From: Chitinophaga pinensis
Lineage (GTDB): Bacteria; Bacteroidota; Bacteroidia; Chitinophagales; Chitinophagaceae
NCBI GenBank assembly: GCA_945897185.1
Contig: CAMDFC010000016.1
Span: 1 to 35,011, forward strand
Direction of reading: 5' to 3'
Length of the DNA: 35,011 nucleotides
The notes below the pieces were generated by a model. It did no database searches, was not told the DNA's origin, and saw only the letters and a program-made list of their open reading frames with translations. How positions within the stretch are numbered: the stretch's first letter is position 1; every line of letters starts with the position of its first letter. Of this stretch, positions 1-35,011 are shown in pieces. The position numbers and the translations under genes were made by a program.

Positions 1-983
1 TTTTATTTATTGATTTAGATCCAGCACAGGTGGATGTGAATGTGCACCCCACAAAACAAGAGATTAAATTTGTCGATGATAAAATTGTCTATGCATTTGT
101 TAAGTCTGCCATAAGACATGCCTTAGCACAATTTAGTATTGCACCTGCACTAGATTTCAACCTAGATCCTTCCATCCAGCAATTGGATGCAATATCAAAG
201 CCATTTACAGCATCTAGACAAGATGAAGCGGCTTCCGGTGGATTGTATAAATCATTTGTAGACAGAAACCAGGCACATCGAATTGAGTCGTCTAGCAACC
301 TAAAAGACTGGCGTAGTTTTTTTGAAGCTGCTCCTAAAGTAGAGATGCCTGAAAAACATTTTTTGGATGGAGAACTACTGCAATCTAAATCTACATCGCC
401 TGCGTTTTTTTCTCAATTGCCTTCAGAAGTAATTCAGGTGCAAGCTTCTTATTTGGTTTATGAAAATACAAATGGACTAATTGTTCTTAATCAGCAATTG
501 GCGCATCAACAAATACTTTTTGAAAAATTTAATGCAGTTTGGCAGGGGAAAGCAATGGCTATTCAACAGGAACTCTTTCCTCAAGCCATCACAGTTTCTC
601 CCGCTGATGCCCAATTGCTCCAATCCCTCTTACCGGATCTTTTGCATTTGGGATATCAGCTGGAACCCTTTGGGAATCATGCATTTTTGGTTCAAGGTAG
701 TCCTGCCGATCACCCTTCTGAAAACAACCAGTCTGTCATTGAAATGATTTTGGAAGATGTTAAAGATGGATCTTCTCGTCTTCATCAATCCTACAAAGAG
801 CGCATCAGCAAAACACTGGCTAGAAAACATGCAATTAGGGTAGGCACCAAACTGGCCGAGAAGCAGATGATTGAATTGCTCGATCATTTATCAATATGTA
901 TACAGCCTAAAATCCACTTTGATGGCAAGCCCATTTATGTGGAAGTGAAAAACGAGTACTTAAATGGAGTTTTTGGTTTTTAA
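1..983 (+). CDS. mutL: DNA mismatch repair protein MutL, C-terminal part (5' end outside window)
   Basis: MutL couples mismatch recognition by MutS to strand processing. The reading frame is already open at base 3 and has no start here, so the N-terminal ATPase core lies upstream. The visible part opens with the end of the GHKL/transducer region, including the family hallmark VDVNVHPTK (bases 27-56). A poorly conserved linker follows (roughly bases 150-400), then the C-terminal dimerisation domain to the stop at 981-983. The usual endonuclease motif DQHxxHxR is replaced by NQQLAHQQ at about bases 489-512, with acidic and histidine positions lost. The CPHGRP-type motif near the C terminus is also degenerate (HFDGKP). 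The stop abuts the stop of the convergent dacB gene with no gap. Family assignment is firm; loss of nuclease activity is inference. Confidence 0.93.
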   Translation, partial: LFIDLDPAQVDVNVHPTKQEIKFVDDKIVYAFVKSAIRHALAQFSIAPALDFNLDPSIQQLDAISKPFTASRQDEAASGGLYKSFVDRNQAHRIESSSNLKDWRSFFEAAPKVEMPEKHFLDGELLQSKSTSPAFFSQLPSEVIQVQASYLVYENTNGLIVLNQQLAHQQILFEKFNAVWQGKAMAIQQELFPQAITVSPADAQLLQSLLPDLLHLGYQLEPFGNHAFLVQGSPADHPSENNQSVIEMILEDVKDGSSRLHQSYKERISKTLARKHAIRVGTKLAEKQMIELLDHLSICIQPKIHFDGKPIYVEVKNEYLNGVFGF

Positions 984-2315
984 CTAGAGGGTTTGCAAAA
1001 ATGCTTCAATTTTTTTTCTGATTGTCCCGCTGCTCGTATTGTGGTTGTTTACCATGATGGAAAAGCTAAGCCATTTTCCTTTTTTAGAAAGTACATAGCC
1101 ACTTAGGCAGTATATCCCGCCCATAGATCCTGTTTTCGCATAAATAAACTCACCCTCTTTTCTATCCATTCCTCCTAATGTGCCAACCCCTGCTTGAGGA
1201 AAAATGGCTTTTATTTTTTCCCAACCTTGTTCGGCTTTGAGTTGGTTGAGCACCTGAATCATATCAGAAGCGCTAAACTGATTATACCTACTGAGTCCAC
1301 TTCCATCCACCCATCTAGGCTTTACTGGGAGCTGCTTGAGGTCTTGGTTGAGTACTACTTGAATGATGGCTGCTTCATCCATTTTATTCAAGAGCAGCTG
1401 ACTAATCATTTCTAAAACCTGATCAGCATAAAAATTATCACTGCGGTACATCATCTTTTTTAAAAGCGTGTCCCTTGATTGAGAATATACAATTTCAGGT
1501 GAGTTGCTTATCGACTGCTTCATTAAATTGGGGTCGGCAATTTTTATTTCTTTTCCAAGACTGTCTTTGAGTAACAGTAGTGCGGTATTTAAACCATTGC
1601 TAATAAATGGAACAGATTGTGTTGCAGATTGTTCCCTCCCTTCAGCAAGTAAAAAAGAATTTTCATGTTCATTTCTTTTTACAAGAAATGAAGTTCTCGG
1701 CTTAGTAAAATTAACAGGCCAATTGATTTCCGGATTGGAATAAAGAAATAGGTCGATTGTGTCTTGTGGATTTGTAGGATTTTCTTTTGTAGTTCTCTCT
1801 TGAAACCATTGAATCAAGTTCCCATATATGGGAAAGGCATTGCGTTCTGCTTGGTAATGTTCGTTGTAGTCCTCTACACTCCATCCAGGTCCTAGTGCTG
1901 GACTGAACCACTGGTCGTTTCTTATATACAAAGGTTTTTGAATCGACCTTAGTTTGTTAAAGAGGGGGTGGACAGAAAAATCAGGATGAAGAAAAGTGGG
2001 GTCTCCCATTGGTGTGATCAAAACAGCGGTATCTAAATTAGTTAGCATAGCCGCAGGTAGTTGCTCTGGTAAATATTTTAAGGCCGCATAGGCGGTAACA
2101 ATTTTTATATTGCTGGCAGGCACAAACCACTTGTCTGCTTGGTATTGGTAAAGAAACGTATTTGCTTCGCCATCATTGATGGCTATGCCAACATGCGCAT
2201 TGGCCAAGGCTTTGTCTTTAAGCAAATGATGTTTGGCTTGTTTTTGTATTACTTGTTGCATGCTACATGCATTCAATAACAACAAAAACAAAAGATATGT
2301 AGCGTTTTTAAACAT
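984..2315 (-). CDS. dacB: D-alanyl-D-alanine carboxypeptidase/endopeptidase, PBP4 (peptidase S13) family lipoprotein
   Basis: This is a periplasmic serine peptidase that trims or cuts peptidoglycan peptide cross-links. The three penicillin-binding motifs are present in order: SxxK as SNIK (Ser68, Lys71), SxN as SDN in YRSDNFYAD, and KTG in YAKTGSMGG near the C terminus. The N terminus is a lipoprotein signal with lipobox LLNAC, giving Cys17 as the probable lipidated residue. The 443-residue length is normal for the compact Bacteroidota members of the family. It lies 12 bases downstream of the arginase-like gene on the same strand, so the two are probably cotranscribed, although no functional link is obvious. 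Its stop codon touches that of mutL. Confidence 0.92.
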   Translation of the reverse strand: MFKNATYLLFLLLLNACSMQQVIQKQAKHHLLKDKALANAHVGIAINDGEANTFLYQYQADKWFVPASNIKIVTAYAALKYLPEQLPAAMLTNLDTAVLITPMGDPTFLHPDFSVHPLFNKLRSIQKPLYIRNDQWFSPALGPGWSVEDYNEHYQAERNAFPIYGNLIQWFQERTTKENPTNPQDTIDLFLYSNPEINWPVNFTKPRTSFLVKRNEHENSFLLAEGREQSATQSVPFISNGLNTALLLLKDSLGKEIKIADPNLMKQSISNSPEIVYSQSRDTLLKKMMYRSDNFYADQVLEMISQLLLNKMDEAAIIQVVLNQDLKQLPVKPRWVDGSGLSRYNQFSASDMIQVLNQLKAEQGWEKIKAIFPQAGVGTLGGMDRKEGEFIYAKTGSMGGIYCLSGYVLSKKGKWLSFSIMVNNHNTSSGTIRKKIEAFLQTL

Positions 2316-2327
2316 CGGGTTTGTTGT

Positions 2328-3458
2328 TTAACTCCTCTCTTGTAGTCTTAGCCAACGTTCCGGTATATCGTTGTTTCCTGCTTGGTTGAAGTCGTTTTGT
2401 GAGCAAGGCACATAATTGTTATCCGGCATTCTCATCCACCACCTGCCGGTTTTCATGCTTTTAATAAATGTAGTTTCAACAGCGCCAAAAGCAATATGAC
2501 ATTCAATGAACATTTCTTTTTCATTGAGGGAAGCTTCTGTTTTTCCAAAATGAATTCCATCAATATAATACCAAAGCATTTGAGAGACCTGCTTTGCCAT
2601 ATTTGAATTGACATCATGCTTTTGGTTATAACCAAAGATGCCCAAGGTTTTCATTTTGTCGCTCATCCCTGCATAGCGCATGAGTGTGCAGGCCTCTTCT
2701 CCATTGAAGCCATTTGGACTACTTCCTTCCCAGAAAGTGGGAGAACCCAAAGCAGACAAATCAAAACTCAGCAAATCGCTGCTCCTGAAAGCGGGCTCAA
2801 TCTCTTCAATATTTTCTTTCACTTTGCCCAACCTGTAACAGTCGAATCGTAAATGGTCCATGGTCTCCAACATCGTAGGATGAACATAATAGCTTTGAAA
2901 ACCGATGTGGTTATAATGCTTGATGAAATTTGGATCACCTGTAAGCATTTCCATTAAAAAATTTCTGGAACGTGTGGGGTTGTCAATTGATAAGTCTATA
3001 TAGGCATCTACTCCAGTTGCTTCAATAATTTTACCCTGACTTTGGTAGACTTCATAAAGGGCCAACGTAAGGTCGTGCGAACCGCCCAGCAAAAGAAAAC
3101 GTTTTTTATTGTTCAGACATTCAGCAGCCACAGCTTTTACTGCAGCATAGGTGTCGGATATAGAAGCGCCTGACTTAATATTACCAATGTCTGCAATTTT
3201 AATGTCCTTATGCCATTGGTACAAAGCATAGAACTCCTTTCTTATTTTATCGGTACCTGCACCACCTTTTAAAAGGTCTCCATCCCCCCTCAAATCATTA
3301 CAACTGGCAATTACTACATCCACCGCTGAAAGATCTGGCATTTCATCTTGGTAGATGAGTATAGTCTTACCAATCTGACCTTCTCTTATTTCAGCGTCAC
3401 CTGAAACCACAGCAAGATCTACGGGTTCCAGAAAATCAGTGAGGCTATAAAATGACAT
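2328..3458 (-). CDS. Arginase/agmatinase/formimidoylglutamase-fold protein with altered metal site
   Basis: The 376-residue protein has the ureohydrolase (arginase) fold signature. Motif 1 is GGSHDLT (His128, where arginases have GGDHS). Motif 2 is DAYID (Asp151, Tyr153, Asp155, normally DAHxD). Motif 3 is SFDLSA (Asp233, Ser235, normally SxDxD). Two of the six canonical manganese ligands are therefore replaced, one His by Tyr and one Asp by Ser. Such Bacteroidota proteins are often labelled formimidoylglutamase (HutG), but no other histidine-degradation gene is nearby, so I do not assign a substrate. It is the first gene of a two-gene unit with dacB and is divergent from pheS across 113 bases. 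The fold is well supported; catalytic activity is uncertain. Confidence 0.8.
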   Translation of the reverse strand: MSFYSLTDFLEPVDLAVVSGDAEIREGQIGKTILIYQDEMPDLSAVDVVIASCNDLRGDGDLLKGGAGTDKIRKEFYALYQWHKDIKIADIGNIKSGASISDTYAAVKAVAAECLNNKKRFLLLGGSHDLTLALYEVYQSQGKIIEATGVDAYIDLSIDNPTRSRNFLMEMLTGDPNFIKHYNHIGFQSYYVHPTMLETMDHLRFDCYRLGKVKENIEEIEPAFRSSDLLSFDLSALGSPTFWEGSSPNGFNGEEACTLMRYAGMSDKMKTLGIFGYNQKHDVNSNMAKQVSQMLWYYIDGIHFGKTEASLNEKEMFIECHIAFGAVETTFIKSMKTGRWWMRMPDNNYVPCSQNDFNQAGNNDIPERWLRLQERS

Positions 3459-3559
3459 GTATAAAGTTTAGGCAAACCTACTGTAAACTGATGATAAATT
3501 CGAGTGTCGTTTTGAATTTTCGTTAGCAACCAGTCCTTAACAAAGATCTTATGATTCAT

Positions 3560-3567
3560 TATCTTTG
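3560..3567 (+). promoter_or_regulatory. -7 promoter box before pheS
   Basis: TATCTTTG matches the Bacteroidota -7 consensus TAnnTTTG exactly and ends four bases before the ATG at 3572. No clear -33 TTTG is seen at the usual distance. Its position argues against the upstream in-frame ATG at 3551, which would lie before the promoter box, and predicts a leaderless or nearly leaderless mRNA. Confidence 0.6.
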
Positions 3568-3571
3568 CGTC

Positions 3572-4600
3572 ATGGTAGAGATTCAAAAGCAAATTGAACA
3601 ATACAGCAACGAAATCAATGTATTTACTGCATCCGATGCAGATAGCCTCGAGCAATTTCGAATTCGGTTCTTGGGTGTTAAGGGAATTGTGAAAGCCATG
3701 TTGGGCGAAATGAAGAATGTTCCACCAGATCAGAAAAAGGAATTTGGTCAAATCATGAATGCTTTCAAAGTATTGGCGGAAGAAAAATACAACCATGAAA
3801 AGGAGAGGGTTGATGCTTTGGGCGGGGCAAATAAGTCAAATATAGATATCACATTGCCAGGAAACCCATTGCCTGTAGGAAGCAGACATCCAGTTACTTT
3901 AATGAGGAACAGTATTGTTGAAATTTTTCAAAGGCTTTCTTTCACCGTAGCAGAAGGTCCGGAAATTGAAGACGACTGGCACAACTTCACTGCATTGAAT
4001 TTGGATGAAAACCATCCGGCACGCGACATGCAGGATACTTTTTATCTATCCACAGATCCGGCAATATTGTTAAGGACGCATACCAGTAATGTGCAAATTC
4101 GTGAAATGGAGCGTCAAAAACCTCCCATTAGAATTATTTGTCCGGGAAGGGTTTATAGAAACGAAACCATCAGCGCACGTTCACACTGTTTTTTTCACCA
4201 AGTGGAAGGATTGTATATTGATGAGCATGTTTCTTTTGCCGATCTCAAACAGACCTTGTACTTTTTTGTAAAAGAGATGTTTGGGGAGGATGTGAAAGTG
4301 CGTTTTAGGCCAAGTTATTTCCCATTCACCGAACCCAGTGCCGAGATGGACATCAGTTGCATGCTCTGCAAAGGGGATGGTTGTTCTGTGTGTAAAAGAA
4401 CAGGATGGCTGGAAATTTTAGGATGTGGAATGGTGCACCCCAATGTGTTAAAAAACTGCGGAATTGATCCTGAAAAATACACGGGTTTCGCTTTTGGAAT
4501 GGGTGTTGAAAGACCCGCCTTATTAAAATACGGCATTACTGATATCCGATTATTCAGTGAAAACGATGTAAGGTTTCTTGAACAGTTTAGTGGTATATGA
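3572..4600 (+). CDS. pheS: Phenylalanine--tRNA ligase alpha subunit
   Basis: PheS is the catalytic alpha subunit of the heterotetrameric class II synthetase that charges tRNA-Phe. The N terminus is the helical tRNA-contacting coiled coil. The core then shows HNFTALN, the RVYRNE motif-2 arginine, FFHQVEGLYID, FTEPSAEMD, and the motif-3 glycine-rich segment FGMGVERPALL near the end. A four-cysteine segment, CMLC then CSVC, lies between the FTEPSAEMD and GWLEILGCGM motifs and resembles a zinc-binding insert seen in part of the family. The start at 3572 gives 342 residues; the in-frame ATG seven codons upstream is rejected because it precedes the -7 box. The stop overlaps the next gene in an ATGA junction. 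pheT is not adjacent. Confidence 0.96.
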   Translation: MVEIQKQIEQYSNEINVFTASDADSLEQFRIRFLGVKGIVKAMLGEMKNVPPDQKKEFGQIMNAFKVLAEEKYNHEKERVDALGGANKSNIDITLPGNPLPVGSRHPVTLMRNSIVEIFQRLSFTVAEGPEIEDDWHNFTALNLDENHPARDMQDTFYLSTDPAILLRTHTSNVQIREMERQKPPIRIICPGRVYRNETISARSHCFFHQVEGLYIDEHVSFADLKQTLYFFVKEMFGEDVKVRFRPSYFPFTEPSAEMDISCMLCKGDGCSVCKRTGWLEILGCGMVHPNVLKNCGIDPEKYTGFAFGMGVERPALLKYGITDIRLFSENDVRFLEQFSGI

Positions 4601-5589
4601 ACATGAATAAGAAGACACTCGTTACGGGAGCTGCTGGTTTGTTGGGTGTCTATCTCATCCGCGAATTGCTCAAAAAAAATGAGCCCATCCTTGCAATTTA
4701 TAGAACTAAAATTCCTACTCAATTAACCCAAGAAGAGTTAGACAAGATAACTTGGATAAAGGGAGATATTCTTGATGTCCTTTTTTTAGAAGAGGTGATG
4801 CAGGAATGCAACAAGGTATACCATTGTGCAGGTTTAGTATCTTTTAGTCCAAGACGCGTTAGGGATTTGTATAAAATAAATGTTGATGGAACAGCCAATG
4901 TGGTTAACGCTTGTCTTGCGGCAGGAATAACCAAACTGATTCATGTGAGTTCTGTTGCCTCTTTGGGAAGAAAGCGAAACGGCCAGACCGTAACCGAAGA
5001 TGTAAAATGGGATGAACGTGCAAATCCTTCTGTCTATGGGAAAACCAAATACCTGGGTGAATTGGAAGTTTGGCGGGGAGTTGCAGAAGGACTTGAAGCC
5101 GCCATTGTAAATCCGGTCATCATTCTCGGTAAGGGTGATTGGGATGCTGGTTCTGCAGCCACCTTTAAGAATGCCTACAATGAGTTCCCCTGGTACACTG
5201 AAGGGACCAGTGGTTTTGTTGATGCCTATGATGTGGCAAAGGCGATGGTGCTGTTGATGGATAGTACAATTTCTGGTGAACGTTTTATTGTATCTGCAGA
5301 TAATTGGTCGTATAAAGACTTGTTTACTGCAATGGCGGAAGGATTTGGTAAAAAACCACCAACCCGAAAAGTAACACCTTGGTTGGCTGCACTGGTTTGG
5401 AGATTGGAAGCCATTAAGGGTTGGGTAAACGGACAAGATCCGTTGCTCACCAAAGAAACAGCGGAAACTGCACAACAAAAAGTAAACTTCAGCAACCTTA
5501 AGTTGCTTAATGCACTACCCAACTTTTCTTTTAGGCCACTTAACCAAACCATAAAAGAGTCTTGTGATTTTTATTTGAAAAGCCTTTGA
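4597..5589 (+). CDS. Extended short-chain dehydrogenase, NAD-dependent epimerase/dehydratase family
   Basis: The 330-residue protein has a Rossmann fold with the nucleotide-binding glycine motif TGAAGLLG at residues 10-17. An HVSSVASLG segment follows the central beta strand, and the catalytic YxxxK appears as YGKTK. The overall pattern resembles dihydroflavonol-4-reductase-like and sugar-epimerase-like members, which act on a hydroxyl or keto substrate with NAD(P). The substrate cannot be told from the sequence. The start overlaps the pheS stop by four bases, indicating translational coupling; a second ATG two codons in (4603) is an alternative start. The convergent lpxD-like gene ends 44 bases downstream, and no clear terminator is visible in that gap. 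Confidence 0.88.
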   Translation: MNMNKKTLVTGAAGLLGVYLIRELLKKNEPILAIYRTKIPTQLTQEELDKITWIKGDILDVLFLEEVMQECNKVYHCAGLVSFSPRRVRDLYKINVDGTANVVNACLAAGITKLIHVSSVASLGRKRNGQTVTEDVKWDERANPSVYGKTKYLGELEVWRGVAEGLEAAIVNPVIILGKGDWDAGSAATFKNAYNEFPWYTEGTSGFVDAYDVAKAMVLLMDSTISGERFIVSADNWSYKDLFTAMAEGFGKKPPTRKVTPWLAALVWRLEAIKGWVNGQDPLLTKETAETAQQKVNFSNLKLLNALPNFSFRPLNQTIKESCDFYLKSL

Positions 5590-5633
5590 GAAAATCGACT
5601 TACACTTTTTGTTAACGATGTACGATTGATTGC

Positions 5634-6590
5634 TTATTCTTTATTGTTTATTCTCTTCAACATCTCCCACATTTCAGGAATTCTTTTAATCCAAACCAGT
5701 TCTCTTTTTTTTGTATTCGCCTCTTCAGCAGGATAACCAAAATAGACCTTGCCGCCTACTAAACTAGATGGGACACCCGATTTTGCCATAACTACTGCAT
5801 TTGCACCAATGGTTAATGTCTTGTTTACTGCAACTTGTCCCCACAGTATAACACCATCTTCAATCACCGTAGCGCCTGCAATACCAACTTGTGCTGCAAA
5901 TAGGCAGTTCTTTCCAACCACCACATCATGCCCAATATGAACCTTGTTGTCTAGTTTTGTTCCTTCACCAATGATGGTATCGTGTGTTACTCCCCTGTCA
6001 ATTGTACAACCTGCACCCAGTTCAACTTGGTTATGGAGTATTACCCTTCCGCAACTTTTCATTTTTTTATACCAAACTGGTCTGTTCTTTTTTGAGTTGT
6101 AATAAAAGGCATCTGATCCAATTACCGTACCAGATTCTATCACCACATTGTCTCCAAGTATACAGTGCGATAAAATAGTAACGTTTGGATGTATGGTACA
6201 GTTCTTACCAATAATTACATCTTCTCCAATAAACGTATTTGGTGCCAATACAGTTCCTTCTCCTATGGTTGCAGAAGGATGTATCATGGATGTTTGATGG
6301 TGAAAAGGGCGGAAGTGTTCTACGATTTTTTGGTAAGCCTCGAAAGGTTGTTCAACAATCAGTAAAGCCTTGTTGGGCGGGCATTCTGTAGATGTGTCAA
6401 TGATGATAAAACTGGCTAATGAGTCAATACATTTTTTGTAATATTTTGGATGGTCTACAAATACAAGATCACCTTCTTCTACTTTGTGAATTTCATTGAT
6501 ACCCAAACACAGTCCGTTTACATTGCCTTGAATTTTTGCATTGATTAATTCGGCAATCCACGTAACAGAAACAGGCGATGGAAATTTCAT
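5634..6590 (-). CDS. LpxD-family UDP-3-O-(3-hydroxyacyl)glucosamine N-acyltransferase
   Basis: LpxD adds the N-linked hydroxyacyl chain in lipid A synthesis. Residues 1-100 match the LpxD uridine-binding domain (WIAELINA, then the EEGDLVFVDHPKYY segment). Residues about 105-290 are a left-handed beta helix of hexapeptide repeats (IGKNCT, LGDNVV, IGEGTK and others). The HIGHDVVVG segment carries the histidine at the catalytic position of the family, followed by AAQVGIAG. At 318 residues it is somewhat shorter than the usual 340 or so, ending in one short helix. It stands apart from any lpxA, lpxB or lpxC gene, so it may be a second LpxD paralogue rather than the main enzyme. A -7 box lies just upstream. 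Confidence 0.82.
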   Translation of the reverse strand: MKFPSPVSVTWIAELINAKIQGNVNGLCLGINEIHKVEEGDLVFVDHPKYYKKCIDSLASFIIIDTSTECPPNKALLIVEQPFEAYQKIVEHFRPFHHQTSMIHPSATIGEGTVLAPNTFIGEDVIIGKNCTIHPNVTILSHCILGDNVVIESGTVIGSDAFYYNSKKNRPVWYKKMKSCGRVILHNQVELGAGCTIDRGVTHDTIIGEGTKLDNKVHIGHDVVVGKNCLFAAQVGIAGATVIEDGVILWGQVAVNKTLTIGANAVVMAKSGVPSSLVGGKVYFGYPAEEANTKKRELVWIKRIPEMWEMLKRINNKE

Positions 6591-6605
6591 ATTTGCTAAT
6601 TTTTA

Positions 6606-6613
6606 CAAAGATA
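6606..6613 (-). promoter_or_regulatory. -7 promoter box before the lpxD-like gene
   Basis: On the minus strand the bases read TATCTTTG, an exact TAnnTTTG match, ending 15 bases before the ATG at 6590. This predicts a leader of under about 12 bases. Confidence 0.55.
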
Positions 6614-6750
6614 GTGCTATGTGCACTTTGCAAATAACATGTATGTATTTGTAACAATTGTTGTGGTAATTAACATCTCAGCATAAAAGTGTGCATAAAA
6701 TAATATGGGAAAAATTTTCAGTTCATAAAATATATCTATAATATTGTGAA

Positions 6751-6822
6751 GGGAATTTATTCCCGGTACTTATTAACCCATCTATATATCAGCGTCCGGT
6801 TTCAACCGGACGCTATTTTTTT
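6751..6822 (+). ncRNA. Candidate small RNA or leader RNA with hairpin, shared motif and terminator
   Basis: Three elements lie in order. A perfect hairpin GGGAA-TTTA-TTCCC occupies 6751-6764. The motif GTACTTATTAACCCAT occupies 6766-6781. A GC-rich terminator hairpin with a run of seven T occupies 6791-6822. The same motif, with one base different, follows another hairpin at 21484-21499. A terminator with no plus-strand gene just upstream is most simply explained by a small RNA, or by a premature stop in the yicC leader. No promoter was confidently found. The orientation is inferred from the terminator alone. Confidence 0.35.
6791..6822 (+). terminator. Intrinsic terminator upstream of yicC
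   Basis: The arms AGCGTCCGG (6791-6799) and CCGGACGCT (6806-6814) pair perfectly over nine bases, with further possible T-A pairing in the loop. One A and then seven T (6816-6822) follow. This is a textbook Rho-independent terminator for plus-strand transcription. Confidence 0.75.
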
Positions 6823-6849
6823 ATACTTACATTGCACTAAATTTTATTT

Positions 6850-7725
6850 ATGCTAAGATCGATGACCGGTTATGGAAGAGCTGAGCGTTCCATCAACGAA
6901 AAGAATTTCCTAATTGAAATCCGTTCGCTTAATGGAAAGCAATTTGAACTTTTGTTGAAACTACCGCTTCAATTGAAACCTTTTGAATTCGAGATTAGAA
7001 GCCTGCTTTCAGAAAAATTAATTAGAGGAAGTGTTGAGTGTACTGTTTCTATAAAACAACATGGGGCTGCTAAGCCATCATCCATAAACCTAGACCTTGC
7101 AGCCTCTTATTTTAAACAATTAAAGTCATTGGCAGATCAACTAGAAGCCGACGATAGCCAATTGCTGGCTTCTATTCTTCGTTTGCCAGAGGTAGTGGCC
7201 AATTCAACTGATGTAATTGGAGACACTGAATGGCTTGTGTTTAAAGAGGTATTGCAAGAAGCCATGGTCATGATTAATAAACACAGAATGGATGAAGGCG
7301 CCGCATTGGAAAAAGAACTGTTGCTGAGAATTGCAAATATTGAAGAGAGTCAGAAAAAAGTAATTGCCTTAGACCCTTCTCGTAAGGTTAAAATCAGAGA
7401 GTCGATACTCAAGCTTTTAGATGAGCAAGTGGGTAAAGACAACGTAGACATGAATCGTTTTGAGCAGGAACTCATTTATTATATAGAAAAAATCGATCTT
7501 ACCGAAGAGCAGGTGAGGTTGACCAACCACTGCACTTATTTTAGGACACTCTTAAGTGAGCAAGAAATAGCCAAGGGTAGAAAGCTCTCTTTCCTGTTAC
7601 AAGAAATTGGTCGTGAAATCAACACAACTGGCTCAAAAGCCTATGATGCTGAAATTCAGAAATCAGTGGTGGAGATGAAAGACGAACTTGAAAAAGCAAA
7701 AGAACAAGTGCTGAACATTCTTTGA
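6850..7725 (+). CDS. yicC: YicC/YloC family endoribonuclease
   Basis: The 291-residue protein begins MLRSMTGYGRAE, the family hallmark, and has the expected length. The C-terminal half carries the second conserved block (DVNRFEQELIYY-like, here with DMNRFEQE, then FLLQEIGREINTTGSKA). Members of this family are metal-dependent endoribonucleases implicated in RNA turnover. In many bacteria yicC is followed by gmk (guanylate kinase), but here the next gene is gldH, 47 bases on and with its own promoter. A terminator lies 28 bases upstream, so yicC expression either needs a promoter in that short gap or depends on readthrough. Confidence 0.93.
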   Translation: MLRSMTGYGRAERSINEKNFLIEIRSLNGKQFELLLKLPLQLKPFEFEIRSLLSEKLIRGSVECTVSIKQHGAAKPSSINLDLAASYFKQLKSLADQLEADDSQLLASILRLPEVVANSTDVIGDTEWLVFKEVLQEAMVMINKHRMDEGAALEKELLLRIANIEESQKKVIALDPSRKVKIRESILKLLDEQVGKDNVDMNRFEQELIYYIEKIDLTEEQVRLTNHCTYFRTLLSEQEIAKGRKLSFLLQEIGREINTTGSKAYDAEIQKSVVEMKDELEKAKEQVLNIL

Positions 7726-7734
7726 TCCTGCTCT

Positions 7735-7768
7735 TTTGATTCCGGTAACCGAATGATACCTAACTTTG
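7735..7768 (+). promoter_or_regulatory. -33/-7 promoter before gldH
   Basis: TTTG at 7735-7738 and TAACTTTG at 7761-7768 are separated by 22 bases, matching the Bacteroidota housekeeping promoter. The -7 box ends four bases before the ATG at 7773, predicting a leaderless transcript that starts the gldH, kinase and regulator unit. Confidence 0.65.
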
Positions 7769-7772
7769 CGCT

Positions 7773-8240
7773 ATGTTAATTAGATGGATCCTGATACTTT
7801 CGGTCTCTTTCTTTTTTTCTGCTTGCAGTGAATCTGGCTTGTATGAGAAAATACATTTCATGCCAGACCATGCTTGGTCGTATGCCAATCAGCCAGAATT
7901 TTCTTTTGAGGTAAAAGATACCACCGCCAATTACCAGGTTTATTTTATCATCAGGCATGCTGATGCCTATGAATACAATAATATTTGGATCAAACTCAGA
8001 AGCAAACTACCCGGAGAGTCAGTTGAAAGAGAGGACAGGTTTGATGTGCCATTGGCTACAGATAATAAATGGTTGGGGTCGGGGATGGATGATTTACACG
8101 ACCACCGCGTTTTGTTGTACAGAGAACCAGTGAGGTTCAGTAAAACTGGATTGTATACAATAAAGATTGCGCACGATATGCGGGTTGAGCCTTTACAATA
8201 TATTTTTAATGTTGGACTGCGGGTTGAAAAAGTAAATTGA
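7773..8240 (+). CDS. gldH: Gliding motility lipoprotein GldH
   Basis: This is a 155-residue lipoprotein with lipobox FFSAC (Cys18). It shows the GldH pattern: YEKIHFMPDHAW near the N terminus, a central NIWIKL segment, and the typical block KWLGSGMDDLHDHR followed by a final beta-rich stretch. GldH is required for gliding in Flavobacterium johnsoniae and acts with the GldB/GldD-type outer-membrane-facing lipoproteins linked to the type 9 secretion system; its biochemical role is unknown. It is only one base from the following sensor-kinase gene, so gldH, kinase and regulator are very probably cotranscribed. Gliding itself cannot be deduced, because many non-gliding Bacteroidota keep gldH. Confidence 0.88.
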   Translation: MLIRWILILSVSFFFSACSESGLYEKIHFMPDHAWSYANQPEFSFEVKDTTANYQVYFIIRHADAYEYNNIWIKLRSKLPGESVEREDRFDVPLATDNKWLGSGMDDLHDHRVLLYREPVRFSKTGLYTIKIAHDMRVEPLQYIFNVGLRVEKVN

Positions 8241-8241
8241 G

Positions 8242-9225
8242 ATGAAGAACTTATTTGACAGGATACCACTCAAAATGATCATTTATGTATACTGGCTGCT
8301 GTTGGTTTATTTGATTGCAGCTTTGGGTTGGTGGTATTTTGAACTCGACCAGCAAAATGACCAGATGCTTGCTTACCAACAAGAGCAAATTCTAAAGGGA
8401 TTTGGTGGTGAAACATCAATGGAAGAAGCACAAGATGCCCATGATAGAAATGCAAAGCAGTTTATTGGTGAAGGAATGACATTTCTTATTTTTACTGTAT
8501 TGGGCGCCATCTTCGTATATGGTGCGGTGAGTCGTCAAATTCGCTACCACTTGCAACAGAAAAACTTCATGTTGGCCGTTACCCATGAATTAAAAACACC
8601 GATTGCGGTAACCAAGCTCACCCTGGAAACTTTAAAGAGACACCAACTGAGTGAAGAAAAACAACAGAAATTGTTGGGGGATGCAATCAACGAAACTGAG
8701 CGACTAGACATGTTGTGTAACAATATTTTACTAAGTTCTCAAATGGAGTCTGGCGGTTACCAGTCCAATAAACAAGAATTCAACTGTTCTTTAATGGTTT
8801 TGGGTGCAGTAGGTTCTTTTGCAAAACGATACCCAATTAGAAAATTTGAGCTAAATGTTCCCGCAGATATCATATGCTATGGAGAGGAATTTTTGGTAAG
8901 GTTGGTGCTTAACAACTTGATTGAAAACGCCATAAAATATACGGTGGCGGACTCCTCTATAACGGTTGGGCTTGTTGAGAATAAGGAAGAAATTGTTATT
9001 GCAGTGGCGGATAGGGGACAAGGAATTCAAGACAAGGATAAGTCTAAAGTGTTTGAGAAATTCTACAGGCTTGAAGATGAAAGGGTGAGAAAGACCAAAG
9101 GAACTGGACTTGGACTTTACCTGAGCAATAAAATTGTGCAAGACCACAAGGGCTCTTTAACACTAATCGATAATCAGCCTCAAGGCTGTGTTTTTAAAAT
9201 TGCATTACCAAAACATGAAGCATAA
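8242..9225 (+). CDS. Two-component sensor histidine kinase
   Basis: This 327-residue inner-membrane kinase has two transmembrane helices at about residues 12-33 and 78-98, enclosing a short periplasmic loop of about 45 residues. No HAMP domain is visible. The HisKA H-box is VTHELKTP with His115 as the phosphoacceptor. The HATPase domain has the N box LNNLIENAIKYT, the G1 box DRGQG (Asp257) and the G2 box KGTGLGLYLS. The small sensor loop suggests it senses a membrane or protein partner rather than carrying a distinct ligand domain; this is inference. Its stop overlaps the regulator start in TAATG, and it begins one base after gldH. Confidence 0.92.
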   Translation: MKNLFDRIPLKMIIYVYWLLLVYLIAALGWWYFELDQQNDQMLAYQQEQILKGFGGETSMEEAQDAHDRNAKQFIGEGMTFLIFTVLGAIFVYGAVSRQIRYHLQQKNFMLAVTHELKTPIAVTKLTLETLKRHQLSEEKQQKLLGDAINETERLDMLCNNILLSSQMESGGYQSNKQEFNCSLMVLGAVGSFAKRYPIRKFELNVPADIICYGEEFLVRLVLNNLIENAIKYTVADSSITVGLVENKEEIVIAVADRGQGIQDKDKSKVFEKFYRLEDERVRKTKGTGLGLYLSNKIVQDHKGSLTLIDNQPQGCVFKIALPKHEA

Positions 9226-9932
9226 TGGGTGAATTTAAAGCCTCCATCTTAGTTGTAGAGGATGAAGAACATCTTCAAGAAGCCCTCACCCTCAACCTAG
9301 AATTGGAAGGTTACGAAGTTACTTGCGCAGATAATGGTGCTATCGCATTAAAAAAAGTAGAAGAGGGATATTTTGATCTCATCATTTTAGATGTAATGCT
9401 TCCTGAGGTAGATGGATTTGATGTTTGCGAATCCATACGCCTAAAAAATATCGATACACCTGTTCTTATGTTGAGTGCCAGGACTGGAAGTGCTGATAGG
9501 GTGATGGGGTTGAAGCGTGGGGCTGATGATTACCTCACCAAGCCTTTTAATTTAGAAGAACTTCTTTTGAGAATTGAAAAACTGATTGAAAAGAACAGAA
9601 AGCTACAAGACACATCTAGCATAGGAGAACAATATATTTTTGGTGGCAATACAATTGATTTTAGGGCCCAAACCGCCACCAATGTCCGCGGCGAAAATTT
9701 GAGTTTGAGCAAGAAAGAGGTTATGCTGTTGAAGATGTTGATAGAGTATAAAAATGAAGTCGTATCACGCGAAAAAATACTTCAAGCGGTTTGGGGTTAC
9801 CAGGTTTTTCCAACAACCAGAACAATCGATAATTTTATTTTAAGTTTTAGAAAATACTTTGAGCCTGATCCTCGAGAGCCAAAACATTTCCATTCAGTTA
9901 GAGGCGTAGGGTATAAATTTAATGATGCATAG
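9225..9932 (+). CDS. OmpR/PhoB-family response regulator
   Basis: The 235-residue regulator is the evident partner of the preceding kinase. The receiver domain has the acidic pocket at Glu12/Asp13, the phosphoacceptor Asp56 in LIILDVMLPEVDG, Ser84 and Lys106 in YLTKPFN. The C-terminal winged-helix DNA-binding domain, about residues 135-235, ends with the typical HFHSVRGVGYKF. Start and kinase stop share one base (TAATG), which implies translational coupling. The target genes are unknown; the nearest candidate is its own operon including gldH. The stop is directly apposed to the stop of the convergent SDR gene. Confidence 0.95.
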   Translation: MGEFKASILVVEDEEHLQEALTLNLELEGYEVTCADNGAIALKKVEEGYFDLIILDVMLPEVDGFDVCESIRLKNIDTPVLMLSARTGSADRVMGLKRGADDYLTKPFNLEELLLRIEKLIEKNRKLQDTSSIGEQYIFGGNTIDFRAQTATNVRGENLSLSKKEVMLLKMLIEYKNEVVSREKILQAVWGYQVFPTTRTIDNFILSFRKYFEPDPREPKHFHSVRGVGYKFNDA

Positions 9933-10631
9933 TTAGATGTCTCCCAACTGCGGCCTGATGGTAATTTCCTCAACGCAGGCCTGTGAAGACAGCTTGCATG
10001 ATGCAAGTACCATTTTTGCAACATCATCTGGCTTCATGAACCTTGTTGGCGTTATTCCGGATTGTTCCCAGGATGGTGTATAAGTGGCTCCTGGATGTAT
10101 CATACTCACCTTGATGTTGTGGGGCTTCATTTCCTCTCTTAAATTCTTTGTAAATCCTGCCAGTGCCCATTTGCTAATACTGTAAGCTCCACCATTGTCG
10201 TATGCTTTTAAAGCTGCAATTGAACACATGTTAAATATATGTCCCTGTTTTCTTTCCATCATGTTGGGCAAAAGCGCCCTCGTTAAATGGTAAGCAGCAT
10301 AGAAGTTGATGTCCATTGTTTGCTCAAGTTGTCCCTCAGGTTCATTGTATGTGCTGCCTGGTTGATAAGTGCCGGCATTATTAATAAGAATATCTACAGC
10401 TGAGGTTGCTTCTAATACCTGTTGTGCAAACCGTTTAACTTCTGATTCAATTGACAGGTCTATATTAAAACTTGTTACCTGAACTCCATATTGCTGCATC
10501 AGGTTCACTTGCCAAGATTGAAGTTTATCCATGTTCCTTGAACAAAGGAAAAGATCATGGCCATCCGCTGCGAAATACTCAGCCAAGCATTTGCCTAAAC
10601 CTTGTGATGCACCAGTTATCACTACTTTCAT
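9933..10631 (-). CDS. Classical short-chain dehydrogenase/reductase
   Basis: The 232-residue protein is a classical SDR with the cofactor motif TGASQGLG at residues 6-13, the NNAG structural motif (INNAGTYQ), a catalytic serine in the CSIAAL segment, and the active-site YxxxK as YSISK. It resembles the 3-ketoacyl-ACP reductase and sepiapterin-reductase style members, but the substrate cannot be assigned. It is transcribed alone on the minus strand, divergent from yjjG across 52 bases. Its stop abuts the response-regulator stop with no gap. Confidence 0.9.
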   Translation of the reverse strand: MKVVITGASQGLGKCLAEYFAADGHDLFLCSRNMDKLQSWQVNLMQQYGVQVTSFNIDLSIESEVKRFAQQVLEATSAVDILINNAGTYQPGSTYNEPEGQLEQTMDINFYAAYHLTRALLPNMMERKQGHIFNMCSIAALKAYDNGGAYSISKWALAGFTKNLREEMKPHNIKVSMIHPGATYTPSWEQSGITPTRFMKPDDVAKMVLASCKLSSQACVEEITIRPQLGDI

Positions 10632-10643
10632 CGGGTTATTTTT

Positions 10644-10677
10644 TTCGAAGTTAAGAACTCTTCCTTTCTTAGCTTTG
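10644..10677 (+). promoter_or_regulatory. Promoter before yjjG
   Basis: TAGCTTTG at 10670-10677 is an exact -7 box, ending six bases before the ATG at 10684. TTCG at 10644-10647 sits 22 bases upstream and is one mismatch from the -33 TTTG. The transcript is predicted to be leaderless. Confidence 0.55.
10646..10653 (-). promoter_or_regulatory. Possible -7 box for the minus-strand SDR gene
   Basis: The minus strand reads TAACTTCG, one mismatch from TAnnTTTG, ending 14 bases before the ATG at 10631. It overlaps the putative -33 element of the divergent yjjG promoter. Confidence 0.35.
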
Positions 10678-10683
10678 TAAAGA

Positions 10684-11391
10684 ATGAAACAGAATACCTA
10701 CGATCAGTTATTTTTTGATTTAGACCATACCATATGGGATTTTGACACCAATTCAGAAGCAACACTGCTAGACCTTTTTCACGAACTGAAATTGAATGAG
10801 CGGGCTACTGGCGATTTTAACCATTTTCATACTACCTACCACCACCACAACGAAATTTATTGGGATAGGTTTCGTAAAGGATTCATTAATAGGGAAGAAT
10901 TGAGGTGGAAACGGATGTGGAGGACCTTGGTAGATTTTAAAATTACAGACGAGACCCTCGCCAAACAAATGAGTGAAAGATACCTGGATATTTTACCTAC
11001 CAAAACCAATTTGTTCCCACATTGTATAGAACTGTTGGAGTATTTGACCGCAAAAAAATATCCCATGCATTTGATCACCAACGGTTTTGAAAAAACACAG
11101 TACCAAAAAATAAAAAACAGTGGTATCGATCGGTTTTTTACCCATATGGTCACTTCAGAACAAGCAGGCATCATGAAACCGCATGCTGCTATTTTTGAAT
11201 ATGCATTAAACCTGACAAAATCGACTGCAGAAAAATGTATAATGATTGGCGACACCCTCGAAGTAGATATTCTCGGAGCCAAGAACATGGGTATGGATAC
11301 GGTATATTTCAATCCTGCAAAACCACACAACGATAAGGTGATTCCAACTTATGTTATTGGAAGTCTAAACGAGCTGAAAACAATTTTATAA
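10684..11391 (+). CDS. yjjG: YjjG-family pyrimidine nucleotidase (HAD superfamily)
   Basis: The 235-residue HAD hydrolase has catalytic motif I FDLDHTIWDFD, with nucleophile Asp12 and general acid Asp14. The HTIWDFD continuation is typical of the YjjG noncanonical-pyrimidine nucleotidase group. Motif II is LITNGF, the motif III lysine lies in the GIMKPHAAIF segment, and motif IV is MIGDTLEVDILGA. YjjG dephosphorylates dUMP, dTMP and non-canonical pyrimidine monophosphates, limiting their incorporation into nucleic acid; this is family knowledge. It is monocistronic, with a promoter box at the start codon, and its stop is directly apposed to the psd stop. Confidence 0.9.
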   Translation: MKQNTYDQLFFDLDHTIWDFDTNSEATLLDLFHELKLNERATGDFNHFHTTYHHHNEIYWDRFRKGFINREELRWKRMWRTLVDFKITDETLAKQMSERYLDILPTKTNLFPHCIELLEYLTAKKYPMHLITNGFEKTQYQKIKNSGIDRFFTHMVTSEQAGIMKPHAAIFEYALNLTKSTAEKCIMIGDTLEVDILGAKNMGMDTVYFNPAKPHNDKVIPTYVIGSLNELKTIL

Positions 11392-12051
11392 TTAAGCGAA
11401 GGTGGCCAACACTGAAATGCCATTCTTTACTTGCTCGCCAATTTTTACATTCACTTTGGTTCCAATCGGTAATAGGAGGTCAACGCGACTGCCAAATTTA
11501 ATGAAACCCAACTCTGCGTTTTGTTGAACATCTTCATCCACATTGGCATAATTCATAATTCGCTTGGCTAATGCTCCTGCAATTTGCTTTACCAATACAG
11601 TTGCTTTTGAATTTTGAAGGACAATGCTGTGTCTTTCGTTTTCTGTTGAGGACTTTGGATCCCAAGCCACCAAGTATTTACCCTTGTGGTATTTGCTGTA
11701 AAGAACTTTTCCTGAAAAAGGATACCTGTTTACGTGAACATTAGCCGGACTCATAAAGACAGATATTTGTAAACGTTTTTCATTGAAATATTCTGTGTCG
11801 TGCACTTCTTCAATCACCACCACCTTGCCATCTGCCGGTGAAACAATTGCGCTTTCATCATTAGTAAAATCTCTAGAGGGTATTCTGAAAAACGATACGA
11901 TGAAAAGCCAGAATGCACTCAATACAACCGAGAGAAAATTATGAATAAGTGGTTGTGTAGGGTAGATGTATTGTAAGGAGAGCATGATTAAAATAAAGAC
12001 GCCCATTCCTATAATGAAAATGGTTTTGTAACCTTCTTTGTGTATGGTCAT
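11392..12051 (-). CDS. psd: Phosphatidylserine decarboxylase family protein, short form
   Basis: This enzyme converts phosphatidylserine to phosphatidylethanolamine. The 219-residue protein has one or two N-terminal hydrophobic helices (about residues 9-30 and 36-55), then the PSD core with SPADGKV, FMSPANVHVNRYP and the self-cleavage site FGSR (Gly187-Ser188). Cleavage there generates the pyruvoyl cofactor on the small C-terminal chain. The length fits the compact form common in Bacteroidota. It is third in a minus-strand run after dus and the D-threonine-aldolase-like gene, 42 bases behind the latter. pssA is not adjacent. A weak -7-like TAACTTTA lies at 12070-12077, so it may also have its own promoter. 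Confidence 0.92.
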   Translation of the reverse strand: MTIHKEGYKTIFIIGMGVFILIMLSLQYIYPTQPLIHNFLSVVLSAFWLFIVSFFRIPSRDFTNDESAIVSPADGKVVVIEEVHDTEYFNEKRLQISVFMSPANVHVNRYPFSGKVLYSKYHKGKYLVAWDPKSSTENERHSIVLQNSKATVLVKQIAGALAKRIMNYANVDEDVQQNAELGFIKFGSRVDLLLPIGTKVNVKIGEQVKNGISVLATFA

Positions 12052-12093
12052 TTTAAGGGGTTGAGTTTGTAAAGTTAAGCAATATGAATGGCA

Positions 12094-13182
12094 TCAGATA
12101 TTGATCTTTCTTTTTCTTGCAGCAACTTGCCATTCGCCAATAACTTGGTCGTTTTCTATTGCAATCAATGTTTCATGAAGGGCAACAGTGGGGCAAATAT
12201 GATATGGAATGCCGATGAGTATATCGCCTACATTGTATTTTTCTGCATGTTCCGTTTCCATTACCAAATGTTCTTCACTTTGTCCAACTGGCTTGAGATC
12301 AGTATTTGAAGGGAAGTACACTCTTTTAGTAATTTCATTTTCTGAAGCGACTGCTTTATGTCCTAGGTCAAGGCAAACCCTATTGCTGCTTGGTTTGGAA
12401 ATCACTCTGGTTACAATATGTACTGCAGGTGTGAAATGCTGTTCCGGACAAATTGTTGCATAACCATGGTCCCAGAATATGTTGGTACCCGGACTGCATT
12501 CGCGGTCTATTTTTTTTGCATGAGCAGAAAAACTTGGTGATCCTCCTGCAATGATTAATGGACACGCATATCCTTTTTGCTCAAGCTTTTCTATCCAGGT
12601 ATATACTTTTTGAAAAGCAAGTTCACAGGCTTTTTCTCTTTCAATGGGATTGGCTTGTCTGTGCTGACCATCATAAATATGCAAGCCGCTAAATTTTAAA
12701 TGCGTTGCAGCGTGAATGAATTCATATAAGTCAATGGCTGATTCATCAGGTAAAATACCTGTTCTGTTCATGCCCACATTAAGATCGATATATATATTCA
12801 GTATTATTCCGGCTTCATTGCACTTTGCATTGATACGTTCTGCTTGGTGAAAATCATCTGCAATTGTAGAAAATAGACTAAAAGGGTAGGTCTGTATCAA
12901 CTTAATCAAACGGTCGATTTTTATTCCGGCTGGTTGATGCGCCAATAAAATATCTTTTGCATTATTGATGGCCAATAGTTCCGCTTCTGCAATAGTTGCA
13001 CATTTGAACTTGTAAATACCTTGATCTTGCATCAATCTAATTCCTTCAGCAGTTTTATGTGTTTTAATGTGCGGACGAAGTCTATCTAGACTAGATACCA
13101 TACGAATCATTTCAGCTATATTTTTTCTTACCAATGCAGGATAAACCAGAAGCGCGGGAGAATCAATTGTTTCTAAATTCAT
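12094..13182 (-). CDS. D-threonine aldolase / D-serine dehydratase-like PLP enzyme
   Basis: The 362-residue protein belongs to the alanine-racemase-N fold type III PLP enzymes of the D-threonine aldolase / eukaryotic-type D-serine dehydratase group. The PLP lysine lies in RPHIKTHK (Lys40). The second, metal-containing domain carries HIC (His328, Cys330), matching the His-x-Cys zinc pair of D-serine dehydratases, followed by PTVALHE. The family cleaves or dehydrates D-beta-hydroxy amino acids. Which reaction applies here cannot be told from sequence alone. It lies 36 bases downstream of dus and 42 bases upstream of psd on the same strand, so the three are probably cotranscribed without an obvious shared pathway. 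Confidence 0.87.
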   Translation of the reverse strand: MNLETIDSPALLVYPALVRKNIAEMIRMVSSLDRLRPHIKTHKTAEGIRLMQDQGIYKFKCATIAEAELLAINNAKDILLAHQPAGIKIDRLIKLIQTYPFSLFSTIADDFHQAERINAKCNEAGIILNIYIDLNVGMNRTGILPDESAIDLYEFIHAATHLKFSGLHIYDGQHRQANPIEREKACELAFQKVYTWIEKLEQKGYACPLIIAGGSPSFSAHAKKIDRECSPGTNIFWDHGYATICPEQHFTPAVHIVTRVISKPSSNRVCLDLGHKAVASENEITKRVYFPSNTDLKPVGQSEEHLVMETEHAEKYNVGDILIGIPYHICPTVALHETLIAIENDQVIGEWQVAARKRKINI

Positions 13183-13218
13183 GATAAATAGGAGGTTTCA
13201 AAAATGAATCTTTGGTAG

Positions 13219-14190
13219 TTATTCCAGTACGAAGCAGGCCAATGCCTCTTCTATTTCTTCTGCACTGTTTAAAGTAACGAGCTGCGTTCTAAGGGGTTTG
13301 ATATTCGGAATTCCTTTGAGGTAATTTGCATAATGTCTTCTCATCTCAAAAATACCCAACTTAGGACCTTTCCACTTAATAGATGCATGAAGGTGTTGTT
13401 TGATTAAGTCAAGTCGCTCTTCAAAAGTTGGAGGCGCCAAATGTTCGCCAGTGGCAAAAAAATGTTTTACTTCCCTGAAAAACCAGGGGTATCCAATTGC
13501 AGCCCTGCCAATCATGATACCATCAATGCCATATTTGTTTTTGTATTCTAATGCTTTTTCAGGAGAATCAACATCGCCATTCCCAAAAATAGGAATATGC
13601 ATTCTTGGGTTATTCTTGACTTTTGCTATCCAACTCCAATCTGCTTCTCCTTTGTAAAGTTGACTTCTGGTTCTTCCGTGAATCGATAGTGCTTGTACGC
13701 CAATATCTTGAAGTCGCTCTGCTACTTCAATGATATTGATGCTGTCGAAATCCCAACCCAGTCTAGTTTTTACAGTAACTGGAATTGATGTAGATTTTAT
13801 TACCGCCTTAGTAAGTCTAATCATAAGGTCGATGTCTTTAAGTACTGCTGCACCGGCACCTTTACAAACTACTTTTTTAACTGGGCAGCCATAATTGATA
13901 TCCAGTATGTCTGGGTTTACCGTCTCAACAATACCAGCACTAATGGCCATGGCTTCTTCATCACCACCAAAAATTTGTATACCAACCGGACGTTCCTCTT
14001 CGAAAATGTCTAGTTTCTGCCTGCTTTTTAAAGCATCCCTAATAAGGCCTTCAGTACTGATGAATTCCGTGAACATTAAATCAGCGCCATGTTCTTTACA
14101 CACTGCACGAAAGGGAGGATCACTTACATCTTCCATTGGTGCAAGGAGCAGGGGGAATTCAGGTAAATTTATGTTGCCTATCTTTATCAT
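13219..14190 (-). CDS. dusB: tRNA-dihydrouridine synthase, DusB-like
   Basis: This FMN-dependent enzyme reduces uridines in the tRNA D-loop. The 323-residue protein opens with the FMN-barrel start LAPMEDVSDPPFR. It contains GIQIFGG and the catalytic cysteine segment NYGCPVKKV (Cys102), then GAGAAVLKD, VKTRLGWD, SIHGRTRSQ and IFGNGDVDSPEKA, and ends in the helical tRNA-binding domain. The KKVxxxGAGAAL pattern fits the DusB group better than DusA or DusC. An exact -7 box lies upstream with a plausible -33 element, so this is likely the first gene of the run to psd. It is divergent from the CPBP protease gene across 30 bases. Confidence 0.93.
   Translation of the reverse strand: MIKIGNINLPEFPLLLAPMEDVSDPPFRAVCKEHGADLMFTEFISTEGLIRDALKSRQKLDIFEEERPVGIQIFGGDEEAMAISAGIVETVNPDILDINYGCPVKKVVCKGAGAAVLKDIDLMIRLTKAVIKSTSIPVTVKTRLGWDFDSINIIEVAERLQDIGVQALSIHGRTRSQLYKGEADWSWIAKVKNNPRMHIPIFGNGDVDSPEKALEYKNKYGIDGIMIGRAAIGYPWFFREVKHFFATGEHLAPPTFEERLDLIKQHLHASIKWKGPKLGIFEMRRHYANYLKGIPNIKPLRTQLVTLNSAEEIEEALACFVLE
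14179..14186 (+). promoter_or_regulatory. Weak -7 box candidate for the CPBP gene
   Basis: TATCTTTA is one mismatch from TAnnTTTG and lies 34 bases before the ATG at 14221, inside the first codons of the divergent dus gene. Support is positional only. Confidence 0.25.
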
Positions 14191-14200
14191 AAGAATTCTG

Positions 14201-14233
14201 CAAAGTTACAAAGAACAACTATGGAACAGCAAA
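14201..14233 (-). promoter_or_regulatory. Promoter of the dus run
   Basis: The minus strand carries TAACTTTG at 14201-14208, an exact -7 box ending ten bases before the dus ATG at 14190. TTTG at 14230-14233 is 21 bases upstream and serves as a -33 candidate, inside the start of the divergent CPBP gene. Confidence 0.55.
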
Positions 14234-15126
14234 ATGAAAACAGGTTGGGAATCAATGAAAAATCTGGGTTGTTTATCCTGATTGGCTTGATGGGTGTTGG
14301 GTTTGTGATTGGAGGATTTGTTTCGATTACAGCTTGGAAATTGATGACCGGTCAAGATATGGCCCAAATGCAGGTATCCATGACTGACCCCAGTTTCAGC
14401 AATCAAGTGAGGGTTACCCAGACTTTGTTGTCTATCTGCATTTTTTTATTTCCTGCTTTAATAGCAGCGCGGATGGTAGATAAACAACCCTTGTCTTATA
14501 TTGGATTAACCCAAAAGTCTACAGCGCTCACTTTTGTATTTGCTATTGTACTCATGCTTTTAACTATTGTAATTGGGGGTTCATTGGCCACTGTTAATGA
14601 AATGATTCCAGTAACTGCACAAATGGAATTGTATTTCAAAACCATGGAAGAAGATTACATGAAACAAGTAGAAGTAATGTCGCAGATGAAAGGAATTGGT
14701 GATTTTCTGATTGCACTGCTTGTGATGGCTTTTGTACCTGCAGTTGTGGAGGAGGTTTTTTTTAGAGGGGGATTTCAGAATATGATGCACAGGTCGACTG
14801 GAAATTTTTGGGTGGCCATCATTGTAACCTCACTTCTATTTAGCGCAATTCATTTTTCTTTTTATGGATTTCTTACACGAACTGCTTTGAGTATTGTACT
14901 GGGCTTGCTTTATGCCTACACCAGAAATCTTTGGATGCCCATACTGGCGCATTATATAAACAACGCTATTGGTGTTGGTGAAGTATATTATTTAAGGAGT
15001 ACGGGACAATCTTTGTCTGATGGCATTGGTGATAAATTTCCAATATGGTGGGGCGTTCTGGCTCTAGTTGCATTTATTTTCATCTTTAAGCAGTTTCAAA
15101 AACAGTTGCCCGATGGCCCTCGATAA
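14221..15126 (+). CDS. CPBP (CAAX protease/bacteriocin-processing, Abi) family intramembrane metalloprotease
   Basis: The 301-residue polytopic membrane protein has hydrophobic segments at about residues 17-37, 68-84, 102-122, 161-177, 196-214, 222-236 and 273-290. The family motifs are all present: EExxxR as EEVFFR (Glu177, Glu178, Arg182), the FxxxH histidine His211 in AIHFSFYGF, and HxxxN as HYINN (His244, Asn248). These residues form the glutamate-activated water and metal site of the Rce1-like fold. The substrate is unknown. The downstream cdsA start lies inside this gene by 14 bases, so the two are translationally coupled, which suggests an envelope role but proves nothing. Confidence 0.9.
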   Translation: MEQQNENRLGINEKSGLFILIGLMGVGFVIGGFVSITAWKLMTGQDMAQMQVSMTDPSFSNQVRVTQTLLSICIFLFPALIAARMVDKQPLSYIGLTQKSTALTFVFAIVLMLLTIVIGGSLATVNEMIPVTAQMELYFKTMEEDYMKQVEVMSQMKGIGDFLIALLVMAFVPAVVEEVFFRGGFQNMMHRSTGNFWVAIIVTSLLFSAIHFSFYGFLTRTALSIVLGLLYAYTRNLWMPILAHYINNAIGVGEVYYLRSTGQSLSDGIGDKFPIWWGVLALVAFIFIFKQFQKQLPDGPR

Positions 15127-16006
15127 AAAAGTATTTGCCACAAGAGCCAAAACAGCCTTGGTTTATGCCGCTGTGATGTTAACGGGATTGTTTTGGAACG
15201 AATGGAGTTTTTTTCTGCTCTTCTCCGTTGTGCATTTCGGATGTTGGTATGATTACCAAAAATTATCTGCCTTGATAGATCCATCGTACGTTAATAAGAC
15301 GCTTATTGAACAATTGCATTTTCCAATCATGGGATGGGGGTGTATGTTGATGGCTACTTCAGATCAACTTGTTTTAGGTTCCTTTAAAATCAGTGAAGCA
15401 GGAACTTGGTTGGTACAAATCGGGATCTATTTGCTACCTGCAAGATTGTTATTTGAAAAGCAGTACAAATGGAAACACATCATAAGATCGATGGGTGGGA
15501 TTGTTTATTTGTCTATTTCATTGGCCTTGTTCATCAATCTTCGTTCAGGTTGGATATGGTCTGATGGAAATTCCCAGAGTATTTTCACAATCACCTTGTC
15601 TACTTTTAGCGGGAAACTAATCTGCTTGCTGTTGATTTTTGGCATTTGGATCAACGATACCATGGCTTATGTTGTGGGTTCATTTATTGGTAAAACGCCA
15701 GTCTCTACTTGGTCTCCAAAGAAAACTTGGGAAGGCACTTTGGGCGGTATCATTTTAAGTGCTGGATTGATATCATTAGTAGCAAATTTGTTGTGGAAAG
15801 CCAACTATGAAGTATTTGTTATTGCGCTGGTCTGCGCAATTGGAGGAACAATTGGAGATTTGGCTGAGAGTAGGTTAAAACGGATGGCGAATGTAAAAGA
15901 CAGTGGCAGCTTTATGCCTGGACATGGAGGATTTTTGGATCGTTTTGATTCAATTCTTTTTGCTGCACCAATGGTTTGGCTGGTTTGTTACTTGTTCTAT
16001 AAGTAA
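15113..16006 (+). CDS. cdsA: Phosphatidate cytidylyltransferase
   Basis: CdsA makes CDP-diacylglycerol from phosphatidate and CTP, the precursor of all the phospholipids. The 297-residue protein is polytopic, and its C-terminal signature is complete: SRLKRMANVKDSGSFMPGHG followed by GFLDRFDS. ATG 15113 (MALDKKVFATRA) is chosen because the in-frame ATG at 15068 lies deep inside the CPBP gene and would add 15 non-conserved residues. The gene overlaps the CPBP gene by 14 bases. The CDP-diacylglycerol it makes could feed the phosphatidylserine route that ends at Psd, also encoded in this window. The convergent PSP1 gene ends six bases away. Confidence 0.94.
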   Translation: MALDKKVFATRAKTALVYAAVMLTGLFWNEWSFFLLFSVVHFGCWYDYQKLSALIDPSYVNKTLIEQLHFPIMGWGCMLMATSDQLVLGSFKISEAGTWLVQIGIYLLPARLLFEKQYKWKHIIRSMGGIVYLSISLALFINLRSGWIWSDGNSQSIFTITLSTFSGKLICLLLIFGIWINDTMAYVVGSFIGKTPVSTWSPKKTWEGTLGGIILSAGLISLVANLLWKANYEVFVIALVCAIGGTIGDLAESRLKRMANVKDSGSFMPGHGGFLDRFDSILFAAPMVWLVCYLFYK

Positions 16007-16012
16007 CAAAAA

Positions 16013-17359
16013 TTAGTTTTGATCTCCCTTTTTAACCTCAATGCTTGGTTTGTTCCTAGGTGCAGTGCTTGTCTGTTCCCTGTTAATTTGTAGTATGGGT
16101 TTTGGAGAGTCTGTAGCTTGTTTTAGTGCAGGTTGATTAGCGCTTGGTGATTGTATAACTAATTTAGTTCTGGGCTGCTGTTCCCTGTTTCCTATTCCCT
16201 GCCTACCGGCAGACAGGCTATCTCCCTGCTCCCTATTCCCCCGTCCCTTTCTCTTCTGTGCATTTCTATCTAAAGAACGTAAGCTGATTTGTCCAACTAC
16301 ATCTACAAATTGCGGTTCTACTTCTTTTACTTTTGAACCAGTATTAACATCAGCAGTTTCTAATTCCTCTGGCCTCATGCCTTTGTCGTTCATTGCTTTA
16401 ATTTCGCGTACCGTCTCTATGTTCAGTGGATATTGCTTGTTGCTATCTGGTAGCGTATACCACATGAGGTTTTTGAAAATATCTTTTTTGATAAGATGTG
16501 CCCTGCCTTTTGCGGTTTCTAAAACATCAACATGTTCAGGAAAATATTGTAAAGCATCTAGATAAGTATCTAGTTCATAGTTTAGGCAACATTTTAACCT
16601 TCCACATTGTCCGCTTAACTTGGTTTGGTTAATACTCAAGTTTTGGTAACGTGCCATGGCAGTAGTTACACTTTTGAACTCATTTAACCAGCTGCTGCAG
16701 CAGAGTTCCCTGCCACAACTTCCAATACCACCTACTTTTGCTGCTTCTTGTCTAGCGCCGATTTGCTTCATCTCCACTTTCACTTTAAACTCACCTGCAT
16801 AAAGTTTGATCAGCTCACGAAAATCAACACGGTCTTCTGCTGTATAAAAGAAAGTAGCTTTTCTGCCATCGGCTTGAAACTCTACTTCACTAATTTTCAT
16901 TATGATGTTCAATTGTTTGGCCATGGCTCTTGACCTTGCCAACGCTTCTTTTTCTCTAGACTTATTTTCTTGCCATTTTTGGATGTCTACTTCTGAAGCC
17001 CTTCTGAGTATTTTCTTTAGATCAGCATTGTCTTCTGCAATCCTTTTCTTTTTCAATTGTAGGCGAACCAATTCGCCACTCAAATTGACAGTGCCTACAT
17101 CAAAGCCGCCAACACCTTCAACACTCACGATCTCACCTTTATTAAAATGATGAAGTGTGGTATTCTTAAAATATTCTTTTCTGCTGCCGTTGTTAAAAGT
17201 AATTTCCACAATCCTGCAAGAAACTGCAGGATCAGTGAATGGAAGGTTTGCCAACCAATCATGCACATTTAGTCTATTACAACCGCCAGTGCTGCAACCA
17301 CCATTGCTGTTGCATCCGCTTGGCTTACCATCTTTTGTACCACAAGAACTACATCCCAT
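16013..17359 (-). CDS. PSP1-domain protein, RicT (YaaT)-like
   Basis: The 448-residue cytoplasmic protein has the PSP1 core with the two cysteine blocks CGRELCC and CGRLKCCLNYE, which resemble those of Bacillus subtilis RicT (YaaT). RicT is part of the Fe-S-containing Ric complex that affects RNase Y-dependent mRNA maturation; the role in Bacteroidota is not established. Residues 1-27 carry five extra cysteines (3, 6, 16, 22, 27) in a Gly/Ser-rich stretch. The C-terminal tail from about residue 330 is low-complexity and basic. At about residues 374-393 the tail is encoded by a palindromic repeat element. The gene lies 11 bases after holB on the same strand, a pairing also familiar from Firmicutes. 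Confidence 0.88.
   Translation of the reverse strand: MGCSSCGTKDGKPSGCNSNGGCSTGGCNRLNVHDWLANLPFTDPAVSCRIVEITFNNGSRKEYFKNTTLHHFNKGEIVSVEGVGGFDVGTVNLSGELVRLQLKKKRIAEDNADLKKILRRASEVDIQKWQENKSREKEALARSRAMAKQLNIIMKISEVEFQADGRKATFFYTAEDRVDFRELIKLYAGEFKVKVEMKQIGARQEAAKVGGIGSCGRELCCSSWLNEFKSVTTAMARYQNLSINQTKLSGQCGRLKCCLNYELDTYLDALQYFPEHVDVLETAKGRAHLIKKDIFKNLMWYTLPDSNKQYPLNIETVREIKAMNDKGMRPEELETADVNTGSKVKEVEPQFVDVVGQISLRSLDRNAQKRKGRGNREQGDSLSAGRQGIGNREQQPRTKLVIQSPSANQPALKQATDSPKPILQINREQTSTAPRNKPSIEVKKGDQN
16181..16240. repeat. Palindromic repeat element inside the PSP1 gene
   Basis: A near-palindromic core, GCCTACCGGCAGACAGGC at 16201-16218, is flanked by repeated CCCTATTCCCTG-like units (16181-16200 and 16226-16240). 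On the minus strand it aligns at roughly nine bases in ten, over some 35 bases, with the intergenic copy at 27765-27803. It encodes the repeated GNREQG motif in the PSP1 protein tail and keeps the frame open. Confidence 0.7.
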
Positions 17360-17370
17360 TTGCTTATTTA

Positions 17371-18564
17371 TCAGTAAGTCAAAATTACTGATTTATCCTT
17401 AATGATATGATATATTTTGATGCTGAGCGCCATGAAGAGTATTTTGGCATTTGCATTTCGCTCAATATAATAGATGGATTTATTCAGTTCGTCCACCAAA
17501 GCCTCTATTTGGTCGGTTGCGATTAGTTTCAGTAATCGCGTTGCAAAATCTGCTTCCTCCTCTGTAATTGGTGGCGTCTTTCCGGTATTGGCGATATGTA
17601 CCGAAGAGGAGAGTAAATGAATGAAATACATGAGAAACTGTTTTTGTTTCTCTCTTCCTAATTTACTGGTTTCTTCCACCCATTTCACCTGAGAGGCTGG
17701 TCCGTTTTTTAAAATGGCATTCAGCCATTCTCTGAGCATAGATTGCCAATCTTCATCACCATGGTGAAGTAATTGAAATGCTTCTCTGAGGTTTCCTTGT
17801 GCCAGCGGAGCCAAGGTTATTGCCTTTTCTTTTGGAACGGCTTGCGTGGAGATTAACCATTGTTGAATGTCTACCGACTGCAATGGATTTATTTTGATCA
17901 GCTGTGTTCTTGAAAGAATGGTTGGAAGAATTTTTGATTCATCCTCTGCCACAAAAATAAACAGTGTTTTCTCTGGAGGTTCTTCCACCAATTTGAGCAA
18001 TTTATTGCCAGAGTTACCAAGATATTCGGGTAACCATTGTATCAAAATTTTGTAGCCGCTTTCAAAACTTTTAAGGTTGAGTTTTTTGATGATGGCTTCA
18101 CATTCATGCGCGGTAATGTTTCCTTGTTTGTTGTCAGCACCCAGACATTGAAGCCAATCGTATGCATTTCCAAAAGGAGTTTGTGCAATAAAACTTCTCC
18201 ATTCAACTATAAAATCATTACAAACGGGTTTTTCTAATCCAGCTTTTGTAACTGTTGGAAAAGAGAAGTGAATGTCAGGATGCATAAGCATCGATGCTTT
18301 TTTGCAAGAGGGACAAATTCCGCAAGCATCATTGACCAATGATGCTTGCGGAAGTATTTCTTCACCAAATAAACTTTTTGTAATTGGGTTGGTAGTAGCA
18401 TTTTTTTCACAAACAATATATTGTGAAAATGCGAGTGCAAGTTGCAATGCACCTCCTCCTTCTTTTCCAAGAAATAAAAGTGCGTGACTTAATCGGTTGT
18501 TCTCAACAAGACCTCTAAGTTTTTCTTTGACACCATGCTGACCAGCTACATCGGAAAAAAGCAT
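17371..18564 (-). CDS. holB: DNA polymerase III delta' subunit (clamp-loader)
   Basis: Delta' is the non-ATPase arm of the clamp loader that places the sliding clamp on DNA. The 397-residue protein has the AAA+ fold with a degenerate Walker A (FLGKEGGGAL in place of GxxGxGKT), as usual for delta'. A zinc-ribbon cysteine group follows, with one Cys near residue 51 and then CGICPSC. The sensor-1/SRC-like segment is ILSRTQLI. The start at 18564 is preferred because the upstream in-frame TTG at 18570 is part of a TATCTTTG promoter box. The gene follows the peroxidase gene by 32 bases and precedes the PSP1 gene by 11. Confidence 0.9.
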   Translation of the reverse strand: MLFSDVAGQHGVKEKLRGLVENNRLSHALLFLGKEGGGALQLALAFSQYIVCEKNATTNPITKSLFGEEILPQASLVNDACGICPSCKKASMLMHPDIHFSFPTVTKAGLEKPVCNDFIVEWRSFIAQTPFGNAYDWLQCLGADNKQGNITAHECEAIIKKLNLKSFESGYKILIQWLPEYLGNSGNKLLKLVEEPPEKTLFIFVAEDESKILPTILSRTQLIKINPLQSVDIQQWLISTQAVPKEKAITLAPLAQGNLREAFQLLHHGDEDWQSMLREWLNAILKNGPASQVKWVEETSKLGREKQKQFLMYFIHLLSSSVHIANTGKTPPITEEEADFATRLLKLIATDQIEALVDELNKSIYYIERNANAKILFMALSIKIYHIIKDKSVILTY

Positions 18565-18567
18565 GAC

Positions 18568-18575
18568 CAAAGATA
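18568..18575 (-). promoter_or_regulatory. -7 promoter box before holB
   Basis: The minus strand reads TATCTTTG, an exact match to the -7 consensus, ending only three bases before the ATG at 18564. It indicates a leaderless holB-PSP1 transcript independent of the upstream peroxidase gene. No clear -33 is visible. Confidence 0.6.
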
Positions 18576-18596
18576 CTCAACAACTCTGAGATGTGG

Positions 18597-19115
18597 TTAT
18601 TGTAACTGGTTTGTGATTTCTTCACTCATGGGACTCACCTTGCTTGGATATACTGCAAGTAGTTTTCCTTTTTCGTCCAACAAGAATTTTGTAAAATTCC
18701 ATTTTATTTCAGCGTCCATAACACCGTTATCAGTTTTGTTCGTAAGCCATTTAAACAACGGGTGAATGTCTTCGCCTTTTACAGATACTTTTTCAGCCAT
18801 GATAAAACTCACACCATAATTTTTTTTGCAGAAATCATTTATTTCAGCATTAGATCCCGGTTCTTGTCCCCCAAAATTATTGGCAGGAAATCCAATGATT
18901 ACCAACTTACTGCCATAAGCTTTGTGTAATTTTTCAAGTTCAACATACTGAGGCGTGTAGCCACATTTTGAGGCCGTATTTACAATCAATATTTTTTTAC
19001 CCTTGAATTTAGAAAAGTCAATGGTAGCTCCATCAATTGAAGGGACTTTAAATTGGTATACATTGGCTGGTCCGGCTGCAAAAATTGTCATGGCAATTAT
19101 GAGTAACTTGATCAT
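18597..19115 (-). CDS. Glutathione peroxidase-family thiol peroxidase, exported
   Basis: The 172-residue protein is a GPx-like peroxidase that reduces hydroperoxides. The peroxidatic residue is Cys51 (ASKCGYTPQY), a cysteine rather than selenocysteine. The remaining tetrad is Gln84 (FGGQEPG), Trp139 and Asn140 (WNFTKFL). A second cysteine, Cys96 in INDFCKKNYG, sits where the resolving cysteine is found in thioredoxin-dependent members, so thioredoxin rather than glutathione is the likely reductant. Residues 1-15 form a hydrophobic signal-like segment, suggesting export to the periplasm. It lies 68 bases downstream of comF and 32 bases upstream of holB. Confidence 0.92.
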   Translation of the reverse strand: MIKLLIIAMTIFAAGPANVYQFKVPSIDGATIDFSKFKGKKILIVNTASKCGYTPQYVELEKLHKAYGSKLVIIGFPANNFGGQEPGSNAEINDFCKKNYGVSFIMAEKVSVKGEDIHPLFKWLTNKTDNGVMDAEIKWNFTKFLLDEKGKLLAVYPSKVSPMSEEITNQLQ

Positions 19116-19183
19116 ATAATTAGTTTTTGAGTCTGTAAATTAACAAATCCTACTTGAAAAAGTTGTGCAAGTCCGGCTAAATT

Positions 19184-19879
19184 TTACAAGGTAAAGGCAA
19201 GGCTAGAAATAGCAACCGACTTTGATCCAGCGTTTAGTAGGGTTTGGGCGCATGCCTCCGTAGATGCACCGGTGGTAATCACATCGTCTACCAACAGAAT
19301 GTGTTTATTTCTGATTTTATTGGAATCGTTAACGGAAAAAACAGCGTGTACATTTTCCCATCGTTCTAGTCTCGTTTTTTTTGTCTGGGTACTTGTGTTT
19401 TCAGTTCTAACTAAAAGTGTATCATCGTATTCACGCCCTGTTATTTTGCGTATTCCATCGCAAAGTAAGGACGCTTGGTTGTATCCTCTTTTTTTTAATT
19501 TTTTTGGATGCAGTGGCATGGGAATTAACAGATCCACTTCATTTTCGCTGAAAAAAGGGGTCAATAGGTTTCCCATTGCAATCCCTAAATAAATGCCCAG
19601 TTTTTGCTGTTCCTTGTATTTGACTTGGTGGATGAGTTGCTGCAATGGAGTTTGTTCTACATAATAGAACGTGCTACAGGCAAATTTGATGTTGGTTCGG
19701 CCCCAGAAAAGCTTTTCAATCGGGTTGTTTCTGATTTTTTCAAATTGAGTGTAGGGGAGGGAACTGAGACAGCTGATACAAATAAATTCAGTTTCATCAA
19801 TTTCATTGTCCCCACACCCAAAACACAGGGAGGGGTAGAACAAATGTGAAAAAGCACTGAAAACCGGATAGATTTTCAA
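19184..19879 (-). CDS. comF: ComF-family phosphoribosyltransferase-like protein
   Basis: The 231-residue protein has the ComF N-terminal zinc finger (CFGC, then CISC; Cys19, 22, 34, 37) and a C-terminal phosphoribosyltransferase domain with the PRPP loop ILLVDDVITTGAS and the PMPLHPKKLKKRGYNQ segment. ComF proteins are needed for natural transformation in several bacteria and act inside the cell on incoming single-stranded DNA. The start is TTG at 19879: no ATG occurs near the N terminus, and the frame is closed upstream by the radA stop, which is in the same frame and separated by only two codons. Adjacent radA, itself linked to branch migration during recombination, makes a joint role in DNA uptake or repair plausible. 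Confidence 0.88.
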   Translation of the reverse strand: MKIYPVFSAFSHLFYPSLCFGCGDNEIDETEFICISCLSSLPYTQFEKIRNNPIEKLFWGRTNIKFACSTFYYVEQTPLQQLIHQVKYKEQQKLGIYLGIAMGNLLTPFFSENEVDLLIPMPLHPKKLKKRGYNQASLLCDGIRKITGREYDDTLLVRTENTSTQTKKTRLERWENVHAVFSVNDSNKIRNKHILLVDDVITTGASTEACAQTLLNAGSKSVAISSLAFTL

Positions 19880-19885
19880 GATTAA

Positions 19886-21250
19886 CTATTTGAAAATACT
19901 TCTGTAGACCTCCTCAACCAAAGCAACAGAGATGGTTTTAATACCTTTGTGTGGTTCTGATTTTCTATTGTATTTGCTGATCACAATGCTTTCGAAGCCC
20001 AGCTTTTCCGCTTCAGATATCCTTTGGTCAACTCGATTAACGGCCCTGATCTCCCCGCTGAGTCCAATTTCTCCTGCAAAACAGATTTTTTGGGAAAGTG
20101 GAATGTCTTCATACGAGCTTAAAAGCGCAAAAACCATAGCCAGGTCAATTGCTGGATCTTCAATTTTTAATCCACCCGCAATGTTTACAAAAACATCTTT
20201 CGTGCCAAAATGAAAGCCCCCTCTTTTTTCAAGTACTGCCAAAAGCAATTGCAATCTTCTCAAATCAAAACCACTAGCTGTTCGTTGTGGTGTTCCATAT
20301 ACCGAAGGTGTTACCAATGCTTGTACTTCTATTAATAATGGACGAAGTCCTTCCATGGTTGCACCAATTGCAATACCACTGAGTTGTTCTTCTTTTTGGT
20401 TAATTAAAATATCTGAAGGATTGGTTACTGGTTTCATACCGGTACCTGTCATTTCATAAATACCCAATTCTGCTGTTGATCCAAATCTGTTTTTTGTGGT
20501 TCTTAAAATTCGATACGCATAATGTTGGTCACCCTCAAATTGCAACACGGTATCTACCATGTGTTCTAATAATTTTGGACCAGCAATACTTCCATCTTTT
20601 GTGATATGTCCAATTAAAAAAACAGGGGTCTGTGTTTCTTTAGCATAGCGTTGAAATTCAGCAGTACATTCCCTGATTTGAGAAATAGTTCCAGGTGATG
20701 AATCGATGTAAGGGGATTGAATCGTTTGTATCGAATCGATGATCACCAAATCAGGTTTTATTTTTTTTATCTCTTGAAACACGCTCTGGGTGGATGTTTC
20801 AGTGAGTATATAAAACTCATCATGTTGGATGTTAATGCGATTTGCTCTCATCTTAATTTGCTGTTCACTTTCCTCACCACTTACGTACAAGATTTTTAAA
20901 TCGTGTAACATCAATGCATCTTGTAGAAAGAGGGTCGATTTTCCTATACCGGGTTCACCAGCCACAAGCACCAAACTTCCACGTACAATTCCACCACCCA
21001 AAACACGATTTAGTTCTTCATCTTTAGTAATGATGCGCTGCTTTTCTTCTGAAACAACTTCATGCAAAGCAATACTCTTGTTGTTGCCCTGTTGATGTTC
21101 TTTCCAACTTTCTTTAGAGCCCAGTTGTTCTTTGTGAATGATTTCTTCGGTGAATGAATTCCATTCATGGCAAGCAGGACATTTACCTGCCCATTTTGCA
21201 GATTCATATCCACACTGTTTACAGAAAAATGCTTTTTTAATTTTGCTCAT
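19886..21250 (-). CDS. radA: DNA repair protein RadA (Sms)
   Basis: RadA is a DnaB-like hexameric helicase that drives branch migration in recombination. The 454-residue protein has the N-terminal zinc finger (Cys10, Cys13, Cys24, Cys27), Walker A GEPGIGKST, Walker B region LVIIDSIQT, the RadA-specific KNRFG motif (TTKNRFGS), and a Lon-protease-like C-terminal domain with GEIGLSGEIRAV. The start at 21250 (MSKIKKAFFC) puts the zinc finger at its usual position. An in-frame ATG at 21358 would add 36 low-complexity residues encoded by repeat-like intergenic DNA and is rejected. radA leads the run radA-comF, with six bases between the stop of one and the start of the next. Confidence 0.95.
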   Translation of the reverse strand: MSKIKKAFFCKQCGYESAKWAGKCPACHEWNSFTEEIIHKEQLGSKESWKEHQQGNNKSIALHEVVSEEKQRIITKDEELNRVLGGGIVRGSLVLVAGEPGIGKSTLFLQDALMLHDLKILYVSGEESEQQIKMRANRINIQHDEFYILTETSTQSVFQEIKKIKPDLVIIDSIQTIQSPYIDSSPGTISQIRECTAEFQRYAKETQTPVFLIGHITKDGSIAGPKLLEHMVDTVLQFEGDQHYAYRILRTTKNRFGSTAELGIYEMTGTGMKPVTNPSDILINQKEEQLSGIAIGATMEGLRPLLIEVQALVTPSVYGTPQRTASGFDLRRLQLLLAVLEKRGGFHFGTKDVFVNIAGGLKIEDPAIDLAMVFALLSSYEDIPLSQKICFAGEIGLSGEIRAVNRVDQRISEAEKLGFESIVISKYNRKSEPHKGIKTISVALVEEVYRSIFK

Positions 21251-21404
21251 TAAGTGAAAGTAAACATCATTGATGTAATGATAAAGAGAATTACAACTGA
21301 TGTGTTGTGTATTAATACTTGAGTCTGGTGTTGTGAGTTGTGGGTTAGTCAATTTCAAAAATTATAGTATGTTATTCTTCGAAGTACATTATAAAAACAT
21401 ACAA

Positions 21405-21432
21405 CGCATAACGCATAACCTATAACCCATAA
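21405..21432. repeat. Heptamer tandem repeat
   Basis: Four consecutive heptamers read CGCATAA, CGCATAA, CCTATAA, CCCATAA. The first two are identical and the others differ by one or two bases. There is no spacer structure, so it is not a CRISPR. Confidence 0.7.
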
Positions 21433-21458
21433 CTTCTTTGAACGCCTACAAAAACCAA

Positions 21459-21499
21459 AGGGCCAGCAAAAGCCGACCCTTCAGTACTTACTAACCCAT
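21459..21499. other. Hairpin plus 16-base motif shared with 6751-6781
   Basis: An imperfect hairpin (AGGGCCAGC, loop AAAA, GCCGACCCT; seven of nine pairs) occupies 21459-21480. It is followed within four bases by GTACTTACTAACCCAT at 21484-21499. The motif differs by one base from that at 6766-6781, which also follows a hairpin ending in CCC. Strand is unknown. Confidence 0.4.
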
Positions 21500-21797
21500 T
21501 AAATTCTCCCACTAAATTACAAATTGAAACCACACTTCAAAATTAATTTTTAAACCTGTTGATAACTTTTCAATATCCTGCTCCAGCGCATATGTTTTTG
21601 AATTAGAATATATTTTTTGTGTAAATAATTATATATCAATTAGTTGTAAATTTTCTGTTTATACTTTGGGAGAAGTGCCAACTCCGCTGGTTTAACAAAT
21701 TTACGCTATATGGGGTATTTTTTATTTCAAAGGGGGTTTGGCTTCAGGCACATTGTTTATGCCTTTTATTAAATAACTGTTGATGTATTTTTAACAA

Positions 21798-21831
21798 TTT
21801 GTTCATAAGCGTTAAATTATTATTATATTCG
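21798..21831 (+). promoter_or_regulatory. Candidate promoter of the susC locus
   Basis: TTTG at 21798-21801 and TATATTCG at 21824-21831 (one mismatch from TAnnTTTG) are 22 bases apart, the same spacing as at gldH. They predict a start near 21836 and a 5' leader of about 35 bases. Confidence 0.45.
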
Positions 21832-21871
21832 CTATGGACATTCATCGTTTTAATTAACAAAAATCAACTGC

Positions 21872-24800
21872 ATGAGAAAACTTACACTGTTCATGTGCTG
21901 TTTGCTTTTTGCAATACCAGGGGTATTTGCGCAAACAGTAGTCAAGGGAAAGGTATCGGATGCCGATGGCTCTCCTTTGTCTGGTGTATCAATCAAAGTG
22001 GCTGGTTCCCAAACGGGCACCACATCAGCTGCTGATGGTACATTTTCGCTTTCTGTTAAGGACCTTAACACTGCGTTAGAGGTTTCTTACATTGGGTACG
22101 ATCCTACTAAGGTTCGTTCCGGATCAAATCTTTCAAACATTCAGCTTAAGTCTTCCACTACTGGTTTGCAGGAGGTGGTTGTAACAGCGCAAGGTATCCG
22201 CAGGGAGAAAAAAGCCCTGGGTTATGCAGTTGCTACTGTTGACAAAAAGGCACTTGAGCTCCGTCCTGATGGCGACGTTGTTCGTCTATTGGCCGGTAAG
22301 GCTCCTGGTGTTGACATTCTTAACGCGAGTGGTATGTCAGGTTCTGGTACCAACATCGTTATCCGTGGTGTAAACACCATTAGTGGTAGCTCTACTCCGC
22401 TTTTCATTGTGGATGGTGTACCTTTCGATGCATCTACCAACAACCAGGCCAGCTTCGTTTATGGTAACACCACTTCAAGCCGTTTCTTGGATCTAGATCC
22501 AAACAGCATTGAGAACATCAGTGTTTTGAAAGGGTTGAGTGCAACTACACTTTATGGTGAATTAGGCCGTAATGGTGTGGTAATGGTAACTACCAAGAAT
22601 GGTGCAACACGCAAGTCGAACAAGAAAATGGAAGTAACTGTTTCACAATCTTTGTTCCAAAATACGGTTGCCAACCTTCCTGACTACCAATATTCATATG
22701 GTGGTGGTTTCGACCAATCAGTAGGTTTTGCTTTCTTCAGTAACTGGGGAGCAAAATTCAAGGATTCTCCTGGTCCATACGATTCAGTAAACCATCCTTA
22801 TAATACTGCTGCACTTGCTGCTGCTTTCCCGCAGTTTCAGGGTAAGAAAGTTCCATTTAAGCCTATCCGTGACAACGTAAAGAATTTCTTCAACACGGGT
22901 TTGATTAAAACTACTTCAGTTGGTGTGTCCAGCTCAAGCGGAAATGGTTCAAGTTTTAACGCGAACTATACGTATATGGATGATGAAGGCTTTACCCCAG
23001 GTAACCGCCTTATCAAGAATACTTTTGGATTGGGTGGTACTGCAAAGTTGAGTAATAAGTTTACCGTAAATGGTACTTTCAACTATGCTATCACTGATTT
23101 CAAAGCGCCTCCAACAGCTACTGGTTTCGGTTCGAACCCTTCAGCATCTTCGGTTTTCGGTAACCTTCTTTATACACCGATTGCGGTTGATCTTTTTGGT
23201 TTACCATACGAGAACCCATTAGATAAAGGTTCTGTTTACTATCGCCCAAGTAATGATATTCAGCATCCAATATGGACTGTTAAGAATTCATTTACTGGTC
23301 AGAAAATCAACAGGATTTTTGGAAACATGGCAATTAAATACGACATAGCCAAGAACATGAACATTATGTATCGTGTGGGTTATGATCAATATAGCGACTT
23401 TAACTTTTATTCTCAGAATAAAGGTGGTGTAGTTGGTGGTAACGACTTCCAATTGGGTTTCCACAGAACGGTTGCAGGAGCTAACATGATCTGGGATCAT
23501 TCATTGCTTTACAACTGGCAAGCAGAGATCAACTCTGATTGGAGATTGAATGTAGATGCGGGTTTGAACTCACAAGACAGGAATTATGAGCAAATCGGAC
23601 AGCGTTCAACTCAACAGCTTGTATATGGTCTTTTTGATCATGACAACTTCATTATTCATGACAACAACACAGAAGATGGCGGACGTATTGACTTCAAGTC
23701 TAGGTTCCTTTCTTTGGGTGCATTTGCACAAGGTTTGTTGAGCTACAAAGAATACTTGTATTTCACTATAGGTGGAAGAAACAGCTGGTCTTCAAACTTG
23801 GAGCAGGCTAACCGTTCTATCTTTTATCCTTCATTCAGTGGATCATTTATTCCAACTTCTGCATTCGAGTCACTTCAGAATAACAATGTGTTGAATTATT
23901 TGAAATTACGTGCTGGTTACTCAACAAGTGCGAACTTTGGTTCTCCTTATGCAACACGTCCTATTCTTAGTATCAATACCAACCAGTTTGTTGATCGTGG
24001 TGCAAACATTTATAACTCAAACAGCATCTCTAACCGTCTTCCAAATCCAAATTTGAGACCAGAGTTGTTGCAAGAGTTTGAAGTTGGATTTGAGGGTAAG
24101 TTGTTCAACAACAGAATGAATGTTGATTTCACTTACTACAATAGAAATTCAAAAGACCAGATCCTTTCACGTGAATTGGATCCTTCTACAGGATTTACTG
24201 TTACTTCAATCAACGCAGGTGCTGTTCGTAACCAAGGTATCGAGCTTCAACTCGGATACAATGTTATCCGTAACAAAGATTGGAACTGGCAGGTGGATGT
24301 TAACTACTTCCAAAACAGGAACAAGGTTACGCTTCCTTCAGACATCAAGCAGATTGTTATCGATGGTTTCAGCAACGAAGGTTTGTTTGCAATCAACGGA
24401 CTACCATTGGGTGTAATCCAAGGTTCTTACTCTAAGAGAGATACTGGTTCAACAGCTGTTAACGCAAAACCAACTGGTAAGCGTATTGTTGACAACAATG
24501 GTAACTACGTTTCTTCAAATCAATTGGGAATCATTGGTGATCCAAATCCAGATTTCAAATTGACTGGTATCAGTACTTTAAGCTACAAAGGAATTACCTT
24601 CCGTATGCAGTGGGATTATACACAAGGTGGAGACATGTTGGCGTATACTCCAGGTACAGTAGTTGGTCGTGGTTTGTCAGCGGATACTGATTTTGATCGT
24701 ACACTTCCTTTGATCCTACCAGGTGTGAAGACAGATGGTACGCCAAACGATATCCAGATCAGTGCAAGTGCTACATTCTTCAACAACCTTTCTGGTTTCT

Positions 24801-25084
24801 TTGGGGTATCTGATATCATCACTTATGATGCAACAATGGTGAGATTGAGAGAAGCATCTCTTTCTTATTCTTTGCCATCTTCAGTGTTGACTAAGACTCC
24901 ATTTGGATCATTGTCAATTACCTTATCTGGTCAAAACCTTTGGTACAATGCGCCTAACTTCCCTAAGTATGTAAATTTCGATCCAGAAACTTCTTCTTTG
25001 GGTGTTAGTAACGTACGTGGTCTGGAATATCTTTCAGGTCCTACCTCTAGGCGTCTTGGCGTCAGCGTAAGGGTTACTTTCTAA
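21872..25084 (+). CDS. SusC/RagA-family TonB-linked outer-membrane transporter
   Basis: The 1070-residue protein imports a large ligand through the outer membrane using TonB energy. It has a signal peptide (residues 1-20, cut before QTVVKG), then a carboxypeptidase-regulatory-like beta domain (about 22-100), a SusC plug domain with VIRGVNTISGSSTPLFIVDG and the typical end LYGELGRNGVVMVTTKNG (more often YGSRAANGV in the family), and a long beta-barrel ending in the aromatic VRVTF needed for barrel assembly. It pairs with the following SusD gene 12 bases away. No sigma/anti-sigma pair, hybrid sensor or glycoside hydrolase is adjacent, so the ligand is unknown and need not be a glycan. Confidence 0.96.
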   Translation: MRKLTLFMCCLLFAIPGVFAQTVVKGKVSDADGSPLSGVSIKVAGSQTGTTSAADGTFSLSVKDLNTALEVSYIGYDPTKVRSGSNLSNIQLKSSTTGLQEVVVTAQGIRREKKALGYAVATVDKKALELRPDGDVVRLLAGKAPGVDILNASGMSGSGTNIVIRGVNTISGSSTPLFIVDGVPFDASTNNQASFVYGNTTSSRFLDLDPNSIENISVLKGLSATTLYGELGRNGVVMVTTKNGATRKSNKKMEVTVSQSLFQNTVANLPDYQYSYGGGFDQSVGFAFFSNWGAKFKDSPGPYDSVNHPYNTAALAAAFPQFQGKKVPFKPIRDNVKNFFNTGLIKTTSVGVSSSSGNGSSFNANYTYMDDEGFTPGNRLIKNTFGLGGTAKLSNKFTVNGTFNYAITDFKAPPTATGFGSNPSASSVFGNLLYTPIAVDLFGLPYENPLDKGSVYYRPSNDIQHPIWTVKNSFTGQKINRIFGNMAIKYDIAKNMNIMYRVGYDQYSDFNFYSQNKGGVVGGNDFQLGFHRTVAGANMIWDHSLLYNWQAEINSDWRLNVDAGLNSQDRNYEQIGQRSTQQLVYGLFDHDNFIIHDNNTEDGGRIDFKSRFLSLGAFAQGLLSYKEYLYFTIGGRNSWSSNLEQANRSIFYPSFSGSFIPTSAFESLQNNNVLNYLKLRAGYSTSANFGSPYATRPILSINTNQFVDRGANIYNSNSISNRLPNPNLRPELLQEFEVGFEGKLFNNRMNVDFTYYNRNSKDQILSRELDPSTGFTVTSINAGAVRNQGIELQLGYNVIRNKDWNWQVDVNYFQNRNKVTLPSDIKQIVIDGFSNEGLFAINGLPLGVIQGSYSKRDTGSTAVNAKPTGKRIVDNNGNYVSSNQLGIIGDPNPDFKLTGISTLSYKGITFRMQWDYTQGGDMLAYTPGTVVGRGLSADTDFDRTLPLILPGVKTDGTPNDIQISASATFFNNLSGFFGVSDIITYDATMVRLREASLSYSLPSSVLTKTPFGSLSITLSGQNLWYNAPNFPKYVNFDPETSSLGVSNVRGLEYLSGPTSRRLGVSVRVTF

Positions 25085-25096
25085 TCTTAAAAACAG

Positions 25097-26821
25097 ATGA
25101 ACATGACACTTAAGAAAATATACATCTTCGCACTCTCGGTGATCCTTTTGGGAAGCTGTGCCAAACAACTCGATGAGTTGTTGGTCAACCCTAACGGACC
25201 TACACCGGAAAGTGCCAACGTAGATCTTTACCTCCCAGTTGTTCAAAGCAGCTTTGTAGGTGTATTTAGCTCAGCCTCCTCTTTTGGTCGTGAGTTGACC
25301 CGTCAAACTGTAATGTACGGACCAACTTATAACGCGGCTTATTCTCCTAACTCCTTTGATGGAGTATGGAGTTCTGCTTATACCGGCGTATTTAAGCACG
25401 CTAACATTTTGATTCCAGTTGCTATTTCCCAAAAGAAGTATGTTCAAGCTGGTATGGCTAAAGTAATGAAGGCTTACACCATGATGACGCTTGTCGATAT
25501 GTTTGGTGATATCCCGTACACTGAGGCAAACTTGGGTATTGATAACACTAACCCTGGAGTAACCAAAGGCGCAGAAGTTTATGCTGCTGCCATTAAGTTG
25601 CTACAGGAAGTGAGTGATACACTTGATCTTGTAGCTAGTGGGTCATTGGCACACGGACCATATCCTGGCTTCTTGGATAATTTCTATGGTGTAACAAACG
25701 CAGCAGGAGCAAGACGTTGGGCCACTCAAGCTAAGCTTTTGATGATCCGCGCATACATGACCACTCGTTTGGCTGATTCAGGTGCTAAAGCTAAAATTGA
25801 AGCCTTGCTTTCAAACGCATTCGTTGTTGCTTCTTTGACTGGTACAACACAAGATTTTGAATTCAAGTATTCAAGTAAGCAAGCTAACCCGAACAGTCGT
25901 CACCCATCATATAATGGAAATTATAATGGTAATGGTACAACTTCAGGTTCTGCTGGTGATTATATTGGTACGCATTTCCTTTGGACAATTGCAGTAGAAA
26001 AAGGTAATTTCAGCAATACAGTAGCAAACGACAGGTCTGATCCAAGAACACGTTACTATTTATACCGTCAAACTACTAACCAGTCTGGTGTTAATGAGTC
26101 ATCGGTTTCATGTAGCGTTGCTGCTCCTCCTGCAAACTTTACTCCTACAATGCCTTTCTGTTTGATTGGATTTGCAGGATTCTGGGGTAGAGATCATGGA
26201 GACAACTCTGGTATTCCTCCAGATGGTAACTTCAGAACTACTTGGGGTATTTATCCTGCAGGTGGTGAAATGGATTTGAACCAAGGTACAAGAGTTTCAT
26301 TGAATAGAGGTGGTCAGGGAGCTGGTATCCAGCCTATCTGGCAAGCTTCCTTCTCTGAGTTCTTGAGAGCTGAAGCGGTACTTACATTAGGAATCGCAGG
26401 TGATGCAAGGGCATTCTTGGAAGCTGGAGTTAGAAAGTCAATTTCTAAAGTAATTGGATTCCCTGCAACCATTGCTTATGTTGTTAATCCAGCCGTAGTT
26501 CCTTCTTCAGCTACAATCGATGCTTATGTTGCAAAAGTATTGGCAAGATATGATGCAGAATCAACCAATTCTGCTAGGTTGAATGTTGTAATGAAAGAAT
26601 GGTACATCGCTCTTTGGGGCAATGGTGCTGATGCAAACAACAATTATCGTCGTACTGGTATGCCGAATAATTTCCAGTTTGCCAAGTTGCCAGATCCAGG
26701 ATCATATATTCGTTCTTTCTTGTATCCGTCTAGTTATATCAACTTGAATAAGAATGCAGGTGCACAGAATACTCCTGATAAGAAAGTATTCTGGGATACA
26801 AACCCAGCAGTATTAAAATAA
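25097..26821 (+). CDS. SusD/RagB-like nutrient-binding outer-membrane lipoprotein
   Basis: This is a 574-residue surface lipoprotein acting as the ligand-binding lid of the preceding SusC. The lipobox is LLGSC and the mature protein starts at Cys21. The text LVNPNGPTPESA after it and the helical region TMMTLVDMFGDIPYTEA are typical of the SusD-like group often annotated as SusD/RagB nutrient-binding lipoprotein (SusD-like_2) rather than classical SusD. The C terminus has the expected RRTGMP and PSSYINLN-type segments. The start is ambiguous between ATG 25097 and ATG 25103 (MNMTLKK). It is spaced 12 bases after susC and 14 before the next gene, consistent with one transcript. Confidence 0.93.
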   Translation: MNMTLKKIYIFALSVILLGSCAKQLDELLVNPNGPTPESANVDLYLPVVQSSFVGVFSSASSFGRELTRQTVMYGPTYNAAYSPNSFDGVWSSAYTGVFKHANILIPVAISQKKYVQAGMAKVMKAYTMMTLVDMFGDIPYTEANLGIDNTNPGVTKGAEVYAAAIKLLQEVSDTLDLVASGSLAHGPYPGFLDNFYGVTNAAGARRWATQAKLLMIRAYMTTRLADSGAKAKIEALLSNAFVVASLTGTTQDFEFKYSSKQANPNSRHPSYNGNYNGNGTTSGSAGDYIGTHFLWTIAVEKGNFSNTVANDRSDPRTRYYLYRQTTNQSGVNESSVSCSVAAPPANFTPTMPFCLIGFAGFWGRDHGDNSGIPPDGNFRTTWGIYPAGGEMDLNQGTRVSLNRGGQGAGIQPIWQASFSEFLRAEAVLTLGIAGDARAFLEAGVRKSISKVIGFPATIAYVVNPAVVPSSATIDAYVAKVLARYDAESTNSARLNVVMKEWYIALWGNGADANNNYRRTGMPNNFQFAKLPDPGSYIRSFLYPSSYINLNKNAGAQNTPDKKVFWDTNPAVLK

Positions 26822-26835
26822 TCGTATAAAACTTT

Positions 26836-27696
26836 ATGAACATGCGTAAATTAATCACATCAGCAGCCCTACTTCTTGCTTTGGCTTTCACGATGAACTC
26901 GTGCCAAAAGGGAGATATCGCGCAAGATGTCAATTCATTGGGAATTGGTTCTTACGTGAAACTCACTACTGCCGGAAACCTTAACGTTGATGCAACCAAC
27001 CTTACTAGTAAGGTCTCTATTGAGGTTTCTCAATATGGTTCGGAGCAAGAAAAGATCATCATGTATGTAACTAAGGGCAACACCTCTGTAAACAGGTCTA
27101 ATTGGAAGAAACTCAAGGAAGTACCTATTGCAAGCGGTTCTTACAAATTAGAAGTATCTGGTCAAGAAATCGCTACAGCGTTGGCTTTAACTCCAGCGCC
27201 GGGTGATCAGTACACCATTTACAACCAAATTGTTACCAAAGATGGCAGAACATTTGACATAGCAAACACATTTGCAGATTTCGCTGGTCTACCTGCCTAT
27301 AATATGGCATTGACTTGGAAAGCAACAGTGGTATGTCCTTTCGTTCCAGCAGCAGCAACCGGTACTTATGTTATCACTGCAGACAACTGGGATGGTGCAG
27401 CAGGCGAAACATCTGCTGTAACAGCAACTGCTAGTTCTGCAACCCTAACATATGCTTTCCCTTATGCAGAGGCTCCAGGAGTTAATCCTTTGGTGTTGAC
27501 AGTTAATCCAGCAACTGGTGGTGTTACTGTGGCTAAGCAAACCTATGGTAGCTATGGCACAGGTTTTGAAAACTTCACAGCCGCTGGTTCTGGTTTCTTC
27601 TTCTCTTGTACTGGTCAAATCACTTTAAGTTTGACTCACGTATCAGGTGGTGGAACAGGCTATGGTACTTATCCTCTTCGTTTGAGCAAGCTCTAA
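26836..27696 (+). CDS. Unknown lipoprotein encoded third in the SusC/SusD locus
   Basis: I do not recognise a named family. The 286-residue protein has a lipoprotein signal with lipobox MNSC (Cys23) and is predicted to be mostly beta-strand. It has a first part (about 25-150) with SKVSIEVSQYGSEQEKI and DQYTIYNQIVTKDG, and a second part (about 165-286) rich in Gly, Thr, Ala and Ser, containing GTYVITADNWDG and ending TYPLRLSKL. By position it corresponds to the SusE/SusF-type surface-binding lipoproteins of other uptake loci, so an accessory ligand-binding role is inferred. An alternative start is ATG 26842. A strong terminator follows 20 bases after the stop, closing the transcript. Confidence 0.8.
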   Translation: MNMRKLITSAALLLALAFTMNSCQKGDIAQDVNSLGIGSYVKLTTAGNLNVDATNLTSKVSIEVSQYGSEQEKIIMYVTKGNTSVNRSNWKKLKEVPIASGSYKLEVSGQEIATALALTPAPGDQYTIYNQIVTKDGRTFDIANTFADFAGLPAYNMALTWKATVVCPFVPAAATGTYVITADNWDGAAGETSAVTATASSATLTYAFPYAEAPGVNPLVLTVNPATGGVTVAKQTYGSYGTGFENFTAAGSGFFFSCTGQITLSLTHVSGGGTGYGTYPLRLSKL

Positions 27697-27716
27697 GCTT
27701 CTCATCCGTTAAATAT

Positions 27717-27750
27717 AAAAAGGGATCATTCGAAAGAATGGTCCCTTTTT
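27717..27750. terminator. Bidirectional intrinsic terminator after the Sus locus
   Basis: The arms GGGATCATTC (27722-27731) and GAATGGTCCC (27736-27745) pair over ten bases (one G-T) around a GAAA loop. Five A precede and five T follow, so it can stop both plus-strand susC-locus transcripts and minus-strand rng transcripts. Confidence 0.85.
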
Positions 27751-27764
27751 TATTGGGATAATTT

Positions 27765-27803
27765 AGGGAATAGCCTGCCTGCCGTAGGCAGGGGAATAGG
27801 GAT
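27765..27803. repeat. Palindromic repeat element, intergenic copy
   Basis: The near-palindrome CCTGCCTGCCGTAGGCAGG is flanked by GGGAATAG-type units. It matches, in opposite orientation, the element inside the PSP1 gene at 16181-16240. It sits between the terminator and the 3' end of rng, seven bases from the rng stop. Confidence 0.7.
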
Positions 27804-27809
27804 TAGAAA

Positions 27810-29375
27810 TTAGAGTCTAATTTCTTCTTCGTTCTTGTCGAAGAAATGGAATTCTGTGAGGTGGTAATTGTTGTTTGGTCTGATTGTAAGTGCCATCTTG
27901 TAGGCCCATGACCATTTCCTTCTTTTGGTTATAAATCCCTTTGTTAAGTAAGCAAATAAAATAGGATGTACTGCTATTACCAATGATTTGTGCTTTTGCT
28001 CGCTGAGGTAGCTGATGTTCTTCTCAATTTCATCTTCCAATACCAAGGTAGAAGATATTTTACCAGTACCCGCACAAGAAGGACATTGTTCTTGGGTATT
28101 GATGTTCATTTCTGGTTTCATGCGCTGACGGGTCAACTGCATGAGTCCAAATTTTGAAATCGTTAATACCGCATGCTTGGCTCTATCAATTTTCATGAAG
28201 CCTTCCATAGCTTCGTGTAACTTTCTTTTGTTCTCAGGGAGCCTCATGTCGATAAAATCGACTACTATTATCCCACCTAGATCACGAAGCCTTAATTGTC
28301 TTGCAATCTCTTCAGCAGCCTCTAAATTCGTCTGAAGGGCATTTTCTTCCTGGTTGTTGCTAACACTCTTGTACCCGCTGTTTACGTCGATAACGTGCAA
28401 GGCTTCAGTATGCTCTATAATCAGGTAAGCGCCGCTAGGCAGGTTGACTGTTTTCCCAAAAGTGCTTTTCACTTGTTTGGTTACTCCGGTAAAATCAAAA
28501 AGGTTGGAACTACCAGAATAAAAACTAACAATATCTACCTTATCAGGAGATATCCGTTGAATGTAGGCTTTTGTATCTGCGTAAATTTGTTTGTCGTTTA
28601 CCGTAATCTTGTTGAAATCTGCACTTAGCAAATCTCTCAAAATACTGGTGGCTTTTGTTTGTTCACTCAGCACTTTTGAAGGAGGAACAGCACCACTTAA
28701 GTTATGTTGTATGGTTGTCCATTTTGCAAATAAGGCATTTAAGTCTTCATGCAACTCTGCCGTATTTTTTCCTTCTGCGGCAGTCCTAACAATTACTCCA
28801 AAATTCTTCGGTTTGATAGCCTCAATGATTTTTTGTAGTCTTTTGCGTTCTTCAGCAGAATGAATCTTTCTAGATACGGCAATAATATCGTTGAAGGGGG
28901 TAATTACTACGAATCTTCCAGGTAAGGAAAGCTCACAACTCAATCTTGGTCCCTTTGCCGCTATGGGTTCTTTTAGAATCTGGACCAATATATTGGGTTT
29001 TTGTCCCAATACTTCGTTGATCTTTCCTGTTTTGATGATCTCTGGCTCAACTGTGAAACTGGCAAAATCTTGCTGACTCTCAACAGGACTGTTGATAGAG
29101 ATTTGGGTGAACTTGAGTATTGATCGGGCATAGGGACTCAAATCAGTATAATGTAGGAAGGCGTCTTTTTCAAAACCAACATCCACAAAAGCAGCATTGA
29201 GACCTGGAATTAGCTTTTTAACCTTACCCAAATAGAGGTCTCCCACAGCAAAACTAGCATCGGCTTTCTCGTGGTGAAGCTCTACTAGTTTTTTGTCTTC
29301 CAACAAAGCGATTTGAACGCCTTGGGCAGATGAATTGATGATAAGTTCCTTGTTCAAAAGATGACTTGTGGTCAA
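27810..29375 (-). CDS. rng: Ribonuclease E/G family protein
   Basis: This endoribonuclease acts in mRNA decay and rRNA maturation. The 521-residue protein has an N-terminal S1 domain (about residues 40-125, with AVGDLYLGKVKKLIPGLNAA), the RNase E/G catalytic domain with metal-binding Asp330 (HVIDVNSG) and Asp373 (VVDFIDM), and the zinc-link CPSCAGTG (Cys431, Cys434). It lacks a long C-terminal scaffold, so it is closer to RNase G in size. No ATG lies near the N terminus: the start is TTG at 29375, or TTG at 29357 (giving MNKELIIN, which looks more like relatives). A 14-pair hairpin sits 16 bases upstream of TTG 29375. It is the last gene of the run HU, TPR, mS38-like, rng. Confidence 0.93.
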   Translation of the reverse strand: MTTSHLLNKELIINSSAQGVQIALLEDKKLVELHHEKADASFAVGDLYLGKVKKLIPGLNAAFVDVGFEKDAFLHYTDLSPYARSILKFTQISINSPVESQQDFASFTVEPEIIKTGKINEVLGQKPNILVQILKEPIAAKGPRLSCELSLPGRFVVITPFNDIIAVSRKIHSAEERKRLQKIIEAIKPKNFGVIVRTAAEGKNTAELHEDLNALFAKWTTIQHNLSGAVPPSKVLSEQTKATSILRDLLSADFNKITVNDKQIYADTKAYIQRISPDKVDIVSFYSGSSNLFDFTGVTKQVKSTFGKTVNLPSGAYLIIEHTEALHVIDVNSGYKSVSNNQEENALQTNLEAAEEIARQLRLRDLGGIIVVDFIDMRLPENKRKLHEAMEGFMKIDRAKHAVLTISKFGLMQLTRQRMKPEMNINTQEQCPSCAGTGKISSTLVLEDEIEKNISYLSEQKHKSLVIAVHPILFAYLTKGFITKRRKWSWAYKMALTIRPNNNYHLTEFHFFDKNEEEIRL

Positions 29376-29391
29376 TGTATATGACTGAACA

Positions 29392-29424
29392 AGCGCTGTC
29401 TGTGATTGCTCACAAGACAGTGCT
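29392..29424 (-). promoter_or_regulatory. Long hairpin in the rng leader
   Basis: The outer arms 29392-29401 and 29415-29424 and the inner arms 29402-29405 and 29410-29413 pair, with a single bulge at 29414. In minus-strand RNA one pair becomes A-C, and the loop reads GCAA, a GNRA tetraloop closed by GUGA/UCAC. No U run follows on either strand, so it is not an intrinsic terminator. It lies between the mS38-like gene and the rng start. Confidence 0.6.
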
Positions 29425-29461
29425 ATTCAATAATACAGTGATGATTAGAAGAATGAAAAGG

Positions 29462-29557
29462 TTATTTCTTTCCCTTTTTGTGACGGTTCTTTCTTAGTCT
29501 CTTTTTACGTTTGTGAGTGGCTATCTTATGTCTTTTTCTTTTTTTACCACAAGGCAT
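29462..29557 (-). CDS. AURKAIP1/COX24-domain (mS38-like) small basic protein, 31 residues
   Basis: Read directly from the sequence, a 31-codon gene encodes a highly basic peptide starting MPCGKKRKRHKIATHKRKK and ending NRHKKGKK. The KRKRHKxxTHKRKKRLRKNR pattern matches the small AURKAIP1/COX24 C-terminal domain found as a tiny stand-alone protein in Bacteroidota and as part of the mitochondrial small-subunit ribosomal protein mS38. More than half of its residues are Lys, Arg or His, which fits a ribosome-bound extension. It lies 26 bases downstream of the TPR gene and 86 bases upstream of rng. The family match is from memory, but the frame, start and stop are clear. Confidence 0.85.
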   Translation of the reverse strand: MPCGKKRKRHKIATHKRKKRLRKNRHKKGKK

Positions 29558-29583
29558 GATGCAATGAGTTTAGTTGTTAAAAA

Positions 29584-30441
29584 TTATTTCAATGTTTTTA
29601 TCTTCTCTTCCAGTGCTTTCATCAGCTCTGGATTGTCTACATAGTTCTTTCCTTTTTCATACCACTCCACCGCTTTCTTCTTGTCTCCTCCTCGCTCATA
29701 CAATTCAGCCAAAAGGAAGATGGCTTCTGAGTTCTGAGGATCTATCTCGGTCACTTTCAAAAACCTTTCAATGGCTTTGTCGTTTTGACCAGAAACCATA
29801 CCTCCGAATCCCAACATGAATTGTGCGAACACATTGTTTGGGTTTTTTTCGGCAATGGCCCTGATTTTTAAAATGCCTTCCATCGGAGCTCCGGAAACGC
29901 CAAAGAAGAAAGTACTTCCTTGTCCAATTACCGTTGAGTCGTTGTTAGGATTTAATGTCAGAGAGCGTGTAAACAAATTGTTTGCTTCGTTTGCCATCCA
30001 AGTTCTCAACCCAGGATCAGAGACCCCCCTCAGTTCTTCCAACATGGAGTGGGCGGCGAAGTTGAGGCTTTTTTCAGAATTTTCCAACTTGGCTTTTTCG
30101 GCGTAGTAATAAATGAAAGGTATGAAGCTTCTTACGCTGTCTTTCCAAAAATCAGACATCGCCTGGAAATTCTGTTTTTTCTGTGTTACCAGATCACCTC
30201 GCGTTAATGCAGTTTCTAGGCTGGTAATAATAGCAGATTGAGAAGGGGTGAGTCCCTTTTTTTGTTCCCTAATAAAGGCATTGATATCAAAAGCACTGGG
30301 TTGTCCAGGTACCGCTGCAGGTGTTTCTGCTGCATGATCTTCATGTTCTTCATGCTTGGGACTGAACCTACCAAAGGCAAAGGTGACGAACAGCAGCACT
30401 GCACCAGCAGATACCACAATCCATTGCTGTTTTTTCAACAT
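29584..30441 (-). CDS. Membrane-anchored TPR protein
   Basis: The 285-residue protein has one N-terminal transmembrane segment (about residues 8-24), a His/Glu/Ala/Pro-rich linker (to about 55), a helical middle region, and tetratricopeptide repeats in the C-terminal half. Examples are NVFAQFMLGFGGMVSGQ with KAIERFLKVTEIDPQN, and SEAIFLLAELYERGG with KKAVEWYEKG. TPR repeats bind proteins or peptides; the partner is unknown. The bulk is predicted to be periplasmic. It lies 32 bases downstream of the HU gene with an exact -7 box in between, so it can be transcribed alone. It is followed closely by the mS38-like gene. Confidence 0.85.
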   Translation of the reverse strand: MLKKQQWIVVSAGAVLLFVTFAFGRFSPKHEEHEDHAAETPAAVPGQPSAFDINAFIREQKKGLTPSQSAIITSLETALTRGDLVTQKKQNFQAMSDFWKDSVRSFIPFIYYYAEKAKLENSEKSLNFAAHSMLEELRGVSDPGLRTWMANEANNLFTRSLTLNPNNDSTVIGQGSTFFFGVSGAPMEGILKIRAIAEKNPNNVFAQFMLGFGGMVSGQNDKAIERFLKVTEIDPQNSEAIFLLAELYERGGDKKKAVEWYEKGKNYVDNPELMKALEEKIKTLK

Positions 30442-30460
30442 TAAAATTAGTTTAAGAGTG

Positions 30461-30468
30461 CAAAGGTA
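30461..30468 (-). promoter_or_regulatory. -7 promoter box before the TPR gene
   Basis: The minus strand reads TACCTTTG, an exact TAnnTTTG match, 19 bases before the ATG at 30441 and just past the HU gene stop. Confidence 0.5.
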
Positions 30469-30473
30469 ACAAC

Positions 30474-30797
30474 TTAGGCCATTTCATCAGCACCCTCGTC
30501 TCCAATAACCGTGCCAATTTCGAGTTTTTTTACTTCTTGCATAAATTCCTTTGCTGGTTTAAAAGCTGGAATATAATGTGCAGGGATATGAACCGCAGTA
30601 TTTCTTTTGATGTTTCTGCCAATTTTTGCAGCCCTTTGTTTGGTGATGAAGGAACCGAAGCCCCTTACATAGATATTTTCACCTTTAGAAAGGGTAGCTT
30701 TTATTTCCTTGAACATGGTTTCCAATGTAACCAACACATCCACTTTTGGAATATTGGTTTTTTCTGCAATCTTGTTGATGAGATCTGCTTTTCTCAT
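30474..30797 (-). CDS. HU/IHF-family DNA-binding protein
   Basis: This is a 107-residue nucleoid protein of the HU family. It shows the N-terminal helix pair MRKADLINKIAEKT, the GFGSF turn (VRGFGSFITKQR), the DNA-wrapping arm with the NIKRNTAVHIPAHY segment, and the end PAFKPAKEF. It carries a C-terminal extension of about 12 residues ending in an acidic tail (GDEGADEMA), longer than canonical 90-residue HU. HU proteins bend DNA and act as dimers. It is the first gene of the minus-strand run toward rng and is divergent from mutY across 152 bases. Confidence 0.93.
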   Translation of the reverse strand: MRKADLINKIAEKTNIPKVDVLVTLETMFKEIKATLSKGENIYVRGFGSFITKQRAAKIGRNIKRNTAVHIPAHYIPAFKPAKEFMQEVKKLEIGTVIGDEGADEMA

Positions 30798-30897
30798 TGT
30801 TAGTACGTTTAAATTTTTACGACCTTTGGTTGAATATTTTTATTTTCGCCTTCAAAACACATTAGTTATCAGGGCGATAGCTTTAATAACGTACCGA

Positions 30898-30930
30898 TTT
30901 GTATAAAATTGCGTACTTTTTTAGAATTTG
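30898..30930 (+). promoter_or_regulatory. Candidate promoter of mutY
   Basis: TTTG at 30898-30901 is followed 20 bases later by TAGAATTTG at 30922-30930, a -7 box with three rather than two spacer bases. The GTG start of mutY is 19 bases downstream. Confidence 0.4.
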
Positions 30931-30949
30931 CCAAAAAAAAATTGTATAA

Positions 30950-32017
30950 GTGATTGAAAAACAATTGAAAGTATGGTTTTCTATCGCTCTGAAAAAGTGG
31001 AATTCAGAGAAAAATGATCGTCTAATGCCTTGGAAGGGGGAGAAGGATCCTTATAAAATTTGGTTAAGCGAAATAATTCTTCAGCAAACCAGGGTTGAAC
31101 AGGGGCAGGCCTATTACGAACGTTTTCTCAACCGCTATCCAAGCGTGCATAATCTTGCGCAAGCCATTGATAATGAAGTATTTAAATTGTGGGAAGGCTT
31201 GGGCTATTACAACAGGTGTAGAAATTTGCTTACTACGGCCCGCAAAATTAGTGAGGAGTACCATGGCGAATTTCCAAAATCAAAAGAAGGGCTATTGAAG
31301 CTGAAAGGGATAGGAAATTATACAGCCGCTGCAATCGGGTCCTTCGCTTTTGGTTTACCCCTGGCTGTGGTGGATGGAAATGTATTTCGGGTTTTGTCAA
31401 GGGTTTTTGGGATTTCCGATCCAATCGACCAGCAAAAGGGTAAATTAAAATTTGAGGCTTTGGCCAACTTGTTGCTGGATAAAAAGAACCCTGCTTCGCA
31501 TAACCAGGCCATGATGGACTTGGGAGCAACCATTTGTAAACCTAAAAATCCAGTTTGTGCAGACTGTCCTTTTTCCAATAAATGTGTTGCGTTCATCAAA
31601 GGTCAGCAAACTGAGTTCCCTCAAAAAGCAAAAAAAAGCAAAACCAAGGAAAGGTTTCTTTATTATTTGATTTTAGAATGTAAGCGTCAGCGGTTGGTGA
31701 GAAAAAGAGGAGCTGGGGATATTTGGAAAGACCTGCATGAGTATATTTTAAAAGAGTCGGATGAACCTCAGGCAGAAAAAGACCTAAGGAACCCAAGTTT
31801 TTGGGCGCCCAACACAATTTTTAGTGCAAAGCAAGTTAGAGATAGCTCAGATGAATTGGTTCATCAACTTACCCATCAAAAAATAAGGTCTCGCATTATT
31901 TATGTCATCATTGAGAAAAAAATCGAACTAGATGGGTATCGCTGGGTTTCAAATAGTGAAATTAAAAAGCTGGCGTTTTCTAGGTTGCTCACGAGGTATT
32001 TAGAAAATAGACAGTAG
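30950..32017 (+). CDS. mutY: A/G-specific adenine DNA glycosylase
   Basis: MutY removes adenine mispaired with 8-oxoguanine. The 355-residue protein has the catalytic Glu41 in LSEIILQQT, the helix-hairpin-helix LLKLKGIGNYTAAAIG, catalytic Asp142 in VVDGNVFRV, and the iron-sulphur cysteines 196, 203, 206 and 212 in the pattern C-x6-C-x2-C-x5-C. The C-terminal NUDIX-like domain (from about residue 235) recognises 8-oxoG. The start is GTG at 30950, immediately after an in-frame TAA, so no earlier start exists. In several Bacteroidota, mutY precedes ssb, gldE and gldD; here gldE follows directly. Confidence 0.94.
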   Translation: MIEKQLKVWFSIALKKWNSEKNDRLMPWKGEKDPYKIWLSEIILQQTRVEQGQAYYERFLNRYPSVHNLAQAIDNEVFKLWEGLGYYNRCRNLLTTARKISEEYHGEFPKSKEGLLKLKGIGNYTAAAIGSFAFGLPLAVVDGNVFRVLSRVFGISDPIDQQKGKLKFEALANLLLDKKNPASHNQAMMDLGATICKPKNPVCADCPFSNKCVAFIKGQQTEFPQKAKKSKTKERFLYYLILECKRQRLVRKRGAGDIWKDLHEYILKESDEPQAEKDLRNPSFWAPNTIFSAKQVRDSSDELVHQLTHQKIRSRIIYVIIEKKIELDGYRWVSNSEIKKLAFSRLLTRYLENRQ

Positions 32018-32040
32018 AGTCACCTTCGGGTCTATTTCTG

Positions 32041-32048
32041 TAAATTTG
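32041..32048 (+). promoter_or_regulatory. -7 promoter box before gldE
   Basis: TAAATTTG matches the -7 consensus exactly and ends five bases before the ATG at 32054, again predicting a leaderless message. No clear -33 was found. Confidence 0.55.
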
Positions 32049-32053
32049 TATCT

Positions 32054-33316
32054 ATGATTGTAATGGCTATCTTATTATCGGCCTCTTTACTGATGTTGTT
32101 TATGAATTCAGGTGCCGAGATTGCCTTTTTCTCTCTATCCTACGGCGATTTAAAAAATTTAAGAACCAGACAATATCCCGCTGCCCAAAGAATTTTAACA
32201 CTGGTTCAAGAGCCAAGGTTGTTGATGTCTTCTTTGCTCATGGGCAATATGGTTTTAAGAATTTTGGTAATTCTGCTTTTTAATTACCTCGTTACCGATC
32301 AGACTTTCCCGGGCTTATCTGGTCTGCTGTTGTTTATGGTGAGGCTGCTCATTGCTATTGTGGTTTTGATTTTATTTGGTGAGTTGTTACCCAAGGTATG
32401 GGCTTCAAATAATTACATCAGGTTCGCATATTACTCATCAAATTTTGTCTGGTTAAATTTTCTGCTTTTCAAAAAACCAGGAAAGTGGATGTCTGGGATT
32501 ACCCAAAAAATTGAAAAAGCATTGGGTAAAGACAATATTCATTCAAGAATTGAACAGATAGACCAAGCTATTTCTATGGATACCGGTGATGGCACTTCTG
32601 AGGAAGAAAAAAATATTTTAAAAGGAATTGCTCAGTTTGGAAATATTACCGTGCGGAAAGCCATGAGAAGTCGCTTAGACGTGCAAGGCATGGATGAGGC
32701 AATTGATTTTTATGAACTAAAAAGAAAGGTAGCAGAGCAGCAATACTCTCGGTTTCCTGTATATAAAGAGAGTCTCGATACCATTACCGGCTTACTGCAT
32801 GCAAAAGATTTAATTCCACATCTTAACAAACCACAAGATTTTAATTGGAAGTCTTTGGTGCGTCCTGCTTTTTTTGTTCATGAACAAATGTTGGTTGAAG
32901 ATTTATTGAAAGAATTTCAAGCCAAACGAAAACATTTTGCCATTGTTGTTGATGAATTTGGGGGGACTGACGGCATCATTACCATGGAGGATATTCTTGA
33001 AGAAATTATTGGCGAGATTAGAGATGAGTATGATGATGAAGACATCACTAATGTTCGTGTTGATGAATTCAATTATATTTTTGAAGGCAGAATGATGATT
33101 AACCAAGCACTAAAGTTGATGCACCTGCCCTCCAAAATGTTTGATGGAATAAGAGGCGACAGTGAGACTGTAGCCGGCCTCCTTCTGGAGATTGCAGGAG
33201 AAATACCAAAGCACAACCAAGTGCTTTCGGTTAAAGGCTTCACATTTACTGTTTTGGAAGTAAGTATGAATAGAATTCATAAAATTAAAATCACCATTGA
33301 CGAGCAACAGCAGTAA
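32054..33316 (+). CDS. gldE: Gliding motility-associated protein GldE (CNNM/CBS/CorC-HlyC family)
   Basis: The 420-residue inner-membrane protein has an N-terminal CNNM-type membrane domain (helices at about residues 2-26, 58-80, 92-112 and 125-140), a pair of CBS domains (around RKAMRSRLDV and RFPVYKESLD, then FAIVVDEFGGTDGIITMEDI), and a C-terminal CorC/HlyC domain. The family includes haemolysin-like and magnesium/cobalt efflux proteins. GldE is identified by its position immediately before gldD and by the family; in Flavobacterium it is linked to GldD function. The first helix starts at residue 2, shorter than usual at the N terminus, but the promoter box just before the ATG supports this start. 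Confidence 0.87.
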   Translation: MIVMAILLSASLLMLFMNSGAEIAFFSLSYGDLKNLRTRQYPAAQRILTLVQEPRLLMSSLLMGNMVLRILVILLFNYLVTDQTFPGLSGLLLFMVRLLIAIVVLILFGELLPKVWASNNYIRFAYYSSNFVWLNFLLFKKPGKWMSGITQKIEKALGKDNIHSRIEQIDQAISMDTGDGTSEEEKNILKGIAQFGNITVRKAMRSRLDVQGMDEAIDFYELKRKVAEQQYSRFPVYKESLDTITGLLHAKDLIPHLNKPQDFNWKSLVRPAFFVHEQMLVEDLLKEFQAKRKHFAIVVDEFGGTDGIITMEDILEEIIGEIRDEYDDEDITNVRVDEFNYIFEGRMMINQALKLMHLPSKMFDGIRGDSETVAGLLLEIAGEIPKHNQVLSVKGFTFTVLEVSMNRIHKIKITIDEQQQ

Positions 33317-33323
33317 ACCCAAT

Positions 33324-33959
33324 ATGAAAAAAATTAAAATTTTATTTCTGTGCTGTATGGGGATATTCTTTTTTGCTTGCAACAGCAATTTCACACCCAA
33401 GCCCAAAGGGTATTTTAAAATTGATTTTCCTGAGCGTAAGTACCTGCAATTTAACTTACCGGAATATCCCTATACGTTTGAATACCCTGCCTATGCTACC
33501 GTAACAAAGGAAGAAGATTCAAGCGGACTAAATCCTTATTGGATCAATATTGATTTTCCTGATTATGCAGGAAGAATATACATCAGTTACAAAGGGGTAA
33601 ATTCTTCTACAACCTATAAAGTAAAAACTTCCAATGGCTATAAAGATTCTGTTGTAAAAAACAGCTTTGAGCTGTTAAGGGAGGAGGCGTATAAACTGAC
33701 GTATAAGCATTCAATTAAAGCCAGTGGTATTGTGGATTCTTTTTTTACAAACCCGGATGGCTCTTCAGGAGTATATTTTTATGTTGCAGGAGAAGCAGCA
33801 ACTTCAAAACAATTTTATCTAACGGATACTGCTAAGCATTTTATACGTGGGGCACTTTATTTTGATGCTGCACCCAATGCCGATTCCATATCAATCGTGA
33901 GTGATTTTTTGGAAGAAGACATCAAACACCTTATTCATACTTTGAAATGGAAAAAATGA
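33324..33959 (+). CDS. gldD: Gliding motility lipoprotein GldD
   Basis: This is a 211-residue lipoprotein with lipobox FFAC (Cys19), followed by the GldD hallmark TPKPKGYFKIDFPERKY. It continues with GLNPYWINIDFPDYAGRIYIS, typical of the family. GldD is required for gliding and chitin use in Flavobacterium johnsoniae and is associated with the T9SS/gliding apparatus. ATG 33324 is chosen over the in-frame upstream ATG at 33297, which lies inside gldE and would spoil the signal peptide. It starts seven bases after the gldE stop. Its TGA is directly followed by the argH stop on the other strand. Confidence 0.92.
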   Translation: MKKIKILFLCCMGIFFFACNSNFTPKPKGYFKIDFPERKYLQFNLPEYPYTFEYPAYATVTKEEDSSGLNPYWINIDFPDYAGRIYISYKGVNSSTTYKVKTSNGYKDSVVKNSFELLREEAYKLTYKHSIKASGIVDSFFTNPDGSSGVYFYVAGEAATSKQFYLTDTAKHFIRGALYFDAAPNADSISIVSDFLEEDIKHLIHTLKWKK

Positions 33960-35011
33960 TCAATTGAACTTTTCAATTGTTTTTTTCATTTCTACCTCAA
34001 TCTCTTTGTTGCAAAGGTTCCCAATACTCCCTTCGTGTGTGTGGTTTAATCCTTTTGAACTGTCAAAACTAAATGTTCCTTTCTCAATCTGATTACCCAC
34101 TTCTTTATAGGCATCTCTAAATGGCATTCCTTGGTTTACCAGCTCATTTACCATTTCAACACTAAACAAGTAACTGTATTTTGGGTCTTGTAAAATATCT
34201 TCTTTTACACGCATTTCACTCATCATCAACTGCATCATTTCCAAACAAGATTTTAGCTCTTCAATTGCTGGGAATAAAATTTCTTTCGTCAGTTGCATGT
34301 CGCGGTGATAGCCCGAGGGTAGGTTGTTGGTAATCAGGGTAAGCTCGTTTGGCGTAGATTGAATCCTATTGCACTTTGCCCTTATCAATTCAAAAACATC
34401 AGGATTTTTCTTGTGCGGCATGATGCTGCTTCCTGTTGTGAGTTCATCTGGAAAACGAATGAATCCAAAATTTTGATTCATATACAAGCAACAGTCCATT
34501 GCCAGTTTACTTAAGGTGGAAGCAACAGAAGACAAAGCCATTGCAGTAAGTTTTTCTGTTTTACCCCGGCTCATTTGTGCATAAGCAGAATTGTAATTCA
34601 AGGTTTTAAAACCCATCAACTCAGTTGTTCTATTTCTGTTTATTGAGAATGAAGAGCCATAACCAGCACCACTTCCTAATGGATTTTTATTGACTACTTG
34701 ATAAGCTGCAGCAAGAAATTCCATATCATCTACAAGGCTTTCTGCATAGGCACCAAGCCACATGCCAATGGAAGAGGGCATGGCAATTTGTAAATGGGTA
34801 TAACCTGGAAGCAGCACATTTTTATGTGTTTCACTTTTACTGAGTAAAAGGTTGAACAGCTGTAATGTTTCTTCTTTTATAGCGGTTATTTGTGCTCTAA
34901 GAAACAGTTTAATGTCTAAGGCAACTTGGTCATTTCTACTCCTTCCGGTATGTATCCTTTTTCCAATATCTCCAATTTTTTCTGTGAGCATGAATTCAAT
35001 TTGGGAGTGAA
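33960..35011 (-). CDS. argH: Argininosuccinate lyase (N terminus outside window)
   Basis: ArgH makes arginine and fumarate from argininosuccinate. The frame is open to the window edge on the minus strand, with upstream codons reading HSQIEF before MLTEKIG, so the true start is beyond 35011 and roughly 90 N-terminal residues are missing. The visible part has the substrate-binding HTGRSRNDQ, PGYTHLQIAMP with the catalytic-site His, and the superfamily signature GSSIMPHKKNPD with the active-site serine. The C-terminal helical domain is complete and ends KKTIEKFN. It is convergent with gldD with zero bases between the stop codons. Confidence 0.95.
   Translation of the reverse strand, partial: HSQIEFMLTEKIGDIGKRIHTGRSRNDQVALDIKLFLRAQITAIKEETLQLFNLLLSKSETHKNVLLPGYTHLQIAMPSSIGMWLGAYAESLVDDMEFLAAAYQVVNKNPLGSGAGYGSSFSINRNRTTELMGFKTLNYNSAYAQMSRGKTEKLTAMALSSVASTLSKLAMDCCLYMNQNFGFIRFPDELTTGSSIMPHKKNPDVFELIRAKCNRIQSTPNELTLITNNLPSGYHRDMQLTKEILFPAIEELKSCLEMMQLMMSEMRVKEDILQDPKYSYLFSVEMVNELVNQGMPFRDAYKEVGNQIEKGTFSFDSSKGLNHTHEGSIGNLCNKEIEVEMKKTIEKFN

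Follow-up and report, generated by a model that had tools for sequence, protein, structure and literature searches.

A pair of predicted small RNAs with complementary seeds, one of them usually a radA leader, in the family Chitinophagaceae

The window, a 35,011-nucleotide stretch of Chitinophaga pinensis DNA (contig CAMDFC010000016.1), holds two predicted small RNA genes, here named RNA1 and RNA2, whose products would be complementary over 15-16 nt. As judged from sequence, it is likely that the two are independently transcribed and that they base-pair in trans. Whether RNA2 acts as a sponge of RNA1, that is, as its leader-derived antagonist, is put at about even chances.

Results

Two sites of one 16-mer

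The genome holding the window (on contig C16) comprises 2.29 Mb in 129 contigs. As a preliminary description of this DNA had it, two 16-mers, GTACTTATTAACCCAT at 6766-6781 and GTACTTACTAACCCAT at 21484-21499, differ by one mismatch. A 14-base hairpin at 6751-6764, with CCC at its 3' end, lies one base ahead of copy 1, and a hairpin at 21460-21479, with CCC at its plus-strand end, lies four bases ahead of copy 2. Both hairpins are found where that description saw them, but the second is the terminator of RNA2 and stands behind the motif on the minus strand. The idea that both copies form the same hairpin-plus-motif unit is not supported, as copy 2 is laid out on the opposite strand and belongs to a different RNA that would be able to pair with RNA1.

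At up to one mismatch, GTACTTAYTAACCCAT occurs in only two places of the 2.29 Mb genome, and at up to two mismatches there is one extra place. Judged by the window only, the pair could be due to chance: 11 of 100 window shuffles gave two or more matches at up to three mismatches. It is the counts in relatives that take the pair beyond chance: at up to one mismatch, the motif was found in 68 places in 60 genomes, versus 11 for a reversed-pattern control. That two unrelated intergenic stretches resemble each other by chance, for which the window shuffles speak, is refuted by these counts and by family-wide model matches, with each RNA found in 90 of the 101 genera of the family sample; its probability is negligible.

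Among the 37 genomes of the genus, including the present one, 25 have exactly two motif places, four have three, three have one, and five have none. The loci are also fixed. The neighbors of copy 1, lpxD and yicC, are kept in 31 of 31 loci, most of which were fetched via yicC and have motif places that agree with an independent motif search; radA is downstream on the RNA2 strand in all 31 copy-2 loci. A repeat family or mobile element is ruled out by two sites at fixed loci, here and in most genomes of the genus.

The genus has further near-copies of the motif (L040, L064, L066, and L076), in a number that is within the control expectation. Those at about position 1500 of L064, L066, and L076 adjoin terminator-like hairpins, with that of L066 at the 3' end of an apparent rpoD; these three near-copies may be chance or 3'-UTR decoys.

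The predicted RNA1 gene

For the genus, 31 + 31 sites were lined up and 33 + 33 aligned, with none lost at extraction. The sites were found via the motif and extracted with patterns holding the motif and the RNA1 box, and the invariances given below are thus partly by construction. The covariance models built for the two RNAs, R1 and R2, include the promoter, while RNAalifold pairs inside the promoter were left out. The features of the copy-1 locus are as follows.

5634-6590, minus strand: lpxD, divergent and upstream of RNA1 (Pfam LpxD, Hexapep)
6739-6746, plus strand: predicted RNA1 -7 promoter box TAATATTG, present in 127 of the 128 genomes from which an RNA1/RNA2 pair was taken, partly by construction because RNA1 was extracted with patterns or models that included the box
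6749-6823, plus strand: RNA1, predicted trans-encoded small RNA of ~75 nt with predicted ends (R1 covariance match 6739-6827, 107.5 bits)
6751-6764, plus strand: 5' hairpin GGGAATTTATTCCC of RNA1, double-sided changes in 2 of 4 modelled pairs among relatives
6766-6781, plus strand: exposed motif GUACUUAUUAACCCAU of RNA1, complementary to RNA2
6791-6822, plus strand: predicted intrinsic terminator of RNA1, terminator-like in 128 of 128, double-sided changes in 8 of 9 modelled stem pairs
6850-7725, plus strand: yicC, downstream of RNA1 in this genus (Pfam YicC-like N and C domains)

On the plus strand, the order of elements at copy 1 is an invariant TAATATTGT, the 5' hairpin, the motif, a short A/U-rich stretch, and the terminator. 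The box TAATATTG has one mismatch to TAnnTTTG, which is described as the Bacteroidota -7 consensus (PMC7366714, PMC9723704). The terminator noted earlier at 6791-6822 consists of a G+C-rich inverted repeat (6791-6814) and seven consecutive T, the last of them at 6822. When the 128 real downstream stretches were put through an in-house terminator test, all were terminator-like, versus 55 of 640 shuffled ones. RNAalifold gave double-sided changes in 10 of 16 pairs of RNA1, 8 of them in the terminator and 2 in the 5' hairpin. As the simplest explanation of copy 1, a small RNA or leader with its end near 6822 had been proposed; the small RNA is supported by the conserved -7 box, by stem covariation, and by the model, which has matches in 248 of the 294 genomes of the family. 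The check proposed with it, a covariance model with further matches and covarying stems, was passed by each RNA separately. With its own promoter and terminator and a short non-coding transcript, all predicted, RNA1 has the features of a trans-encoded small RNA.

The surroundings of the motif change in structure among relatives. In other genera the 5' hairpin is missing or is replaced by a hairpin around the motif; by a crude classification of minimum-energy folds, the motif goes with a 5' hairpin in 97 of 127 genomes and lies in a loop in 29. The mean unpaired probability of the motif is 0.84 versus 0.50 for the whole of RNA1 (127 genomes). Motif and -7 box are 11 to 24 nt apart, depending on the genome. 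Family-wide, lpxD is upstream of RNA1 in 34 of the 43 loci that matched the script's pattern (out of 62). In one genome of the genus (G021, locus L303), the motif and promoter of RNA1 have decayed with both hairpins kept, and RNA2 was not found; a joint loss of the RNA1 motif and RNA2 is possible there. A comparison of 6591-6860 with phage records gave short, weak matches only.

The predicted RNA2 gene and radA

The features of the copy-2 locus, all on the minus strand, are as follows.

19886-21250, minus strand: radA, downstream of RNA2 (Pfam AAA_25, rubredoxin-type Zn ribbon, and ChlI/Lon_C fit RadA)
21450-21507, minus strand: RNA2, predicted terminator-ended small RNA or radA leader of ~58 nt with predicted ends (R2 covariance match 21444-21552, 111.2 bits)
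21450-21479, minus strand: predicted intrinsic terminator of RNA2 (hairpin 21460-21479, T-rich 21450-21459), double-sided changes in 8 of 10 stem pairs
21484-21499, minus strand: pairing stretch AUGGGUUAGUAAGUAC of RNA2, complementary to RNA1
21487-21506, minus strand: 20-nt core GAATTTAATGGGTTAGTAAG of RNA2, invariant in 33 of 33 genus sequences, of which 31 sites were found by the motif itself and 2 via radA
21512-21519, minus strand: predicted RNA2 -7 promoter box TAATTTAG, with TAnnTTnG ahead of the motif in 124 of 128
21538-21542, minus strand: -33-like element (TTTTG on the minus strand), TTTT invariant and G in at least 90% of the 33 sequences of alignment A2

On the minus strand the order is TTTTG, TAATTTAG, an invariant GAATTTAATGGGTTAGTAAGT, and the terminator; TTTG is described as the -33 element (PMC7366714). 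The TAnnTTnG box lies exactly 12 nt from the motif in 94 of the 124 sequences and reads TAnnTTTG exactly in 23, and the 4 exceptions are sequences truncated at the box or behind it; a composition-shuffled control gave 11%. All 128 real RNA2 stretches passed the terminator test, versus 86 of 640 shuffled ones. According to RNAalifold, double-sided changes occur in 8 of 17 RNA2 pairs, all in the terminator. The mean unpaired probability of the pairing stretch is 0.69 versus 0.45 for the whole of RNA2.

Between radA and the RNA2 terminator, at 21400-21440 of the window, there is a repeat-like run of CATAACGCATAACCTATAACCCATAAC. Behind copy 2 on the plus strand (21872-26821) are genes for a TonB-dependent receptor (SusC-like) and a SusD-like protein according to Pfam, and SusC-like similarity near copy 2 is also seen in many, not all, relatives.

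Of 255 distinct RNA2-like elements, a set that includes L112 and three viral loci, among which L499 is a chance match, 193 have radA downstream on the same strand, 46 have less than 700 nt downstream and are not judgeable, and 16 have room and no radA. Twelve of the 16 are host loci (L178, L201, L210, L312, L316, L320, L374, and L381-L385). Thus, RNA2 usually appears to be a radA leader, presumably sharing the radA transcript, and this is not obligatory, for it survives without radA. Its layout, lying in the leader of a protein gene and predicted to end before that gene, is that of a 5'-UTR-derived sponge.

The same distribution bears on the possibility that RNA2 is mainly a cis-acting transcription attenuator, with RNA1 as a trans small RNA that pairs with the radA leader and alters read-through. 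Besides the 193 elements followed by radA, three loci (L115, L175, and L176) speak for it: the radA start codon, as aligned there, lies 45 nt past GGGTTAGT and immediately behind the terminator, which leaves no room for a promoter between the two, so radA there must be read through RNA2. However, the 12 host loci have RNA2 and room with no radA behind it, nor was radA found downstream of RNA2 in the viral L497 and L498. There is also no overlap between the pairing stretch and the terminator stem. The terminators are strong; no conserved antiterminator pairing or alternative fold was noticed in an unsystematic look. Attenuation as the main role of RNA2 is considered improbable.

Complementarity and coevolution of the two RNAs

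RNA1 carries GUACUUAYUAACCCAU and RNA2 its reverse complement. Coevolution of the two was followed in a sample of 133 pairs, from which four whose RNA2 match differs from the motif at more than 4 positions (G231, G249, G297, and G336) and G183, likely a false RNA2 match, were dropped. The resulting 128 pairs are a non-random set, with 31 from the genus and the rest made up of weak-scoring genomes and about one genome per genus among the strong matches listed; all were extracted by the motif or by models containing the motif and the -7 box. Left out of the 128 were six genomes with RNA1 but without an RNA2 sequence, and eleven with the reverse.

Over 15 positions of the 128 pairs, 1857 of 1920 cells are Watson-Crick, versus a shuffle mean of 1837 (0 of 5000 shuffles reached the real value), and 6 cells are double-compensated, versus 0.59 expected (0 of 5000 shuffles); all shuffles, here and below, are uncorrected for shared ancestry. 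When only the 22 distinct motif pairs are counted, there are 303 of 330 Watson-Crick cells versus 292.6 (0 of 5000 shuffles), 313 standard pairs versus 306.9 (8 of 5000), and 5 double-compensated cells versus 1.8 (65 of 5000). The double compensated changes fall at three positions in four lineages: position 1 in G005 with G019, G163, and G169, position 3 in G163, and position 13 in G214. The predicted duplexes of the motif region have a mean of -23.1 kcal/mol versus -7.5 for shuffled RNA2.

Apart from these, U.G is found at position 7 in twenty genomes of the genus, and exceptions to pairing are also seen. One to three mismatches occur in G002, G008, G015, G076, G087, G005, G019, G060, G114, G159, G182, G197, G282, and G313, including C.A at position 5 (G005 and G019), A.G at position 7 (G008 and G087), an unpaired position 14 (G060, G159, and G282), and single end mismatches in others. 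In genus g41 (G077, G174, G244, G292, and G331), both partners have changed at position 12 to a non-pairing A.A. In G313 (L368 and L387), CTTACTAACCCATAAATTC of RNA1 and GAATTTTATGGGTTAGTAAG of RNA2 are complementary past the usual 15 bases, into the RNA2 GAATTT. With the listed exceptions aside, RNA2 shows the specific complementarity to the seed of another small RNA that would be expected of a sponge.

Complementarity between two RNAs is at the same time identity of two DNA sites, and coevolution alone therefore also fits a DNA-binding protein shared by both loci. If the 16-mer were the site of one regulator protein, just inside two small RNA genes, two coevolving DNA copies would also be expected, and the motif does stand close behind both promoters. 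Against such a site, the motif is non-palindromic, with two sites per genome in most genomes of the genus, and each locus has its own terminator; the viral copies described below likewise unite a promoter-like box, the motif, and a terminator. The RNA reading is favored because the motif stays mostly single-stranded through changes of structure, because its distance to the RNA1 -7 box varies between 11 and 24 nt, and because each gene looks like a complete terminated unit. We regard the protein site as quite unlikely.

Most RNA2 sequences seen contain AUG GGU UAG UAA, which would allow a start-stop peptide (AUG GGU UAG) in RNA2 and a type I toxin-antitoxin-like pair with RNA1. This is contradicted by G214 (AUA), G076 (CUG), and G282 (AAG), where the AUG is replaced and the pair persists, in G214 with full complementarity. 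Moreover, the frame from the conserved AUG has two codons and gives neither a toxin nor a hydrophobic peptide, so that the mini-ORF is rejected as extremely improbable.

Distribution in the family and beyond

In the 294 Chitinophagaceae genomes, RNA1 was found by R1 in 248, of which 247 have one match, and RNA2 by R2 in 253, of which 242 have one match. At the thresholds used, 227 genomes have both RNAs, 21 have RNA1 only, 26 have RNA2 only, and 20 have neither; some of the single-RNA genomes gain a weak second partner at laxer thresholds. The co-occurrence has a Fisher odds ratio of 8.3 (p 4e-8), a value that ignores shared ancestry. In an order-wide sample of 298 genomes, 85 of them from the family, RNA2 is present in 80 and RNA1 in 82 of the 85, and in the remaining 213, which come from the order's other families, the covariance models found neither RNA. 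The distance between the two loci is ~15 kb here and ~286 kb in G113. Pairing of RNAs from loci so far apart would be in trans.

The RNA2 core was found in at least 119 exact stretches among the genome contigs searched. Among the 80 matches listed, 79 have Bacteroidota titles, with many Chitinophagaceae genera (Chitinophaga, Sediminibacterium, Segetibacter, Niabella, Taibaiella, Puia, and Terrimonas), and one is a MAG titled Candidatus Nomurabacteria. In the latter (JADZEV010000003.1, L112:701-801), the exact RNA2 20-mer lies between dnaK-like and dnaJ-like genes, with a sigma70-like TTGACA element ahead and a terminator-like hairpin after it. Either so large a scan produced this match by chance, or a Patescibacteria genome carries an RNA2-like gene.

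The comparison with Rfam suggested at the outset yielded no family that reached threshold. Rfam 15 gave 0 matches in the window at the gathering threshold, and six loci searched at E up to 1 gave five matches, all sub-threshold; those nearest to both RNAs are atpB (26.9 of 37.4 bits) and trpB (30.7 of 59) in L218 and ctRNA_pGA1 (27.7 of 45) in L333. No tRNA was found in the window.

Viral look-alikes of RNA2

In the IMG/VR contig L497 (8833-8947), the exact 20-mer stands behind a perfect TAATTTTG and ahead of a hairpin and T-run. According to PHROGs, this contig has terminase genes and a tail-lysozyme/endolysin-like gene. L498 (2018-2131) and L500 (3075-3188), the latter with weak PHROG matches, have a second RNA2-like form in common, and the 4 kb contig L554 (313-365) has a third. 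These four give the best viral scores with R2 (E 4e-5 to 0.013, values that are biased because the contigs were chosen by the motif). Among 65 viral contigs with the 15-mer, the hairpin test is passed by L498, L500, L554, and L526, and misses L497, the stem of which is interrupted. L526 looks like coding sequence; a motif match can thus have a terminator-like hairpin by chance, and we take most of the 65 to be chance matches. The RNA2 region of L497 had no match in phage records.

No convincing RNA1 was found in the viral contigs. A first pattern gave no match, a looser one gave only L504, which was set aside as chance from its sequence context, and R1 on nine loci gave E-values of 0.32 or worse.

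Discussion

Proposed mechanism

In the circuit that we propose, RNA1 (~75 nt) would expose a single-stranded seed of 15-16 nt, placed in the loop of a hairpin or else flanked by the 5' hairpin and the terminator. RNA2 (~58 nt) would present an unstructured 5' stretch with the complement of the seed, followed by its terminator, and would mostly serve also as the 5' leader of radA. By titrating RNA1 or triggering its decay, RNA2 would antagonize it and release the putative mRNA targets of RNA1. Some phages may carry RNA2-like genes for the same antagonism.

The opposite assignment, with RNA2 as the regulator of mRNAs and RNA1 as its sponge, would suit the motif of RNA2 and its GAAUUUA extension, which are more invariant than the motif of RNA1, and a regulator is as conceivable a phage cargo as a decoy. 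Nothing decisive stands against it, as the direction of control is unreadable from sequence; it is held to be the less probable assignment, though one to be taken seriously. GAAUUUA is invariant in the genus, yet it is not complementary to RNA1 in most sequences seen, and RNA2 therefore probably does more than pair with RNA1.

Taken more widely, RNA1 and RNA2 as pairing partners may form a family-wide core circuit, captured by phages, of two dedicated, mutually complementary trans small RNAs, one doubling as a radA leader, in which the phage RNA2 would be an anti-RNA1 decoy that resets host regulation during infection. This wider picture is put forward tentatively.

Relation to known RNAs

By analogy, the nearest in kind are the IspZ and ChiZ sponges of E. 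coli; membership of those RNAs is not claimed. As described in PMC7815308, IspZ, the partner of OxyS, is like RNA2 a short RNA from a protein-gene leader with a likely intrinsic terminator that pairs with a trans-encoded small RNA. IspZ is experimentally shown and Hfq-bound, whereas RNA1 and RNA2 are predicted here from sequence. They also differ from IspZ/OxyS in belonging to another phylum, with no known sequence relation, in a complementary stretch that is long and almost perfect, in being conserved family-wide, in that some genera have lost the downstream gene, and in having viral look-alikes. ChiZ, ChiX, and chiP, in the account of the same source, share with RNA1 and RNA2 the reciprocal pairing of a leader fragment and a small RNA, with the leader gene itself maybe controlled; termination is Rho-dependent in ChiZ, in contrast to the predicted intrinsic terminator of RNA2 (PMC7815308). 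In Campylobacter, CJnc180 and CJnc190 are another case in which one small RNA antagonizes another; they are cis-encoded (PMC8687705), unlike RNA1 and RNA2, whose genes are ~15 kb or far more apart and have only the seed in common. The trans small RNAs of Bacteroides thetaiotaomicron (PMC7366714) are of the same phylum and promoter type and are trans-encoded, a likeness drawn without sequence comparison.

In the literature on small or regulatory RNAs of Chitinophagaceae and Chitinophaga, judged by title and the start of the abstract, no such circuit was found, and broader searches, including YicC together with small RNAs, found no such RNA at listing level. Most Bacteroidota are not known to have Hfq. 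The action of trans small RNAs in Bacteroides has barely been addressed, according to the discussion of PMC7366714. The pair occurs in 227 of 294 family genomes; its exact coordinates are at hand, together with seeds that complement each other, naturally occurring compensatory variants, and look-alikes in viral contigs. RNA1 and RNA2 thus offer a ready test of pairing between small RNAs beyond the Hfq world and of whether phages might interfere with it, and they may be an unrecognized switch of RNA against RNA.
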